DNA of 64,000 nucleotides from Polynucleobacter sp. IMCC 30228 (GTDB lineage Bacteria; Pseudomonadota; Gammaproteobacteria; Burkholderiales; Burkholderiaceae), in assembly GCF_021395205.1 (NCBI RefSeq), contig NZ_JAJVCS010000003.1, positions 124,001 to 188,000 of the forward strand, read 5' to 3'. How positions within the stretch are numbered: the first letter of the stretch is position 1; the number at the start of each line of letters is the position of its first letter. Positions 1 to 64,000 of the stretch are shown here, piece after piece. The notes beneath the pieces are model-generated. The model had not been told where the DNA came from, ran no database searches, and worked only from the letters and a program-made list of their open reading frames with translations. Made by a program: the position numbers and the translations under genes.

Positions 1-353
1 GGGTATTTCGCAATCAAACATTAATGGATGAGGGCGTACGCCAAATGGCGCTGTTGACCGAGCGGGCGAATCATTTATGGGTTAAAGATAAGTCACAAAT
101 TTTTAATACTGCGCGAATTGAGGCTTTAGAAATCGCCAATCTCATTGAAACGGCCAATGCCACCATGATTTCTGCAGCGGCACGCACAGAAAGTCGCGGC
201 GCCCACTCACATGATGACCATCCAAAACGAGATGATGTGCATTGGCTAAAGCATTCATTGTGGTTTAGTGCGGGTAATCGTATGGATTACAAACCAGTGC
301 AACTACAGCCGCTAACCATTGAATCTGTACCCCCAAAAGAACGCACCTTTTAA
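1..353 (+). CDS. sdhA: Succinate dehydrogenase flavoprotein subunit, C-terminal part
   Basis: The reading frame is open from base 3 of the window and stops at 353, so only about the last 116 residues are present and the start lies upstream. The segment has the arginine- and histidine-rich end of the SdhA/FrdA flavoprotein family (SRGAHSHDDHPKRDD, then ...WLKHS) and ends in PPKERTF, close to the usual KRTY-like terminus. The subunit carries covalent FAD and oxidises succinate to fumarate on the cytoplasmic face of the inner membrane. sdhB follows 27 bases downstream, as expected for the sdh operon. Confidence 0.93.
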   Translation, partial: VFRNQTLMDEGVRQMALLTERANHLWVKDKSQIFNTARIEALEIANLIETANATMISAAARTESRGAHSHDDHPKRDDVHWLKHSLWFSAGNRMDYKPVQLQPLTIESVPPKERTF

Positions 354-380
354 TGCCTATTTGTAGACGAAAGAATTGAA

Positions 381-1085
381 ATGAGTGATACCCGTATTTT
401 TGAAATCTATCGTTACGATCCCGAGACCCATGACGCGCCTCGCATGCAGCGTTATGAAATTGAATTAAGCGATGAGCGCATGTTGTTAGATGCTTTAATT
501 ACTTTAAAGAAGATGGACGAAACCATTTCTTTTCGGCGCTCGTGTCGCGAAGGTGTTTGCGGTTCAGATGCCATGAATATCAATGGTAAAAATGGTTTGG
601 CCTGCTTGACGAATATGCGTAGCTTGCCCAAAACCATTGTGTTGCGTCCGCTGCCTGGGTTACCGGTCGTACGTGATTTAATTGTTGATATGACCTTGTT
701 CTTTAAGCAGTACTTATCGATTAAACCGTACTTAATTAACGAGACCCCACCGCCCGAAAAAGAGCGCTTACAAAGCCCCGCTGAACGTGAAGAGCTAGAT
801 GGCTTATACGAGTGCATTTTGTGCGCTTCTTGTTCTACTGCTTGCCCGTCATTTTGGTGGAATCCCGATAAATTTGTTGGACCTGCGGGCTTGTTACAGG
901 CCTACCGCTTTATTGCCGATAGTCGTGATGAGGCTACCGCACTTCGACTTGATAATCTCGAAGATCCTTATCGTTTATTCCGTTGTCATACGATTATGAA
1001 TTGTGTAGATGTTTGTCCTAAGCACCTGAACCCGACAAAGGCCATTGGCAAAATTAAGGAGTTGATGGTTCGTAGGGCGGTATGA
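381..1085 (+). CDS. sdhB: Succinate dehydrogenase iron-sulfur subunit
   Basis: SdhB passes electrons from the SdhA flavin to ubiquinone through three iron-sulfur clusters. The 234-residue length is normal. The [2Fe-2S] ligands are Cys55, Cys60, Asp63 and Cys75; the aspartate at the third position is also found in the E. coli protein. The ferredoxin-like half has Cys145/148/151/155 and Cys202/208/212 for the [4Fe-4S] and [3Fe-4S] clusters. It starts with ATG, 27 bases after sdhA, and is followed by sdhE and gltA, the usual betaproteobacterial TCA block. Confidence 0.97.
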   Translation: MSDTRIFEIYRYDPETHDAPRMQRYEIELSDERMLLDALITLKKMDETISFRRSCREGVCGSDAMNINGKNGLACLTNMRSLPKTIVLRPLPGLPVVRDLIVDMTLFFKQYLSIKPYLINETPPPEKERLQSPAEREELDGLYECILCASCSTACPSFWWNPDKFVGPAGLLQAYRFIADSRDEATALRLDNLEDPYRLFRCHTIMNCVDVCPKHLNPTKAIGKIKELMVRRAV

Positions 1086-1095
1086 AGCTAGCAAA

Positions 1096-1365
1096 ATGAG
1101 CTTAACTTCGGCCGAACGCTATCGTTTGCATGCGGCAGCGCGACGGGGATTATTGGAAAACGATTTAATTTTGGAGCGTTTTTTTAAGCGCTACGGGGCA
1201 GTTTTGGATCAAGAGCAAGCTGTGGCTTTGAGTCAATTATTGGCTTTAGACGACAATGATTTACTTGAGCTGTTATTAAGTCGTAGCAATACCGTCGCAG
1301 CCCTGGGAAACGCACTGGAATCGCCGGTCTTGCAGAAATTATTGTTGATGTTGCGGGAAAAATAA
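1096..1365 (+). CDS. sdhE: FAD assembly factor SdhE
   Basis: A small cytoplasmic protein of 89 residues that helps insert covalent FAD into SdhA. The family signature is near the N terminus: an RRGLLEND-type segment at about residues 16-23, followed by the acidic and hydrophobic DLLELLL stretch. It lies 10 bases after sdhB and before gltA, the standard place for SdhE in Burkholderiales. No feature departs from the family. Confidence 0.93.
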   Translation: MSLTSAERYRLHAAARRGLLENDLILERFFKRYGAVLDQEQAVALSQLLALDDNDLLELLLSRSNTVAALGNALESPVLQKLLLMLREK

Positions 1366-1416
1366 GTAGCACAATTGCACTACCGATTGTTAATTTGGAA
1401 CCCTTGAGGATGAATC

Positions 1417-2730
1417 ATGATTGAATCCGACATTAAAGCGAAGCTTTCTTTTTCTGATGGCACACCCGATATCGACTTACCTATTTATAAAGGTACGGTA
1501 GGGCCTGAGGTGATTGACATCCGCAAACTCTATGGGCAGACGGGTAAATTTACTTATGATCCTGGTTTTCTTTCAACCGCTTCGTGCAGTTCGAAAATTA
1601 CGTTTATTGATGGCGACAAAGGCGAATTGCTCTATCGTGGGTATCCAATTCAAGATTTGGCTGGTAAATGCGATTTCTTAGAAATTTGTTATTTACTGCT
1701 CAAGGGTAAATTACCCAATCAAACTGAAAAGAGCGGCTTTGAAGAATTGGTTATGCATCACACTATGGTGCATGAGCAAATGCAATTTTTCTTGCGCGGT
1801 TTTCGTCGTGATGCTCATCCCATGGCGGTCTTAACTGGGCTAGTTGGGGCAATGGCCGCTTTCTATCATGATCAAATCGACTACGCCGAACCCATGGCGC
1901 GTCATATTGCTCAAATTCGCTTAATTGCTAAAATGCCTACCTTGGTAGCAATGTCTTATAAGTATTCAATTGGGCAGCCTTTTATTTATCCCGATAATTC
2001 TCTTTCATACACCGCTAATTTTATGCGCATGATGTTTGCTACACCGTGCGAGCCTTATAAAATTAACCCGGTCTTAGTTAAGGCCTTAGATCGAATTTTT
2101 ATTCTGCATGCCGATCACGAGCAAAACGCTTCGACTTCAACTGTGCGTTTATGCGGATCTTCTGGTACCAATCCATTTGCGGCTATTTCCGCAGGTATTG
2201 CTTGCTTATGGGGTCCAGCGCATGGCGGGGCAAATGAAGCTTGCTTAGATATGCTCACTAATATTCAAAATAATGGTGGTGTGGAAAAAATTGGTGAGTT
2301 TATTGCCCAAGTCAAAGATAAAAATTCAGGCGTACGTTTAATGGGCTTTGGTCATCGGGTCTATAAGAACTTTGATCCGCGCGCAAAATTGATGCGTGAA
2401 ACTTGTTATGAAGTCTTGAATGAACTTGGTTTAGAGAATGATCCCCTCTTTAAATTAGCTATGACCCTTGAGAAGATCGCTCTGGAGGACGAGTATTTTG
2501 TTGGCCGTAAACTCTATCCTAACGTCGATTTTTATTCGGGTATTGTGCAGCGCGCCTTAGGCATTCCTACTGATATGTTCACTTGTGTATTTGCCTTAGC
2601 GCGTACGGTAGGCTGGATTGCCCAATGGGAAGAGATGATTACTGATGCAGAATATAAAATTGGTCGACCACGGCAATTATTTATTGGTGAAACCGAAAGA
2701 ATAGTGCCAGCAGTTGCTGAGCGAAAATAA
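1417..2730 (+). CDS. gltA: Citrate synthase (type II)
   Basis: Condenses acetyl-CoA and oxaloacetate into citrate, the entry step of the TCA cycle. The 437-residue length fits the large hexameric, NADH-regulated bacterial type. The catalytic motifs are present: [11 protein letters not shown] around one active-site histidine and [13 protein letters not shown] around the second. The ATG is preceded by a GAGGA ribosome-binding sequence. It sits directly behind sdhE and about 20 bases before leuC, so succinate oxidation and citrate synthesis are probably co-transcribed here. Confidence 0.97.
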
Positions 2731-2749
2731 GTCTCTTTAAGGAATTTGC

Positions 2750-4159
2750 ATGGCCCGCACCTTGTATGACAAATTATGGGATGACCATGTCGTCTATTCT
2801 GAAGATGATGGCACAGCCACGCTTTATATTGATCGACAGTTATTGCATGAAGTGACTAGCCCTCAGGCCTTTGAAGGGCTGGCTTTAGCGCAGCGCCCAG
2901 TTTGGCGTATTTCAGCCAACTTAGCGGTTTCCGATCACAATGTGCCAACTACCGATCGGGCTTTAGGTATTGCCGACCCGATTTCTAAATTGCAAGTCGA
3001 CACGCTCGATCAAAATTGTGATCGTTTAGGTATTACCCAATTTAAGATGAATGATTTGCGTCAAGGCATTGTGCATGTCATCGGCCCTGAGCAGGGTGCA
3101 ACGCTGCCGGGTATGACGGTGGTCTGTGGTGATTCACACACCAGTACCCACGGCGCGTTTGGGGCCCTCGCATTTGGTATTGGTACTTCAGAAGTTGAGC
3201 ATGTTTTAGCTACCCAAACCTTGCTGATGAAAAAAAGTAAGAATATGTTGGTGCGCGTAGAGGGTCGTTTGCCTCCCGGCAGTACTGCTAAAGATATTGT
3301 CTTGGCTGTGATAGGGCGTATTGGCACCGCTGGCGGCACAGGTTATACGCTTGAATTTGCTGGTGAAGCAATTCGTAATTTATCGATGGAAGGGCGCATG
3401 ACTGTTTGTAATATGGCCATTGAAGCTGGTGCTCGTGCAGGTTTAATTGCAGTTGATGAAACGACGATTGATTACATTCAGGGGCGCCCTTATAGCCCTA
3501 AGGGCGAAGTATTGCGCCATGCTTTGCAATATTGGAGAAGTTTGCATTCGGATGCAGATGCGGTATTTGATCAAGTGATTGAATTACGCGCAGAAGAAAT
3601 TCAACCGCAAGTAACTTGGGGCACCTCGCCAGAGATGGTCTTGGCCATTGGTGAGCGTATTCCCGATCCAGAAAAAGAACGTGACCCGAATAAGCGCTTA
3701 GCGATGGAGCGTGCTTTAGAGTACATGGGGCTCATTCCCAGCATGCCGCTGACGAGTATTCAGCTCGATAAGGTATTTATTGGTTCATGCACTAATAGCC
3801 GCATTGAAGATTTACGTGCAGCAGCCAAAGTGGTCGATCGTTTAGGCAAGAAAGTTGCCGCAAATATTAAGGTCGCCATGGTTGTGCCTGGATCGGGCTT
3901 AGTCAAAGCGCAAGCCGAACGCGAAGGTTTAGATCGGGTTTTTAAAGCTGCTGGCTTTGAATGGCGCGAGCCTGGATGTTCAATGTGTCTAGCGATGAAC
4001 GCCGATCGTTTAGAACCGGGCGAGCGGTGCGCCTCCACTTCCAACCGCAATTTTGAAGGTCGTCAAGGTGCTGGTGGGAGAACCCATTTAGTTAGCCCAG
4101 CGATGGCGGCTGCTGCTGCAATTGAAGGTCATTTTGTCGACGTTTGTAAAATTGCGTAA
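2750..4159 (+). CDS. leuC: 3-isopropylmalate dehydratase large subunit
   Basis: With LeuD this aconitase-family enzyme isomerises 2-isopropylmalate to 3-isopropylmalate in leucine synthesis. The 469-residue protein has the three [4Fe-4S] cysteines in the expected motifs, [11 protein letters not shown] and GCSMCLAMN, and the substrate-binding [17 protein letters not shown] stands seven bases before the ATG. leuD does not follow directly: a small lipoprotein gene lies between them. Confidence 0.97.
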
Positions 4160-4198
4160 GCAAATTCATTCAAAAAAACATCATAAAGGGGTGAAGAG

Positions 4199-4462
4199 AT
4201 GAAATTAATTAATCACCGTGCTCAAACAGCGCGCCTTATAGTCTTAGCGCAAGGCATTGTTCCCGCTACGCTTATGGTGCTGATGAGCGTAGGCTGCACA
4301 AATACGGTTACCGGCATGGGTAAAGATATTCAAAAAATGGGCCAATCGATGAATAGTCAAAGCAGTACCTCTGGAACAGCGGCTAAAGCCAACCCGAGCG
4401 ACTCGTTAAGTCAGGGCAAAGATGTTGTGGTAACCCCCGTAGTAGTTACACCAACAAAATAA
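4199..4462 (+). CDS. Entericidin-like small lipoprotein
   Basis: An 87-residue predicted lipoprotein inside the leu cluster. A hydrophobic N-terminal segment leads to a lipobox-like SVGC at about residues 30-33, followed by TNTVTGMGKDIQKMG, which closely resembles the entericidin A/B core. The tail is rich in Ser, Thr and Ala and ends in two VVVTP-type repeats. Entericidins are small cell-envelope lipoproteins; the function in this lineage is not established. The gene is 39 bases after leuC and 31 before leuD, so it is probably co-transcribed. The N terminus is longer than usual for entericidins and a later start is possible. Confidence 0.75.
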   Translation: MKLINHRAQTARLIVLAQGIVPATLMVLMSVGCTNTVTGMGKDIQKMGQSMNSQSSTSGTAAKANPSDSLSQGKDVVVTPVVVTPTK

Positions 4463-4493
4463 AGCAAAACACTAGCGTAATGGAAATAGCGTA

Positions 4494-5141
4494 ATGGAGA
4501 AATTTACGGTTTTTACAGGTTTGGTTGCGCCGCTGGATCGCGAGAATGTCGATACTGATGCGATTATTCCGAAGCAATTTTTAAAGTCGATTAAAAAAAC
4601 TGGCTTTGGACAAAACCTATTTGATGAATGGCGCTATAAAGATCATGGTGAGCCAGGCCAAGATTGCAGCATTCGCCCGCTCAATCCCGATTTTGTTTTA
4701 AATCAAGCGCGCTACAAAGGCGCCGGTATTTTGTTAGCGCGTAAAAATTTTGGTTGCGGTAGCTCGCGGGAGCATGCGCCCTGGGCCTTAGCGCAATATG
4801 GCTTTAGGGTAGTGATAGCCCCCAGTTTTGCAGATATTTTCTTTAATAATTGTTATAAAAATGGCCTATTGCCCGTTGTTTTAAGTGAGTCGCAAATTGA
4901 CCATCTTTTTCACGAAACTTTAGCCTTTCCGGGTTACGAGTTAACTGTCAATTTAGAACAACAAGAAGTGAATGCGGGCGATAATCACGTCTATGCATTC
5001 GACATTACGCCATTTCGAAAATATTGTTTAACGAATGGGTTTGATGATATTGGCTTAACTTTGCAGAGTGCCGATAAAATCAAGACCTACGAAGCTGAGC
5101 GCTTGTTGCGGATGCCTTGGTTAAATACTCAATTGCCCTAA
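4494..5141 (+). CDS. leuD: 3-isopropylmalate dehydratase small subunit
   Basis: The swivel-domain partner of LeuC. At 215 residues it has the normal length, with the N-terminal [16 protein letters not shown] motif and the conserved [13 protein letters not shown] segment that contributes to the active site. It starts with ATG and is followed by leuB after 18 bases, completing isomerase and dehydrogenase steps of leucine synthesis. Confidence 0.97.
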
Positions 5142-5159
5142 GGGCACACAAAGGTTTTT

Positions 5160-6230
5160 ATGAAAATTGCGGTTCTCCCTGGTGATGGTATTGGGCCAGA
5201 AATTATTGCCGCAGCGGTCTCGGTGCTGGAGGCCTTAGGGCCATCATTCGATTTAGAGTTTGCACCTGTTGGGGGAGCGGCTTATGATCTGGCGGGACAT
5301 CCTTTGCCGCCCGCAACCTTAGCTTTAGCTCAGTCTGCCGCGGCGATTTTATTTGGCGCTGTAGGCGACTGGAAATACGATACATTGGCCCGAGAATTAC
5401 GCCCTGAACAAGCCATTCTAGGTTTACGTAAACACCTTGGTTTATTTGCTAATTTTCGGCCAGCGATTTGTTATCCCGAATTAACTGCGGCCTCGAGTTT
5501 GAAGGCCGAAATTATTGGTGGGCTCGACATCTTAATTGTGCGTGAACTCAATGGCGATATTTACTTTGGCGCGCCACGGGGAATTCGGGAATCAAGCAAC
5601 CCGCTGTTTTTAGGTGCCCGCGAAGGTTTTGATACTATGCACTATAGCGAGCCAGAAGTTGAACGTATTGGTCGGGTTGCATTCGAGGCTGCTCGTAAGC
5701 GGCATAAAAAAGTATGTAGCGTAGATAAAGCGAATGTTTTAGAAACCTCCCAACTCTGGCGCGATGTAATGACCCGCCTGAGCCAAGACTATAGCGACGT
5801 GGAATTAAGCCATATGTATGTCGATAATGCGGCGATGCAATTAGTTAAAGCCCCCAAGGCATTTGATGTAGTGGTAACGGGAAATTTATTTGGCGATATA
5901 TTATCTGATGAAGCGGCCATGTTAACGGGCTCAATTGGGATGTTGCCATCGGCATCATTGGATAAAAATAATAAAGGTTTATATGAGCCCAGCCATGGCT
6001 CAGCACCCGATATTGCGGGGCAGAATATTGCCAACCCCTTGGCCACCATACTTTCAGCAGCGATGATGTTGCGCTATTCCTTGGGTCTGCCCGCTGAGGC
6101 CGAGCGGATTGAGCGGGCGGTACAAAAGGTATTGAGTCAAGGTTATCGCACCGTCGATATTTATACACCCGGTACTCAGCAGCTGGGAACGCGTGAAATG
6201 GGCGAGGCAGTGGTGAAGGCTTTATCCTAG
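5160..6230 (+). CDS. leuB: 3-isopropylmalate dehydrogenase
   Basis: Oxidatively decarboxylates 3-isopropylmalate with NAD in leucine synthesis. The 356-residue protein shows the beta-decarboxylating dehydrogenase features: LPGDGIGPE at the N terminus, [17 protein letters not shown] with the catalytic lysine, and the metal- and nucleotide-binding end [12 protein letters not shown] and [13 protein letters not shown]. It follows leuD directly and precedes asd by 32 bases. Confidence 0.97.
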
Positions 6231-6262
6231 AGGTACTATTTCAATTTTTTATTAAGTAATAC

Positions 6263-7447
6263 ATGGTTAATTCTTCAGTTGAACGGCAATCCAGTAATCC
6301 ACCTTTAGTAGGCTTGGTGGGTTGGCGCGGCATGGTTGGTAGCGTGCTCCTAGAGCGCATGTTGGCTGAGCATGATTTCGATTTAATTGAACCCATTTTT
6401 TTTAGCACTAGTAATGCTGGGGCTGAAGTCCCTTTATTCGGCGGACAAAAAGTCGCTAAAAAAATGAGCACGTTACAAGACGCGAATGATTTGCAAGCCC
6501 TTGGGCGTTGCGACATTATTTTGACTTGTCAGGGCGGCGATTACACCAAGGCCATTTTTCCGCAACTGCGCGCTAGTGGCTGGAATGGCCATTGGATTGA
6601 CGCTGCCAGTGCTTTACGGATGCAGGATGATGTAGTTTTGGTGTTAGATCCGGTGAATCGCTCGGTAATTGATGCTGCCTTGGCTGCCGGAAATCGGAAC
6701 TGGATTGGCGCGAACTGTACGGTTAGTTTAATGATGATGGCCATTGGGGGTTTATTAAAGGCAAATTTAGTTGAGTGGGTGAGCGCCATGACTTATCAGG
6801 CTGCCTCGGGTGCAGGCGCACAAAATATGCGTGAGCTTTTGCTACAAATGGGTGCTGTGCACGCTGCAGTACAAAGCGATTTAGCCAATCCAGCCACTGG
6901 AATTTTAGAGATTGACCGAAAGGTCAGCGCGCAGTTACGCTCGGCAGATTTCCCCACCACGAATTTTCGCAACACAGCTTTAGCTGGTAGTGTGATTCCA
7001 TGGATTGATGAGCCAGTTGAGTTTGGGCAGACCCGAGAAGAATGGAAGGGTGGCGCTGAGCTGAATAAGATATTAGGTAAGCCGCCATTTCGGGCGCCCG
7101 GCAGTATTGCGGTAGACGGTATCTGTGTGCGAGTTGGGGCGATGCGTTGTCACTCGCAGGGCTTAACCGTGAAACTAAAGCGCGATATTCCGCTGACAGA
7201 AATTGAAGCGCTCTTGGCTGCCGATAGTAGCTGGGTAAAAGTTATTCCTAATGAACGCGTGGCGACCGAGCGCGAGTTATCGCCAGCCGCAATTAGCGGC
7301 ACTTTAACCGTTGCCATTGGGCGTTTGCATAAGTTAGCAATGGGACCAGAGTTTCTTGGGGCTTTTACCGTGGGCGACCAACTAACTTGGGGTGCAGCAG
7401 AGCCCTTACGGCGTATGTTGCGCATTCTGCTCCATGCCGATACTTAA
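6263..7447 (+). CDS. asd: Aspartate-semialdehyde dehydrogenase
   Basis: Reduces aspartyl phosphate to aspartate semialdehyde for lysine, threonine, methionine and diaminopimelate synthesis. The N-terminal [13 protein letters not shown] is the NADP-binding loop of the Gram-negative Asd type; the catalytic cysteine is Cys152 in GANCTVSL. The 394 residues are slightly longer than E. coli Asd because of about 14 extra N-terminal residues. The 3' end overlaps the likely start of fimV by 14 bases. Confidence 0.95.
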
Positions 7448-8948
7448 TTTGGGCTGCACACCACAGCGGTTCAGTTTTTTCGCTGTATTGATTTGGCTGG
7501 TTGCCTTAGCATGGGGGCATTCGGCGATGGCAGTTTCCTTAGGCTCGCCTTTAGTTACTTCGCAGCCGGGCGAACCTTTTCGCGCAGAAATTCCATTATT
7601 ACTGTCGCCAGATGAGATGTCGCTAGTTGAGCAAATGACAGTAGAGGTGCCAAGCTCAGCGACTTTTGATCGATTTAGTATTTCTAAGCGAGTTTTAGAA
7701 TTAAAACCCCAAGCCCAAATTCGGCTGGGGAAATCGGCAGCCGGGCAAAATCAATACCAACTACTGATTCAGTCTGACCGCGCGCTAAGCGACCAACAGG
7801 ACCCTTTTTTAGATTTGCTCGTGCAGTTAACTTGGCCCTCAGGAAACATCAGCAAAGTCTATTCCTTATTAGTGGCTGATGCGCAAAAAGTTGTGGTGCA
7901 GCCAGGGCAAACCTTAAGTGAAATTGCACTGCAAATGGCGCCTCAGCTGGGTGGGGCCAGTTTAGATGAGACATTGTTGGCTTTATATAAAGCGAATCCC
8001 GATGCCTTTGCGGGCGGCAGTATTCATCGCCTCAATGCTGGCGCTGAACTGTATAAGCCCAGCCAAGCATTGCTGCAATCGATCACTCCGGCTGCAGCCA
8101 AAAGCTTTGTGTCTAAAAGCAATGAAACCTGGGTAGAGTTAAAAAAATCGGGCGATAGTAGCCCAACTAAAAATCCAGATTCTAAACTAAATGTAGCTTC
8201 TAAATCCCTGAAAGAAAAGGAAATTAATAAAAATGAACCGAAGCAAGAAGCCCTTGACCGTTTAAAAATTGGCCCTGGTATTGGGGTTGGCGCCGAGCAA
8301 CGGCGTTTTCAAGAAGAGCTGGTGATGCAAGAGCAGGCTTTATCCCAAGCGCGGGTTCGCGCAGCTGAGCTAGAAAAAAATATTGCCGATTTACAGATCT
8401 TATTAAATCAGCAGAAGGCAGAGCAGCAGGGGGCTAAACCCCCCCCATCCTTTACTTGGGGGCCGGTGCTATTGGTCGTCAGTTTATTGCTTTTAACGGG
8501 GGGTTTGTTTTGGCTTTTAGCGCGTTACACCCGTCAAGCGGAAACGCGTCAAGCGTTTCGAGTTAACGAAACTTCAGGCGGTCCTTTTCAGCCAGATTCA
8601 CCTCAGCATGCCGCTCAGCGCGCATACCCAGAAAGCGTGGGCTTACCAGAAATGCCCGCACGTGCTAAGGCCCTGTTTGCTGGTCTCAATCTTGATTTGG
8701 ATACCCCCCCGCAATTTGAACGGGTTGATCCGCAACTGAGCGCTAGCTCCTTACCCCTTGCGTTTGAGACCTTACAGGTGAAATTCAATTTAGCGCGAGC
8801 TTACGTCACTATTGAAGATTTTGTAGCCGCACGTACTTGCTTGAATGAGATTATCTGCGCTGAATTGGCTACTGATATTCCAGCTCATGCGACTCTTATT
8901 GTTGCTGCACAACATCTCTTGCAAACCTTAAATGAGCGTAGCGTTTAA
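7434..8948 (+). CDS. fimV: FimV-like inner-membrane LysM protein
   Basis: A 504-residue protein of the FimV/HubP family, which organises polar structures and type IV pilus or twitching functions. Visible parts in order: a signal or anchor segment ending SAMAVS; the FimV N-terminal domain ([18 protein letters not shown]); a LysM-like segment starting [13 protein letters not shown]; a coiled coil rich in Glu, Gln and Ala; a transmembrane segment (about [16 protein letters not shown]); and a short C-terminal TPR-like FimV domain. The ATG at 7434 is chosen because it gives a compact signal peptide; an upstream GTG at 7392 would overlap asd by 56 bases. It is shorter than the roughly 900-residue Pseudomonas FimV. 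Confidence 0.85.
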
Positions 8949-8971
8949 GGTGAAGTGGTGAGGATAAGCTA

Positions 8972-9853
8972 ATGGTTGCGCCCAGCAAACGTATCGCCCT
9001 AGGCTTGCAATATGACGGCAGTTCATTTTCTGGTTGGCAATCACAACCAAATGGTAATACCATTCAAGATCAATTAGAGCAAGCGCTTGAGCGTTTCATT
9101 GCCGCCGATCCAACCGCTTTGCCACTGCGGGTGACCGCTGCGGGCCGGACTGATGCAGGTGTACACGCCTTAGGGCAGGTAGTGCATTTTGATACCGCAG
9201 TTGAGCGCGACGCTTGGTCATGGGTGCGCGGTTTAAATCGCTACTTACCGCAAACCATTGTGGTGAATTGGGCACAGCCAGTTCCGATTGAATTTGATGC
9301 GCGTTTTTCGGCCTACGAGCGTACGTATATTTACGCCTTACACGCAGGACCATGTCGGGCGCCGACCGTAGCAGAGCGGGCAGGCTATTTAATGCTGCCA
9401 GCACAACAATGGTTTGATATCGCCGCCATGCGAGCCGCAACTACTTGTTTAATTGGCCAGCATGATTTTTCTGCTTTTCGGGCGGCAGAGTGCCAAAGCA
9501 ACACTCCCGTTAAACACCTCTACGAAATTACTTTACTCGACAAGGAGCCTTGGCTATTTTTTAAAATTCGCGCCAATGCTTTTTTGCATCATATGGTTCG
9601 TAACCTTGTGGGCAGTTTAATTGCGGTTGGCTTGGGTAAGCAATCAAGTGCTTGGATGGCGACCGTGCTAGCTTCTCAAAATCGGCAGATTGCGGCGCCG
9701 ACGTTTGCAGCCGATGGTTTATATTTGACCGCAGTAAAGTACCCCAGTGAATTTGCTATTCCCGAGCCTTGGCTCAGGCATTCTTGGTTGCCTTATGGGG
9801 CGCTGGAGGCTTTAGGGTTTCCACCTTCAGAAGTCCAAGAGGCTTATCCTTAG
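8972..9853 (+). CDS. truA: tRNA pseudouridine(38-40) synthase
   Basis: Modifies uridines 38-40 in the anticodon arm of tRNA. The 293-residue protein carries the catalytic aspartate in [18 protein letters not shown], the N-terminal [12 protein letters not shown] and the late [11 protein letters not shown] segment typical of TruA. In Burkholderiales truA commonly lies between fimV and trpF, as it does here; the gap to trpF is 3 bases. Confidence 0.96.
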
Positions 9854-9856
9854 CAT

Positions 9857-10525
9857 ATGGGTTTACTTCAATACTCTCCTGGGAAAACCAGAATTAAAAT
9901 TTGCGGCTTAAGGGATGCGGTAGCAGTGAATGCGGCCGTTCAGGCTGGCGCAGATGCGATCGGCTTGGTTTTTTATCCGCCTAGCCCACGAGCTATTTCG
10001 ATCGAGGCAGCGCGCCCCTTAATGCAGCACATACCCGCTGGGGTCGATGTCGTTGCCTTGTTAGTGAATCCCAGCGAGGCTGAAGTTGAGCGCCTGCGCA
10101 CCAATTTGCCCATTACTTTGTGGCAGTTTCATGGGGATGAATCTCCCGCCAACTGTATCGGGCTCGCAGCCGGCCAACCTTGGCTTAAAGCAGCCAGAAT
10201 TGGGGAGAAATTCGCCTTTGCCAATTTTTCCCTACAATATGACTTAGCTAGTGCTTTTCTCTTAGATGCTTTGGTTGCAGGATATGGGGGAGGCGGGCTA
10301 CCTTTTAATTGGCAAGGGATTCCACAGTCATGGGTAAGCGCAAACGCGCATCGGGTCGTTTTGAGTGGTGGGTTGAACGCGCACAACGTCGGCGAGGCCA
10401 TTGCTCGCTTGCGACCTTGCGCAGTGGATATTTCGAGTGGCGTTGAAATTGCCAAAGGCGTAAAAGATCCAACGCTAATCCGTGAATTTATTGAAGCGGT
10501 GCGCGCTACCGATACACCCAATTAA
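9857..10525 (+). CDS. trpF: Phosphoribosylanthranilate isomerase
   Basis: Catalyses the Amadori rearrangement of phosphoribosylanthranilate in tryptophan synthesis. The TIM barrel of 222 residues has the N-terminal KICGLRD with the catalytic cysteine, GLVFYPPSPRAI, and the phosphate-binding end LSGGLNAHNVGEAI and VDISSGVE. It precedes trpB by 39 bases, so trpFBA form one block, with accD and folC behind them. Confidence 0.96.
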   Translation: MGLLQYSPGKTRIKICGLRDAVAVNAAVQAGADAIGLVFYPPSPRAISIEAARPLMQHIPAGVDVVALLVNPSEAEVERLRTNLPITLWQFHGDESPANCIGLAAGQPWLKAARIGEKFAFANFSLQYDLASAFLLDALVAGYGGGGLPFNWQGIPQSWVSANAHRVVLSGGLNAHNVGEAIARLRPCAVDISSGVEIAKGVKDPTLIREFIEAVRATDTPN

Positions 10526-10564
10526 CCCTTAAAAGCGGTTACTGATTAATTAGAAGAGGTACTT

Positions 10565-11758
10565 ATGTACGATAAACCCGATTCCCGCGGTCACTTTGGC
10601 CCTTATGGTGGAGTGTTTGTTTCTGAAACCCTGATGTTTGCTTTAGAGGAGCTCAAGCAGGCCTATGCCCGCTATCAACACGACCCTGAATTTTTAGCTG
10701 AATTTCACCGTGAGCTTAAGCATTTTGTTGGCCGGCCTTCACCGGTTTATCACGCAAAACGGTGGAGTGAAATGCTTGGCGGCGCGCAAATTTATTTAAA
10801 GCGCGAAGATTTAAATCACACCGGCGCCCATAAAATTAATAACGTTATTGGTCAAGCGATGCTTGCCAAGCGCATGGGCAAGCCGCGCATTATTGCGGAA
10901 ACTGGCGCGGGCCAGCATGGGGTTGCTACAGCTACCATTTGCGCCCGCTACGGTCTGGATTGCACCGTTTACCAAGGCTCGGTCGACGTTGAGCGGCAAG
11001 CCCAAAACGTCTACCGCATGAAGTTACTAGGCGCTAAAGTCGTGCCTGTTGAGTCGGGTACGAAAACGCTTAAAGACGCCTTAAACGAAGCCATGCGTGA
11101 CTGGGTGACGAATGTTGAAGATACCTTTTACATTATTGGTACTGTGGCAGGGCCCCATCCTTACCCAATGATGGTGCGTGATTTTCAAAGCGTGATTGGT
11201 GAAGAATGCAAAGTGCAAATGCCAGAAATGATTGGCCGTCAGCCCGATTATGTTTTAGCTTGCGTTGGCGGCGGTTCAAATGCCATGGGTATTTTTTATC
11301 CCTATATTGAATATCCTGAAGTACAACTGATTGGCGTCGAGGCTGCTGGTCGTGGCATTGCTAGTGGTGCGCATTCAGCAGCTTTATGCGCTGGCAAACC
11401 CGGTATCTTGCATGGTAATCGCACTTACTTGTTGCAAGACGATAATGGCCAAATTGCAGAAACCCATTCGGTTTCTGCGGGCATGGATTATCCAGGGGTA
11501 GGGCCTGAACATGCCTGGTTAAAAGATTCTGGTCGCGCTGATTATGTGGCCATTACCGATGCGGAAGCACTCAAGGCATTTCATGACTGCTGTCAAATTG
11601 AGGGCATCATTCCTGCGCTTGAGTCGGCCCATGCAATTGCCTATGCATGCAAAATGGCGCCCACTTTAGCTAAAGATAAAACGATCTTAATTAATCTCTC
11701 CGGGCGCGGTGATAAAGATATGCACACTGTTGCATTGGCAACGGGTTCAGAGGGCTAG
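10565..11758 (+). CDS. trpB: Tryptophan synthase beta chain
   Basis: Joins indole and serine to make tryptophan. The 397-residue PLP enzyme has the cofactor lysine Lys90 in [10 protein letters not shown], the phosphate-binding GGGSNAMG and the typical N terminus [13 protein letters not shown]. The stop lies three bases before trpA, which supports translational coupling of the two chains of the tunnelling complex. Confidence 0.98.
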
Positions 11759-11761
11759 TTC

Positions 11762-12574
11762 ATGTCAAAAATTCAGGCTCTGTTTGCCGATTTACACCGC
11801 ACTGGTAAAAAAGGACTGATCCCTTTTATTACTGCGGGTGACCCCGACCCGGCCTCGACAGTCGAGTTGATGCATGCTTTAGTGCGGGGTGGTGCGAATT
11901 TAATTGAGCTGGGAATCCCTTTTTCTGACCCAATGGCCGATGGTCCAGTCATTCAGCGCTCTTCGGAACGGGCTTTAGCCAAAGGGGTGACGTTGCGGCA
12001 ATGTTTAGCGATGGTGCAACAGTTCCGCTCCAGCGATAACGCGACACCAGTAGTCTTAATGGGTTATGCCAACCCCGTTGAGCAAATGGGTGCAGAGTCT
12101 TTTGCGCAGCAAGCTAAGGCCGCTGGGGTAGATGGCGTACTGATTGTGGATTATCCGCCTGAAGAGTGCATTGATTTTGCTGCGTTGATGCGGGTAGCTG
12201 GAATTGATCCTATTTTCTTGTTAGCCCCCACTTCTTCGCAGGCACGGATTGAGGCAGCCGCGAAAGCAGCTTCTGGTTATATTTACTATGTTTCCTTGCG
12301 CGGTGTTACGGGTGCGGCACATTTAAGCACCCAAGATATTGCCAGCATTATTCCTGCGATTCGGGCAACCACAGCGCTTCCCATTGCTGTTGGCTTTGGA
12401 ATTCGTGACGCCGCTAGTGCGCGTGCGGTGGCTCATTTAGCCGATGCGGTCGTCATTGGTAGTCGGATTATTCAATTGTTGGAAGAGTCGGTTAAGCAAG
12501 GTGAGATGACTGCAGCAGTACAATCACTAGAAAATTTTATGCGTGAAATTCGTGCCGCCCTCGATGCGCAATAA
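11762..12574 (+). CDS. trpA: Tryptophan synthase alpha chain
   Basis: Cleaves indole-3-glycerol phosphate to indole, which passes to TrpB. The 270-residue TIM barrel has the catalytic residues Glu49 ([11 protein letters not shown]) and Asp60 (PMADGPVIQ) at the same numbers as in the enterobacterial enzyme. It lies in trpFBA and is followed by accD after 21 bases, an order common in betaproteobacteria. Confidence 0.98.
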
Positions 12575-12595
12575 AACTATTAGAGATCATCATTA

Positions 12596-13489
12596 ATGAG
12601 TTGGATCGATAAACTACTTCCCCCGCAAATTCAACAAACCGACCCGGCTAATCGCAAATCGATTCCAGAGGGTTTATGGGTCAAGTGCCCCGCGTGCGAA
12701 ACCGTTTTGTATAGCACCGATATTGAAGCCAACTTGTCAGTTTGTCCTAAATGTGCGCACCATATGCGCATTGGCGCACGGCAACGCCTCAAGGCATTGT
12801 TAGACCCTAAACCACAGGAAGAAATTGGTGCGACGATTTTTCCGTTGGATCCATTAAAGTTTTATGATTCAAAAAAATATCCCGATCGCTTAAAAGAAGC
12901 TAAAGATGTCTCAGGTGAGAGCGAAGCATTAATTGTGATGGGTGGAAAAATTGCAGGTATTCCGGTAGTGGTCGCGAGTTTTGAATTTCAATTTATGGGC
13001 GGCTCAATGGGTTCGGTAGTGGGTGAGCGTTTTGTGCGCGGCGTTGATGCGGCGATTCAACAAAAATGTGCATTCATCTGCATTACAGCTACAGGTGGTG
13101 CCCGCATGCAAGAAAGTTTGTTATCGCTTTTACAAATGGCCAAAACCAATTCGATGTTAACGAAGTTAGCGCACCAAGGTTTACCGTTTATTAGTGTTTT
13201 AACCGACCCAACTATGGGTGGAATTTCAGCTAGCTTTGCTTTCATGGGCGATATTGTGATGGCTGAGCCGCAAGCTTTAATTGGTTTTGCTGGTCCCCGA
13301 GTGATTGAACAAACTGTGCGTGAAAAATTACCCGATGGTTTTCAGCGTGCTGAATTTTTGTTGCAACATGGTGGCATTGATATGATTGTTGATCGGCGCC
13401 AAATGCGCAGTGAAATTGCGAATTTATTAGCGCTTTTACAAAGTCGCCCAGCGCCAAACGTTGTTACAGTTTCTGAAGATCTTGCTTAG
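12596..13489 (+). CDS. accD: Acetyl-CoA carboxylase carboxyltransferase beta subunit
   Basis: With AccA it transfers the carboxyl group from biotin to acetyl-CoA, the first committed step of fatty acid synthesis. The 297-residue protein has the four-cysteine zinc ribbon at Cys31, Cys34, Cys50 and Cys53 followed by the crotonase-like carboxyltransferase core ([10 protein letters not shown] and [13 protein letters not shown]). Its stop codon abuts the start of folC. Confidence 0.97.
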
Positions 13490-14815
13490 TTGACTTCAGC
13501 ACCAGCGAACCCTTACTTTTTTGCAACCCTAGAAGCATGGCTTAGCCACTTAGAGGTAGCGCATCCGCTTGGCATTGATATGAGCCTAGAGCGGATTACT
13601 TTAGTAAAAAATGCCTTAGGCCTGCAAATAACTTGCCCTGTAATAACCGTTGCTGGTACCAATGGCAAAGGTTCAACTTGCGCTTTTTTAGAAGCCATTT
13701 TGATTGCGGCGGGCTATCGCGTCGCTTGCCATACTTCGCCCCATTTATTGCACTTCAATGAACGCGCTCGCTTGCAGGGCGTGGCTGCAAGCGATGCACA
13801 ATTACTCGTCCACTTTGCTGCTGTAGAAGAAGCCCGTTTGCGGGTTCCTAACACCCCAACCCTAACGTATTTTGAATTCACTACTTTAGCAATCTTGCAT
13901 TTATTTGCCCAAGCGAATTTAGACGTAGTGATCTTAGAAGTTGGTATGGGTGGCCGTTTAGATGCGGTAAATATTATTGATGCCGATTGCGCAATTGTTA
14001 CCAGTATTGATATTGATCACGCCAGTTTTTTAGGGACAACCCGCGAAGCGATTGCGAGAGAAAAAGCTGGTATTTTTCGGGCCGGTAAGATAGCTGTATG
14101 TGGTGATCCATTGCCACCACAATCCTTAATCGACTATGCAACAAGCCTAGGTTGCGATTTACATCTTTCCGGTCGCGATTTTCATTTTCAAGGTGATCAA
14201 CAGCAATGGGCATGGTCAGGAAGGGATAAGCGCTTTAGTGGCTTAGGTTATCCCGCTTTACGTGGCGCCAATCAACTCTTAAATGCGGCGGCTGCGCTTG
14301 CTGCTTTATCTGCTTTGCACCACCGCCTACCCGTATCGGCGCAAGATATTCGACTCGGCTTTGCAACAGTGGAATTGCCCGGCCGCTTTCAAGTTTTGCC
14401 TGGTAGACCAACTCGTATCTTCGATGTGGCTCATAATCCCCATGCTGCTGCAACCCTTTATCGCAGTTTGGATTCCATGGGTTACTTTCCTTATACCTTT
14501 GCTGTTTTTGGAGCGATGGCCGATAAAGATATTGCAGCTGTTTTGCAACCCTTTATATCTTTGGTTGATTATTGGTTTTGTACCGATTTACCCACAGCTC
14601 GAGCAGCTAGCGCGTTGGCAATCAAAGCGCAATTGCTCGCTTTGGGCGTAGCGGAAGAGCGCCATAAAGATGGCGGGATCCGCTGTTTTGCCGATCCAGC
14701 TAAGGCTTATCAAGAGGCTGTCGCAAAAGCCGGCGAGGGTGATAGAATAGTGGTCTTCGGATCCTTCTATACTGTTGCTGGCGTAATGGCTTATCGAAAC
14801 AACCTGGTTAATTGA
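13490..14815 (+). CDS. folC: Bifunctional folylpolyglutamate/dihydrofolate synthase
   Basis: Adds glutamate to dihydropteroate and folates. The 441-residue Mur-ligase-family protein contains the ATP-binding loop VAGTNGKGST, the metal-binding VGMGGRLDAVN and the C-terminal domain with FDVAHNPHA. The start is most likely the TTG directly behind the accD stop, because the next in-frame ATG, about 30 residues in, would remove the conserved N-terminal helix. No spacing between the genes suggests coupled translation. Confidence 0.94.
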   Translation: MTSAPANPYFFATLEAWLSHLEVAHPLGIDMSLERITLVKNALGLQITCPVITVAGTNGKGSTCAFLEAILIAAGYRVACHTSPHLLHFNERARLQGVAASDAQLLVHFAAVEEARLRVPNTPTLTYFEFTTLAILHLFAQANLDVVILEVGMGGRLDAVNIIDADCAIVTSIDIDHASFLGTTREAIAREKAGIFRAGKIAVCGDPLPPQSLIDYATSLGCDLHLSGRDFHFQGDQQQWAWSGRDKRFSGLGYPALRGANQLLNAAAALAALSALHHRLPVSAQDIRLGFATVELPGRFQVLPGRPTRIFDVAHNPHAAATLYRSLDSMGYFPYTFAVFGAMADKDIAAVLQPFISLVDYWFCTDLPTARAASALAIKAQLLALGVAEERHKDGGIRCFADPAKAYQEAVAKAGEGDRIVVFGSFYTVAGVMAYRNNLVN

Positions 14816-14818
14816 TCC

Positions 14819-15640
14819 ATGATTCGTTTACCGAAGCTGTTTAATCGCAATACCAAACCCGAGCCGGTCGGTCGGGTTCCTGTCGGCAGCCGATCGCGAG
14901 CCAGCAGTAAATCAGGCGGTGCTTCAAGCGCCTACCAGCGTTCCTCACAAACCCAATCGGCCGATGATCCTGCTTTAACAGAAGATCCTGATCGGCAACG
15001 CGCCCGTCATCGTTTAATTGGCGCAGCAGTTTTAGTGCTAATTGCAGTCGTAGGTTTGCCCCGCCTCTTAGATGGAAACCCGAAAACGGTGAGCAATGAT
15101 ATTGCTGTCAATATAGTCACCAGCTTGCCCTTGGTTGGTGCTGTGGTTAGCAGCTCGCCAGCCAATACACCCCCTGTTACAACCCCAGTCATGACACCAC
15201 CAGCACCTAGCGCACTGGCTGTGACGCCACCAACGCAAGCGGCGACAGAGTCTGCAACAGAAACTAAGCCACCACCTGTTTATGCCCCGATTACGGTTGC
15301 ACCAGCAAAAAACTTGGGCTTAGCTGCAGGTGAAGAAGTTGTTAAGCCTAGTTCCAGCGCTTTGGCTGACAATGCTATCCCAGAGGTGAAGACCAGCGGC
15401 ACAAAGTTTGTGATTCAAATTGGCGCATTTGCCTCAGAAGAACGTGCAAAAGGTTGGATTGCTAAATTAAAAGAACAAAAAATCCCCAATTATGTGTTGA
15501 ATAGAACCAGTGCTGATGGCACTAAGTTATTTGTTTTACGTGCGGGGCCATTTACCGACAAAGACGCGGCAGAAGCGGCGGAGAAAAAGATCAAGGCAAT
15601 GGGCTTAAGCCCGCGTTTAGTAGAGGTAGGGAAAGCCTAA
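14819..15640 (+). CDS. SPOR-domain membrane protein (DedD-like)
   Basis: A 273-residue bitopic protein. A basic and Ser-rich cytoplasmic N terminus is followed by one transmembrane helix (about residues 61-82), a Pro/Thr/Ala-rich periplasmic linker and a C-terminal SPOR domain (FVIQIGAFASEERA to the end). SPOR domains bind denuded glycan strands at the septum, so a role in cell division is likely. folC-SPOR-cvpA-purF is a standard order in this group; the stop overlaps the cvpA start by one base. Confidence 0.87.
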   Translation: MIRLPKLFNRNTKPEPVGRVPVGSRSRASSKSGGASSAYQRSSQTQSADDPALTEDPDRQRARHRLIGAAVLVLIAVVGLPRLLDGNPKTVSNDIAVNIVTSLPLVGAVVSSSPANTPPVTTPVMTPPAPSALAVTPPTQAATESATETKPPPVYAPITVAPAKNLGLAAGEEVVKPSSSALADNAIPEVKTSGTKFVIQIGAFASEERAKGWIAKLKEQKIPNYVLNRTSADGTKLFVLRAGPFTDKDAAEAAEKKIKAMGLSPRLVEVGKA

Positions 15641-16206
15641 TGGAACTCCTAGCTTCGTTGAAGTTAACCCCAGTAGATTATGTTGTCTTTACAGTGCTTT
15701 TAATCTCGGCCTTGGTGGGCGTGTCGCGCGGTTTATTTAAAGAAGTACTCGCACTATTTTCATGGATCATCGCTGCCTGGATTGCTTATCACTACAGTGA
15801 ATACTTATCTACTGAGTGGCTGTCGACGTTCAAAATGGATGAGCTCTTTCGTCTTGGTTTAAGTTTTCTGATTTTATTTGTCGCCGCTTTAATTGCCTGT
15901 GGCTTGTTGGGCGGCATCATTCAAAAATTAATTTTGTCGGCTGGCCTCAGTTTGACTGATCGTTTTTTAGGCTTAATTTTTGGCTTATTACGGGGCGTAG
16001 TAGTAGTAGTTATCCTGGCAAGCTTGGCGGCTTTAACGCCACTTACTCAATCTACCGATTGGCGCTTAGCAAAAACGCGCACTTCTCTAGAAATTGCCAC
16101 TAGCTTAATTAAAACGTGGTTACCAGCTGATTGGGCTAGTCAATTAGGCGCTTTACCAAAGGGTGCTATCCCAAACCTTGCTTTACCACTCAAATTAGGA
16201 AGCTAA
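15640..16206 (+). CDS. cvpA: CvpA family membrane protein
   Basis: A 188-residue inner-membrane protein with four predicted hydrophobic segments and the CvpA signature around DYVVFTVLLISALVGVSRG near the N terminus and DRFLGLIFGLLRG in the middle. CvpA was named for colicin V production and has been linked to envelope integrity; its biochemical role is uncertain. It lies four bases before purF, as in many proteobacteria. Confidence 0.92.
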   Translation: MELLASLKLTPVDYVVFTVLLISALVGVSRGLFKEVLALFSWIIAAWIAYHYSEYLSTEWLSTFKMDELFRLGLSFLILFVAALIACGLLGGIIQKLILSAGLSLTDRFLGLIFGLLRGVVVVVILASLAALTPLTQSTDWRLAKTRTSLEIATSLIKTWLPADWASQLGALPKGAIPNLALPLKLGS

Positions 16207-16210
16207 GGCT

Positions 16211-17746
16211 ATGTGCGGAGTTGTTGGCAGTGTTTCACACTATCCCGTAAATCAATTGCTGTATGACGCGTTGTTGCTGTTACAGCATCGTGGCCAAGAC
16301 GCCGCTGGAATTGCCACCATGAATGGCAATTCTTTTGCGATGCATAAAGCTAATGGCTTAGTGCGAGATGTTTTCAGAACGCGGGATATGCGGAGCTTAA
16401 TTGGTAATGCAGGCATTGGGCAAGTGCGTTACCCAACTGCAGGTTCGGTAAGCAATGAAGAAGAAGCGCAACCATTTTATGTTAGCGCACCGTACGGCAT
16501 TATTTTGGTACATAACGGTAACTTAACCAATGCACTCAGCCTACGGGTAGAAATAGCCTATCTCGATCGACGCCACATTAACACTAATTCTGATACCGAA
16601 GTACTACTTAATGTATTAGCCGATGAATTACAACGCGAAACTAATGACGCGCCTCTAGATGAAGACGCTATGTTTAAAGCAGTAAGTAGTTTATCGCGGC
16701 GGGTGAAGGGCTCTTATGCAGTAATCTCGATGATTGCGGGCTATGGTTTACTGGCTTTTCGTGACCCCTTTGGCATTCGTCCTTTGTGTATTGGTCGACT
16801 TGATACCGCAGATGGACCAGAATGGTTAATTGCTTCTGAATCTGTCGCCTTAGAAGGTCTTGGCTTTACGTTTGTGCGTGATGTCAATCCGGGTGAAGCC
16901 ATTTATATTGACCTTGAGGGCAATTTTTCTTGCCGTCAATATGCTGAATCAAGCCTAGTGCCGTGCATTTTCGAATATGTGTATATGGCGCGTCCCGATT
17001 CAACCATTGACGGTGTTACTGTTTATAACGTGCGCATGCGCATGGGTGATTACTTAGCAGAAAAAATTCGTGCTGAAACCGATGTTAGTCAAATTGATGT
17101 CGTTATGCCCATTCCAGATTCAAGTCGACCCGCTGCTATGCAAGTGGCTAAACGCTTGGGCATCGCTTATCGCGAAGGCTTCTTTAAGAATCGCTATATT
17201 GGTCGTACCTTCATCATGCCTGGTCAAGAGGTGAGAAAAAAATCAGTACGCCAAAAATTGAATGCTATGCGCGTTGAATTTAAAGACAAAACGGTTTTAA
17301 TTGTTGACGATTCAATTGTGCGGGGAACTACTTCCTATGAAATTGTACAAATGGCTCGTGAAGCGGGCGCTAAAAAAGTCATTTTTGCCTCGGCTGCGCC
17401 ACCCGTCCGTTTTCCTAATGTCTACGGGATTGATATGCCTACCCGAAGTGAATTGGTTGCTTATGGGCGTACCGATGAAGAAATTAACCGCCTCATTGGC
17501 GCTGACCAATTAATTTATCAAGACGTTGAAGATATGAAGCAAGCTGTGCGGGATATTAATCCTGATTTAAAGGAATTTGAAGCCTCCTGCTTTGATGGCC
17601 ACTATATTACGGGTGATATTAACGAGTCTTATCTCGATGCACTAGAAGCCGCGCGCAACTCCGAGTCGGCGCAAGCCGATCGGCAAAAAGACCCTAGCGA
17701 TTTTGCCCGCTCGCAATTGCATCTGCATTTAGCTACCGAAGATTAA
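16211..17746 (+). CDS. purF: Amidophosphoribosyltransferase
   Basis: First step of purine synthesis: transfers the glutamine amide to PRPP. After removal of Met the catalytic nucleophile is Cys2 (MCGVVG). The class II glutaminase half is followed by the phosphoribosyltransferase half with the PRPP loop VLIVDDSIVRGTTS. The 511-residue length is normal. No long propeptide is present, as in the E. coli type. metZ follows after 5 bases. Confidence 0.97.
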   Translation: MCGVVGSVSHYPVNQLLYDALLLLQHRGQDAAGIATMNGNSFAMHKANGLVRDVFRTRDMRSLIGNAGIGQVRYPTAGSVSNEEEAQPFYVSAPYGIILVHNGNLTNALSLRVEIAYLDRRHINTNSDTEVLLNVLADELQRETNDAPLDEDAMFKAVSSLSRRVKGSYAVISMIAGYGLLAFRDPFGIRPLCIGRLDTADGPEWLIASESVALEGLGFTFVRDVNPGEAIYIDLEGNFSCRQYAESSLVPCIFEYVYMARPDSTIDGVTVYNVRMRMGDYLAEKIRAETDVSQIDVVMPIPDSSRPAAMQVAKRLGIAYREGFFKNRYIGRTFIMPGQEVRKKSVRQKLNAMRVEFKDKTVLIVDDSIVRGTTSYEIVQMAREAGAKKVIFASAAPPVRFPNVYGIDMPTRSELVAYGRTDEEINRLIGADQLIYQDVEDMKQAVRDINPDLKEFEASCFDGHYITGDINESYLDALEAARNSESAQADRQKDPSDFARSQLHLHLATED

Positions 17747-17751
17747 ATACC

Positions 17752-18969
17752 ATGACGCGTAAACCCCCTAAGCGATCACCGCTTGATTTTACTCAGCTTG
17801 CCCAAGAGACGGTTGCGGTACGCGCTGGCACACGGCGCACCACTGAATTTAATGAGCATTCAGAAGCCTTATTTCTAACGTCTAGCTATTGCTTTAATAG
17901 TGCTGCCGAGGCGGAAGCAGGTTTTGCGAATGCGGAAGATGGCTTTATTTATTCTCGCTTTACAAACCCTACAGTGAGTATGTTTCAAGATCGCTTAGCC
18001 GCTCTTGAGGGTGGTGAGGCGTGTATTGCCACCGCATCTGGAATGGCAGCCATTTTGAGTGTAGCGATGGCGCATTTACAAGCCGGCGATCATGTGGTGT
18101 GCTCGCGCTCAGTGTTTGGAGCAACCATTCAATTATTTACGACCATCTTAGGGCGCTTCGGCATTACTACAACTTATGTCGATGTTTGTGATAGCAAAGC
18201 CTGGAAAGCAGCAGCCCTACCTAATACCCGCATGTTTTACTTAGAGACGCCTTCCAACCCATTAACTGAGTTAGCTGATATTGCTGCGATCGCTAAAATT
18301 GCCAAACAAAAGAATGCCTTATTCGTAGTGGATAACTGCTTTTGTACTCCTGCATTGCAGCAGCCTTTAAAGTGGGGTGCAGACGTCGTGATTCATTCCG
18401 CCACCAAGTATTTAGATGGTCAGGGGAGGGTCTTGGGCGGCGCAATTGTGGGTAACAAGACTTTCATTATGGGTAAAGTATTTCCCTATGTGCGCACGGC
18501 GGGGCCAACCCTTTCAGCGTTTAATGCCTGGATTTTTCTGAAGGGTTTAGAGACCCTCGACTTGCGCATGAAACAGCAAAGCAGTAACGCTTTAGCTTTG
18601 GCGAAGTGGTTAGAAAAACAACCGGCGATTGCCCAAGTCTTTCATCCGGGTCTGCAATCGCACTCCCAATATGCTTTAGCACGTCGCCAACAAACGGCGG
18701 GTGGCGCAATTGTGTCATTTGTTTTAAAAGGCGGTAAAAAAGCAGCTTTTCGTTTAATCGATCAAACCCGCTTATGTTCAATTACCGCCAATTTAGGTGA
18801 TACCCGCACAACCATTACGCATCCTGCCACTACGACCCATGGTCGAATCTCGCCTGCGGCGCGCAAAGCAGCGGGGATTAGTGATGGCTTGGTGCGGGTG
18901 GCAGTTGGGCTTGAAAATGTCGCCGACCTGATTGCTGATTTCAAACTAGCCCTCAGTAAGAGCGCCTAG
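17752..18969 (+). CDS. metZ: O-succinylhomoserine sulfhydrylase
   Basis: A PLP enzyme that makes homocysteine from an activated homoserine and sulfide, assimilating reduced sulfur into methionine. The 405-residue Cys/Met-metabolism fold has the cofactor lysine Lys219 in HSATKYLDGQG and the YSRFTNPTV segment. The close variant metY or a cystathionine enzyme is less likely given its position after purF, where metZ is usual in Burkholderiales. It converges on modC with 15 bases between them. Confidence 0.9.
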   Translation: MTRKPPKRSPLDFTQLAQETVAVRAGTRRTTEFNEHSEALFLTSSYCFNSAAEAEAGFANAEDGFIYSRFTNPTVSMFQDRLAALEGGEACIATASGMAAILSVAMAHLQAGDHVVCSRSVFGATIQLFTTILGRFGITTTYVDVCDSKAWKAAALPNTRMFYLETPSNPLTELADIAAIAKIAKQKNALFVVDNCFCTPALQQPLKWGADVVIHSATKYLDGQGRVLGGAIVGNKTFIMGKVFPYVRTAGPTLSAFNAWIFLKGLETLDLRMKQQSSNALALAKWLEKQPAIAQVFHPGLQSHSQYALARRQQTAGGAIVSFVLKGGKKAAFRLIDQTRLCSITANLGDTRTTITHPATTTHGRISPAARKAAGISDGLVRVAVGLENVADLIADFKLALSKSA

Positions 18970-18984
18970 TTTTAGGCGACCCAT

Positions 18985-20118
18985 TTAATGGGCTGGTAAT
19001 AGTCTGCGTGGATCATTAATAGGGCGCAGCGGCATGATATGAATTTTACTGGCATCAAGCTCTAAGAAGACTGTACTGCCAAGCTGAATTCCCAGTCGTT
19101 TGATTTCGGCTGATGAGGCTTCCCAAACCAGCGATTCTTTGCTGGCACCGACGCTAAAACGGACAACTGCGATTTGACCAATAGAGCTAACGGCCTCAAC
19201 TTGTGCCGGCAAATAGTGCGGAGCAGCTTGCGAATAGACAGTTAAACCCTCTGGCGGAATAACCCAGGCTACTGGGCTAGCAGGGGGAATTTTACCTTTA
19301 TCTAAGACGTCAAAATGCCAGTCATTCGCCAGCCAATCGAGGCGTCCTGAGTTAAAGATGCCATTAAATACATTGGGAATGCCGACCAAGGCAGCGACCC
19401 TTGAATTGCGTGGTTTTTGAAATAATTCATTGGGGGCGGCAGTTTGTAGGCCAATGCCCTGATCAATGACGGTAATGGTATCAGCCAGTAAATTGGCCTC
19501 ACGTAAATCGTGCGTAACTAAAATCATCGGAATGGCGAGGTCTTGGCGTAATTCTGCCAAAATTCGATAGAGATTTTGGCGGGTAGGATTGTCAATGGCT
19601 GAAAATGGTTCATCCAATAGCAGTACCTTGGGATTTCTGGCTAAAGCGCGAGCGAGGGCAACCCGCTGTTGCTGCCCGCCTGAGAGCTGGCCTGGAAAGC
19701 GCTCAGCGAATTCACTCAGAGCCATTCGCTCCAGCCAGGTTCGCGATTGCGCAAGCCGTGCTGCCTTAGATAGCCCACTATTTTCTAGGGCAATGGCGAC
19801 ATTATGTAATGCCGATAGATGGGGGAAGAGGGCGTATTGTTGAAATAAAAAACCGCAAGAACGCTGTGCTGGCGAGTAGTTCGTGATGGCTTGATTGGCG
19901 ATTCGCCCTTCATACCATGTTTCACCAGCACATTCAATGAGCCCTAACTCGGGCTGATGTAAGCCGGCAATTGTTCTGAGGATGGTGGTTTTACCGCTAC
20001 CCGATGGGCCAACTAAAGCATGCAACTCACCAGCCGCACAGTTGAGATTCAGTTCCAAAGGAATGCGAGAGTGATAGGGGATGCCGTGTGACTGGCTCTG
20101 GATGCGGACTTTCAGCAT
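18985..20118 (-). CDS. modC: Molybdate ABC transporter ATP-binding protein
   Basis: The ATPase of a molybdate importer. The 377-residue protein has Walker [10 protein letters not shown], the signature [15 protein letters not shown], Walker [13 protein letters not shown] and a C-terminal TOBE/MOP-type oxyanion-sensing domain from about residue 285. It overlaps the 3' end of modB by 7 bases. No modA lies next to it. The adjacent island encodes the molybdenum enzyme SoxC, and msrP lies further on, so supply of molybdenum is a coherent role. A sulfate or tungstate ATPase is the alternative. Confidence 0.85.
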
Positions 20119-20774
20119 GAGCCGATCCGTTGGGCGCGCCGCTGACTATTGGCGCCAAAAAAACCATATGAGATCACGATTGCGCAAAGCGAAATACCCA
20201 ATAACAAGAGCGAAAGCAGCCCTGCGCCTGAGGCATTAAAACTTTGCACTTGATCATAAATAGCAATCGATGCCGTTTTTGTTTTACCAGGTATTGCCCC
20301 GCCAATCATGAGAATGACGCCAAATTCGCCTAGCGTATGGGCAAAGGTTAGTACCGCAGCGCTAAGCACACCACGCCAAGCTAAAGGTAGATTAATGCGG
20401 TAAAAGATTTGCCAAGCGTTTAAACCGCAGACCTCAGCTGCCTCTTTAAGGGCGTTGGGGATAGCTTCAAAGGCTCGCTGAATCGGTTGTACGGCAAAGG
20501 GCAAATTCACTATTAAAGAGGCAATTAGAATGCCGAGAAAGGAAAATACCAAAGGCTCACCAAACAGTGTTTTGCCGCTAAAGCCCACCAATAGGTAATA
20601 ACCTAAAACCGTGGGGGGCAGCACCAAGGGTAGTGCTAGTAAGGCCTCGAGCCAGGGCTTCCATCTACCAGCCGTGACCAAATGATGCGCCAGCCAAATA
20701 CCCAAAGGCAAAATAATCAGCAGCGTACAAAAAGCCAGCTGGAGCGATAAGAAGATGGCTTGGGTATCAATCAT
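20112..20774 (-). CDS. modB: Molybdate ABC transporter permease
   Basis: A 220-residue permease with about five membrane segments and the ABC permease EAA-type loop near residues 90-150 (ALKEAAEVCGLNAWQIFYRI). The close relatives by sequence character are ModB proteins. It is the first gene of a two-gene modBC unit read away from the sox regulator; the 227-base region upstream holds no binding-protein gene, so ModA must be encoded elsewhere if the importer is active. Confidence 0.87.
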   Translation of the reverse strand: MIDTQAIFLSLQLAFCTLLIILPLGIWLAHHLVTAGRWKPWLEALLALPLVLPPTVLGYYLLVGFSGKTLFGEPLVFSFLGILIASLIVNLPFAVQPIQRAFEAIPNALKEAAEVCGLNAWQIFYRINLPLAWRGVLSAAVLTFAHTLGEFGVILMIGGAIPGKTKTASIAIYDQVQSFNASGAGLLSLLLLGISLCAIVISYGFFGANSQRRAQRIGSC

Positions 20775-20880
20775 GGTGGAATCACCGCCTATATTAGCTG
20801 AAAGAGTTACTGGGGGCTGGCTAGCTCAATCACTGCGCAGCGGTTTGTTAGCAAAACTAGGGTTTCTACTTACTTTATAA

Positions 20881-20895
20881 AAATATATTATATTT
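20881..20895. promoter_or_regulatory. AT-rich palindrome, candidate operator
   Basis: A perfect inverted repeat with 7-base arms and a single-base centre (AAATATA-T-TATATTT) lies in the divergent region between modB and the ArsR-family gene, three bases before a candidate -35 element. ArsR-family sensors of the BigR/SqrR group bind AT-rich imperfect palindromes over their own promoters, so this is a plausible autoregulatory site. The AT-rich context makes a chance palindrome possible. Confidence 0.4.
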
Positions 20896-20897
20896 AA

Positions 20898-20927
20898 TTA
20901 GCAAATATTTATTATTTATCTTATAAT
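20898..20927 (+). promoter_or_regulatory. Candidate sigma-70 promoter of the sox island
   Basis: TTAGCA at 20898-20903 (four of six matches to the -35 consensus) and a perfect TATAAT at 20922-20927 are separated by 18 bases, about 75 bases before the ArsR-family gene. It is the best promoter match in the 227-base gap and would drive the regulator and, by read-through, the sox genes. Confidence 0.5.
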
Positions 20928-21001
20928 TATCGGCATTCATTACCAGGCTTATTAAGCAATGTAGATTCAATTGATAACCGCAGATCATCACTAATAAAAA
21001 A

Positions 21002-21319
21002 ATGGTACAAATTACCAATAAAATTGATTTAAAAAAAATGCGTCAATCTGCTGATGGCGCATGTAAATTAATGAAAGTGCTCTCGAATCGCAATCGATTA
21101 ATGCTTTTGTGTGAAATTAGCCAGGGTGAAAAATGCGTCAGCGATTTAGAGGTGGGACTTGGAATTGTTCAGCCCACCTTGTCGCAGCAGCTAACAATTT
21201 TGCGGACGCAAAAACTCGTTAAGACGCGCCGCGAAGGTAAGCAAATTTACTATTCATTGACTAGCCCCATTGCTATTTCAGTAATGGAATTGTTGTATCA
21301 GCACTACTGTAAAAAATAA
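21002..21319 (+). CDS. ArsR-family regulator with BigR/SqrR-type cysteine pair
   Basis: A 105-residue winged-helix repressor. The recognition region is VGLGIVQPTLSQQLTILR, followed by the wing (RREGKQIYYSLTS). Cysteines are at 21, 37, 45 and 103. Cys37 and Cys103 are 66 residues apart, the same spacing as Cys41/Cys107 of SqrR and Cys42/Cys108 of BigR, the pair that forms a tetrasulfide or disulfide with reactive sulfur. This points to persulfide sensing, not metal sensing. It stands at the head of the sox island, divergent from modBC and 12 bases before a DUF2892 gene, and probably represses the sox genes until sulfur compounds appear. Confidence 0.82.
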   Translation: MVQITNKIDLKKMRQSADGACKLMKVLSNRNRLMLLCEISQGEKCVSDLEVGLGIVQPTLSQQLTILRTQKLVKTRREGKQIYYSLTSPIAISVMELLYQHYCKK

Positions 21320-21331
21320 CTAGGAGTTTAT

Positions 21332-21523
21332 ATGCAATGCAACGTAGGTAATACAGATCGATATTTGCGCATGGTAGTCGGCGCTGTTTTAATTCTCTTG
21401 GCGCTGCTTGGCGTAATTGGCGTGTGGGGTTGGATTGGCATTGTGCCGCTTGCAACAGGTTTTTTTCGCTACTGCCCAGCTTATACCTTACTCGGTATTG
21501 GCGGTAATAAAACAGCGAAATAA
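21332..21523 (+). CDS. DUF2892 membrane protein (YgaP-like membrane domain)
   Basis: A 63-residue protein with two hydrophobic segments, starting MQCNVGNTDRYLRM and holding RYCPAYTLLGI near the C terminus, the DUF2892 pattern found as the membrane part of the rhodanese YgaP. Its cysteines (3 and about 49) are at typical positions. DUF2892 proteins often accompany BigR/YgaV-type regulators in sulfide and persulfide operons, matching its place 12 bases after such a regulator. No rhodanese domain is fused here. Confidence 0.8.
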   Translation: MQCNVGNTDRYLRMVVGAVLILLALLGVIGVWGWIGIVPLATGFFRYCPAYTLLGIGGNKTAK

Positions 21524-21557
21524 GTTTACCAAGTTGTAATAATTCAGCGTTTAATTT

Positions 21558-22928
21558 ATGGCCATGAAAGAAAATAGAGTTCGCGCAAAAATCCGTCAGG
21601 CCCCAGAAAGTTTTCTAGGTCCGGACTTGATTGCAGAGGTTAATCAATTCGGCTTAGATCAAAAGCGCCGCAGTTTCTTGCGGCAGGGTTTGGCGGCTGC
21701 AGCAAGTGGGGCCATTGGTACGGTCGGTACAGGCTTAGCGTTACCTGTTTTAGGAGCGGTTGAGGGCGACCCAGCCATTTTAGAAAAACAGGTGTGGCAA
21801 ACCACCCTAGGAAAAAACGTCGCCACTATGCCTTATGGTACGCCATCGGTATATGAGGCAAACTTAATTCGACGTGAATCACCAGGGCTTACGCGTGTAT
21901 CGGCTGCTTCGGTGGCCTTTACTCCGTTGCAAGGGTTATTTGGCATTATTACTCCTAATGGTTTGCATTTCGAGCGACAACATCAGGGCTGGTACAACAT
22001 CGACCCTAATTTGCACCGCTTAATGGTGAACGGCCTAGTAAAAAATAGCCGCGTATTTACGATGAGCGATTTAATGCGCTTACCATCGGTGTCGCGCATT
22101 CACTTTATTGAGTGTGGGGCAAATACGGGCTTGGAGTGGGGTAATGTCGCCGTACCTACGGTGCAATACACCCATGGCATGTTATCTTGTTGCGAATTTA
22201 CAGGGGTGCCACTCAGTCTTTTATTGGACGAGTGCGGCGCTGATTTAAAAAAAGGTAAATACCTCTTGGCTGAGGGTGGCGATGGTTCGGGAATGACGCG
22301 CACAATTAACTTAGATAGCGCACTCAAGGATAGTATTGTGGCTTGGGGCATGAATGGTGAAATGCTACGCCCAGAGAATGGTTTTCCATTGCGCTTAGTA
22401 GTGCCCGGAGTGCAAGGGGTTAGTTGGGTTAAGTGGTTACGCCGACTCGAGGTTGGTGATATGCGATACGCTTCTAAAGATGAGGCAGTCCATTACAACG
22501 ATTTGATGCCTGATGGTTTAGCGCGGCAATACACCTCAATTCAAGAATGCAAATCCGTCATTACCACGCCTTCGGGTGGCCAGCAACTCCTTGAAAAAGG
22601 TTTTTATAACATTACGGGCTTGGCTTGGTCTGGTCGCGGCAAAATTAAGCGGGTCGACGTTTCAGTAGATGGTGGTAATAACTGGCGTACTGCCCGCTTA
22701 GAAACGCCAATCTTAACGAAAGCACTCACGCGCTTCAATATCGATTGGACATGGGATGGCGCTCCAGCCATTATTCTGTCGCGAGCCATGGATGAAACTG
22801 GTTATGTGCAGCCCACGATCAAAATGCTACGCGATGTAAGGGGTACGCGTTCGATTTATCACAATAATGCAATTCAGGCGTGGAAGGTTGATAGCAATGG
22901 CGAGGTGAGTAATGTTCAAGTTGGCTAA
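21558..22928 (+). CDS. soxC: Sulfite dehydrogenase SoxC (molybdenum subunit)
   Basis: SoxC with the cytochrome SoxD oxidises protein-bound sulfane sulfur on SoxY, which yields sulfate without sulfur globules. The 456-residue protein has a twin-arginine signal (KRRSFLRQG, residues 36-44) with an unusually long leading region, the sulfite-oxidase-fold molybdopterin domain with the molybdenum ligand Cys186 (IHFIECGANTG) and the C-terminal dimerisation domain. The end overlaps soxD by 17 bases, so the two subunits are translationally linked. Confidence 0.95.
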   Translation: MAMKENRVRAKIRQAPESFLGPDLIAEVNQFGLDQKRRSFLRQGLAAAASGAIGTVGTGLALPVLGAVEGDPAILEKQVWQTTLGKNVATMPYGTPSVYEANLIRRESPGLTRVSAASVAFTPLQGLFGIITPNGLHFERQHQGWYNIDPNLHRLMVNGLVKNSRVFTMSDLMRLPSVSRIHFIECGANTGLEWGNVAVPTVQYTHGMLSCCEFTGVPLSLLLDECGADLKKGKYLLAEGGDGSGMTRTINLDSALKDSIVAWGMNGEMLRPENGFPLRLVVPGVQGVSWVKWLRRLEVGDMRYASKDEAVHYNDLMPDGLARQYTSIQECKSVITTPSGGQQLLEKGFYNITGLAWSGRGKIKRVDVSVDGGNNWRTARLETPILTKALTRFNIDWTWDGAPAIILSRAMDETGYVQPTIKMLRDVRGTRSIYHNNAIQAWKVDSNGEVSNVQVG

Positions 22929-24033
22929 GCAGAATTGCGCTCGGTTCTTGCGTCATACACTAAACCCATGCTTCGTACTAGCCACGCTGGTGGCCCTACC
23001 GAGCTTTGCTCAAAATGCTCCCGCTAGTGCGGCATCGAGTTTGCCTCATTACCAAGGTATCGGCAGAATAGCCACCCCAGCAGAAGTGAATGCTTGGGAC
23101 ATTGATGTACGCCCAGACTTTGCTGGTCTTCCCAAAGGATCAGGCTCGGTTGCGCAGGGTCAAGCATTATGGGATGGAAAATGTGCGAGTTGCCACGGTA
23201 CCTTTGGTGAGTCGAATGAAATTTTTACCCCGATTGTGGGTGGTACAACACAAGATGATGTGAAGTCAGGTCGAGTAGCGTCGTTAAACGACAATAAACA
23301 ACCTCAACGAACGACCTTAATGAAGGTTGCAACTCTATCTTCGCTGTGGGATTATATTTATCGGGCTATGCCATGGAACGCACCGCGCTCGCTTTCCAGC
23401 GACGATACTTTTGCTTTGCTAGCGTATATTCTTTCTTTGGCAGAAATCGTCCCTGATAATTTTGTCTTAAATAACCTCAATATTGCGGACGTGCAAAAGA
23501 AAATGCCTAACCGCAATGGCATGACTTTGAAACATGGTTTATGGGATGTGGGTGGAAAGCCAGATGTTCAAGCCAAAGCGTGCATGAATAATTGTGTTGC
23601 GTTTGTGCAAATTGGCTCAAGCTTACCTGATCATGCGCGCAATGCGCACGGCAATTTGGCTGAACAAAATCGAGAATATGGGCCATATCGTGGGGTGAAT
23701 ACCAGTCAACCCCCTTTAGCCCAATTACCGCTTCAAATAGTTGCTGCACCGAGTACAGCTCAGGTTGCGACGGCTAAAATGAGCGGTCCAAAACTACTTT
23801 TTAAAGATAACAATTGCTCTGCTTGCCATGCCGATCATAGTAAGTTGGTAGGGCCATCGATTAGCGATGTGGCCACCAAATATCGGGGTCAGTCTGGCGC
23901 TGAGGCTAAACTAGTGGCAAAAGTAAAACAAGGCGGATCGGGAGTATGGGGGCCCATCCCAATGCCTCCTCACCCCGATATTTCGAGTAAGGATTTACAG
24001 GTTTTGGTGCATTGGATGCTAACTGGGGAATAA
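22912..24033 (+). CDS. soxD: Sulfur dehydrogenase cytochrome subunit SoxD
   Basis: A 373-residue periplasmic c-type cytochrome that takes electrons from SoxC. A signal peptide ends near LPSFAQ. There are two haem attachment motifs: CASCH at residues 91-95 and CSACH at 302-306, so it is a dihaem SoxD as in Paracoccus. The ATG lies inside the last codons of soxC. A CMNNC pair near residues 224-228 lacks a following histidine and is not a haem site. Confidence 0.93.
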   Translation: MFKLAKQNCARFLRHTLNPCFVLATLVALPSFAQNAPASAASSLPHYQGIGRIATPAEVNAWDIDVRPDFAGLPKGSGSVAQGQALWDGKCASCHGTFGESNEIFTPIVGGTTQDDVKSGRVASLNDNKQPQRTTLMKVATLSSLWDYIYRAMPWNAPRSLSSDDTFALLAYILSLAEIVPDNFVLNNLNIADVQKKMPNRNGMTLKHGLWDVGGKPDVQAKACMNNCVAFVQIGSSLPDHARNAHGNLAEQNREYGPYRGVNTSQPPLAQLPLQIVAAPSTAQVATAKMSGPKLLFKDNNCSACHADHSKLVGPSISDVATKYRGQSGAEAKLVAKVKQGGSGVWGPIPMPPHPDISSKDLQVLVHWMLTGE

Positions 24034-24093
24034 ATACCAGTGGTTGTTAGCTTTCCTTGCGATTGATCGACAAAAGGTGTTTGAGTTTGACTG

Positions 24094-24099
24094 AAGGAG
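24094..24099 (+). promoter_or_regulatory. soxY: Ribosome-binding site deciding the soxY start
   Basis: AAGGAG lies five bases before the ATG at 24105. A longer reading beginning at 24057 has no such site and would put 16 residues in front of the twin-arginine signal, so 24105 is taken as the start. Confidence 0.75.
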
Positions 24100-24104
24100 T
24101 TTTT

Positions 24105-24554
24105 ATGAATAAGCAGCGACGAGATGTAATAAAGTACTCGGCCATATTTGGATTGATGGCTGCAGCAGGTTTAATTAGCGAGGCGCAAGCTCAAGCTTGG
24201 AATAAAGCTGCTTTTGAGGGCAAAAGCCTTGACGATGTTTTTAAGGTACTCGGCAGTGCTCCAGAAAAATCGGGCGCCGTAACGTTAAATGCCCCTGATA
24301 TTGCTGAAAATGGCGCAGTTGTACCCGTGGGCATTTCTACTACCTTGAAGGCAGATCAATTGGCTATTTTGGTAGAAAAAAATCCTAGTGCTTTGGCAGC
24401 CTTATTTTTTATTCCTGCTGGTACAGAGCCGTTTGTGACAACCCGCATCAAAATGGGTCAAACTTCTAATGTCTATGCACTAGCAAAGGCAGACGGTAAG
24501 TGGTTGATGTCTTCTAAAGAAGTAAAAGTGACTTTGGGTGGCTGCGGCGGTTAA
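24105..24554 (+). CDS. soxY: Thiosulfate-oxidation carrier protein SoxY
   Basis: SoxY holds the substrate sulfur covalently during oxidation. The 149-residue protein begins with a twin-arginine signal (RRDVIKYSAIFG), so it is exported folded, probably with SoxZ. It ends in GGCGG with the substrate-carrying Cys147 on the swinging arm. soxZ follows after 74 bases. Confidence 0.96.
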   Translation: MNKQRRDVIKYSAIFGLMAAAGLISEAQAQAWNKAAFEGKSLDDVFKVLGSAPEKSGAVTLNAPDIAENGAVVPVGISTTLKADQLAILVEKNPSALAALFFIPAGTEPFVTTRIKMGQTSNVYALAKADGKWLMSSKEVKVTLGGCGG

Positions 24555-24628
24555 ACCCAATGTCGATGAATAAAGCAATACAGATTATTACTAATGGGGA
24601 TTTTCCCTTAAAAGATTAAGGAGCAATA

Positions 24629-24937
24629 ATGGCTGATCCAATGCGCGTAAGAGCAACCGAAAGCGGTGGCGTAGTTGATGTAAAAATTTTAATGAAGCAT
24701 GATATGGAATCAGGTCAGCGGAAAGATGCTGCCGGCAAAATCATTCCAGCGTGGTTTATTAGTACTCTAAACGTAAAGGCGCAAGGTAACGACGTATTTA
24801 ATGCCCAGTTTGGGCCTGCAGTATCCAAAGACCCCTTTTTGAATTTTAAATATAAAGGCGCTAAGGGTGACAAGCTTGTAGTTAGTTGGGTTGATAGTAA
24901 GGGTGATAAACGTACTGATGAGGCAACCGTCGCTTAG
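24629..24937 (+). CDS. soxZ: Thiosulfate-oxidation protein SoxZ
   Basis: A 102-residue immunoglobulin-like partner of SoxY without a signal of its own; it is normally carried to the periplasm with SoxY. The N terminus PMRVRATESGGVVDVKILMKH and the late DSKGDKRTDEA are typical. AAGGAG precedes the ATG. Confidence 0.95.
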   Translation: MADPMRVRATESGGVVDVKILMKHDMESGQRKDAAGKIIPAWFISTLNVKAQGNDVFNAQFGPAVSKDPFLNFKYKGAKGDKLVVSWVDSKGDKRTDEATVA

Positions 24938-24977
24938 GTTTTGTATTGCTTTCCAATAATAACAAGGGATAAAAGCC

Positions 24978-25805
24978 ATGAGACAGCATTTTTCGCTGAG
25001 TTGTAAATTCGGGTATGCAATATTGTTTAGTGCCTTAGCCACACTTGCACTGGTAAAGACGGTGCAAGCGCAAACCGCAAGCGAGGGCATTGCTAAATAC
25101 CGCGAAATGATTGCCGATGGCAATCCTTCTGAGCTCTATGAAGCGGCAGGGGAAGAATTATGGAAAAAGCCTATGGGCCCAAAAAATGCCACTTTAGAGC
25201 AGTGTGATTTGGGTCTTGGCCCTGGCGTGGTTGCGGGTGCTGCGGCACAGTTACCGCGATATTTTAAAGATAGTAATCGCGTACAAGATCTCGAGTCGCG
25301 ACTGATGACTTGTCGAGAGAAATTGCAGGGTATCGATCCACAAGCCACTATTGATGCCCCATTTCAGGTGGGCCCCAAAAAAGAAATGGAAGCTTTGGTC
25401 GCTTATGTAGTCACCCTCTCAAAAGGTAAAAAAATTAATGTCAGCACCACCCATCCGAAAGAAAAAGAAATGCTGGCTTTAGGCAAGCGCGCTTTTTTCT
25501 TTGAGGGTGGACCGATGGATTTTTCTTGTGCCTCTTGTCATGGAGAAAATGGTAAACGAATTCGCTTACAAGACTTGCCTAATTTGACTACTCAAGCTGG
25601 GGCGGCCTTGGGTTGGGGATCTTGGCCTGCGTATCGTGTTTCTAGTGGTCAATTTTGGACAATGCAACAACGTTTAAATGATTGTTATCGGCAGCAACGT
25701 TTTCCCTTCCCAATTTATGGCTCGGATGTGACGATTGCTTTATCCATGTATATGGCAGCTACAGCTAATGGGGGAATTGTGCAAACCCCAGGCTTAAAAC
25801 GATAA
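24978..25805 (+). CDS. soxA: L-cysteine S-thiosulfotransferase subunit SoxA, single-haem type
   Basis: SoxAX attaches thiosulfate to the SoxY cysteine. The 275-residue protein has a signal peptide ending VQAQT, one haem motif CASCH at residues 184-188 and the conserved catalytic/ligand cysteine Cys236 (RLNDCYRQ). At the position where dihaem SoxA has its first CXXCH there are only Cys76 and Cys112, which are expected to form a disulfide. This makes it the monohaem class of SoxA. soxX starts 3 bases later. Confidence 0.94.
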   Translation: MRQHFSLSCKFGYAILFSALATLALVKTVQAQTASEGIAKYREMIADGNPSELYEAAGEELWKKPMGPKNATLEQCDLGLGPGVVAGAAAQLPRYFKDSNRVQDLESRLMTCREKLQGIDPQATIDAPFQVGPKKEMEALVAYVVTLSKGKKINVSTTHPKEKEMLALGKRAFFFEGGPMDFSCASCHGENGKRIRLQDLPNLTTQAGAALGWGSWPAYRVSSGQFWTMQQRLNDCYRQQRFPFPIYGSDVTIALSMYMAATANGGIVQTPGLKR

Positions 25806-25807
25806 GA

Positions 25808-26485
25808 ATGGAACTCAAAATGAACTATGTAAAACATAAAAATATGCGCACATTAGTTAGCTCAGCCCTGCTATTGAGTGCTACCGTATTGGGTTTCCTG
25901 AGTTTTTCAGGCATCGCCTTAGCGCAACAAAAGGCTGACCCAGCATTTCAGAAAATGATGCAAAGCGGCTTTAAGGCTGATGGTATAGCAGGCTTAGACC
26001 GAATACAGCAAGACGAAACGCAGGCTTTTTGCTCTGATCCAGTCTTTGCTAACGGCAATAGTAAGGCAGCTACCGCTAAACGTGAAGCGATTCAAAAATT
26101 GAATATGGCTGAAATTCAACAACCTTCAGACGGTAAATATGTGGGGGATTGGAAAAAGGGTGAAGCGATTGCGCAAAGTGGTCGTGGTGCTACTTGGACC
26201 GATACTGCGACAACCCCTGTGGGCGGAGGTTGTTATAACTGCCATGAAATTAATAAAAAAGAAATTTCTTATGGCAATATTGGCCCTAGTCTATGGAACT
26301 ACGGTAAGTCGCGGGGCTATTCGAAAGAAATGATGGTGTACACCTGGAATCGGATTAATAATTCGAAGGCTTATAACGCTTGCAGCAATATGCCGCGCTT
26401 TGCGCATTTTAAATTACTGAATGAAAAACAAATGCAAGATTTAATGGCTTTGTTATTAGATCCAGAATCGCCAGTTAATCAATAA
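25808..26485 (+). CDS. soxX: Cytochrome subunit SoxX
   Basis: The small cytochrome partner of SoxA. The 225-residue reading has a signal peptide ending GIALAQ, the haem motif CYNCH at residues 142-146 followed by the SoxX GNIGPSLWNYG, and a probable axial Met195 (CSNMPRFAH). In-frame ATGs at 25808, 25820 and 25844 are all possible; the second has a GGA seven bases upstream. An N-terminal extension before the haem domain is longer than in the smallest SoxX proteins. Confidence 0.92.
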   Translation: MELKMNYVKHKNMRTLVSSALLLSATVLGFLSFSGIALAQQKADPAFQKMMQSGFKADGIAGLDRIQQDETQAFCSDPVFANGNSKAATAKREAIQKLNMAEIQQPSDGKYVGDWKKGEAIAQSGRGATWTDTATTPVGGGCYNCHEINKKEISYGNIGPSLWNYGKSRGYSKEMMVYTWNRINNSKAYNACSNMPRFAHFKLLNEKQMQDLMALLLDPESPVNQ

Positions 26486-26491
26486 GGTTTT

Positions 26492-28225
26492 ATGTCAATT
26501 CATCGTCGCGAGTTTTTGCAGGCGCTAGCTATAGCTGCTGCAGGTGGAATGGGTTTAAGTGCTAATTTAGCTAGCGCACAAACTGCTGCAAAAAAATTCT
26601 ATGATTTACCAGCCTTTGGTAACGTCCATTTATTACACTTTACCGATTGTCATGCGCAGCTTTTGCCAATTTATTTTCGCGAACCCAATGTGAATTTAGG
26701 TATTGGTCCGCAGGCTGGGCAGATGCCCCATTTAGTGGGCGATTATTTTCTAAAGGCCAATGGCATTGCAGCGGGAACACCCGATGCCCATGCCTTTACT
26801 TACCTAGACTTTAGTGCCGCTGCACAAAACTACGGGAAGATGGGTGGCTTTGCTTATCTTTCTTCCTTAATTCAGCAAATGAAAGCCTCTCGTCCCAATG
26901 CGCTGCTATTGGACGGCGGTGACACTTGGCAGGGTTCGGGAACAGCCTTGTGGACCAACGGCCAAGATATGGTTGATGCCTCCTTGGCGCTTGGGGTTGA
27001 TGTCATGACGGCGCATTGGGAAATGACCTTAGGCGAAAAACGCGTCTTAGAAATTGTTGAAAAAGATTTTCGAAATAAAGTTTCTTTCTTGGCCCAAAAC
27101 ATTAAAACAGCAGATTTTGGGGATGACGTTTTTAGCCCCTATGTCATTCGACAAATGAATGGCGTTTCAGTTGCCATTATTGGTCAAGCGTTTCCCTACA
27201 CACCAATTGCAAACCCACGTTATTTTGTACCTAACTGGACCTTTGGTATTCAAGAGGAAAATTTACAGAAAAATATTAATGAGGCGGTTGGTAAAGGGGC
27301 AAAAGTAGTCGTCTTGCTTTCACACAATGGGATGGATGTCGATTTAAAATTAGCCTCGCGGGTTACTGGTTTACATGCCATTTTAGGTGGCCATACCCAT
27401 GATGGTGTGCCAATTCCGGTGAAGGTGAAAAATAGCTCGGGCGTAACATTGGTGACTAATGCCGGATCGAATGGAAAATACCTCGGTGTTTTAGATTTCG
27501 ATGTGAAGGGCGGGAAGCCAGTTGATTTTCGTTATAAATTATTACCAATCTTCTCAAATTTATTACCTGCCGATGCCGGCATGAGTCAATTAATTCAAAA
27601 AATTCGTGCTCCATTTGAAGTTAAATTAGCTGAAAAATTAGCCGTAACTGACGCTTTACTCTACCGCCGAGGTAACTTCAACGGCAGTTTTGATCAAGTG
27701 ATTTTAAATGGTCTAATGAGCCAAAAGAATGCAGAAATTGCCTTTTCACCCGGGTTCCGTTGGGGCACTTCATTGCTACCAGGGCAAACGATTACGATGG
27801 AAAATTTACTCGATCAAACAGCGATTACTTATCCCTACACTACCGTTTCCAATATGACGGGAGAAACGATTAAAAATGTTTTAGAAGATGTGGCGGATAA
27901 TTTATTCAACCCGGACCCTTATTACCAGCAGGGCGGAGATATGGTGCGAGTTGGTGGGTTACAGTACACCATCGATCCAGCTGCATCCATGGGTGGCCGT
28001 ATTTCAAATATGCGCTTGAATGGCAAGCCACTTGACGCTGATAAATCTTACCGCGTAGCGGGATGGGCGCCAGTTAGCGAAGACTCTAAAAATCTCGGCG
28101 GCGAGCCAATTTGGGATGTGATTGCGCGGCATTTACGCGAAATGAAAACAATTAAAGCGGTTAAATTGAATGAGCCCGAAGTTAAGGGTGTAAGCAATAA
28201 CCCTGGGATGGTGATTTTAAATTAG
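26492..28225 (+). CDS. soxB: Thiosulfohydrolase SoxB
   Basis: Hydrolyses the terminal sulfone from SoxY-bound thiosulfate to release sulfate. The 577-residue protein is a dimanganese enzyme of the 5'-nucleotidase fold. A twin-arginine signal (HRREFLQALA) is followed by metal motifs HFTDCHAQ (Asp52, His54), GGDTWQGSG (Asp144) and GGHTHDGVP. SoxB is the diagnostic gene of the Sox pathway. It is six bases after soxX. Confidence 0.97.
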   Translation: MSIHRREFLQALAIAAAGGMGLSANLASAQTAAKKFYDLPAFGNVHLLHFTDCHAQLLPIYFREPNVNLGIGPQAGQMPHLVGDYFLKANGIAAGTPDAHAFTYLDFSAAAQNYGKMGGFAYLSSLIQQMKASRPNALLLDGGDTWQGSGTALWTNGQDMVDASLALGVDVMTAHWEMTLGEKRVLEIVEKDFRNKVSFLAQNIKTADFGDDVFSPYVIRQMNGVSVAIIGQAFPYTPIANPRYFVPNWTFGIQEENLQKNINEAVGKGAKVVVLLSHNGMDVDLKLASRVTGLHAILGGHTHDGVPIPVKVKNSSGVTLVTNAGSNGKYLGVLDFDVKGGKPVDFRYKLLPIFSNLLPADAGMSQLIQKIRAPFEVKLAEKLAVTDALLYRRGNFNGSFDQVILNGLMSQKNAEIAFSPGFRWGTSLLPGQTITMENLLDQTAITYPYTTVSNMTGETIKNVLEDVADNLFNPDPYYQQGGDMVRVGGLQYTIDPAASMGGRISNMRLNGKPLDADKSYRVAGWAPVSEDSKNLGGEPIWDVIARHLREMKTIKAVKLNEPEVKGVSNNPGMVILN

Positions 28226-28272
28226 TAGTCACAATCAAGCGAGCAAATTTATTAGCGTAGGCCTAAAGGATA

Positions 28273-28728
28273 ATGATGAAATATAAATTTACTACTGCCG
28301 TATTGCTCACGCTCGTTTTAACTTTTGCTGCGCTGGGTTCTCAGCTCAGTTTTGCACAAAGCGCCAATACCCCAACTCAAGTGGTATATCACGTTGATGA
28401 TGCTGAAACCCAAGGACTAAAAGCCCTGCGTAATATTCGCAACCATTTGGATACTGCACCAAGCACTAAAATTATCATGGTAACGCACGCTAACGGAGTT
28501 GATATCTTGATGGAAGGCGCTAAGGATAAAAAAAATAATGTTGAATATGCGCCCTTAATTGGAGCATTAAAGTCGCGGGGAGTGCGGTTTGAGGTTTGTG
28601 AAATTACTTTAAAAAATCGCAATTTAAAAAAAGATCAATTCATTCTCGATGCTGACTTCACCCCTTCGGGTGTGGTGCGAATAGCCGATCTTCAGGCAAA
28701 AGATCATTTTGCTTACATTAAGCCGTAA
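28273..28728 (+). CDS. Periplasmic DsrE-family protein
   Basis: A 151-residue secreted protein: signal peptide ending LSFAQ, then a DsrE/DsrF-like alpha/beta domain (VVYHVDDAETQGLKALRNIRNHL ... IMVTHANGVDILM) with one cysteine in the RFEVCEITLKN segment, at the place where sulfur carriers of this family bind persulfide. Periplasmic DsrE-like proteins often follow soxB; the precise role is not known. The end overlaps the next gene by about 20 bases. Confidence 0.8.
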   Translation: MMKYKFTTAVLLTLVLTFAALGSQLSFAQSANTPTQVVYHVDDAETQGLKALRNIRNHLDTAPSTKIIMVTHANGVDILMEGAKDKKNNVEYAPLIGALKSRGVRFEVCEITLKNRNLKKDQFILDADFTPSGVVRIADLQAKDHFAYIKP

Positions 28729-29677
28729 TTACGGCGTTTTATTCCTGGGTTTATTTTGCCAGTTAGCACTGGCGCAGGGTCACAGACTCATTGATGTAAG
28801 CGATACGGTGCCGAATCAAATTCAACCTATTGAAGTCGCTAAACAAGTTTATTTTGTACAGGGCTTGCCTGAAATGGGCAGCGCCAAAAATCAAAACTTT
28901 ATTTCTAATGCCGGTTTTGTGATTACGCCCAAGGGAGTGGTGGTCATTGATGCCTTAGGCTCGCCAATCTTAGCTGAGCAATTACTGCAAAAAATTAAGC
29001 TGCTTACTCCGCAGAAAGTAGTCGCTGTTATCGTAACGCACTATCATGCCGATCATATTTATGGTTTACAGGTTTTTCGTAATGCTGGCGCAGTTATTTA
29101 TGCCAATGAAAATGGCAAGTTGTATTTAACTGCAGATGCAGCGCAGCAGCGTTTAATTAGTTCGCGTCAAGATTTTGCCCCATGGGTAAATCAAAATACG
29201 AAATTGATTGCGGCCGATCATTGGGTCAAAGATCGCTTTACGTTGGTAGTGGGAGGAGTAGAGTTTTTATTAATAAGAGCCGGGCCAGCACACACAGCTG
29301 AAGATCTTCTGGTCTACGTACCAAGCAAAAAAGTGCTTTTTGTTGGCGATCTGGTTTTTAATGGGCGTATTCCATTTGTAGGTAATGCAGATAGCCAGCG
29401 GTGGATCGCGTCTTTGCAACAAATTGAAAAACTACAAGCCGCAATTATTGTGCCTGGCCATGGAGCATATTCTAATAACCCGCCGCGTGATATCGCCTTT
29501 ACAAGCGAGTATTTGCGTTATTTACGTCACTCCATGGCGCCTGCAGCGCGAAATTTAGACTCCTTTGATGAGGCCTATCAAGCCACCAATTGGGGGGAGT
29601 ATGAGGGTATGCCATTGTTTCGTGCTGCTAATCGCATGAATGCGTATAACGTTTATCTCTCCATCCAAGAGGAGTAA
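28709..29677 (+). CDS. SoxH-like periplasmic metallo-beta-lactamase-fold hydrolase
   Basis: A 322-residue exported hydrolase. A TTG start is chosen since it gives a clean signal peptide (ending LALAQG) and no ATG lies near. The metal motif THYHADH (His111, His113, Asp115, His116), then AHTAEDLL, FVGDLVFNG and PGHG complete the binuclear zinc site of the family. SoxH-type hydrolases sit beside sox genes in many sulfur oxidisers but are dispensable for thiosulfate oxidation in Paracoccus; the substrate is not known. Confidence 0.83.
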   Translation: MLTLSRNYGVLFLGLFCQLALAQGHRLIDVSDTVPNQIQPIEVAKQVYFVQGLPEMGSAKNQNFISNAGFVITPKGVVVIDALGSPILAEQLLQKIKLLTPQKVVAVIVTHYHADHIYGLQVFRNAGAVIYANENGKLYLTADAAQQRLISSRQDFAPWVNQNTKLIAADHWVKDRFTLVVGGVEFLLIRAGPAHTAEDLLVYVPSKKVLFVGDLVFNGRIPFVGNADSQRWIASLQQIEKLQAAIIVPGHGAYSNNPPRDIAFTSEYLRYLRHSMAPAARNLDSFDEAYQATNWGEYEGMPLFRAANRMNAYNVYLSIQEE

Positions 29678-29696
29678 ATTCCTTTAAAATAGCGCC

Positions 29697-30044
29697 ATGA
29701 TCGGTTTTCGCGCTAAATCTCCTTTTCAGCTTTTTTTTAAAACAATGTGTTTTTTTATTGGCATTTTTTCTGCTAATGCTTTTTGTTTTGCTGCAGATAC
29801 CGCCCTCAAAAATGGCAAGCTCATTGAAGAAACAAAATGCTATGCCTGCCATGCAAAAAAATCGGGCTTTGGTAATGGCGATATGATTTATACCCGTAAT
29901 GATCGCAAGGTGGAGAGTTATTCACGCCTCAAAGCAATGGTCGCAATTTGTAATAGCGAACTACGACTCGATTTATTTCCCGAAGACGAGGCTGATGTTG
30001 CACAATATTTAAATCATCAGTTTTATCGTTTTAAGAATAATTAA
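29697..30044 (+). CDS. Small single-haem cytochrome c
   Basis: A 115-residue secreted protein with a signal peptide ending CFAADT and a haem motif CYACH at residues 48-52. A further cysteine (Cys85) and an AICNSELRLDLFPEDEADVAQYLNH tail follow; no obvious axial methionine in the usual C-terminal loop was seen, so the sixth ligand is unclear. It lies 19 bases after the SoxH-like gene and could accept electrons from Sox proteins. Not assigned to a named family. Confidence 0.78.
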   Translation: MIGFRAKSPFQLFFKTMCFFIGIFSANAFCFAADTALKNGKLIEETKCYACHAKKSGFGNGDMIYTRNDRKVESYSRLKAMVAICNSELRLDLFPEDEADVAQYLNHQFYRFKNN

Positions 30045-30062
30045 GTAAGAATAACTAAACTA

Positions 30063-31184
30063 GTGCCAAATTCCAGCGATCTACTTCACCTTAGCCAACA
30101 TATTTTGTGGCTAACTTTGGCAGTCACAATTTTACTGGGCGCATTAATGCAATGGTCGAGCTTTTGTACCATGGGCGCGGTATCCGATATCTTGGTCATG
30201 GCGGATTACACGCGTATGCGGCAGTGGTCTTTGGCAATTGGCGTGGCTATTGTGGGGGTGGCGGTTTTAGCTGCGCAAGGCTATATCGATCCGAGTAAAT
30301 CTATTTATACCAGCAATCGCTTGCTTTATTTATCGACTATTATTGGCAGCCTTTGCTTTGGTTTTGGCATGGTCCTTGCATCTGGTTGCGGTAGTAAAAC
30401 CCTAATTCGCATTGGCGGCGGTAATTTAAAGTCCGTCGTGGTTTTTTTTGTGCTGGGCTTGGTTTCCTACATGACTTTAAAGGGGCTCTTGGCAGTATTG
30501 CGCGTAAATACTATCGACACCTGGTTTATTTCCCTAAGCACTGCACAAGATCTACCCAGTATTTTTGCTGCCCAAACCAGTATGGCTAAAACCCATTTGC
30601 AACTGATTTTAGGATTGCTGATCGGCGGTGGATTTATTCTGTTCGCTTTGCTAAAAAAATCGTTTTGGCAAATCGATAATCTGTTGGCTGGGGCTGGAGT
30701 TGGATTGGCGATTGTTGCTATTTGGTGGGTTTCTGGCTATCTCGGCTATATTGCTGAAGATCCCAAGACCCTAGAGGAAGTATTTTTAGCGACGAATTCT
30801 GGGCGCATGGAAAGCCTTTCTTTTGTTGCGCCATATGCTTACACTCTCGACTGGTTGATTTTATTTAGCGATACCTCGAAGGTCTTAACACTTGGAATTG
30901 TGGCGGTTGGTGGCATGATCATTGGCGCTTTTCTTAGTGCTGTACTCACCAAAACATTTCGTTGGGAAACCTTTCATGGGGTCGAAGATACGGGCAATCA
31001 TTTGCTGGGCGGCGCTTTAATGGGTTTTGGCGGGGTTACTGCCCTTGGCTGCACGATTGGTCAAGGTTTAACTGGGATATCAACACTCGCGCTTAGCGCT
31101 TTTTTAGCCTTGCCTGGTTTTATTGGTGGGGCGTGTCTAGGTCTGTGGTATTTGCAGTGGCGTCTTGAGCGCCAGGCCAACTAA
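30063..31184 (+). CDS. YeeE/YedE family thiosulfate transporter (TsuA-like)
   Basis: A 373-residue membrane protein with about nine to eleven hydrophobic segments, of the YeeE/YedE (sulf_transp) family. TsuA relays thiosulfate along conserved cysteines; here candidates are Cys35 (SSFCTMGA), Cys109 (ASGCGSKT) and Cys330 (GCTIGQGLTGIS). The start is GTG at 30063. It is the first of three YeeE/YedE-related genes in a row behind the sox genes and may bring thiosulfate into the cytoplasm for assimilation. Confidence 0.85.
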   Translation: MPNSSDLLHLSQHILWLTLAVTILLGALMQWSSFCTMGAVSDILVMADYTRMRQWSLAIGVAIVGVAVLAAQGYIDPSKSIYTSNRLLYLSTIIGSLCFGFGMVLASGCGSKTLIRIGGGNLKSVVVFFVLGLVSYMTLKGLLAVLRVNTIDTWFISLSTAQDLPSIFAAQTSMAKTHLQLILGLLIGGGFILFALLKKSFWQIDNLLAGAGVGLAIVAIWWVSGYLGYIAEDPKTLEEVFLATNSGRMESLSFVAPYAYTLDWLILFSDTSKVLTLGIVAVGGMIIGAFLSAVLTKTFRWETFHGVEDTGNHLLGGALMGFGGVTALGCTIGQGLTGISTLALSAFLALPGFIGGACLGLWYLQWRLERQAN

Positions 31185-31197
31185 AAGGTGAGGCGCT

Positions 31198-31629
31198 ATG
31201 CACATTGATTGGACCGTATTTACACCCTTTCCCGCGTTATTAGGCGGCATCATTTTGGGTCTTGCTGCCGCACTATATATTCATTTGCATGGGCGAATTT
31301 TAGGGGTTAGCGGCATTGTGGGTGGTTTGACTAAACCCGAGGCGGGCGATTGGCTTTGGCGTCTTAGTTTTGTGTTTGGTTTATTGTCAAGCCCGCTGTG
31401 GGCCAGTTTAATTTTTGATGTGCGAGCCATCGAGGTCATTGATGCAGGTTGGGGCGCATTAATTGTGGCCGGCCTCTTAGTGGGCTTTGGTGCTAGTTAT
31501 GGTGCGGGGTGCACCAGTGGACATGGTATTTGTGGGATTTCACGACTATCCTTAAGCTCTTTAGTGGCGACGATCACTTTTATGGGCACCGGCTTTCTAA
31601 CCGTTTTTCTCCTGCGCCATGTCTTTTAG
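31198..31629 (+). CDS. YeeE/YedE half transporter PmpA-like
   Basis: A 143-residue membrane protein corresponding to half of a YeeE/YedE transporter, with four or so hydrophobic segments and the motif GAGCTSGHGICGISRLS near residues 101-117. Such half-size proteins come in pairs (PmpA/PmpB) in BigR-regulated sulfide-detoxification operons. The partner half follows directly. Confidence 0.85.
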   Translation: MHIDWTVFTPFPALLGGIILGLAAALYIHLHGRILGVSGIVGGLTKPEAGDWLWRLSFVFGLLSSPLWASLIFDVRAIEVIDAGWGALIVAGLLVGFGASYGAGCTSGHGICGISRLSLSSLVATITFMGTGFLTVFLLRHVF

Positions 31630-31647
31630 GCGGTCTTGGGGAGCGCA

Positions 31648-32091
31648 ATGATGAAACGTCATTTTGGACTACTTAGTCAATTTGCCATCGGCGTTATTTT
31701 TGGTTTAGGCCTGATTATTTCTGGCATGACTAACCCGCAGAAAATTCTGCAATTTCTTGATCTCACTGGCAACTGGGATCCGAGCTTAATTTTCGTGATG
31801 TTGGGTGGTATTTTGGTGGGTTTAGCCGCTTTTTATCTCGCCCGTAAACGCACTGAAGCATGGTTTGGTGGGCTGATTCAGTGGCCCAAAACTAGCCCAA
31901 TCGACCGCCATTTAGTCATTGGCAGCGGGTTATTTGGCATCGGTTGGGGAATTGCGGGATTTTGCCCAGGACCTGCTATCGTTGCCTTAGGGTCTGGGCA
32001 TGCCAAGGCCTTGGTTTTTACCGTCATGATGTTCATCGGCATGCTGATTTATCAGTACCTAGGCAGCCAAATCAAAAAACGTCTACATTAA
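31648..32091 (+). CDS. YeeE/YedE half transporter PmpB-like (DUF6691)
   Basis: The second half-size protein, about 147 residues, with ISGMTNPQKILQFLDL near the N terminus and AGFCPGPAIVALGSG later. ATG at 31648 or the next ATG at 31651 is preferred over a TTG at 31636 because GGGGAG at 31638-31643 lies in front; the second ATG has the better spacing. Together with the preceding gene it would form a heterodimeric sulfur-compound permease. Confidence 0.85.
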   Translation: MMKRHFGLLSQFAIGVIFGLGLIISGMTNPQKILQFLDLTGNWDPSLIFVMLGGILVGLAAFYLARKRTEAWFGGLIQWPKTSPIDRHLVIGSGLFGIGWGIAGFCPGPAIVALGSGHAKALVFTVMMFIGMLIYQYLGSQIKKRLH

Positions 32092-32120
32092 TTACATTAA
32101 ATGCTTTTTAAGAGGTTGAA

Positions 32121-32477
32121 ATGAGTCTTGGAATTGCTTGTCATAATGCATTATTTGGTACGGTTGGACAAATTGCGCCAGCTGATTTAGCAGAAATTGC
32201 CGCTCAGGGCTACAAGAGCGTAATTAATAACCGACCTGACTATGAGGAGGGCCCCGAGCAACCCCCTCATGAAGCGATTCAAGCTGAGGCCTTAAAACTC
32301 GGCTTAAATTATGCCTTTTTACCCGTTGTTAGTGGTGCGATTACGCTTGCACAGGTTGAGGAAATGGCTGGCTTACTGAAAACCCTGCCCGAACCTATTC
32401 TGGCTTTTTGTCGCTCGGGCGCCCGTTCAACTAATCTATATCAAATGGCGGTGCATCTCAATCAAGAGCGCAGTTAA
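32121..32477 (+). CDS. DUF442 (TIGR01244) sulfur transferase
   Basis: A 118-residue protein of the phosphatase-like/rhodanese-like DUF442 family with the active-site loop FCRSGARST containing the catalytic cysteine (about Cys95). In BigR operons this domain is fused to a persulfide dioxygenase-type hydrolase; here it is a stand-alone protein in the same neighbourhood as a BigR-type regulator. The next gene starts one base after its stop. Confidence 0.85.
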   Translation: MSLGIACHNALFGTVGQIAPADLAEIAAQGYKSVINNRPDYEEGPEQPPHEAIQAEALKLGLNYAFLPVVSGAITLAQVEEMAGLLKTLPEPILAFCRSGARSTNLYQMAVHLNQERS

Positions 32478-32795
32478 ATGCCCGATTTGTTAAATGCCAC
32501 AGAGCGGCGCGCCTTAGCAACGAGTTATCCTGCCTGGCAGCTACTCACAGAGCGCGATGCAATGAGCCGCACCTTTTTGTTTGCTAATTTTGAAGCTGCA
32601 TTTCGCTTTATGCAAGGTTGTGCTGTTTATGCTGAGCAAATCGACCATCATCCCGAGTGGTTGAATGTTTGGAATCGTGTTGAGGTGGTCTTAACTACGC
32701 ATAGTGCAGGCGGCTTAACTCAACTTGATCTGCAACTAGCTCAATGGATGGATCAAACTGCTAGTGCAATCGGCTTGCAGCCGCCGAAATCATAA
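32478..32795 (+). CDS. Pterin-4a-carbinolamine dehydratase-like protein
   Basis: A 105-residue protein with the dehydratase active-site segment EQIDHHPEWLNVWNRVEV (two adjacent histidines near residue 57). The classical role is recycling the cofactor of phenylalanine hydroxylase, but no hydroxylase is in the window. Comparative genomics has linked part of this family to molybdenum cofactor, which suits a neighbourhood with SoxC and modBC. It abuts the DUF442 gene and ends one base before the DUF2244 gene. Confidence 0.82.
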   Translation: MPDLLNATERRALATSYPAWQLLTERDAMSRTFLFANFEAAFRFMQGCAVYAEQIDHHPEWLNVWNRVEVVLTTHSAGGLTQLDLQLAQWMDQTASAIGLQPPKS

Positions 32796-32796
32796 A

Positions 32797-33225
32797 ATGC
32801 GTACTTGGTTCATGAAGCGTAATTGTTCATTTACGCCACGGCAACTCAGCTATTTCTACTTTTCTTTGGCTGCCTTTTCATTAATAGTGGGCAGCTATTT
32901 TTTATGGCAAGGGATATGGGTCATTATTTGCTTTACTTTGCTTGAATTGACCCTGGTTGCAATTGCTTTACTGGTTTATTCGCGTCATGCGCTTGATTAT
33001 GAAAAAATTTCAGTAGATGGCGATCTGCTCATTTATGAAAAGAGCTGGGGTGGCCAAGTTAGCTGTCACCAATGGAATGCCCGCTGGGTACAATTAATTC
33101 ATCTGCATAATGATCCCAATCAATTGGCTTTGCGTTACGGCAATGAAAAAAAGCCCATTGGTGTCTTTTTACGTGCTATCGATCGGCCCCGTTTTGAGCA
33201 TGATTTACGCCTGCATCTTACTTAA
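32797..33225 (+). CDS. DUF2244 membrane protein
   Basis: A 142-residue protein with two adjacent transmembrane segments (RQLSYFYFSLAAFSLIVG and WVIICFTLLELTLVAIALLVYS) followed by a cytoplasmic domain that ends in DRPRFEHDLRLHL. This is the DUF2244 arrangement, often found near respiratory oxidase genes. The ATG at 32797, directly behind the dehydratase stop, is preferred over an upstream GTG. Confidence 0.75.
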   Translation: MRTWFMKRNCSFTPRQLSYFYFSLAAFSLIVGSYFLWQGIWVIICFTLLELTLVAIALLVYSRHALDYEKISVDGDLLIYEKSWGGQVSCHQWNARWVQLIHLHNDPNQLALRYGNEKKPIGVFLRAIDRPRFEHDLRLHLT

Positions 33226-33248
33226 CTCGATCGTAATTAAAGGCTTTT

Positions 33249-33668
33249 ATGAGAATTGAAATACCCGAGAACAAGCGCTTTGTTCATGAATCGACGATGG
33301 ACATTCGCTGGGGCGATATGGATGCATTTCAGCATGTCAATAACACCCTTTATTTTCGTTATATGGAGCAATCCCGCATCGACTGGATTGTTTCTTTAGG
33401 ATTTACGAATATGGTGGATAAGGAGGCCTTACTGATGGTAAATGGCTTCTGTAATTTTTATGCGCAATTATCCTTTCCTGGAACCTTGATTGTGCAAACC
33501 TTTATTGGCAATATTGGAAAATCGAGTATTGATTTGTATAACACCATTGCCTTGGCGAATGCGCCAGAAGCGATTTGTGCAGCCGGCGGAGCCACGATGG
33601 TATGGGTCGATTTAGCGACCAATAAATCCCGTCCTTGGCCTGAGCATATTTTAAAAATATTGCAATAA
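33249..33668 (+). CDS. 4-hydroxybenzoyl-CoA thioesterase-family protein
   Basis: A 139-residue hot-dog-fold acyl-CoA thioesterase. The family motif WGDMDAFQHVNNTLYFRYME with the catalytic aspartate lies near residues 21-40. Substrate cannot be read from the sequence. It lies between the sulfur island and mnmH. Confidence 0.85.
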   Translation: MRIEIPENKRFVHESTMDIRWGDMDAFQHVNNTLYFRYMEQSRIDWIVSLGFTNMVDKEALLMVNGFCNFYAQLSFPGTLIVQTFIGNIGKSSIDLYNTIALANAPEAICAAGGATMVWVDLATNKSRPWPEHILKILQ

Positions 33669-33683
33669 CAATATTCCCAGAGC

Positions 33684-34739
33684 GTGTCTAAATTGTTGCT
33701 GGAACCGATGGTTGATTTTTCGCAATACGATGCCATTATTGACACACGTTCTCCGGCTGAATTTGCCCTCGATCATATTCCTGGCGCGATTAATTACCCG
33801 GTCTTAAATAACGAGGAACGGGCCCGAATTGGCACGATTTATAAAAACGATTCAGCGTTTGCCGCTAAAAAAATTGGCGCGGCTTTGGTAGCACGGAATA
33901 TTTCAGCCCACTTAGAAAATCATTTTTTAGCCTTTCCTTATAGTTGGCGCCCCCTGATTTACTGTTGGCGGGGAGGCGAACGAAGCGGTGCATTTACCTT
34001 GATTCTGCAGCGCATTGGCTGGAAGGCCGATCAATTGGTGGGCGGTTACCAAGCTTTCAGGCGCCACGTTATTAGTGAGCTCAATGATTTTGCTAGCCAG
34101 TTTTCTTTTATCGTTATCTGCGGCATGACAGGAACCGGAAAAACCCGTCTATTGGCTGAATTACAAGGGCGTCAGTTGCAAGTACTTGATCTAGAGGGCT
34201 TAGCGGTACATCGGGGCTCGGTCTTGGGTCATCATCCAGAAGCCCCGCAACCGAGTCAAAAAAGTTTTGAAACTGCCCTATGGAATACCTTGCGTTTATT
34301 CGACCCAAGCAAGCCAGTTTATGTTGAATCGGAAAGTAAAAAAGTAGGGGGCTTGCATATTCCCGACCCCTTAATGGCGCGAATTCGGGCTGGGGAGTGT
34401 ATTGAGATTCAGGCTGAGATTACGTTGCGGGTGCAATGGTTAATGGAACAATATCCGCATTTTTTAGTCGATGTTCCTGCTTTAGAGGCGCAGCTCATTA
34501 GCTTGACGGCTCGCTATGGCCGCATGCAGATTGAGGAATGGTGTGCAGCTGCTCAGGCAGGAGAGTTTGCTGAGTTAGTGCATGCCTTACTGGTGCAACA
34601 TTACGATACTGCGTATCAACATTCAATTGAGCGCAATTTTACCCATTACCCCACTAAGCGCAACTTAGATTTAGCTGCACTGAGCCCAGCCGCTTTTAGT
34701 GCCTTGGCTGATCAGGTGCTAACTTTAGAGCGCGCTTAA
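33684..34739 (+). CDS. mnmH: tRNA 2-selenouridine synthase
   Basis: Replaces sulfur by selenium (via geranylated thiouridine) at the wobble base of certain tRNAs. The 351-residue protein has the N-terminal rhodanese domain with the catalytic Cys94 ([11 protein letters not shown]) and a C-terminal P-loop domain (GMTGTGKT, residues 147-154). The GTG start precedes the conserved rhodanese strand. SelD would be required and is not in the window. Its stop overlaps the stop of gcdH on the other strand within TTAATTAA. Confidence 0.92.
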
Positions 34740-35914
34740 TTAAAGGCTTGAATGCCTGTTTGGGCGCGACCTAAAATGAGGGCATGAATATCATGCGTAC
34801 CTTCATAAGTGTTCACGACCTCTAAATTAAGTAAATGCCGAATCACACCATATTCATCTGAGATTCCATTGCCACCATGCATATCGCGGGCCATCCGTGC
34901 AATTTCGAGTGCCTTCCCGCAAGAATTCCGTTTCATAATTGACGTAATTTCAGGTGAAGCTAGATGTTCGTCTTTCATTCGACCCAATCTTAAACAGCCT
35001 TGTAAACCGAGGCAAATTTCAGTTTGCATATCAGCTAACTTCTTTTGAATGAGTTGATTGGCGGCTAAAGGACGACCAAATTGAATGCGATCAAGGGTAT
35101 ATTGGCGCGCCGCATGCCAACAAAATTCTGCTGCGCCTAAGGCACCCCAAGCAATACCGTAACGTGCTGAGTTTAAGCAGGTGAATGGACCTTTTAAGCC
35201 GGTAACGTGGGGTAATTCATTTTCGCTAGGAACAAACACTTTTTCCATGACGATTTCACCCGTAATGGATGCGCGTAAACCCATCTTGCCCGTAATTTTT
35301 GGCGTGCTTAAACCAGGCATGCCTTTTTCCAGAATAAAACCCCGAATCTCATCGGCATCATTTTTAGCCCAGACGACAAAGACATCAGCAATAGGTGAAT
35401 TCGAAATCCACATTTTGGCCCCCGACAGCTCAAAGCCACCTGGAACGCTATGGGCCCGGGTAATCATGCCGCCCGCATCTGAGCCAAAATTGGGTTCAGT
35501 AAGACCAAAGCAACCAATCAATTCGCCAGTGGCTAACTTGGGTAAGTATTTTTGTTTTTGTTCTAAGCTACCGAATTCATTAATGGGCACCATGACTAAT
35601 GAAGACTGCACGCTCATCATCGACCGGTAGCCTGAATCAACTCGCTCGATTTCGCGAGCAATTAGCCCATAGGAAACATAATTTAAATTAGCGCCGCCAA
35701 ATTCTTCGGGGATGGTAATACCGAGTAAGCCTAATTCACCCATTTCGCGGAAGATGCTGGTGTCAGCCCCTTCCCCGCGAAAATCGGCTTGGATACGGGG
35801 TGCGAGACGTCCTTGCGCATACTCAAAGGCAGCTTCGCGTACCATGCGCTCTTCGGTCGTGAGTTGCTGGTCTAACAGCAGGGGGTCGGCCCAATTAAAT
35901 GGGGTTTTACTCAT
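34736..35914 (-). CDS. gcdH: Glutaryl-CoA dehydrogenase
   Basis: Oxidises and decarboxylates glutaryl-CoA to crotonyl-CoA in lysine and tryptophan breakdown. The 392-residue acyl-CoA dehydrogenase has the family features [33 protein letters not shown] and the C-terminal [24 protein letters not shown] with the catalytic glutamate, which together are characteristic of GcdH. It is a single gene converging on mnmH. Confidence 0.93.
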
Positions 35915-36019
35915 ATCTTTGACTCACTTTTTAGGCTTTGAAATAGGGCTGGGCAAAACCAACCAATTAGCACTATTCTAGTCAATTACTGACTAAAGTA
36001 TTTTGCTGGGCTCTTCACC

Positions 36020-36745
36020 TTGGAAAAAAACCCGCCACCGCGCCGCCATTATCGCTACTACGATTTAATCTTAGTGGCTTTTGTGGTGGTCTTGCTGTGC
36101 TCAAATTTTATTGGCGCTGGCAAAGCAGGAACCCTTGATTTACCGTTCTTTGGTCCCGTTATCTTTGGTGCCGGGGTGCTTTTTTTTCCTATTGCCTACT
36201 TTTTTGGCGACATTCTGACGGAGGTGTATGGCTATGCCTATGATCGGCGTGCCGTCTGGGCTGGCTTTGCCGCCTTAATTTTTGCGGCAATCATGGCGCA
36301 AGTGGTAATTGCTTTACCGATTGCCCCAGGCTCTTATATGGCGAATTATCAACAGGGCTTAGAGACCGTCTTTGGTAATTCATGGCGCATTGCCTTAGCA
36401 TCGATTAGTGCCTTTTGGTGTGGTAGTTTTGCTAATGCCTTTATTATGGCAAAGTTGAAAATTGCCACCGCCGGACGTTTTTTATGGTTGCGGGCAATTG
36501 GCTCAACCGCAGTTGGCGAGTTAATCGATTCATCGCTATTTTATCTGCTAGCGTTTTATGGTATTTGGCCGCTCGCTGAATTGCTGCAAATTGCCTTAGC
36601 GCAGTATGTGCTAAAAACCAGTTGGGAAGTGCTAGCAACCCCGCTGACGTATTGGGTAGTTAATTTTTTAAAACGTAAAGAACATGAAGATTATTATGAT
36701 ATCCATACTAATTTCACCCCCTTTCGCATGCGCGTTGACCGCTAG
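36020..36745 (+). CDS. yhhQ: Queuosine precursor transporter
   Basis: A 241-residue membrane protein of the YhhQ/VUT-1 family that imports queuosine precursors, with about six transmembrane segments and the motif [27 protein letters not shown] cut across its first third. The TTG at 36020 is used as start because no ATG precedes the first membrane helix. msrP follows after 8 bases. Confidence 0.9.
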
Positions 36746-36753
36746 GAGAAGCT

Positions 36754-37740
36754 ATGAAGCCATTTATTGATCCCACCATATTACCCAGTGAAATTACCCC
36801 GCAAGCCATCTTTGCACAACGTCGAAACTTAATTAAGGCGGCAGCAGCGGGCAGCTTCGGCGCGGGCTTGATTCCCTGGTTTACGCGTGAAGCATTTGCT
36901 CAGACTCAACCTGCTGGGCCGCCGGCAGGTGGGGTTAAATTAAAAACTATTCCTTCCAACTATTCCACTACCGAAACGCTATCGGCTTATAAAGACGTCA
37001 CTACCTATAATAATTTTTATGAGTTTGGTACTGATAAAGCCCAGCCTCATGAAGCAGCTAAAAGCTTAGAAACCCGACCGTGGACTGTTACCGTTGAGGG
37101 CTTAGTTAAAAAGCCACAGACTTTTGATATTGAGGCCTTACTAAAATTAGCGCCTATGGAGGAGCGTATTTATCGCATGCGTTGTGTTGAAGGCTGGTCA
37201 ATGGTCATTCCATGGGATGGCTATTCTTTATCTAAATTACTCAACGTAGTTGAGCCCACTAGTGCCGCTAAATACGTCGAATTTATTTCACTTGCAGATC
37301 GTAAGCAAATGCCGGGCGTCAACTCATCCGTATTAAATTGGCCTTATCGCGAGGGTTTGCGCTTAGACGAAGCGATGAATCCATTGGCCTTACTTACTTT
37401 TGGTTTATACGGTGAGGCTTTACCAAAACAAAATGGCGCCCCCGTACGCATGGTGATTCCGTGGAAGTATGGTTTTAAAAGCGCCAAGTCAATTATTAAA
37501 ATTCGTTTAACTGAGCAACAGCCACCGACAAGCTGGAATACCTCAGCCCCAAGTGAATATGGCTTTTATTCCAACGTGAACCCTAATGTTGATCATCCCC
37601 GTTGGAGCCAAGCTACTGAACGACGGATCGGTGATGGCCGCGGTTTTTTTGCGCCTAAAGTGAAAACTGAAATGTTTAATGGGTATGGCAATCAGGTGGC
37701 GAGTTTATATGCAGGCATGGACCTTAAAAAATACTATTAA
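36754..37740 (+). CDS. msrP: Protein-methionine-sulfoxide reductase catalytic subunit
   Basis: A periplasmic molybdoenzyme that repairs oxidised methionines in envelope proteins. The 328-residue protein has a twin-arginine signal ([12 protein letters not shown], Arg23-Arg24) and the molybdenum ligand Cys144 ([18 protein letters not shown]). It forms an operon with msrQ, whose start lies inside its 3' end. It is the second molybdenum enzyme in the window after SoxC. Confidence 0.96.
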
Positions 37741-38368
37741 TCAAACAGGTTTTTTAAAGGGTTTTAAGTTTCTGGTTTTTTTGCTGGCCCTGATTCCGCT
37801 AGAGCGACTTTTCTATTTTGCTTACAGCGATCAATTGGGCGCCAACCCAATTGAATTGATTACCCGCTCAACGGGCACTTGGACCCTGGTTTTATTTTGT
37901 CTTACTTTAGGTATGACACCGCTGCGCTTAATTACAGGGTGGGGCGGCTGGATACGGGTGCGTCGTATGCTCGGACTATTCGTATTTTTTTATGCTTGTT
38001 TGCACTTTTTAATTTGGCTTTGGTTAGATCAAGATTTTGCTATAGCCTCGATGGCGAAAGATGTAATTAAGCGCCCCTTTATAACCATGGGTTTTATTAG
38101 CTTTGTGTTGCTCATTCCATTGGCACTCACATCAAACCAGTGGTCGCAGCGTCAATTAGGGCGCCGCTGGGCCTTGTTACACCGTTTAGTTTATGTCATT
38201 GCAGGCACGGCAATTTTGCATTATTGGTGGGATAAGGCGGGTAAAAATAACTTTTCAGTCGTTTCGATTTACCTCGGAGTTATTATCTTATTACTAGTCT
38301 TACGAATACCGCTGATAAAAAATCAACTCAATCGAATCCACCTTACGAAACCAAAGCCACCTGTTTAG
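37709..38368 (+). CDS. msrQ: Haem-binding membrane subunit MsrQ
   Basis: The b-type haem membrane partner that supplies electrons to MsrP. The protein of about 219 residues has six hydrophobic segments and the haem-ligand histidines in [23 protein letters not shown] and AILHYWW. ATG at 37709 is preferred, giving a 32-base overlap with msrP; an upstream alternative at 37679 would add ten residues of no clear character. Confidence 0.92.
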
Positions 38369-38378
38369 GAATCATTAA

Positions 38379-39392
38379 ATGCCATTGAAGATCATCCTGT
38401 GCAGATTAATACCATCGACTGCGCTAGTTTTCAGCCTGATTCTGAGCGTTTCTAACGTGGCTGCACAGACCAAAGACCTTGCTTATCCCAATCGCCAAAT
38501 TACTTTAATTATTCCTTTTCCACCTGCAGGCGCTACCGATGCACTAGGCCGACTGCTGGCGCAGAAATTATCACAGCGTTTAGGCCAGACAGTTATTATC
38601 GATAACCATCCCGGCGCAGGCGGCTCAATTGGCTCAAATATCGTTGCCCGCGCTGCTCCCGATGGCTATACCTTACTTTTGTCTACTGGCAGCACTCATG
38701 CAGTTGCGCCGAGTTTTACTAAAAAATTACCTTATGACACCCAAGCCGATTTCACCCCTATTGGGGGGGTTGCCATTGCGCCTGGCTTACTAACGATTAC
38801 GAAGACTTTACCGGTTAAAAATCTAGCTGAATTTATTGAATACGCGCGGGCTCATCCGAATGAGATTAATTATGCGACGAGCGGTAATGGCACGGTCATG
38901 CATTTGAATGCTGAGTCGCTAAAAGCCGCTGGCCGTTTTAATATGACACACATTCCCTACAAGGGCTCTGCTTTAGCTACGCCTGATTTAATTTCCGGAA
39001 AAGTGCATTTATTATTTGATACTACCATTGCCAGTTTGCCTTTAGTCACTGAAGGGAAGTTAATGGCCTTAGGAGTTGCTAGCCCAAAGCGCTCACCCTT
39101 GCTGCCGAATGTGCCAACCATTGGCGAGGCAGGTAAAAATTATGGTCTAGAGCAATTCGAGACGTCGAATTGGTTTGGGCTGTATGGCCCTAAAAATGTA
39201 CCTATTGAAATTGTCAATAAACTAAACGCGAACCTCAATGCCATTTTGCTTGAAAAAGACACCAAAGAGCGCTTAGCGCTTTTGGGGGCTGAACCAATTC
39301 CTGGGACCCCTGAAAAATTTGCCACCATGGTCGCGCTTGATCGGGTCCGGTGGACCAAAATTATTAAACAAAATCAAATTTCGATCGACTAA
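38379..39392 (+). CDS. Bug/TctC-family solute-binding protein
   Basis: A 337-residue periplasmic binding protein of the Bug family: signal peptide ending NVAAQT, then YPNRQITLIIPFPPAGATDALGRLLAQKL and the pocket segments VDNHPGAGGSIGSN-like and PYKGSALATPDLISG. Bug proteins bind small carboxylates; no TctA/TctB membrane partner lies nearby, so it is an orphan. It lies directly before a gamma-glutamyltransferase gene. Confidence 0.88.
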   Translation: MPLKIILCRLIPSTALVFSLILSVSNVAAQTKDLAYPNRQITLIIPFPPAGATDALGRLLAQKLSQRLGQTVIIDNHPGAGGSIGSNIVARAAPDGYTLLLSTGSTHAVAPSFTKKLPYDTQADFTPIGGVAIAPGLLTITKTLPVKNLAEFIEYARAHPNEINYATSGNGTVMHLNAESLKAAGRFNMTHIPYKGSALATPDLISGKVHLLFDTTIASLPLVTEGKLMALGVASPKRSPLLPNVPTIGEAGKNYGLEQFETSNWFGLYGPKNVPIEIVNKLNANLNAILLEKDTKERLALLGAEPIPGTPEKFATMVALDRVRWTKIIKQNQISID

Positions 39393-39410
39393 TCTATACA
39401 CTGGCTCAAC

Positions 39411-41060
39411 ATGCAATTTCATTGGCAAAACCCTTATCCCACCATTCGCATGCCAGTAATGGGGCGCAATGTTGTGGCGACATCACATCCTTACGCGGCG
39501 CAAGCGGGTTTGAAGATTTTGCATCAAGGTGGTAACGCCATTGATGCGGCGATTGCCGCCGCCGCCGCCCTAATGATTGTTGAGCCTGTTTCTAATGGTT
39601 TAGGTAGCGATTGTTTTGCCATAGTTTGGGATGGACAGGAATTGCATGGCTTAAATGCTTCTGGGGTTGCCCCACAGGCGTGGAACCCAGCCTACTATGC
39701 GAAGAAATATGGCGTTGATGCTAATGGCATTGCTAAACGACCGATGCGCGGGTGGGATACCGTCACCGTGCCTGGTGCTTTAGCAGGGTGGGAGGCTTTG
39801 CAGAACCGCTTCGGTTCCTTGCCTTTAGCTGATTTATTGCAGCCGGCTATTGAAATTGCCGAACGAGGCTATGCAATGCCGCTGATTGTGGCGCATAAGT
39901 GGGCAGCGGCGATTCCGGATTTACAGACCCAGCCGGGTTTTGCCGCGGCTTTTATGCCGCATGGTAGAGCGCCGCTTGCTGGTGAGCGCTTTACCTTTCC
40001 AAGCGCTGCTCGCACCTTAAGAGCATTAGCAAAAAATGGTATTCGAGCCTTTTATGAAGGTGAAATTGCCGAAGCGATTGTGGCGTTTGCGAAGGCAACA
40101 GATGGCGCCATGACTTTAGCTGACTTAAGCGCATACCGCCCCGATTGGGTAGGTACGATTCAACAGAGTTTGCGGGCGGCAGATGGCCAGCAATATGACT
40201 TACATGAAATTCCACCGAATGGTCAGGGTATTGGCGCCTTAATTGCCTTGGGTATCTTGCAACATTTTGATTTAGCGAGTTTGCCTGTCGATGGCATTGA
40301 AAGTCAGCATTTACAAATTGAAGCGATGAAGTTAGCTTTTGCAGATGTGTATCAATATCTTGCTGACCCTCGTTCAATGGCGGTAACACCAGAACAAATG
40401 CTTAGTCCGAGTTATTTGGCTGAGCGCGCCAAACAGATTAATCCTAAAAAATCGACCCATTTCAAACATGGCTTACCCGCTTCAGGTGGCACCGTGTATT
40501 TAACTACCGCTGATGCACAGGGGCGGATGGTTTCTTTTATTCAAAGCAATTACATGGGCTTTGGCTCTGGGGTAGTGGTGCCAGAGTGGGGCGTCAGTTT
40601 GCAGAACCGCGGTTATGGTTTTTCACTCGACCCTCAATCGGCCAATGTAGTTGCTGGCGGCAAGCGGCCGTTTCATACCATCATCCCCGCTTTCCTTACC
40701 CGCAATGATGGCGGTCAAATTTTCCCCCAAATGAGTTTTGGAGTGATGGGTGGCGATATGCAGCCGCAAGGCCATTTACAAACCTTGGTGCGCATGATGA
40801 ATTATCAGCAACAGCCCCAGGCTGCTTGTGATGCACCACGCTGGAAGGTGAATCGCGATTTCACCTTAGATGTTGAGTCGAACATGAACCCCGCTACGGT
40901 GGCGGGCTTAATTGCCATGGGTCATACTTTAAAGAAAATTGATGATCCCTATATGGATTTTGGCTCGGGGCAGTTTATTTGGCGCTTAAGCGATGATCTT
41001 GAGGATGGCTATATTGCCGCTAGCGATAGTCGGCGCGATGGCTTGGCGGCAGCGTATTAA
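39411..41060 (+). CDS. Gamma-glutamyltransferase family protein
   Basis: A 549-residue N-terminal-nucleophile hydrolase of the gamma-glutamyltransferase/YwrD group. Key features are VATSHPYAAQAG near the start, GGNAIDAAIAAAAAL, and the autocleavage site SGGTVYLTTAD with the predicted nucleophile Thr361. No signal peptide is visible, so a cytoplasmic location is likely, unlike E. coli Ggt. Possible substrates are glutathione conjugates or other gamma-glutamyl amides. Confidence 0.88.
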   Translation: MQFHWQNPYPTIRMPVMGRNVVATSHPYAAQAGLKILHQGGNAIDAAIAAAAALMIVEPVSNGLGSDCFAIVWDGQELHGLNASGVAPQAWNPAYYAKKYGVDANGIAKRPMRGWDTVTVPGALAGWEALQNRFGSLPLADLLQPAIEIAERGYAMPLIVAHKWAAAIPDLQTQPGFAAAFMPHGRAPLAGERFTFPSAARTLRALAKNGIRAFYEGEIAEAIVAFAKATDGAMTLADLSAYRPDWVGTIQQSLRAADGQQYDLHEIPPNGQGIGALIALGILQHFDLASLPVDGIESQHLQIEAMKLAFADVYQYLADPRSMAVTPEQMLSPSYLAERAKQINPKKSTHFKHGLPASGGTVYLTTADAQGRMVSFIQSNYMGFGSGVVVPEWGVSLQNRGYGFSLDPQSANVVAGGKRPFHTIIPAFLTRNDGGQIFPQMSFGVMGGDMQPQGHLQTLVRMMNYQQQPQAACDAPRWKVNRDFTLDVESNMNPATVAGLIAMGHTLKKIDDPYMDFGSGQFIWRLSDDLEDGYIAASDSRRDGLAAAY

Positions 41061-41150
41061 TTTGGCGAATTGATTGAAATAACTGCATTGAGCACGAACA
41101 CCGTTAAAATAGGCGGTTTGCTATAAATCATTTCGATTGAGAAGGTTATC

Positions 41151-42758
41151 GTGCTGTCAGCTTCTAACATTACTATGCAGTTTGGGGCCAAGCCCTTGTT
41201 TGAAAATATTTCGGTTAAATTCGGTGGTGGTAACCGCTATGGCCTAATTGGCGCTAACGGTTGTGGCAAGTCTACCTTCATGAAAATTTTGGGCGGCGAT
41301 CTCGAGCCCACTAGTGGCAATGTCAGCTTAGACCCCAATATTCGTTTAGGTAAATTACGTCAAGATCAATTTGCTTTTGAAGATGTACGAGTGCTTGATG
41401 TAGTGATGATGGGGCATGAAGAAATGTGGCAGGCGGCAGCTGAACGTGATGCCATCTATGCTAACCCCGATGCAACTGACGAAGATTATATGCATGCTGC
41501 TGAGCTTGAAGCGAAGTATGCTGAATATGGCGGATACACGGCAGAAGCTAAAGCCGGCGAGTTGTTACTTGGCATTGGTATTCCCATTGAGCAACACGAT
41601 GGCCCGATGAGTAATATTGCCCCCGGCTGGAAATTACGCGTACTGTTAGCGCAAGCGCTTTTTTCCGACCCCGATGTTTTGCTCTTAGATGAGCCGACGA
41701 ATAACTTGGATATTCACTCGATTCATTGGCTTGAAGAAGTGTTAAATAATTTTAATAGCACCATCATCATTATTTCCCATGATCGCCATTTTCTTAATGA
41801 AGTATGTACGCACATGGCTGATATGGATTTTGGGACGCTGAAAGTGTATCCCGGTAATTATGATTCTTATATGTTGGCTTCGGTGCAAGCGCGGGCGCAG
41901 CAAATGGCCTCGAATGTAAAGGCTAAAGAAAAGATTGCAGAACTACAAGCCTTTGTCAGTCGCTTCTCAGCGAATGCCTCTAAGGCTCGCCAAGCAACTT
42001 CACGGCAGCGGCAGTTAGAAAAAATCGAGATTACAGAAATTAAACCTTCTTCACGCCAAAACCCATTCATTCGCTTTGACTCCGAAAAGAAATTACACAA
42101 TATGGCAGTGGAGTGCAATGGCCTAACTAAAGATTTTGATCGCACTATTTTTAAGAATTTTAAATTAGGCGTTCGTGCGGGCGAAAAAATTGCCATTATT
42201 GGTCAAAATGGCGCTGGCAAAACAACCTTACTAAAAACAATTTTAAGTAAACGTTTTAACGGTTTGCAGGCCGATAAAGGTGATGTTAAATGGGCTGAAA
42301 ATGCGAATGTTGGGGTGATGCCGCAAGATACCAGCGAATTATTTCCTACTGAAACAACCCTGATGGAATGGATGAGTGGTTTTCGCAATACGGGAGATGA
42401 TGATCAGGTCGTACGAGGTACTTTGGGTCGCTTATTGTTTTCCGGAGACGATATTGGAAAGTCGGTAAAGGTCTTGTCGGGCGGCGAAAAGGGGCGGATG
42501 ATTTGGGGGCAATTAATGCTGCAAAAGCATAATGTGCTGGCGATGGATGAGCCAACCAACCATATGGATATGGAATCGATCGAAAGCCTACAAATAGCGC
42601 TCGAAAAATATGAGGGTACCTTACTCTTTGTTTCGCACGATCGTGAATTTGTCTCGGCTTTAGCCAATCGCATTTTAGAGGTTAAAATGGATGGATCGGT
42701 GGTTGACTATTCAGGCACGTATGAAGAATATTTACGCAGTCAAGCCATTACAGGTTAG
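41151..42758 (+). CDS. ABC-F family ATPase (YbiT-like)
   Basis: A 535-residue cytoplasmic protein with two ABC ATPase domains and no membrane segments, typical of ABC-F ribosome-associated factors. Walker A motifs are GANGCGKST and GQNGAGKTT, Walker [12 protein letters not shown] and [11 protein letters not shown]; the second signature is LSGGEKGRM, the first is degenerate. The linker between the domains is charged. The start is GTG at 41151. The closest type by architecture is YbiT. Confidence 0.92.
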
Positions 42759-42788
42759 TAATTTAATTAGCTAAAAATAAGGAAGTTT

Positions 42789-43778
42789 ATGCAAATTACC
42801 AAGAAACTAGTTTTTGCTGTCTCATTGGCCTCAAGCATTGGTTTGAGTGCTCTAGTTGTGCAGGCCGCCGAGTTTCCTGGCGATCGACCGATTACCTTAA
42901 TTGTGCCTTTCGCTGCCGGCGGTCCTACCGATAAAGTGGCCCGTGAGCTTGCGCTAGTCATGGGCAAGCAATTAAAGGGGCAAATTATTGTTGAAAATAC
43001 CCCAGGCGCAGGCGGTACTATTGCGGCTAAAAAAGTGGTAAACGCACCAAAAGATGGCCATACTTTACTAATCCATCATATTGGTATGTCAACCGCTCCA
43101 GCACTATATAAAAATCTTGGTTTCGACCCGATGAATGATTATGAATATATTGGTCAGGTTGCTGATGTACCGATGATGCTCATTGCGAATAAAGATTTGC
43201 CGCCGAAAAACTTCAAAGACTTAGTGCCTTATATGAAGGCTAACACGAGCAAGATTGCCTACGCTAACGCAGGCATTGGCTCGGCGAGTCATTTATGCGG
43301 TTTACTACTGATGAGTCGCATTCAGATCGATTTAACTACTGTACCTTACAAGGGAACTGCACCCGCATTAACTGATCTAATGGGTAATCAGGTACAACTC
43401 ATGTGCGATCAAACTACGAACATCGGCACGCAAGTTACTGCAGGCTCAGTAAAGGCATACGGTACAACTACTTTGCAACGCATTAAAGCGTATGACAAGG
43501 TGCCCACTTTGAATGAAGAGGGTTTGAAAAACTTTGAAGTTAAAGTATGGCACGGTGTATATGCGCCCAAGGGCACCCCTAAGGCTGATACTGAAAAATT
43601 AGCCGCCGCCCTAAAAGCTGCGATTCAAGATCCCAGCTACAAAAGTAAGATGGCTGAAATGGGTGTTGAAATTCCGAGTCAAGCCAATGCTAGCCCAGAG
43701 GGATTGAAAAATCACTTGAAAGCACAAATTGATTTGTGGTCGCCAATTATTAAAGCAGCCGGAGTCTACGCAGACTAA
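42789..43778 (+). CDS. Bug/TctC-family solute-binding protein
   Basis: A second orphan Bug protein, 329 residues, with signal peptide ending VVQAAE and the family segments DRPITLIVPFAAGGPTDKVARELA, ENTPGAGGTIAAKKV and VPYKGTAPALTDLMGNQVQLMCDQ. No TctA/TctB genes are beside it. It differs clearly from the first Bug protein, so a recent duplication is unlikely. Confidence 0.9.
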   Translation: MQITKKLVFAVSLASSIGLSALVVQAAEFPGDRPITLIVPFAAGGPTDKVARELALVMGKQLKGQIIVENTPGAGGTIAAKKVVNAPKDGHTLLIHHIGMSTAPALYKNLGFDPMNDYEYIGQVADVPMMLIANKDLPPKNFKDLVPYMKANTSKIAYANAGIGSASHLCGLLLMSRIQIDLTTVPYKGTAPALTDLMGNQVQLMCDQTTNIGTQVTAGSVKAYGTTTLQRIKAYDKVPTLNEEGLKNFEVKVWHGVYAPKGTPKADTEKLAAALKAAIQDPSYKSKMAEMGVEIPSQANASPEGLKNHLKAQIDLWSPIIKAAGVYAD

Positions 43779-43787
43779 TTAAAGTTC

Positions 43788-44012
43788 TTAAGTCTTAGTC
43801 TGGAAGCGCATCGCAGTACCTTCTAACTGAATGCGTTCCCAGACTATTTTTTTTTCTACAGGTGATAAAAAAACCCAGTTACTCACTTCCTGCGCGGTTC
43901 TGCCACAACCCTTACACACTTCATCAAATAGGGTAGAGCAGACGCCAATACAGGGGGAATCGGATTCAGCATCGCCAATAGCTAAAGAATTTGCGCCATC
44001 ACTCATAGACAT
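43788..44012 (-). CDS. DUF1289 domain protein
   Basis: A 74-residue protein with the DUF1289 pattern SPCIGVCSTLFDEVCKGCGRT, four cysteines that could bind a metal or iron-sulfur cluster, followed by a WxxLSPxEKK-type tail. The function of the family is unknown. It lies 3 bases after the FemAB-like gene on the same strand and is probably co-transcribed. Confidence 0.85.
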   Translation of the reverse strand: MSMSDGANSLAIGDAESDSPCIGVCSTLFDEVCKGCGRTAQEVSNWVFLSPVEKKIVWERIQLEGTAMRFQTKT

Positions 44013-44015
44013 ACT

Positions 44016-45182
44016 TTAGCTGAAATTCCAATTACCGTTTTGACGCAAGGGCGAATGCTCTTGAAGTTCATCAATATATTCGGCAACGCCTTCGCGCTCA
44101 CGCTCTAAAAATCGATCTACTGCATTTAAAAAGCGTTCGTCGGCTAACCAATGGGCTGACTGCAAGGTAGTAGGTAGAAACCCACGGGCCATTTTGTGTT
44201 GGCCTTGAGCGCCACCTTCGAATAATTGAATTTTCTCCGCGATACAAAATTCAATGGCCTGGTAATAAGCAGTTTCAAAATGTAAACAGGGAATATGCTC
44301 AAGGCAGCCCCAATAGCGACCATAGGCAGTTGAGAGCGAAGCATGGCGATCGACCACTAGTAAAGAGGCTGCAATAGCTTGCGAATTACGTTTAGCCAGA
44401 ATTAAATGAAGATTTTCAGGCATGCGCTCTGCCCATTGCATAAAAAAATCTTCATTGAGATAGGGTGTAGAGTGATGTTCAAAATAGGTATTAGCATAAC
44501 AACGATAAAAGAATTGCCAATCATCAATTGTTGCTGCTGTTCCCGAGAGGTGAGTAAACGAAATACCAGCTTCAGCAACGAGACGACGTTCGCGGCGAAT
44601 GTTTTTGCGTTTCTTCATATTGAGGCTACTTAGAAAGGCATCAAAATTGATAAATGCTTGGTTATGCCAATGAAATTGCACGGCATTGCGCAGCAAAAAC
44701 CCCTGCGTGACTAAGGCAGCTAAACTTTCCTTGAGAGGAAATAAAACATGCGCAGAGGATAATTGGTGTTGAATGACCAATTGCTTCAGACCCTCAACCA
44801 GTGCAACGCGAGCGGCTGCTGAGTGAGTTAATATTCGCCCACCTTGTACTGGCGTAAAAGGTATAGCACATAATGCTTTGGGATAATATTGCAAGCCATT
44901 TTGGGTATACGCTTCAGCCCAAGCCCAGTCGAAGACGTATTCCCCGTATGAATGACGCTTAAGATATAAAGGCATTACGCCACAAATATCAGTATTGCCG
45001 GTCTCACGCAAAATCAGGTGGGCTGGTTGCCAACCTGTTTCGTTACCAACGCAGCCACTCTCTTCAAGTGTAGCTAGAAATTCGTAGCGCAAGAAGGGCC
45101 CCGATTCTGAATCTAATAAAGCATTCCATACAGCCGCTTTAATCGGGGCTAGGCTATGCACTACTTCAAGCGAGTAAGACAT
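44016..45182 (-). CDS. FemAB-like/GNAT-fold protein (DUF482, PF04339 type)
   Basis: A 388-residue protein of the 'peptidoglycan biosynthesis/recognition' FemAB-like family: an N-terminal FLRYEFLATLEESGCVG segment, the central KKRKNIRRERR basic stretch, and a C-terminal GAQGQHKMARGFLPTTLQSAHWL that is diagnostic of the group. The acceptor is unknown; the GNAT fold suggests aminoacyl or acyl transfer. It is the first gene of a two-gene unit with the DUF1289 gene. Confidence 0.87.
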   Translation of the reverse strand: MSYSLEVVHSLAPIKAAVWNALLDSESGPFLRYEFLATLEESGCVGNETGWQPAHLILRETGNTDICGVMPLYLKRHSYGEYVFDWAWAEAYTQNGLQYYPKALCAIPFTPVQGGRILTHSAAARVALVEGLKQLVIQHQLSSAHVLFPLKESLAALVTQGFLLRNAVQFHWHNQAFINFDAFLSSLNMKKRKNIRRERRLVAEAGISFTHLSGTAATIDDWQFFYRCYANTYFEHHSTPYLNEDFFMQWAERMPENLHLILAKRNSQAIAASLLVVDRHASLSTAYGRYWGCLEHIPCLHFETAYYQAIEFCIAEKIQLFEGGAQGQHKMARGFLPTTLQSAHWLADERFLNAVDRFLEREREGVAEYIDELQEHSPLRQNGNWNFS

Positions 45183-45224
45183 CAGGATGGGTTAATTAAG
45201 TAGCCACAAATTCGGATTTCGAGC

Positions 45225-46853
45225 TTACCAAATATGGGCATTTGCACTAAGCCACGCATCGGTCAAATAGGGGGCTTGTTTGGCAAAAATCAAGGTAGTA
45301 TTTTCAGTTAACAAGGAGCCAGCTTCAATCGCTAATAAACTAGTAGCAAAAGACTCGACTTTGCCGTTGTCATTTCTACGCATGATGAGATTGGGTGTTA
45401 CTTCAGAAGGATGTTTTAAGCTTGCCGCTGCGAGGAGATCGGCAACGGCTTTTAAGGTATTGTGATGAAATGCGTAGACTCGCTGCCCTTTATCTAAGGG
45501 GTCGAGGGCTTTTTGCCGTTGTGCATCTTGGGTTGCAACCCCAGTTGGGCAACGGTCGGTATTGCAAATGCGTGATTGAATACAGCCAATAGCAAACATA
45601 AAGCCACGTGCAGAATTACACCAATCAGCCCCGATGGCGCAGGTACGCAGGACATCAAATGCAGTGATAATTTTTCCTGCAGCACCCAGCCGAATTTGAG
45701 AACGTAAATTCACGCCCACTAGCGTGCTATGAATTAAGCGCAGAGCATCGCGCATCGGCATGCCGACATGATCGATAAATTCAACGGGGGCTGCGCCCGT
45801 GCCACCTTCGCTACCATCTACTACAATAAAGTCAGGGGTAATGCCGGTTTCCAACATCGCTTTAACGAGGGCAAACCAATTTTCAGGCTGACCAATACAT
45901 AGTTTGAAGCCCACGGGTTTACCATTCGCGCTGACCCGTAATTGCTGAATGAAATGCATCAATTCAATGGGCGTATGAAAGGCAGTATGGCGATGGGGCG
46001 AAATACAGTCTTTGCCTAGAGGAATATCACGCGTTTTAGCAATTTCAGGGGTAATTTTTGCTGCTGGTAGCACGCCACCATGCCCTGGTTTTGCACCTTG
46101 CGATAATTTAATTTCAATCATTTTAATTTGAGGATCGTTAGCTACCTCGGTAAACTTCGCTAAATCAAAATGTCCGCTTGAGGTGCGGCAACCAAAATAC
46201 CCAGAGCCAATTTCCCAAATAAGGTCGCCACCATATTTACGGTGATAAGGCGAAACAGATCCTTCTCCCGTATCTTGGGCAAAGCCGCCTAACTTTGCTC
46301 CCTTGTTCAGGGCTAAGATCGCATTGGCCGAGAGTGCACCAAAACTCATTGCAGAAATATTGAAGATTGAAATAGCATAAGGTTGCGTACAAGCGGCGCC
46401 ACCAACCTGAACATGCAGGCTTTTAAGCGGCACCTGTGGTGAGGGTGCATTCGCATAAGCAAGCCATTCGTAACCGGCAGCATAGACATTTTCAAGCGTA
46501 CCAAACGCGCGTTGATCGGATAAATTTTTCGCGCGTTGATAAACAATGGCACGTTGATTCCGTGAAAACGGCACCTTATCGGTATCGGATTCGATTAAAT
46601 ATTGTCGAATTTCAGGGCGAATTGCTTCCAGCCAAAAACGAAATAAGCCTGCCACTGGATAATTTTTTAAAACCGCATGCTTGGTCTGCAATAGATTAAA
46701 GAGGCCAATTAGCGAGAGGCTAGCAAAAAGAATAAAGCCAAACCAAGCAATAATCGGTTTAGGCTCCGATAAAATAAGGTATGCAAGGAAGATGGATAGC
46801 ACAATACACAGGTGCCAAACCAAATGACGATGAAAGAAGGTGGATAAGTTCAT
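45225..46853 (-). CDS. Membrane-anchored FMN-binding glutamate-synthase-like protein
   Basis: A 542-residue protein with two N-terminal transmembrane segments (about residues 10-27 and 34-54) and a glutamate-synthase central/FMN barrel: GSEGGTGAAPVEF, IRLGAAGKIITAFD and the iron-sulfur motif CIQSRICNTDRC (C-x5-C-x4-C). It has no glutaminase domain, so it is not a full GltB. Such proteins are widespread in proteobacteria and of unknown substrate; they probably use the flavin and cluster at the inner membrane. Confidence 0.87.
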   Translation of the reverse strand: MNLSTFFHRHLVWHLCIVLSIFLAYLILSEPKPIIAWFGFILFASLSLIGLFNLLQTKHAVLKNYPVAGLFRFWLEAIRPEIRQYLIESDTDKVPFSRNQRAIVYQRAKNLSDQRAFGTLENVYAAGYEWLAYANAPSPQVPLKSLHVQVGGAACTQPYAISIFNISAMSFGALSANAILALNKGAKLGGFAQDTGEGSVSPYHRKYGGDLIWEIGSGYFGCRTSSGHFDLAKFTEVANDPQIKMIEIKLSQGAKPGHGGVLPAAKITPEIAKTRDIPLGKDCISPHRHTAFHTPIELMHFIQQLRVSANGKPVGFKLCIGQPENWFALVKAMLETGITPDFIVVDGSEGGTGAAPVEFIDHVGMPMRDALRLIHSTLVGVNLRSQIRLGAAGKIITAFDVLRTCAIGADWCNSARGFMFAIGCIQSRICNTDRCPTGVATQDAQRQKALDPLDKGQRVYAFHHNTLKAVADLLAAASLKHPSEVTPNLIMRRNDNGKVESFATSLLAIEAGSLLTENTTLIFAKQAPYLTDAWLSANAHIW

Positions 46854-46890
46854 AGCCCCATTCTAGTGAATATTGAGCGACATGTTTTAT

Positions 46891-46919
46891 TAGACCCTGA
46901 TAAACAATACTAGTATGAT
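46891..46919 (+). promoter_or_regulatory. Candidate sigma-70 promoter before the DUF3313 gene
   Basis: TAGACC at 46891-46896 and TATGAT at 46914-46919 are 17 bases apart, 40 bases before the ATG at 46960, within the 106-base divergent gap. Matches to consensus are four of six and five of six. Confidence 0.42.
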
Positions 46920-46959
46920 ATGAAGTACAGTTCCTCCACTCTATAAGATTGTCATAAAA

Positions 46960-47625
46960 ATGAAATACTTTCTTTTATCCTGCTTTACCTGCATCGTTGC
47001 TGCTGTTTTATCAGCCTGTGGAGGCAGTCGGATTGGCAGCACAGACAAAATGCCCGAGTCGGGTTTTTTACCGAATTACAAGCTCTTACAGCCAGTGCAG
47101 GATATGCCACAAGATGTACAAATGTGGCGTTATCGCAAGGTGGGCCTATCCCCAAGTCAATATACCGAAATAATCGTCGACCCAATTTATCTGAATCAAA
47201 CCGAATATTCAGGGGCAATTACGCCGCAACTTGTGGCAGAAACTAAAGTAATTTTAGATCAAACTATTCGCGCTGCGATTGTGAATAAAGGCTTAAAAAT
47301 AGTGACCCAGCCGGGCCCTAAAGTGGCGCGGGTTTCCCTGGCTATTACTGGGGCAGAGCTTACCAATGATAATTTAAAAGTGTGGAATTTTACGCCGATT
47401 GGCTTGGCGACAAACGCAGCTGCTTATGCTGGCGGAATGAATTCAAAAACACCAGCTTTAGTAGTTGAAAATAAAATTACCGATAGCCAATCAAAAGAAT
47501 TTATTGGTGGTGGTGTTGTTACCGTTCAAGGCGAATCATTCCGCTTGGAATCGAGCTCAGTAAAAGCGTTTCAAGATATGGCCAAACGCATTGTGACTTT
47601 AGCTTTGGAAGCCCCAGGTAAATAA
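46960..47625 (+). CDS. DUF3313 family lipoprotein
   Basis: A 221-residue lipoprotein: signal with lipobox LSAC at about residues 17-20, then SGFLPNYKLLQPVQD and the repeated beta/alpha segments of DUF3313 (YTEIIVDPIYL, LVAETKVILDQTIRAAIV). The family is uncharacterised and probably attached to the outer membrane. It is a single gene that converges on a DUF1439 gene. Confidence 0.85.
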   Translation: MKYFLLSCFTCIVAAVLSACGGSRIGSTDKMPESGFLPNYKLLQPVQDMPQDVQMWRYRKVGLSPSQYTEIIVDPIYLNQTEYSGAITPQLVAETKVILDQTIRAAIVNKGLKIVTQPGPKVARVSLAITGAELTNDNLKVWNFTPIGLATNAAAYAGGMNSKTPALVVENKITDSQSKEFIGGGVVTVQGESFRLESSSVKAFQDMAKRIVTLALEAPGK

Positions 47626-47650
47626 GCCTCACTTTTTAATTCGGCTTGAG

Positions 47651-48166
47651 TTAATACTGCAGACGTATTCCATCGTGTTCAATTTGGATTTGTTTGGGGG
47701 CATTGCCAAGTAGGGGCGAACTATTTTCAAAGCGATAAATGACTTGTTGCTCCAATAGGGCTGGCACTATTTTTTTAAGTAAGGCGGCTATTTGTTCCGA
47801 AGCGTTGTTATCGCTATCCACTGTAAATAACTCGAGCTGAGGCTGTGCAAGTCGCACTAAGCGATCGCTGGCTTTATATTGCAATCCAGAATTTAAGGCA
47901 ATATTTCCCGCATAGGTTTTCTTCCCTAAGGCTAGCCCGTTGACCACATAGTTTGCATTTAATACAACTCGCTGTTCGTTTGCTAGTAAAGTTATCTCTG
48001 GATCTTTGAAGATTATTTGGGCAATGAGGGCATTTTTGCTGAGTGGAAAAGCACCCCACAAAAATAGCTCAATCCATTGTTTAGTGATAAAAAAATCAGT
48101 TTGAGCGATTGCGTTATTGATTAAAGGAAATAGGCAGAGAGCCAGTAGCCATTTACGCTTATTCAT
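47651..48166 (-). CDS. DUF1439 family secreted protein
   Basis: A protein of about 171 residues with a signal peptide (MNKRKWLLALCLFPLINNAIAQ) read in two parts and a DUF1439 (YceB-like) beta-rich domain that binds hydrophobic ligands by fold. The start at 48166 is preferred for the signal; an in-frame ATG at 48187 would add seven residues. No lipobox cysteine is seen at the cleavage site, unlike E. coli YceB. It lies directly behind the nuclease gene on the same strand. Confidence 0.75.
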   Translation of the reverse strand: MNKRKWLLALCLFPLINNAIAQTDFFITKQWIELFLWGAFPLSKNALIAQIIFKDPEITLLANEQRVVLNANYVVNGLALGKKTYAGNIALNSGLQYKASDRLVRLAQPQLELFTVDSDNNASEQIAALLKKIVPALLEQQVIYRFENSSPLLGNAPKQIQIEHDGIRLQY

Positions 48167-48189
48167 GCCATCGGTTTTGAGTTTCATAC

Positions 48190-48909
48190 TTATGGCGTGA
48201 TATCGGGCAGATGAAAATCAATCCCCGTACGGTCTTTTAACTCTTGATAAGAAATGGGTGGAGTCATGGCTGCCGTATTGGTATTTTCTATCCAGTAAGC
48301 CCACGCTTTCTTACGACTAGGGTCATAAACTAATTTATAAAGATGGCTGGGAATAGTGACTTGGCTAGTGCCAATTCGACCTAAGTCGCCAGTTGACCCT
48401 GTGAACACATAAATATCTCCGCCAGCCCGCAGCGCGTAATGCCGTGTCGCCTGCTCAACTTGTTTAGCCCAAATACCCCGATTATTTTCGCGCGCTTGGG
48501 GCATCATGTTGGCGAGAGAAAAAGATTGCGCCATGGCTTGCTCATTATGCATATCGGCAGCAGGGGCGTTATGACCACGATCGTAACCACTATCGCGATA
48601 GTCAGTAATTAAGGCGCGTTCTTGGCGCGGCAAGCGCGCCTCCTCATAAAATCGATTACTTCTTTTTTGGCGTTCACCCATTAAGCGATTACGATTCAGT
48701 TTTTCGACCACATAAATGGGTTTTTTATGCTCAGGCGAATAATAGACTGCAAAACCTTCAAAACAGAGGTCGCGACCGATTTGTGCAGTGGAGGGTAACT
48801 GTTGCGTCGGGAAATAGTCGAGGCATGCATCGAATAGCGCAAATGCGCTATTTGGCAGGGCGATGATGATAAGGACAAGAAGGCGGTACAGTATTGACAT
48901 ATTGCGCAT
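48190..48909 (-). CDS. Secreted DNA/RNA non-specific endonuclease
   Basis: A protein of about 239 residues with a signal peptide ending NSAFA and the beta-beta-alpha metal nuclease motif DRGHNAPAADM (catalytic His in DRGH) followed by FSLANMMPQARENNRGIW with the metal-binding asparagine. This is the NucA/EndA type. It probably degrades extracellular nucleic acid. In-frame ATGs at 48909 and 48900 are both possible; neither has a clear ribosome-binding site. Confidence 0.88.
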   Translation of the reverse strand: MRNMSILYRLLVLIIIALPNSAFALFDACLDYFPTQQLPSTAQIGRDLCFEGFAVYYSPEHKKPIYVVEKLNRNRLMGERQKRSNRFYEEARLPRQERALITDYRDSGYDRGHNAPAADMHNEQAMAQSFSLANMMPQARENNRGIWAKQVEQATRHYALRAGGDIYVFTGSTGDLGRIGTSQVTIPSHLYKLVYDPSRKKAWAYWIENTNTAAMTPPISYQELKDRTGIDFHLPDITP

Positions 48910-48923
48910 TAGTTTAGGACACA

Positions 48924-49181
48924 ATGCGCATCATTGATTGGAATACGAGTGATATGAACGCAGAAGCCTTAGAAAAGGTGCTTACATTTAGAATGCCTTA
49001 CGGGAAGCATCAAGGCCGCATTCTTGCTGAGTTACCCGGCAATTATTTGGCTTGGTTTGCCCGGCAAGGCTTTCCTAAGGGCGAATTGGGGCAATTACTA
49101 GAATTGATGTATACGCTCGATCACAATAACTTACGCAGCCTATTGCGCCCCCTAAAGAAAGGTAATGGTAATCTAGCTTAA
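48924..49181 (+). CDS. DUF3820 family protein
   Basis: An 85-residue protein with the DUF3820 pattern: RMPYGKHQGRILAELPGNYLAWFARQGFPKGELGQLLELMY in two blocks. The family is putative and its members resemble a small quorum-sensing- or exonuclease-associated domain; no function is established. It is divergent from the nuclease gene, with starts only 15 bases apart, and followed by the enoyl-CoA hydratase gene. Confidence 0.78.
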   Translation: MRIIDWNTSDMNAEALEKVLTFRMPYGKHQGRILAELPGNYLAWFARQGFPKGELGQLLELMYTLDHNNLRSLLRPLKKGNGNLA

Positions 49182-49205
49182 TTCTAGTTATTGAAGGGAA
49201 AAGTG

Positions 49206-49988
49206 ATGCCGGAGAAATACGAAACAATTTTAGTTAGCACCCATGGCAAGGTAGGTTTAATAACCCTCAATCGGCCTCAGGCGCTCAATGCCTTAAGTCC
49301 TGAATTAACTCGCGAGCTGGGCTTAGCTTTGGATGATTTTGAGGGTGATGAAACGATTGCTGCAGTAGTGATTACTGGCAGTGATAAGGCCTTTGCCGCT
49401 GGAGCAGATATTAAGGTAATGAAAGATTGGTCCTATATGGATGTCTATAAGGCCAATTTTGTTTCGGCAACTTGGGAACGCTTAGCGCGTTTTCGTAAGC
49501 CCACTATTGCTGCTGTCGCAGGATATGCCTTAGGCGGTGGTTGTGAGTTAGCGATGATGTGTGATTTTATTATTGCCGCCGATACTGCAAAATTTGGTCA
49601 GCCTGAAATTACGATCGGTACTATTCCAGGGGCGGGTGGCTCGCAGCGCTTAACCCGGTTTGTGGGGAAATCGAAGGCAATGGAAATGGTCCTCACAGGC
49701 CGGATGATGGATGCCGCTGAAGCAGAGCGTAGCGGCTTAGTGAGTCGAGTCGTACCTGCTGATCAGTTAATTAGTGATGCCTTGGCGACCGCTGCAAAAA
49801 TTGCCAGTATGTCTTTGCCAATCTTAATGATGGCAAAAGAAGCGGTGAACATGGCTTATGAGGTCCCTTTGGCTGAAGGCATTCATTTTGAGCGGCGCTT
49901 ATTTCATTCAACCTTTGCTACGGAAGACCAAAAAGAAGGGATGGCGGCATTTACTGAAAAACGTCCCCCCGTATTTAAAGATAAGTAA
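49206..49988 (+). CDS. Enoyl-CoA hydratase
   Basis: A 260-residue crotonase-family protein that hydrates trans-2-enoyl-CoA in beta-oxidation. The oxyanion-hole segments are AFAAGADIK and [14 protein letters not shown]; the two catalytic glutamates lie in GGGCEL and [23 protein letters not shown] at 49206 with GAAGGG upstream is preferred to a TTG at 49191. The general short-chain hydratase (PaaF/Ech-like) is most likely. Confidence 0.92.
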
Positions 49989-50022
49989 GAAAAAACTATT
50001 ATTGATATAGAAAGTAGATACC

Positions 50023-50517
50023 TTGTTCAGGAGTTTGATTCATTTCTTGCGTGGGGGCCAATCAAGGCTCGGTTTTCAGCTCAATGATGGTGGTCGATTA
50101 GCTTCGGGATATAAGGGCTATGCAGGCGATTGTGTTATTAGATCGATTGCCATTGCTGCTGAATTGCCCTATGCCCAAGTTTATGAAGCTTTACGAGCGG
50201 CAAATTTTGCTTATGCTGATAGCAAACGCGATCGTCTGGCTAAACAATTAAATCAGCGCGGCGCATCACCACGCAACGGTAATCACCGTAAAGTATTTCA
50301 CGATTATATTTTGGCGCAAGGTTTTCAATGGGTGCCAACCATGAAAATTGGCGGCGGCTGTCAGGCACATCTACGACTTCACGAAATTCCATCAGGGCGG
50401 GTTATTGTTAAGGTCTCCAAACACTTAACTGCTGTCATCAATGGCGTAATTCATGATACTCATGATCCATCGCGGCGAGGTACGCGCTGCGTTTATGGTT
50501 ATTACTTAAAGACCTAA
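50023..50517 (+). CDS. Papain-like-fold small protein, function unknown
   Basis: A 164-residue protein that I do not assign to a named family. It shows an ordered Cys-His-Asp set: Cys37 in YAGDCVIRSIAIAAELPYAQVYEAL, His134 in SKHLTAVINGVIHD, and Asp145 or Asp148 in HDTHDPSRRG. This pattern is that of papain/C39-like cysteine proteases seen in small phage and bacterial proteins with a GDCxxRAIA motif. There is no signal peptide or membrane segment. The start appears to be TTG at 50023. It stands alone between the hydratase gene and an outer-membrane protein gene on the other strand. Confidence 0.72.
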   Translation: MFRSLIHFLRGGQSRLGFQLNDGGRLASGYKGYAGDCVIRSIAIAAELPYAQVYEALRAANFAYADSKRDRLAKQLNQRGASPRNGNHRKVFHDYILAQGFQWVPTMKIGGGCQAHLRLHEIPSGRVIVKVSKHLTAVINGVIHDTHDPSRRGTRCVYGYYLKT

Positions 50518-50552
50518 ACTAAACTTAAAATAATATGCACTGCTAATTGCAG

Positions 50553-50566
50553 GGCATTTAAATGCC
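50553..50566. repeat. Perfect 14-base palindrome at a convergent gene end
   Basis: GGCATTTAAATGCC is self-complementary and lies over the stop codon of the outer-membrane protein gene, between two converging genes. It could act in transcription ending, but no T-run follows on either strand. Confidence 0.4.
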
Positions 50567-51442
50567 AGGCCCCCAGCGGTATTGCCAAAGCACATTAATG
50601 ATGTTGAAGTTATTGCCCACCTTCGCATATACCCCTTGACTAGCGGCAATACGAATCGAGTTATTTTGATTAACGGGAAGCGCTAGAGTAGTGCCAATAC
50701 GCCAATTTTGCAGATAATTATTATTTGACCTGCCATCAATCGTGGTCTGTCCGCCAGTATAGTAATTGGCATCAGCAGCAATCCAGGCTCCAGTTTTGAA
50801 GGTATAAACGACATGGCCTTCACTCGAGTAAATTGGGCTTTGGCTTAAGGTGTTGCCACCATAAAAGTTTTTATTTTCAGAGAAATATGTAATTGAACCC
50901 GTGAGCTCTATTTGCCATGGACCAAAAGCCTGTGAAGCTCCAACGCCAGGCTTAACATACCAGCGGTTCGCACCAATGTTTAATAATTTGCTACTGTCAT
51001 AGCTCCCCCAAGGGATGGAGGTGGCAATACTTGCGCCAATAATCAGATCTTGTTGATAGTTTTTAAAGTCAGCAATAGAAAGGGCCGGGGCCCCATACAA
51101 ATTAACTGAGAGCGTTAAGAGTGGATCAATTAAGCCGTCAGATACACCGCTAATCGACTGGCCACGGGCGTTATACGAGCCATAAAGCTGACCATAGGGT
51201 AGAGCGAGGGTAAGCTTTGCAGATTGACCATTGATATCTAAAATTCGCGTTAGGGCAACGATTTCAGAAGAAAGTTGATAGTTGGGGCTGCTTACTTGGG
51301 TATAGGCCAGCCCAAGAAAATTAATGTTAACTGGCGAATTGTTGTATGCCCGCGGGTCAATTTCTTGGGCTCCTAGGTTGCTAGATAAGATAAAGATCAG
51401 CGATAAACTGCCTATTTTTAGCGCCCTTAGAAACCTTTTCAT
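50558..51442 (-). CDS. Outer-membrane barrel protein (phenol MetA-pathway family)
   Basis: A protein of about 294 residues with a signal peptide ending NLGAQ and a beta-rich sequence of alternating polar and apolar residues, of the type listed as 'putative MetA-pathway of phenol degradation' outer-membrane transporter. It ends NVLWQYRWGPGI without the usual final Phe. The start at 51442 gives a normal signal; a longer reading to 51502 adds 20 residues. It diverges from the repeat-peptide gene, with about 63 bases between starts. Confidence 0.82.
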   Translation of the reverse strand: MKRFLRALKIGSLSLIFILSSNLGAQEIDPRAYNNSPVNINFLGLAYTQVSSPNYQLSSEIVALTRILDINGQSAKLTLALPYGQLYGSYNARGQSISGVSDGLIDPLLTLSVNLYGAPALSIADFKNYQQDLIIGASIATSIPWGSYDSSKLLNIGANRWYVKPGVGASQAFGPWQIELTGSITYFSENKNFYGGNTLSQSPIYSSEGHVVYTFKTGAWIAADANYYTGGQTTIDGRSNNNYLQNWRIGTTLALPVNQNNSIRIAASQGVYAKVGNNFNIINVLWQYRWGPGI

Positions 51443-51505
51443 GCCCCATTTTAGCGGTCTAAATATTCCTCGGAGTTGTTGGCAATTGCTGCTGTAGCGC
51501 ATACA

Positions 51506-51844
51506 ATGCCTGCAAGCATCTTAATAGGGAAGTTTGGAGCGAGCCCAGACTCATTCATTATCAAACCTTATCTTTTTTTAATATTTTTTGCCGGGACTTA
51601 TTCTGCTGGAGTTTTAGCAGTCGAAACACCTTGCAAGCCTCAGCCACATAAAGTGACTGGCATCCTCATGCCGTGCCCGGATAAGAGTTCTGATATGCCA
51701 GTGAGCAAGGGTCCTGTGAGTATTCCCGCTGGCAGTCAGCCTGAGAGCACTCAACCCAGCACAAGCCCTAAACTGCAAGCAGTGCCGCCTTGCAAGCCTC
51801 AACCACACAAGGTAACTGGCATACTGATGCCTTGTCCAAATTAA
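51506..51844 (+). CDS. Secreted protein with two identical 17-residue Cys/His/Met repeats
   Basis: A protein of about 112 residues that I do not recognise. A hydrophobic segment ending GVLA is followed by VETP and the peptide PCKPQPHKVTGILMPCP, then a 36-residue Ser/Pro/Gln-rich linker and the same peptide again at the C terminus. Each repeat offers two cysteines, one histidine and one methionine, a set suited to a soft metal or a disulfide loop. A TTG start at 51476 is the alternative. It is divergent from an outer-membrane protein gene and 26 bases before a DUF1622 gene. Confidence 0.7.
   Translation: MPASILIGKFGASPDSFIIKPYLFLIFFAGTYSAGVLAVETPCKPQPHKVTGILMPCPDKSSDMPVSKGPVSIPAGSQPESTQPSTSPKLQAVPPCKPQPHKVTGILMPCPN
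51629..51679 (+). repeat. 17-codon repeat, copy 1
   Basis: Encodes the first copy of the Cys/His/Met peptide. It differs from copy 2 at nine of 51 bases, every one at a third codon position and silent. Confidence 0.9.
51788..51838 (+). repeat. 17-codon repeat, copy 2
   Basis: Encodes the second copy, identical in protein to copy 1. It ends one codon before the stop codon. Confidence 0.9.
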
Positions 51845-51870
51845 CAGCCCTATTTTGGGGGAGCTAAAAA

Positions 51871-52221
51871 ATGACATTAATTGAAGTTATTCAGGGCGTC
51901 AGCGATGTGATGGATGGACTGGGCGTGGCAGTAGTCGCCTTGGGCGTCTTATGGGGCTTGTATGTTTTTATTAAAGACCTACCAAAGATGCCCATCGATG
52001 ATGCTTATAAATTATTTCGTAATCAAATTATTCGTGCCTTGCTCTTGGGTTTGGAAATATTGGTTGCAGGTGACATCATTCGTACGGTCGCAGTTAGCCC
52101 AACATTAATGAGTGTAGCGGTGTTAGGGGCAATTGTGGTGATTCGTTGTTTCTTAAGTTGGTCTTTGGCTTTAGAAATGAATGGCCGGTGGCCATGGCAG
52201 TCGCCAAGAGAAACAAAATAA
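51871..52221 (+). CDS. DUF1622 membrane protein
   Basis: A 116-residue membrane protein with three hydrophobic segments and the DUF1622 pattern (FRNQIIRALLLGLEILVAGDIIRTVAV). The family is uncharacterised. GGGGGAG precedes the ATG. It lies behind the repeat-peptide gene and before an ion-channel gene, with all three on the + strand, so a small envelope or ion-homeostasis unit is possible. Confidence 0.85.
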   Translation: MTLIEVIQGVSDVMDGLGVAVVALGVLWGLYVFIKDLPKMPIDDAYKLFRNQIIRALLLGLEILVAGDIIRTVAVSPTLMSVAVLGAIVVIRCFLSWSLALEMNGRWPWQSPRETK

Positions 52222-52257
52222 TTTTCTTCATCCTTATTTAAGCATGCAGTTCAATAT

Positions 52258-52716
52258 ATGCCCTTCCTACTGGTTTTAGTAGTAAATAGTTTTTTGGTGA
52301 TGGCCGCAATCTTGTTTCATTACGAGGTTCTTTTTCATTTAGCGAAACGCTTGGCTGCCATTCATCACTTTGCGCCAAGAATCCGGGTTTTATTTGGAGT
52401 GATTGTTATTTTCCTTGCCCATGTTATTGAAATTTGGCTTTTTGGGCTCGGCTACTTTTTTACTTTAAAAATAGATGGCCTTGGTAAGTTAGTTGGCAGT
52501 ATTGCTGGCGGTGGATCACTACTCGACTGTGTTTATCTTTCCTTTTTAACCTTCACTACGGTTGGCTATGGTGATGTTGTGGGGGAGGGTTATGTACGGT
52601 ATTTAACTGGGGTAGAAGCTTTAACAGGTCTAATTTTAATTACTTGGTCAGCTTCTTTTATTTATCTTGAAATGCAAAAATTTTGGAACTTGCCTCGGGC
52701 TTCGGCCAATGAATAA
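52258..52716 (+). CDS. Two-helix ion channel protein
   Basis: A 152-residue membrane protein with the potassium-channel selectivity filter FTTVGYGDV near residue 104 and hydrophobic segments on both sides. No RCK/TrkA-N ligand domain follows the pore, so gating by a cytoplasmic domain is not apparent. The N-terminal part has two further membrane segments. Confidence 0.87.
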   Translation: MPFLLVLVVNSFLVMAAILFHYEVLFHLAKRLAAIHHFAPRIRVLFGVIVIFLAHVIEIWLFGLGYFFTLKIDGLGKLVGSIAGGGSLLDCVYLSFLTFTTVGYGDVVGEGYVRYLTGVEALTGLILITWSASFIYLEMQKFWNLPRASANE

Positions 52717-52784
52717 ACGTAACTGAACAAAGTAAGGTAAATTTCAAATTATTGAATTTGCTGGGCCTAAAAAGACTTTTTACT

Positions 52785-54212
52785 ATGCTGCTTTGGTTTG
52801 TCATTATTTATTGGATTATTTCAATTGGCATCGGCTTATGGGCAGCCATGCGCGTAAAGAATACGGCTGACTTTGCGGCCGCTGGTCATAGCCTGCCTTT
52901 GCCAATTGTGACGGCAACTGTTTTTGCTACTTGGTTTGGGTCTGAAACGGTATTGGGTATTCCTGCTACGTTTCTGAAGGATGGTCTGGGCGGAATCGTT
53001 TCCGATCCCTTTGGGTCTTCGCTCTGTTTGATCTTAGTCGGCTTATTTTTTGCCAAGCATTTGTATAACCGTAAGATGCTAACGATTGGCGATTTCTTTC
53101 GTGAAAAGTATGGGCGTACAGTTGAAATACTCGTTACCTTATGTATTGTGGCCTCTTATTTAGGTTGGGTTGCTGCGCAAATTAAAGCCCTTGGTTTAGT
53201 ATTTAATGTCGTTTCTGAAGGTGGGGTCAGCCAAACTACCGGCATGTTAATTGGCGCTAGCAGCGTTTTAATTTATACCCTGTTTGGCGGTATGTGGTCG
53301 GTTGCTATTACTGATTTTATCCAGATGATTGTGATTGTGGTTGGGATGCTTTACATCGGCGGTGAAATGGCTAGCGAAACTGGGGGGATTAGTGTAGTTA
53401 TTCAGCATGCAGCTGCAGCTGGGAAGCTCAATTTTTGGCCTGACATGAATTTAGCTGCTATTTTAGGTTTTATGGCGGCATTATTTACGATGATGTTAGG
53501 TTCGATTCCTCAGCAAGATGTCTTCCAACGAATTACCTCATCTAAAAATTCAACTATTGCAGTCCAAGCAGCCATTTTAGGAGGAGTACTCTATTTTATT
53601 TTCGCTTTTATCCCGCTTTTCTTAGCCTATTCAGCGAGCCTATTAGACCCCGCTCTAATTGCAAAATATTTAGACACTGATCCCCAATTAATTTTACCTA
53701 AGCTCATTTTGAACCATGCGCCATTGTTTGCCCAAATTATGTTTTTTGGCGCCTTACTATCGGCCATTAAAAGTTGTGCTAGTGCCACGCTATTAGCGCC
53801 GTCAGTTACGTTTGCTGAAAATATTGTGCGGGGTTTTTATCGTCATTTAACAGATCTTCAGCTGTTGAAAATTATGCGTATTACCGTACTTTGCTTTACT
53901 GTCATCGTAACTACCTTTGCAGTTAATTCTGAACTTTCTATTTTTAAGATGGTTGAAAGTGCCTATAAGATAACCTTGGTGTCGGCATTTGTGCCTTTGG
54001 CGTTTGGAGTATATTGGTCACGCGCTAACTCGTTGGGCGGGTTATTGGCGATCATCAGTGGTTTAACTGTTTGGATTGGCTGTGAGATTTTTGCGCCACT
54101 AGCAATTTTGCCGCCGCAATTGGCCGGTCTACTGGCTAGCATTGCCGGAATGTTAATTGGCGGTGTATTTCCGCGCTCGGCTGGCGTGCCAGAGGCCTAT
54201 TTGCGGGAGTAG
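52785..54212 (+). CDS. Sodium:solute symporter
   Basis: A protein of about 475 residues of the SSS family with about 12 to 13 membrane segments: MLLWFVIIYWIISIGIGL as first helix, FATWFGSETVLGIPATFLKDGLGG, and AILGFMAALFTMMLGSIPQQDVFQR, which is characteristic. The ATG at 52785 matches the usual N terminus; a TTG at 52752 would add 11 residues. The solute is not predictable. It precedes the phytanoyl-CoA-dioxygenase-like gene by 59 bases. Confidence 0.88.
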   Translation: MLLWFVIIYWIISIGIGLWAAMRVKNTADFAAAGHSLPLPIVTATVFATWFGSETVLGIPATFLKDGLGGIVSDPFGSSLCLILVGLFFAKHLYNRKMLTIGDFFREKYGRTVEILVTLCIVASYLGWVAAQIKALGLVFNVVSEGGVSQTTGMLIGASSVLIYTLFGGMWSVAITDFIQMIVIVVGMLYIGGEMASETGGISVVIQHAAAAGKLNFWPDMNLAAILGFMAALFTMMLGSIPQQDVFQRITSSKNSTIAVQAAILGGVLYFIFAFIPLFLAYSASLLDPALIAKYLDTDPQLILPKLILNHAPLFAQIMFFGALLSAIKSCASATLLAPSVTFAENIVRGFYRHLTDLQLLKIMRITVLCFTVIVTTFAVNSELSIFKMVESAYKITLVSAFVPLAFGVYWSRANSLGGLLAIISGLTVWIGCEIFAPLAILPPQLAGLLASIAGMLIGGVFPRSAGVPEAYLRE

Positions 54213-54229
54213 TATATTGGTAGTATATT
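54209..54229. repeat. Tandem 10-base direct repeat, candidate operator
   Basis: GTAGTATATT occurs at 54209-54218 and again at 54220-54229, an 11-base period of about one helical turn, 43 bases before the dioxygenase-like gene. Two copies on one DNA face are typical of a protein-binding site. Confidence 0.4.
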
Positions 54230-54271
54230 AGATAGCATTGCGACCGAGTCTTTCATTCACAGGCGGATTAC

Positions 54272-55132
54272 ATGCTAAAAACTCTTTCAGAACAGCAGGT
54301 GAGGCAATATCAAGAACAGGGATACCTTAGTAAAATAAGGGTATTGAGTGCCGAGCAGACCCTAGAGATCCGCCAAAAACTTGAAGCTTTCGAGGCTGAA
54401 CAAGGCAAACCCTTAAATGGCTCCCAACGGCACAAAACCCATTTACTCTTTACTTGGCTTAATGAGTTAGTCCGCAATAGCAAAATTCTTGATGCAATAG
54501 AGGATTTATATGGCGAAAATATCCTGTGTTGGACGACAAATTTTTTTATTAAAGAGGCCAATGATCCCGGTTTTGTTTCATGGCATCAAGACTCGACTTA
54601 TTGGGGTCTATCTTCACCTGATGTAATAACTGCATGGATTGCTTTATCCCCAAGCAATCAAACTAATGGGGCGATGGCAATTATTCCCGGCACACACTTG
54701 CTCGATCAGTTGCCCCACCGAGATTCTTTTGCAAAAAATAATTTACTTACCCGTGGCCAAGAAATTGCAATGGCAGTAAACGAGGCCGAGGCGGTAACCT
54801 TAGAGCTAGAGCCGGGTGAAATGTCTTTACATCATGTGCGTATTATTCATGGCTCCCCGCCGAATCATTCTGCCGAGCGGCGAATTGGCTTTGCGATTCG
54901 CTATATTCCTACTTTCGTTAGACAAATTGAAGGTGATGATTCAGCTACGCTAGTGCGCGGCATGGACGAGTACCAAACCTTCACTCATGAGCCCACCCCA
55001 AGCAAGGATATGGATCTTGATTTTGTTGCTTTACACCAAAGTATTACCGATAAAAGCGCGAAGATTTTATATAAAGATACGAAGATCGATAGTTATGATG
55101 CCTCGATGGCCAACCCGAAGGAGCGGGCCTGA
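54272..55132 (+). CDS. Phytanoyl-CoA dioxygenase-family protein
   Basis: A 286-residue Fe(II)/2-oxoglutarate oxygenase. The metal triad is visible as His105 and Asp107 (SWHQDSTYWG) and His193 (RIIHGSPPN), with the 2-oxoglutarate-binding arginine in the following AERRIGFAIRYIPT. WIALSPSNQTNGAMAIIPGTH is typical of the family. The substrate is unknown. It converges on the thiol dioxygenase gene. Confidence 0.88.
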   Translation: MLKTLSEQQVRQYQEQGYLSKIRVLSAEQTLEIRQKLEAFEAEQGKPLNGSQRHKTHLLFTWLNELVRNSKILDAIEDLYGENILCWTTNFFIKEANDPGFVSWHQDSTYWGLSSPDVITAWIALSPSNQTNGAMAIIPGTHLLDQLPHRDSFAKNNLLTRGQEIAMAVNEAEAVTLELEPGEMSLHHVRIIHGSPPNHSAERRIGFAIRYIPTFVRQIEGDDSATLVRGMDEYQTFTHEPTPSKDMDLDFVALHQSITDKSAKILYKDTKIDSYDASMANPKERA

Positions 55133-55203
55133 CAAATTCAGGAGCTAGTGATAAGGGATGCGCTCAGTTCCTCTTAAGCTTAGTGACCAGCGCTGCGAAT
55201 GGT

Positions 55204-55815
55204 TTAAATTTTAGGATTGGCGGAGCGATCCCATAAGTTAGGCACTTGAGCCGAAGAATAGCCGGAAACAAATTGTTTCTTTGCTCCGGTTTCATGATGA
55301 TAGGTATGGCGATTGACTGCGCCAATATTAGCCCCATAGACATGAATGCTAATAGCGTTTTGGGTGGAGGAGGCATTGCGCACAATATGAATATCGCCAA
55401 TATCTGGACTAACCGCTTCAACTTCTCCTGGATTAAGGATGACTTCAGGACCATCTTGCACTAATTTGCCAGCTTGATCGTGCTTAAAACGCTGACTAAT
55501 TTCAGAGCCGCGAAGCATACCAATTAGGCCCCATACACAGTGATCATGAATTGGTGTCTTATGGTCTGGCCCCCAAACAAAGCTAACCACGGAGAAGCGC
55601 TCTAAGGGATCGGTATGTAACAAAAATTGTTGATAGTATTCATGATGATGAATGGTGCAAAAGGTCGGCAGCCAAGTGTCATTTGCAATAAGTTGTTTTA
55701 GTAAGGCCCCACCTTTATTAACTAGGGTAGGCTCATCCTGGGTTTCATTGACTAAATGAGTCATTGCAATGACAAACTCGCGCAGTGGGCTAATCGGATG
55801 GGTGGTTGCTGACAT
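55204..55815 (-). CDS. Thiol dioxygenase (cysteine/3-mercaptopropionate dioxygenase family)
   Basis: A 203-residue cupin enzyme that adds O2 to a thiol, giving a sulfinate. Iron ligands are His90 and His92 (TPIHDHCVWG) and His143 (GDIHIV), and the Ser156-His158-Tyr160 triad of the family is present (SIHVYG). The local RFSVVSFVWGP segment is of the bacterial type that includes both cysteine and 3-mercaptopropionate dioxygenases; substrate cannot be decided. It is divergent from the hydroxylase gene, with a 143-base gap between starts. Confidence 0.88.
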   Translation of the reverse strand: MSATTHPISPLREFVIAMTHLVNETQDEPTLVNKGGALLKQLIANDTWLPTFCTIHHHEYYQQFLLHTDPLERFSVVSFVWGPDHKTPIHDHCVWGLIGMLRGSEISQRFKHDQAGKLVQDGPEVILNPGEVEAVSPDIGDIHIVRNASSTQNAISIHVYGANIGAVNRHTYHHETGAKKQFVSGYSSAQVPNLWDRSANPKI

Positions 55816-55867
55816 GGGTTTTCTCCGGAAAGGAATAAATATTAGGGTATCCCCCCACCATTATTCC

Positions 55868-55896
55868 AGTAATATAATTAATATTCAAGTAATATA
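55868..55896. repeat. Spaced direct repeat, candidate operator
   Basis: AGTAATATA occurs at 55868-55876 and 55888-55896, 20 bases apart (two helical turns), inside the 143-base region between the divergent thiol dioxygenase and hydroxylase genes. A GntR-family regulator is encoded in the same unit. The AT-rich context lowers confidence. Confidence 0.35.
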
Positions 55897-55958
55897 TCAG
55901 AAACATATTTGATGATTCGAATGGTTATTGTTTTTTCTTTAGCTTAGGAGGGTAAGCA

Positions 55959-56798
55959 ATGAGCTCAGCAGCAAAACCCATGTTCATGAATGAGCGCCAA
56001 CGGAAGTTTCGCGCGGCTTATATTGGCGCTATTAGCCCGTTTTATAACGGCATCGTGCATATTGGCGTGATGTATTTAGCAGGTTTAGTGGCAATTTATT
56101 ATTGCGCCTCTCAATTAGTTAACCCTGGCTGGGCTTGGTTAACGGTAATTCCAGTTGCCATTGCAGGTAACTTTGTGGAGTGGGGTATGCATTTTTTTGT
56201 CATGCACCGTTTAATTGATAAGTTTGCCTTACGCGCCATTTATGATCGTCACACCCGCCAGCATCACCAGTACTTTACTGATAACGATTACACCATCGAT
56301 ACCGCACAAGAGTTTCGCATTGTATTTTTCCCTTGGCGAGTCTTAATTGTCTTGGGTGTTTTCGGCACTCTTTTCGGCTATATTGCAGCGCAGATTTTTA
56401 ATCCTAATGTGGGATATATTTTATATATCACCATGGTTGGCCATTATTTGCTTTACGAAACCTTTCATTTTTGCTGCCATGTAAAAGACAATTGGTTTGT
56501 ACGTAATATGCCATGCGTAAATACCATCCGTCGCCACCATGCCGCTCATCATAATTTAGGCATTATGATGCATAAAAATATGAACCTCACTTTTCCTGTA
56601 GCAGATTGGTTTTTAGGCACGTCTGATATTAAAAGAAGTCTTCTGGGCACTCTCTTTAATGGTTTTGATGAAACATATCTCGACCCTAAACTAAAACCGA
56701 TTATTAACAAGTTTCAAGACAGCCAAGTACAGGAGGAAAAAGTGACGCTTGAAGGGCCGATTCTATCCCCTGCTGAGCAGCAAATTTTGCGCGCATAA
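55959..56798 (+). CDS. Fatty acid hydroxylase/sterol desaturase-family protein
   Basis: A 279-residue membrane di-iron protein (PF04116 type) with about four hydrophobic segments and the histidine clusters HFFVMH (His78, His83), HTRQHH (98, 102, 103), HYLLYETFHFCCH (162, 170, 174) and HHAAHH (193-198). AGGAGGG precedes the ATG. The substrate is unknown. It is followed after 4 bases by the monooxygenase-like gene and heads a + strand run of genes to the end of the window. Confidence 0.87.
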   Translation: MSSAAKPMFMNERQRKFRAAYIGAISPFYNGIVHIGVMYLAGLVAIYYCASQLVNPGWAWLTVIPVAIAGNFVEWGMHFFVMHRLIDKFALRAIYDRHTRQHHQYFTDNDYTIDTAQEFRIVFFPWRVLIVLGVFGTLFGYIAAQIFNPNVGYILYITMVGHYLLYETFHFCCHVKDNWFVRNMPCVNTIRRHHAAHHNLGIMMHKNMNLTFPVADWFLGTSDIKRSLLGTLFNGFDETYLDPKLKPIINKFQDSQVQEEKVTLEGPILSPAEQQILRA

Positions 56799-56802
56799 CC
56801 AG

Positions 56803-57372
56803 ATGGTACAGGCCGTTTTTTTCGACGTCTTACCTAAAGAGGGTTCTGTTGAAACCTACTTTAGTATGGCCGCTAGCTTACGCCCAATCGTTGAAAAAAA
56901 TCCCGGCTTCGTGGCGGTAGAGCGTTTTGAAAATTTACAGGAATCGGGTTGGTTTTTTTCATTTTCGCAATGGCGTGATGAATTGGCTCTGGCGCAGTGG
57001 CGGTGCCAGCCAGACCACTATGGAGCTCAGGTTTGTGGGCGTAGCCTCATACTTGCAGACTATCGTTTAAGAGTGGCCGCACAGCAAGTTGGCGCACCTA
57101 TACAAAGCGAGATAAAAGAACGTGAACAGGTAGCGATGTTGATTGGGAATTTTGCGGCAATTGAGCACGCGTTTAAAGCGAGGCTAGACGCCGGCAATGA
57201 TTTACAACTGTTCCGAGGGGTTATCGATGCACAGCGCGGTATCGGGCTGGTTAACCACATTTCAGGACCCGTTGAATTTGCTGCCTCTACTCAATATGAA
57301 CTCAGATATTTTGAGGTTTGTCGTGACTATGGTATGTTTGATCGTGCCCAAGCCCCGCAACAATTTGCCTAA
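56803..57372 (+). CDS. Antibiotic-biosynthesis-monooxygenase-like protein
   Basis: A protein of about 189 residues. The first 95 residues resemble a dimeric alpha-beta-barrel monooxygenase (VVxxFFDVLPKEGSVETYFSMAASLRPIVEKNPGFV ... SFSQWRDELALAQW, with gaps), while the second half is a divergent repeat-like extension ending DRAQAPQQFA. ATG at 56803 is directly behind the hydroxylase stop. Members of the family act on aromatic or quinone-like compounds without cofactor; others degrade haem. Confidence 0.78.
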   Translation: MVQAVFFDVLPKEGSVETYFSMAASLRPIVEKNPGFVAVERFENLQESGWFFSFSQWRDELALAQWRCQPDHYGAQVCGRSLILADYRLRVAAQQVGAPIQSEIKEREQVAMLIGNFAAIEHAFKARLDAGNDLQLFRGVIDAQRGIGLVNHISGPVEFAASTQYELRYFEVCRDYGMFDRAQAPQQFA

Positions 57373-57389
57373 AAAATAATTCAAATGCT

Positions 57390-58073
57390 ATGGATACTTT
57401 GGTCAAAATAAAATCAGTAGCTGCAAAGGAAGATTTATCGCTTTCTGATCAAGCTTATCGGCGTCTGGAAGAGATGATTGCCACTATGGCGCTTGCTCCC
57501 GGTGCCCCCATTTCTGAAAGTCAGTTATCTACTTTATTGGGAATTGGCAGAACACCCATTCGCGAAGCACTGCAAAGATTAAGTCGTGAACATCTGGTCA
57601 CCATCTTACCGAAACGCGGTATTTTTATTTCTGACCTAAACCCGCAGAAGCAATTGCGCGTACTAGAAACCAGGCGTGAATTAGAAAGACTGATTTGCAA
57701 GAAGGCTGCTAAACGCTCGACCAATGATGAGCGTACTGAATTTATTAGGCTGGCAAAAGATTTTCGGAGATCTGCAAAAGAAAAAAATAATACCTTATTT
57801 CTAAAAATTGATAAAGAATTAAACGACTTAACAATTAAGGCGGCTAAAAATGAATATGCGGCAGCAGCTATGACTACTTTGCACGGCATGTCGCGACGAT
57901 TTTGGTTTGGTAATTTTCATCAGGAGGTGAGTATTTCTAGTATTGCTGCTTTGCACGCTACGCTAGCAGATGAGATTGCTGCCGGGCAAGAAGAGGCTGC
58001 CGGCCAAGCATTAGATAAGTTGCTTGACTACATTGAAGATTTCACCCGTAGAACAGTATTACCCGATCATTAA
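57390..58073 (+). CDS. GntR-family (FCD) transcriptional regulator
   Basis: A 227-residue regulator: winged helix at about residues 25-80 with recognition segment LSTLLGIGRTPIREALQRLSREHLV, followed by an all-helical FCD ligand domain. FCD proteins usually respond to a small carboxylate that is the substrate of the neighbouring pathway. It lies between the hydroxylase/monooxygenase pair and the ABC importer and probably controls both. Confidence 0.9.
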   Translation: MDTLVKIKSVAAKEDLSLSDQAYRRLEEMIATMALAPGAPISESQLSTLLGIGRTPIREALQRLSREHLVTILPKRGIFISDLNPQKQLRVLETRRELERLICKKAAKRSTNDERTEFIRLAKDFRRSAKEKNNTLFLKIDKELNDLTIKAAKNEYAAAAMTTLHGMSRRFWFGNFHQEVSISSIAALHATLADEIAAGQEEAAGQALDKLLDYIEDFTRRTVLPDH

Positions 58074-58130
58074 TTTATTTTAAGTAGTTGCAGTTGGGTA
58101 TTTTAGTAATTTATAAAAAGAGGAGACAAA

Positions 58131-59426
58131 ATGAAAAAGAAATTAGTTCAAAATGAAAGCCGCCGGTCTGTCATTAAAGGTATTGGCGCCACTTCTTTGC
58201 TTGCTGCAGGGGGGTGGGGTTTTCCTGCAATTGCTCAAAATACTCCAATTAAAGTTGGTATTTTGGCGCCACGCGCTGGTATAGCTGGCACTATTGGCGA
58301 ATGCGGCTTACGGGGCGCAATGTTTGCAGTAGATAAGATTAATAAAAGTGGTGGTATTGGCGGCCGCAAAGTTGAACTCATTGTCGAAGAAGAAACAAAT
58401 GCCAAAGATACTACCGAACGTTTTCGCAAATTAGTTTTACAAGATAAAGTAGATTGCGTACAAGGGATTGTTTCGTCTGGCGTTTCATTGGCGATGAGCC
58501 CTACAGTTGAAGAAATGAAAGCCTTAACCATCTATTGGGATGGCACATCCCAAGATGGCGTGAAAGAAACTATTCCGACACCAAAATATTTATTCCGCTC
58601 TACGGATAATGAGTGCGAGGCGGTAATGGCTTCATTACTGGCGATTAAATATTACAAAGGTAAATTTGCCACCATTGCAGGGATTAATCCCGACTATTCT
58701 TATGGCCGAAACAATTGGGCTGCCTTTCAGGCACTTTTAAAGCGCTTTGGCATTCCCCATAAGGTTGTGGCAGAGCAGTGGCCAAAGGTGGGCACGATGG
58801 ACCTTTCTAGTAATATCGCTGCCTTAAAAGCTGCTAAGCCCGATTTAATTTTCTCTTCTTTATTATTTGCTGACTTACCAGTATTTATGCAAAATGCGCA
58901 TGCTGCAGGTTTGGCCAATGGGGATATTAAATATGTGATGCCTGCTGCTGGCTTTCAGCAAACCTTGATGAAAAAAGAATTTACTCCCGAGGGCATAGTC
59001 TTTGGTTTAAATACGTTAGACTTTAACTATCCCAATGCTAGCCCCCTGCAGAAAGAGTTTGTGCAGTTTTATTACAGCAAATATAAAGATTATCCAAATT
59101 GGGAAGCTGATCGTGCGTATTTTGCCATGCAGATATATAAAGCAGGCACTGAAAAGGCGATTAAAACAAAGGGTGGGGCATGGCCTAAGACTGAAGAAAT
59201 TATCGCTGGTATTGAAGGAATCGAGGTTCAGTCATTAGGCGGTCCTGGCAGAATGCGGGGCGACCATATTGCTGAACAAACTTTCTATCAAGGCTTAACT
59301 ACACATAAAAATAAGTATGATTTTGTAACCACAAATCCTGTGGATAAGAAATTCAGCAGCGAATTACAAAAGCCGCCAGGCATGGATTTTTGGCAATGGC
59401 TTGAAACTGCAAAAATTACTCTTTAG
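58131..59426 (+). CDS. ABC transporter substrate-binding protein, branched-chain type, Tat signal
   Basis: A 431-residue type-1 periplasmic binding protein of the branched-chain amino acid (LivK/HAAT) class. The N terminus carries a twin-arginine signal (SRRSVIKGIGA, Arg11-Arg12) ending in PAIAQ, unlike the Sec signal of typical LivK. IKVGILAPRAGIAGTIGECGLRGAMFAVDKIN is the fold entry. A Rho-independent terminator follows, so it may be made in excess over the permeases. Confidence 0.9.
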   Translation: MKKKLVQNESRRSVIKGIGATSLLAAGGWGFPAIAQNTPIKVGILAPRAGIAGTIGECGLRGAMFAVDKINKSGGIGGRKVELIVEEETNAKDTTERFRKLVLQDKVDCVQGIVSSGVSLAMSPTVEEMKALTIYWDGTSQDGVKETIPTPKYLFRSTDNECEAVMASLLAIKYYKGKFATIAGINPDYSYGRNNWAAFQALLKRFGIPHKVVAEQWPKVGTMDLSSNIAALKAAKPDLIFSSLLFADLPVFMQNAHAAGLANGDIKYVMPAAGFQQTLMKKEFTPEGIVFGLNTLDFNYPNASPLQKEFVQFYYSKYKDYPNWEADRAYFAMQIYKAGTEKAIKTKGGAWPKTEEIIAGIEGIEVQSLGGPGRMRGDHIAEQTFYQGLTTHKNKYDFVTTNPVDKKFSSELQKPPGMDFWQWLETAKITL

Positions 59427-59437
59427 ATCGCGCTAAA

Positions 59438-59470
59438 CCGGGCCGTAGCAGTACGGCTCGGTTTTTTTTT
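59438..59470 (+). terminator. Rho-independent terminator after the binding-protein gene
   Basis: A 10-base-pair GC-rich stem (59438-59447 with 59452-59461, one G-T wobble, otherwise perfect), a four-base loop and a run of nine Ts. It stands 11 bases after the stop codon and before the permease gene, so it probably ends part of the transcripts. Confidence 0.85.
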
Positions 59471-59481
59471 GAGCATCTCTT

Positions 59482-60363
59482 ATGACAGCATTTATCGATA
59501 TCGTATTAAGTGGCATTTTTCATGCTGCAGTACTATTTTTATTAGCTGGTGGTTTGCAGTTGGTTTTTGGCGTACAAAAAATTGTGAACTTATCTTGTGG
59601 CGCTTTTTATGCACTAGGCGCCTATTTTGGCATTACTTTTGTTAACCTAGCAATCCAGCAGGGCATTTCATCATCTTATTTGCTGGCACTTATTTTATTG
59701 GCCGGCATGATCATCGGCCTGGTTGGGCCTTTAATAGAGCGACTATTGCGCTTAGTTTATCAGCGTGAGGAAGGCTTTCAATTGCTGCTTACCTTTGCCA
59801 TTATGTTGGTCTTGGAAGACTTAATTCGGATGCTTTGGGGCGCTACTCCTATGACCTTGGGCAATATTTCGATGGTATATGGCAAATTAAATTTTGCTTC
59901 GACTACCTTACCCGTTTATAAGGCTCTCGTAATTGGTTCAAGCATCTGCTTAGCTTTAGCACTTGGTTGGATGCTGCAAAGAACTAATTTTGGGCGTATT
60001 GTGCGAGCAACTGCAGAAAATCGCCGCATGAGTGAAGCCCTTGGGGTCAACGGCGTCTGGATTAATGTCGCTATCTTTACCCTGGGTACCATGTTGGGCA
60101 CCCTTGGTGGCGCCTTAGTGGTGCCGACTTCCGCAGCTTCGCTCGATATGATCTCCGAAGTTGTTGTCGAAGCCTTTGCAGTAGTAGTCATTGGTGGGCT
60201 AGGCAGCATGCGGGGCGCTTTGGTAGGCGCTTTAATTGTTGGTTTAATGCGCGCGTTTGCGGTATATGCCTACGCAGAGCTTGAGCTACTCCTCATTTAT
60301 TTAATAGTTATTTTAGTTTTAATTATTAAGCCTTCTGGTCTTTATGGAAAGGCAGCTGAATGA
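59482..60363 (+). CDS. Branched-chain-type ABC permease (LivH-like)
   Basis: A 293-residue permease with about eight membrane segments and the LivH-type motif FGRIVRATAENRRMSEALGVN and the later VVIGGLGSMRGALVGALIVG. It overlaps the next permease gene by four bases (ATGA). Substrate is unknown and set by the binding protein. Confidence 0.92.
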   Translation: MTAFIDIVLSGIFHAAVLFLLAGGLQLVFGVQKIVNLSCGAFYALGAYFGITFVNLAIQQGISSSYLLALILLAGMIIGLVGPLIERLLRLVYQREEGFQLLLTFAIMLVLEDLIRMLWGATPMTLGNISMVYGKLNFASTTLPVYKALVIGSSICLALALGWMLQRTNFGRIVRATAENRRMSEALGVNGVWINVAIFTLGTMLGTLGGALVVPTSAASLDMISEVVVEAFAVVVIGGLGSMRGALVGALIVGLMRAFAVYAYAELELLLIYLIVILVLIIKPSGLYGKAAE

Positions 60364-61328
60364 CGCTTAAGTTTAAGTTGGTGATCTTAATTTGTTTGGC
60401 CGTGCTTTGTAGCTCGCCTTGGATTTTAAGCCCTTATTACATGACCTTGTTATTGCCAGCAGTGGCATACAGTATTATTTTGTTGGGCTTCAATTTACTC
60501 TTTGGTTATACCGGCCTTTTATCTTTTGGTCATGCAATGTATGTTGCTTTAGGAGCTTATACAGTTGCCATCTTGACGAGCCGCCTTGGCATTAAAAGCA
60601 TGGAAGTCAATATTCTTGGGGCGGCGCTTGTTTGTTTTCTTATTTCGATTCCCATTGGGCTACTTTGTGTGCGCTATGTACGAATTTTTTTCGGCATGCT
60701 GACCTTAGCTTTTGGCATGTTATTCCATTCCATTCTCTTTAAGTTCTATGATTTATCGGGTGGGGATTCTGGCATTAAAGTTATTCGCCCCAACTTATTT
60801 GGCGTTGACTTAAGTGAAATGGATAAAACTAGTTTTTTAATTGGCCCATTTTTTTACTATTCAATTGGGGTCATGCTTATCCTCGCATTGGTGATGTGGC
60901 GGATTGTGCATTCGCCACTCGGCCTGCATTTGCAGTCCATACGTGATAACCCCCGTAAGGCCGAATATTTAGGCATAAAGGTACATCGTTTTCGTTTAAT
61001 TTCCTTTGTTATTTCGGCGGTGTATGGCGGAATCGGCGGCGCCTTATTAGTCGTGCCCGTAGGCTTAGCCGATCCTGAGTTGGCTTATTGGACTCAATCG
61101 GGCAATATTGTTTTTATGACTATCTTCGGGGGCTTTAATAATTTCTTTGGCCCGATCATTGGTGCATTTGCGTTTATTGGGCTAAAAGATCAAATTGTCA
61201 GCCAAACTCAATATTGGCGGTTGGTATTGGGAATCGTGTTAATTCTGCTAGTGGTTTTTTTACCTGGCGGAATCATGGGCTTATTGACTGGCAAGAAGTC
61301 TGTGGCTCGTTCGCAGGAGGGGCGCTGA
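60360..61328 (+). CDS. Branched-chain-type ABC permease (LivM-like)
   Basis: A 322-residue permease with about nine membrane segments, including LLFGYTGLLSFGHAMYVALGAYT and the loop LQSIRDNPRKAEYLGIKVHRFRL typical of LivM. The stop TGA shares its last base with the start of the first ATPase gene. Confidence 0.92.
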   Translation: MTLKFKLVILICLAVLCSSPWILSPYYMTLLLPAVAYSIILLGFNLLFGYTGLLSFGHAMYVALGAYTVAILTSRLGIKSMEVNILGAALVCFLISIPIGLLCVRYVRIFFGMLTLAFGMLFHSILFKFYDLSGGDSGIKVIRPNLFGVDLSEMDKTSFLIGPFFYYSIGVMLILALVMWRIVHSPLGLHLQSIRDNPRKAEYLGIKVHRFRLISFVISAVYGGIGGALLVVPVGLADPELAYWTQSGNIVFMTIFGGFNNFFGPIIGAFAFIGLKDQIVSQTQYWRLVLGIVLILLVVFLPGGIMGLLTGKKSVARSQEGR

Positions 61329-62089
61329 TGCCGATTTTAGAATCAAAGGCGGTTTCAAAACATTATGGAGTTTATAAGGCACTGCAAGACGTTAGCCTGC
61401 AATTTTTTGAAAACGAAATTGTCGCGATTGTGGGCCCGAATGGGGCAGGAAAAACTACCTTTGTTAATGTGCTTACTGGTTTATTAAAGCCAACTCATGG
61501 TGAAGTTGCCTTTCATGGCAAATCGATTGCTGGAGTTGGTCCCGTCACCTTAGCGAAATTAGGCATGGCGCGTGCTTTTCAGCTAGTACAAATATTCCCG
61601 CAATTAAGTGTGCAAGAAACTATTATTGCTGCCGTTATTTCTCAACGTAATATGCAATACAACTTTTGGTCAAACGTTGGCTCCAAGTCGGAGTTAATTG
61701 AGCGCGCGCTTGAGGTGGCAGCTATTTTTAACTTAGACAAAAAAATGGCTTGGCAAGCTTCCTATTTGTCTCAAGGTGAGAAAAAGCTCCTAGATATTGC
61801 CAGCGCATTTGCTTTAAGCCCAGAGGTGATTTTATTAGATGAGCCAACGAGTGGTATTTCTACAGGCGAGAAGCGCGGCATTATGGATACCTTGATGGCT
61901 GCAGCGAAATTAGCTGGCATAAAAACGATGCTGTTGGTTGAGCATGATATGGAATTAGTTGCCGAGTATTCAACGCGAATCGTTGCTTTGGCAGAAGGCA
62001 AATTATTAGCTGATTTACCCCCCAACGAGTTTTTTAATGATCCTGAACTGCAGGCAACTATTATTGGTAAACGGGTGAATCATGCTTAA
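61328..62089 (+). CDS. Branched-chain-type ABC ATPase (LivG-like)
   Basis: A 253-residue ATPase with Walker A GPNGAGKTT, the degenerate signature LSQGEKKLLDIASAF and Walker B VILLDEPTSGIS. Start at 61328 is chosen because it overlaps the livM stop and gives a normal N terminus; a reading from 61214 runs into livM. It overlaps the second ATPase gene by 8 bases. Confidence 0.92.
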   Translation: MPILESKAVSKHYGVYKALQDVSLQFFENEIVAIVGPNGAGKTTFVNVLTGLLKPTHGEVAFHGKSIAGVGPVTLAKLGMARAFQLVQIFPQLSVQETIIAAVISQRNMQYNFWSNVGSKSELIERALEVAAIFNLDKKMAWQASYLSQGEKKLLDIASAFALSPEVILLDEPTSGISTGEKRGIMDTLMAAAKLAGIKTMLLVEHDMELVAEYSTRIVALAEGKLLADLPPNEFFNDPELQATIIGKRVNHA

Positions 62090-62783
62090 GGTGAAGGCGA
62101 TTTCGGTTGAAATTCAAAATAGCCCCATTCTGCGTAAAGTTAGCCTTGAAGTTAAGGCCGGTGAATTGGTATGTTTGGTTGGTAGAAATGGCGCAGGCAA
62201 AACTACTACCCTAAATAGCATCATGGGTTATCGCAAACCAAAAGAGGGCGATATTCTGCTTGAGGAAAAATCGATTCTAGGAAAACGGACGTTTGATATT
62301 GCCCGATTAGGGATTGGATTTTCTCCAGAAGAAAGTGAAGTTTTTGGTGATCTAACTGTGGCTGAAAATATTGAAATGTCAACCTGGACAATTAAAACTA
62401 AAATGCCCAATGCTGAACGCATTGCGATGGCCTATCGTATTTTTCCTAAGCTAGACGGGTATCGCGAACGTGGTGGCAATCATTTATCGGGTGGTGAGCG
62501 GAAGATGCTTTCAATTGCTCGAGCGCTGACGCTTGATCCGAAGTTATTAATTCTGGACGAACCTTTCGAGGGGCTTTCGCCTGCGATTATTCCGATTATT
62601 AGTGACGGCCTATCGAGCATTCGTGAGGCAGGCCGAGCAATTTTAATGGCCGAGTCCAATGCTTTTCATATTCCCGACTATGCCGACCGTGTTTACGTGA
62701 TTGAGCGTGGCGAAATTATTTTTTCTGGCAGCGTGAATGATGCTAAACGGCATACTAATTTAAGTCTTAAGGGCGAAGCATAG
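62082..62783 (+). CDS. Branched-chain-type ABC ATPase (LivF-like)
   Basis: A 233-residue ATPase with Walker A GRNGAGKTT, signature LSGGERKMLSIARAL and Walker B LLILDEPFEGLSP, as in LivF. It completes an importer of one binding protein, two permeases and two ATPases. The gap to the next gene is 20 bases. Confidence 0.92.
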   Translation: MLKVKAISVEIQNSPILRKVSLEVKAGELVCLVGRNGAGKTTTLNSIMGYRKPKEGDILLEEKSILGKRTFDIARLGIGFSPEESEVFGDLTVAENIEMSTWTIKTKMPNAERIAMAYRIFPKLDGYRERGGNHLSGGERKMLSIARALTLDPKLLILDEPFEGLSPAIIPIISDGLSSIREAGRAILMAESNAFHIPDYADRVYVIERGEIIFSGSVNDAKRHTNLSLKGEA

Positions 62784-62791
62784 TAATTATT

Positions 62792-62797
62792 AAGGAG
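62792..62797 (+). promoter_or_regulatory. Ribosome-binding site for the TTG-start gene
   Basis: AAGGAG stands six bases before the TTG at 62804 and supports that codon as the start of the ketopantoate-hydroxymethyltransferase homolog. Confidence 0.75.
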
Positions 62798-62803
62798 ATT
62801 AAG

Positions 62804-63685
62804 TTGAACAAAGCAACGGCAGTGCCTGAGCAAAAAAAACGAACCATGCAAGATATTTATGCCTCAAAAAAAACAGGTGAGAAAATGGTTTATATGTCTG
62901 TACCCGATTACACCTCAGCAAAATGGGCAGAAACTGCGGGGGTTGATGTTGCTGTGATTGGGGATAGTTTGGCGATGATTGCGCATGGGCACTCTAATAC
63001 GATTCCAGCGTCGATGGATATGATGGTGATGCACGCTGCTGGCATTCGACGTGGCGCCCCAAATACCTTTCTGCTGGGTTGTATGCCTTATCAAAGCTAC
63101 AACACAATTGATCGGGCGCTCACCAATGCGACGCGGTTTATGCAGGAAGCAGGCTCAGATGCGGTGAAGCCTCAAGGTGGAAAATCGCAAGCACATATTT
63201 TGCGAGCTATGGTCGATGCAGGTATTCCAACCGCCTCTCATATCGGCATGACCCCCCATACCGTAGCTGTATTTGGGGGCTTTAAGGTACAGGGACGTAC
63301 AGCTGACACCGCCATGAAAATTTTAGAAGATGCCTTTGCAATTCAAGATGCCGGCTGTTTTATGCTGGAGTTTGAAGCTGTGCCAGCAAAGATTGCCAGC
63401 GTTATTTCACAGCAATTAGAAATCCCAACAATTGGAATTGGTGCTGGCGTTGGTACTGACGGTCAAATTTTGTTATGCCATGATTTATTGGGCGTATTTT
63501 CTGATTTCAAGCCGAAATTTACTAAACGTTATGCGAATTTGACTGAAGTAGCGGTTGCCGGCATTAAGGAGTACATTGCCGATGTTAAGGGAGGTACCTT
63601 TCCAGATGATGAGCATAGTTATTCTGTGGACGAAAAAGAATTTGACAAGTTTCTTAATCTAGTAGAGAAGCGAAAGCATCATTAA
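62804..63685 (+). CDS. Divergent ketopantoate hydroxymethyltransferase (PanB) homolog
   Basis: A 293-residue TIM-barrel protein of the PanB family (normal 260-270). Shared with E. coli PanB are GDSLAM with Asp54 (PanB Asp45), RRGAPN, Lys122 (Lys112), His146 (His136) and Glu191 (the base Glu181). But PanB Asp84 aligns without a gap to Cys93 (LLGCMPY for LLADLPF) and Glu114 to Gln124 (VKPQGG for VKIEGG), so two of three Mg ligands are lost. The C-terminal 35 residues are an added tail. With the ketopantoate-reductase homolog it may work on another 2-oxo or hydroxy acid, not on ketopantoate. Confidence 0.85.
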   Translation: MNKATAVPEQKKRTMQDIYASKKTGEKMVYMSVPDYTSAKWAETAGVDVAVIGDSLAMIAHGHSNTIPASMDMMVMHAAGIRRGAPNTFLLGCMPYQSYNTIDRALTNATRFMQEAGSDAVKPQGGKSQAHILRAMVDAGIPTASHIGMTPHTVAVFGGFKVQGRTADTAMKILEDAFAIQDAGCFMLEFEAVPAKIASVISQQLEIPTIGIGAGVGTDGQILLCHDLLGVFSDFKPKFTKRYANLTEVAVAGIKEYIADVKGGTFPDDEHSYSVDEKEFDKFLNLVEKRKHH

Positions 63686-63709
63686 CCAAGATTTCACTTT
63701 CACTGCTAA

Positions 63710-64000
63710 ATGAGCGCTAATCGTCAGAAAATAGCGGTAGTGGGAGCAGGCGCCGTCGGCTGTTATTTTGGCGGCATGCTGGCACGCAGTAATCATGAGT
63801 TAATCCTGATTGGTCGCAGCGAGCGAGTGGATGCTATCAATCGTTTTGGTTTGCAAATGGATTGCCAAAGTTTTCAAGCTAATGTAGCTTTACAAGCAAG
63901 TGCTGATTTTGCGAGCATCGCTGCTGCAGACATGATTTTACTTTGTGTAAAGTCTTACGATACCGTTGCTACGATGCAGGCTCTAAAACCATTCTTATCT
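63710..64000 (+). CDS. Ketopantoate reductase (PanE/ApbA) family protein, N-terminal part
   Basis: The window ends inside this gene; 97 codons are visible from the ATG at 63710. The N terminus is a nucleotide-binding fold, IAVVGAGAVGCYFGGMLA, followed by DMILLCVKSYDT, both typical of 2-dehydropantoate 2-reductase family proteins. It follows the PanB homolog by 24 bases. Whether it reduces ketopantoate or another 2-oxo acid cannot be read here. Confidence 0.88.
   Translation, partial: MSANRQKIAVVGAGAVGCYFGGMLARSNHELILIGRSERVDAINRFGLQMDCQSFQANVALQASADFASIAAADMILLCVKSYDTVATMQALKPFLS

Follow-up and report, generated by a model that had tools for sequence, protein, structure and literature searches.

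A conserved clade of PanB-fold proteins with two of three magnesium ligands replaced, accompanied by a membrane hydroxylase of the sterol-desaturase family

Introduction

The closest described relative of the protein considered here, which carries Cys and Gln in place of two magnesium ligands (C/Q type), is ketopantoate hydroxymethyltransferase (PanB; EC 2.1.2.11; 1M3U). In PanB, Mg2+ chelates the 2-oxo acid substrate. The Mg ligands of the Escherichia coli enzyme are here taken to be Asp45, Asp84 and Glu114, and its general base to be Glu181. The C/Q protein shares with PanB the fold, Glu181, Lys112, His136 and Asp45, but differs in the replacement of Asp84 by Cys, Glu114 by Gln, Tyr25 by Pro and Gln142 by His, and in having Glu at position 179. 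Unlike panB, its gene shows no tie to panC, and sits with hydroxylases and importers. 2,3-Dimethylmalate lyase, 2-methylisocitrate lyase and other enzymes of the ICL/PEPM group, which are metal-dependent, have the same superfamily fold (Z 15.9-17.8) but are only 11-17% identical to the C/Q protein.

Two catabolic routes resemble the role proposed below for this protein. Methylserine hydroxymethyltransferase is a PLP enzyme of the SHMT family and is unrelated to PanB. In TRIS catabolism, this enzyme, encoded in a catabolic cluster, moves a hydroxymethyl group onto tetrahydrofolate (excerpts of PMC10848231), which is the same logic as that of the proposal. Catabolism of Aib in Rhodococcus wratislaviensis, as far as described in excerpts of PMC7782822, likewise opens with the hydroxylation of an inert methyl group by a di-iron oxygenase; unlike the proposed route, it employs a three-component oxygenase and ends in decarboxylation of a malonate-type intermediate. 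No paper on a C/Q variant of PanB was found in the open-access literature searched, among the matches listed.

A PanB homolog with an altered metal site

The C/Q-type gene lies at positions 62804-63685 (+) of the window, that is, the whole 64,000-nucleotide stretch of DNA analysed, and its open reading frame encodes 293 amino acids from a TTG start, with an AAGGAG stretch upstream in the DNA. Judged by profile matches, the protein is beyond doubt a member of PF02548 (310 bits; cut-off 28.7), and it also exceeds the cut-offs of TIGR00222 (282 bits; cut-off 207.55) and NF001452 (301.6 bits; cut-off 272). A phmmer search of PDB chains at E up to 0.001 gave five matches, all of them PanB, and the identity to E. 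coli PanB (1m3u) is 37%. In the HMMER alignment to 1m3u, LLADLPF of E. coli stands opposite LLGCMPY, placing Cys93 at Asp84, and VKIEGG opposite VKPQGG, placing Gln124 at Glu114, both without gaps. Asp54, Lys122, His146 and Glu191 correspond to Asp45, Lys112, His136 and Glu181. The replacements and retentions claimed for this protein in a preliminary description were thus borne out, and the window protein keeps the general base, Lys and His of PanB together with only one of its three Mg ligands.

The change at the metal site is accompanied by others. Val179 of E. coli PanB, near the general base, is replaced by Glu189, a change absent from the preliminary description and fixed in the C/Q clade and in a group of paralogs that share Gln124 (Q paralogs). 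Further differences from canonical PanB that are near-fixed in C/Q proteins are Thr23 to Ser32, Tyr25 to Pro34 (93%), Leu42 to Val51 and Gln142 to His152; Glu189 and His152 are fixed also in all nine Q paralogs. These counts come from a residue table of 91 C/Q, nine Q-paralog, five third-type and 53 canonical rows, in which some rows are duplicates of one gene and from which two far relatives (L172 and L174; L and G numbers are handles for loci and genomes) were left out.

A predicted model of the window protein (pLDDT 84, pTM 0.85) has the PanB barrel fold. It matched PanB structures at Z 26.6-33.9 (33.9 to 3vav and 33.1 to 1m3u), whereas the best ICL/PEPM match other than PanB reached Z 17.8, so that the model is not closer to the ICL/PEPM lyases than to PanB. 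A second inspection of the fold matches gave no family better than PanB, the absence of other families there being uninformative. The model is weak at residues ~51-70 and 151-160 (mean pLDDT 52-69), where Asp54 and His152 fall. Glu189 lies in the model strand 188-191, two residues before Glu191, and from this strand geometry the two side chains should point the same way, into the barrel. Two acids are lost from the metal site and one is gained close to the general base, a pattern that speaks against binding of the substrate as a 2-oxo-acid/Mg chelate; a metal could nevertheless be held through Asp54 and Glu189.

Conservation and phylogeny

A scan of named genomes with three seed proteins yielded 355 stretches that encode some relative (E up to 1e-3); the best 80 of these 355, which cover the near part of the clade, were examined. 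Together with a plasmid copy from M. nodulans, the copy of genome G165 and the window gene, they make up the 83 loci considered here, whose titles place them in the Alpha-, Beta- and Gammaproteobacteria; the nearest relatives include several titled Polynucleobacter or uncultured betaproteobacteria. Each of the best 80 of the 355 relatives was at least 78% identical. All 83 examined loci carry D54, C93, K122, Q124, H146 and E191, and hence one of three Mg ligands. Distinct non-Q PanB genes in other loci read D-D-K-E-H-E without exception (73/73, one third-type gene among them). Six of the 83 loci carry a second paralog, 47-54% identical, with Ala or Ser at position 93 and Gln at 124, and in one of these six position 146 is Tyr; three further Q paralogs from whole-genome stretches bring their number to nine.

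In a maximum-likelihood tree, the C/Q proteins (42 rows) and the Q paralogs (nine rows) were each supported at SH-aLRT 99, as was the branch that sets these Q-type proteins together opposite the metal-type PanBs; an earlier tree that included the two far relatives gave 100 and 93 for the two groups. Third-type PanBs (five rows) fell on one side of a branch in these trees. The input comprised 42 distinct C/Q rows from the 83 loci and slightly more than half of the canonical rows, and the trees were quick searches that returned long-branch warnings and included the diagnostic columns. The dN/dS ratio between the window gene and four near relatives was 0.018-0.024, three of the seven comparisons being saturated at synonymous sites. 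Decay or sequencing error is ruled out by the 83 conserved loci and an omega of about 0.02. Purifying selection and the fixed residues thus agree with the earlier suggestion of a changed enzyme rather than a decaying one, and the trees with the expectation that the Cys/Gln version forms a separate clade. On the strength of sequence comparison and the predicted fold, the C/Q PanBs are a real, conserved and functionally diverged clade of the PanB fold family, without the metal site and the pathway link that define ketopantoate hydroxymethyltransferase.

Compared between the window's own genome and eight genomes of Alphaproteobacteria (8 of 13 pairs), canonical PanBs share 44-51% identity and C/Q proteins 78-82%, a level explained by strong constraint on the latter or else by gene transfer. 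Within 150 genomes of the family the C/Q gene is accessory, the window gene being the one strong match and all others listed at most 43% identical. In a phylum sample of 398 genomes, 2 carry the C/Q gene, the nine other matches at E up to 1e-15 being canonical by their residues.

Genomic context

Genes in the islands of the various loci were called as mechanical ORFs and picked by similarity across loci, with some antisense ORFs left among them (cluster 15). Those before the C/Q gene in the window include a PhyH-type Fe/2-oxoglutarate dioxygenase at 54272-55132 (+; profile match, cluster c21) and a cysteine-dioxygenase-type cupin at 55204-55815 (-), whose cluster occurs in 8 of the 83 loci. 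A membrane protein of the sterol-desaturase/fatty-acid-hydroxylase family with three His boxes follows at 55959-56798 (+; 27.1 bits against a Pfam cut-off of 31), then a protein that matches the ABM (antibiotic biosynthesis monooxygenase) domain at 56749-57372 (+; 28 bits, cut-off 23.1), whose cluster occurs in 6 of the 83 loci, the nearest relatives, and a GntR-FCD regulator at 57390-58073 (+; profile match), whose cluster is found in 51 of them. A Liv-type ABC importer comprises a periplasmic binding protein at 58131-59426 (+; profile match to Peripla_BP_6) and, named by eye, LivH-like and LivM-like permeases at 59482-60363 (+) and 60360-61328 (+), and LivG-like and LivF-like ATPases at 61214-62089 (+) and 62082-62783 (+). 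The first TTG of the LivG-like gene is probably upstream of its true start; the LivF-like gene, also clustered, ends 20 bases before the C/Q gene. Downstream, a PanE/ApbA-family reductase starts at 63710 (+) and exits the window at 64000 (whole gene L004:11711-12655, 314 aa).

Neighbours were counted within 10 kb across the 83 loci, which are very unequal in length. A sterol-desaturase-family protein was present in 56, GntR in 46, PhyH in 33, DUF6166 in 28, corrinoid or one-carbon (C1) genes in 15, a CDO-type cupin in 8 and a PanE-type gene in 7. Importers of any kind were near in 61, namely TRAP in 41, LIV in 21 and MFS in 6. Restricted to the 45 loci that extend 6 kb or more to either side, the counts were 37 for the hydroxylase, 37 for an importer, 26 for GntR and 11 for corrinoid/C1 genes, and 8 of the 45 had no hydroxylase within 10 kb. 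PhyH genes stand directly upstream of the C/Q gene in L054, L055 and L061, and directly upstream of a Q paralog in L060, L128, L166 and L167. The preliminary description had read the neighbours as those of a catabolic unit, and they do look catabolic. Its narrower expectation of co-occurrence with Liv-type importers does not hold, TRAP being commoner and the constant partner being a sterol-desaturase-family protein that it left unmentioned, and the PanE-type reductase, considered as a partner, was rejected: with a presence in only 7 of the 83 loci it is not conserved.

The importers give no common substrate. The TRAP binding protein of L048, the one compared, is nearest to 2hzk, which is taken here to be TakP (SmoM in its record), and also matches the ketoacid-binding protein 7ug8, and the MFS transporter is nearest to the aromatic-acid family but below the cut-off of that family. 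Since the TRAP, MFS and LIV matches disagree on one compound, the substrate guesses pantoate, mycosporine-like compounds, and methylated aromatic or N-methyl acids were dropped; and as the type of importer varies, a single common substrate is an assumption.

Other small genes recur near the C/Q gene. The small family DUF6166 (28/83 loci; for example L086:4119-4418, L047:14598-14888 and L048:8749-9135) is a term that occurred in no paper of the open-access literature searched. Two families of small proteins, multi-pass membrane proteins by eye, were found in 11 loci (cluster 13) and 6 loci (cluster 23), as at L102:9472-9840 and L088:8889-9275, and gave no Pfam match at E up to 0.01. Two of the metagenome-assembled contigs with catabolic islands, L060 and L072, are titled Bordetella parapertussis, a species label suspected to be wrong.

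A membrane di-iron hydroxylase as constant partner

Judged by sequence, the constant partner of the C/Q PanB is a membrane di-iron hydroxylase of the sterol-desaturase family. It was found in all 32 C/Q genomes (the own genome, G165 and 30 picked from the best 80 of the 355 loci) and in only 14 of the 398 genomes of the phylum sample (E up to 1e-15). In three Hyphomicrobiaceae genomes the hydroxylase and the C/Q gene are on different contigs, and in one of these three the hydroxylase stands in a run of GntR, hydroxylase, PhyH and TRAP genes. The three His boxes are present in all 56 members of the desaturase-family protein; a search of PDB sequences with the hydroxylase at E up to 1 gave no match.

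Twelve of the 14 hydroxylase-bearing genomes of the phylum sample are without a C/Q gene. Eight of these 12 were searched for PF02548, and they have metal-type PanBs only or, in G288, none. Seven hydroxylase regions without a C/Q PanB were read (L204-L210), and in six an alcohol dehydrogenase (ADH) or short-chain dehydrogenase (SDR) lies near: a zinc ADH of the class III/NDMA type in L204, an SDR in L205, an iron ADH in L207 and L208, and an SDR with an aldehyde dehydrogenase in L209 and L210, none being visible in L206. Among 45 C/Q loci, the same query proteins detected an ADH or SDR gene within 6 kb in 3 and within 10 kb in 5, a comparison that is biased, as the queries were taken from four of the six positive regions and no background rate from random regions stands beside it. 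It is as if the C/Q PanB replaced the enzyme that handles the alcohol, and the pattern suggests that the hydroxylase yields an alcohol, which undergoes dehydrogenation or, in the presence of a C/Q PanB, passes to that protein. Hydroxylases of this family need not yield a hydroxymethyl group. Several of the L204-L210 regions share GntR, DUF6166 or importers with the C/Q islands.

Corrinoid and folate genes

Genes for corrinoid- or folate-dependent methyl transfer occur in 15 of the 83 examined loci (best 80 of 355 plus three). They encode one or more of a fusion of a B12-binding and a URO-D-like part (its URO-D match falls short of the Pfam cut-off), a stand-alone URO-D protein, a methyl-THF:corrinoid methyltransferase (NF005719, 280 bits, cut-off 259), MetF with DUF5981 and, named by eye, a RACE-like activator; four loci also have a DUF1638 gene close by. 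The set is akin to the O-demethylase systems of acetogens. A scan that scored at most three candidates per listed genome gave the fusion protein in none of the 398 phylum genomes, versus 6 of the 32 C/Q genomes, which served as the positive control; in all six it is on the contig of the C/Q gene. Stretches of ~20 kb in L165-L167 contain one or two Q-type PanBs along with several PhyH genes, two fusion proteins and TRAP or ABC importers. The window's own locus has no corrinoid/folate C1 genes, which counts against a general linkage to folate. One fusion protein, with its B12-binding part, is encoded at L064:9634-11541 (636 aa). The fusion protein looks CmuA-like; as to a link to chloromethane (cmu) clusters, 'panB' was found in no open-access paper on chloromethane degradation, among the matches listed.

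What reaction might the C/Q protein catalyze?

The PanB-fold enzyme would have left pantothenate synthesis and now serve a catabolic route. An importer would take up a small compound, a methyl group of which would be oxidized to a hydroxymethyl group by the membrane di-iron hydroxylase, in many loci with a PhyH dioxygenase. The C/Q PanB would then remove this hydroxymethyl carbon as a C1 unit, with tetrahydrofolate as the most likely acceptor, in a PanB reaction run backwards on a different substrate. This proposal follows from PanB chemistry, in which a hydroxymethyl group is joined or split at folate. Against it count the 8 of 45 loci that have no hydroxylase within 10 kb, the 12 phylum genomes with a hydroxylase but no C/Q gene, the mixture of importer types and the restriction of corrinoid/folate genes to 15 of the 83 loci. 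The catabolic role is well supported by genomic context, the exact reaction being hypothetical. The C/Q PanB probably works downstream of the hydroxylase in catabolism. Removal of a hydroxymethyl or C1 unit with folate by this protein is more tentative, the removal, its direction and the use of folate all being inferred. The full sequence of import, methyl hydroxylation and hydroxymethyl removal, most likely onto tetrahydrofolate, is the best explanation, if one that falls a little short of being probable. A wider reading is speculative and rather unlikely: a new oxidative C1-harvesting module, in which the hydroxylase makes the hydroxymethyl group, a PanB-fold enzyme without the classical Mg site would deliver it to tetrahydrofolate, and a corrinoid system in some genomes would remove further methyl groups from the same compound.

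If it holds, this role would define an aerobic route of one-carbon recovery in freshwater, marine, soil and methylotrophic proteobacteria, no such route having been found in the open-access literature searched, among the matches listed. On the wider reading, a class of metal-independent hydroxymethyl transferases would join a superfamily whose other known members work with 2-oxo acids bound to Mg. The gene set of the proposed route is defined by the hydroxylase, PhyH, a Q-type PanB and sometimes a corrinoid methyltransferase, and its cultured carriers include Methylopila, Hansschlegelia and Hyphomicrobium.

An alternative is a C-C lyase (aldolase) of the ICL/PEPM type that works independently of folate: the protein would split the imported compound into two larger pieces and release no one-carbon unit. 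The folds nearest to the model after PanB are indeed ICL/PEPM lyases, mutases and hydrolases, and the TRAP binding protein of L048, with its matches to 2hzk and 7ug8, would suit such a reaction. This alternative is kept alive by E. coli PanB itself, which needs no folate when it works as a metal-dependent class II aldolase and accepts a variety of 2-oxo acids and aldehydes (excerpts of PMC7610986). However, class II aldolase action requires the metal whose ligands are gone here, and the corrinoid/folate genes in 15 of the 83 loci fit C1 transfer better, so that a lyase of this kind is unlikely.

A rebuilt metal site is a further alternative and a quite improbable one. Asp54 and Glu189, perhaps with His152, would hold Mg2+ or another metal, and the protein would perform a PanB-like reaction on another 2-oxo acid. 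In its favour, both Q clades have Glu189 and His152 throughout, the predicted strand should turn Glu189 and Glu191 alike toward the barrel, and the TRAP binding protein of L048 is of a 2-oxo-acid type. Against it, the residue at position 93 varies among Cys, Ala and Ser in the Q clades and is therefore no general ligand, and the model is at its weakest around Asp54 and His152.

It is far-fetched that the protein still acts as a ketopantoate hydroxymethyltransferase, as a spare PanB that has adapted to a different metal, although it scores above the TIGR00222 equivalog cut-off and retains the general base. Both acidic ligands are lost in all 83 loci, and the own genome (G000, 2.38 Mb, 16 contigs), which has three PF02548 genes, carries a canonical panB at L006:8973-9785 (-). 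This second panB, for which the preliminary description had recommended a search, adjoins a folK-like gene (named by eye), and panC is on another contig, contrary to the earlier statement that a true panB normally sits with panC; clustering of panB with folK has been described (excerpts of PMC4814558). With canonical panB and panC both present, the C/Q protein is not needed for pantothenate synthesis in this genome. A PF02548 search of 31 C/Q genomes gave the C/Q protein as the only match in four (two Stella genomes, Fodinicurvata and the genome of L065), and the C/Q protein plus a Q paralog as the only matches in the genomes of L074 and L128, one below-cut-off match in the latter being ignored; in G165 the C/Q copy is one of three matches. 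Of 19 C/Q genomes (among the 32) searched for panC, all 13 with a canonical PanB have it, and five of the six with only Q-type PanB lack it, the sixth being the L074 genome. In view of the canonical panB in the own genome and the missing panC in the Q-only genomes, ketopantoate synthesis is very unlikely, and it can be held with considerable confidence that the C/Q protein does not perform it.

A catalytically dead PanB serving as a scaffold or sensor in the island, which the lost metal ligands might suggest, is scarcely credible, since all 83 loci keep the general base, Lys122 and His146 and a new Glu has been gained beside the base.

Annotation and the third PanB paralog

The one annotated C/Q copy among those examined, in M. 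nodulans, is named panB; the other loci are from records without annotation, but their copies, at least 78% identical, would very probably receive the same name. Since the C/Q protein scores above the cut-offs of the NCBI and Pfam models of PanB, genomes that encode it may falsely appear capable of beginning pantothenate synthesis. Fodinicurvata and the two Stella genomes, which have the C/Q protein only and lack panC, are examples of such a misleading call.

The third PF02548 gene of the own genome (L005:9532-10398) encodes, like the C/Q gene, a PanB paralog, but one that is 33% identical to the C/Q protein, keeps all three acidic ligands and belongs to a separate clade. Its cluster has a folate/C1-looking character. 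On contig C9 (L005:1-12308) it lies beside genes for a formate-THF ligase (Fhs), a Rieske oxygenase and two taurine-type ABC sets (by eye), and TauE-like and GcvT-like genes, also named by eye, belong to the same cluster. From the binding protein to the GcvT-like gene, this cluster recurs around a homolog in L168.
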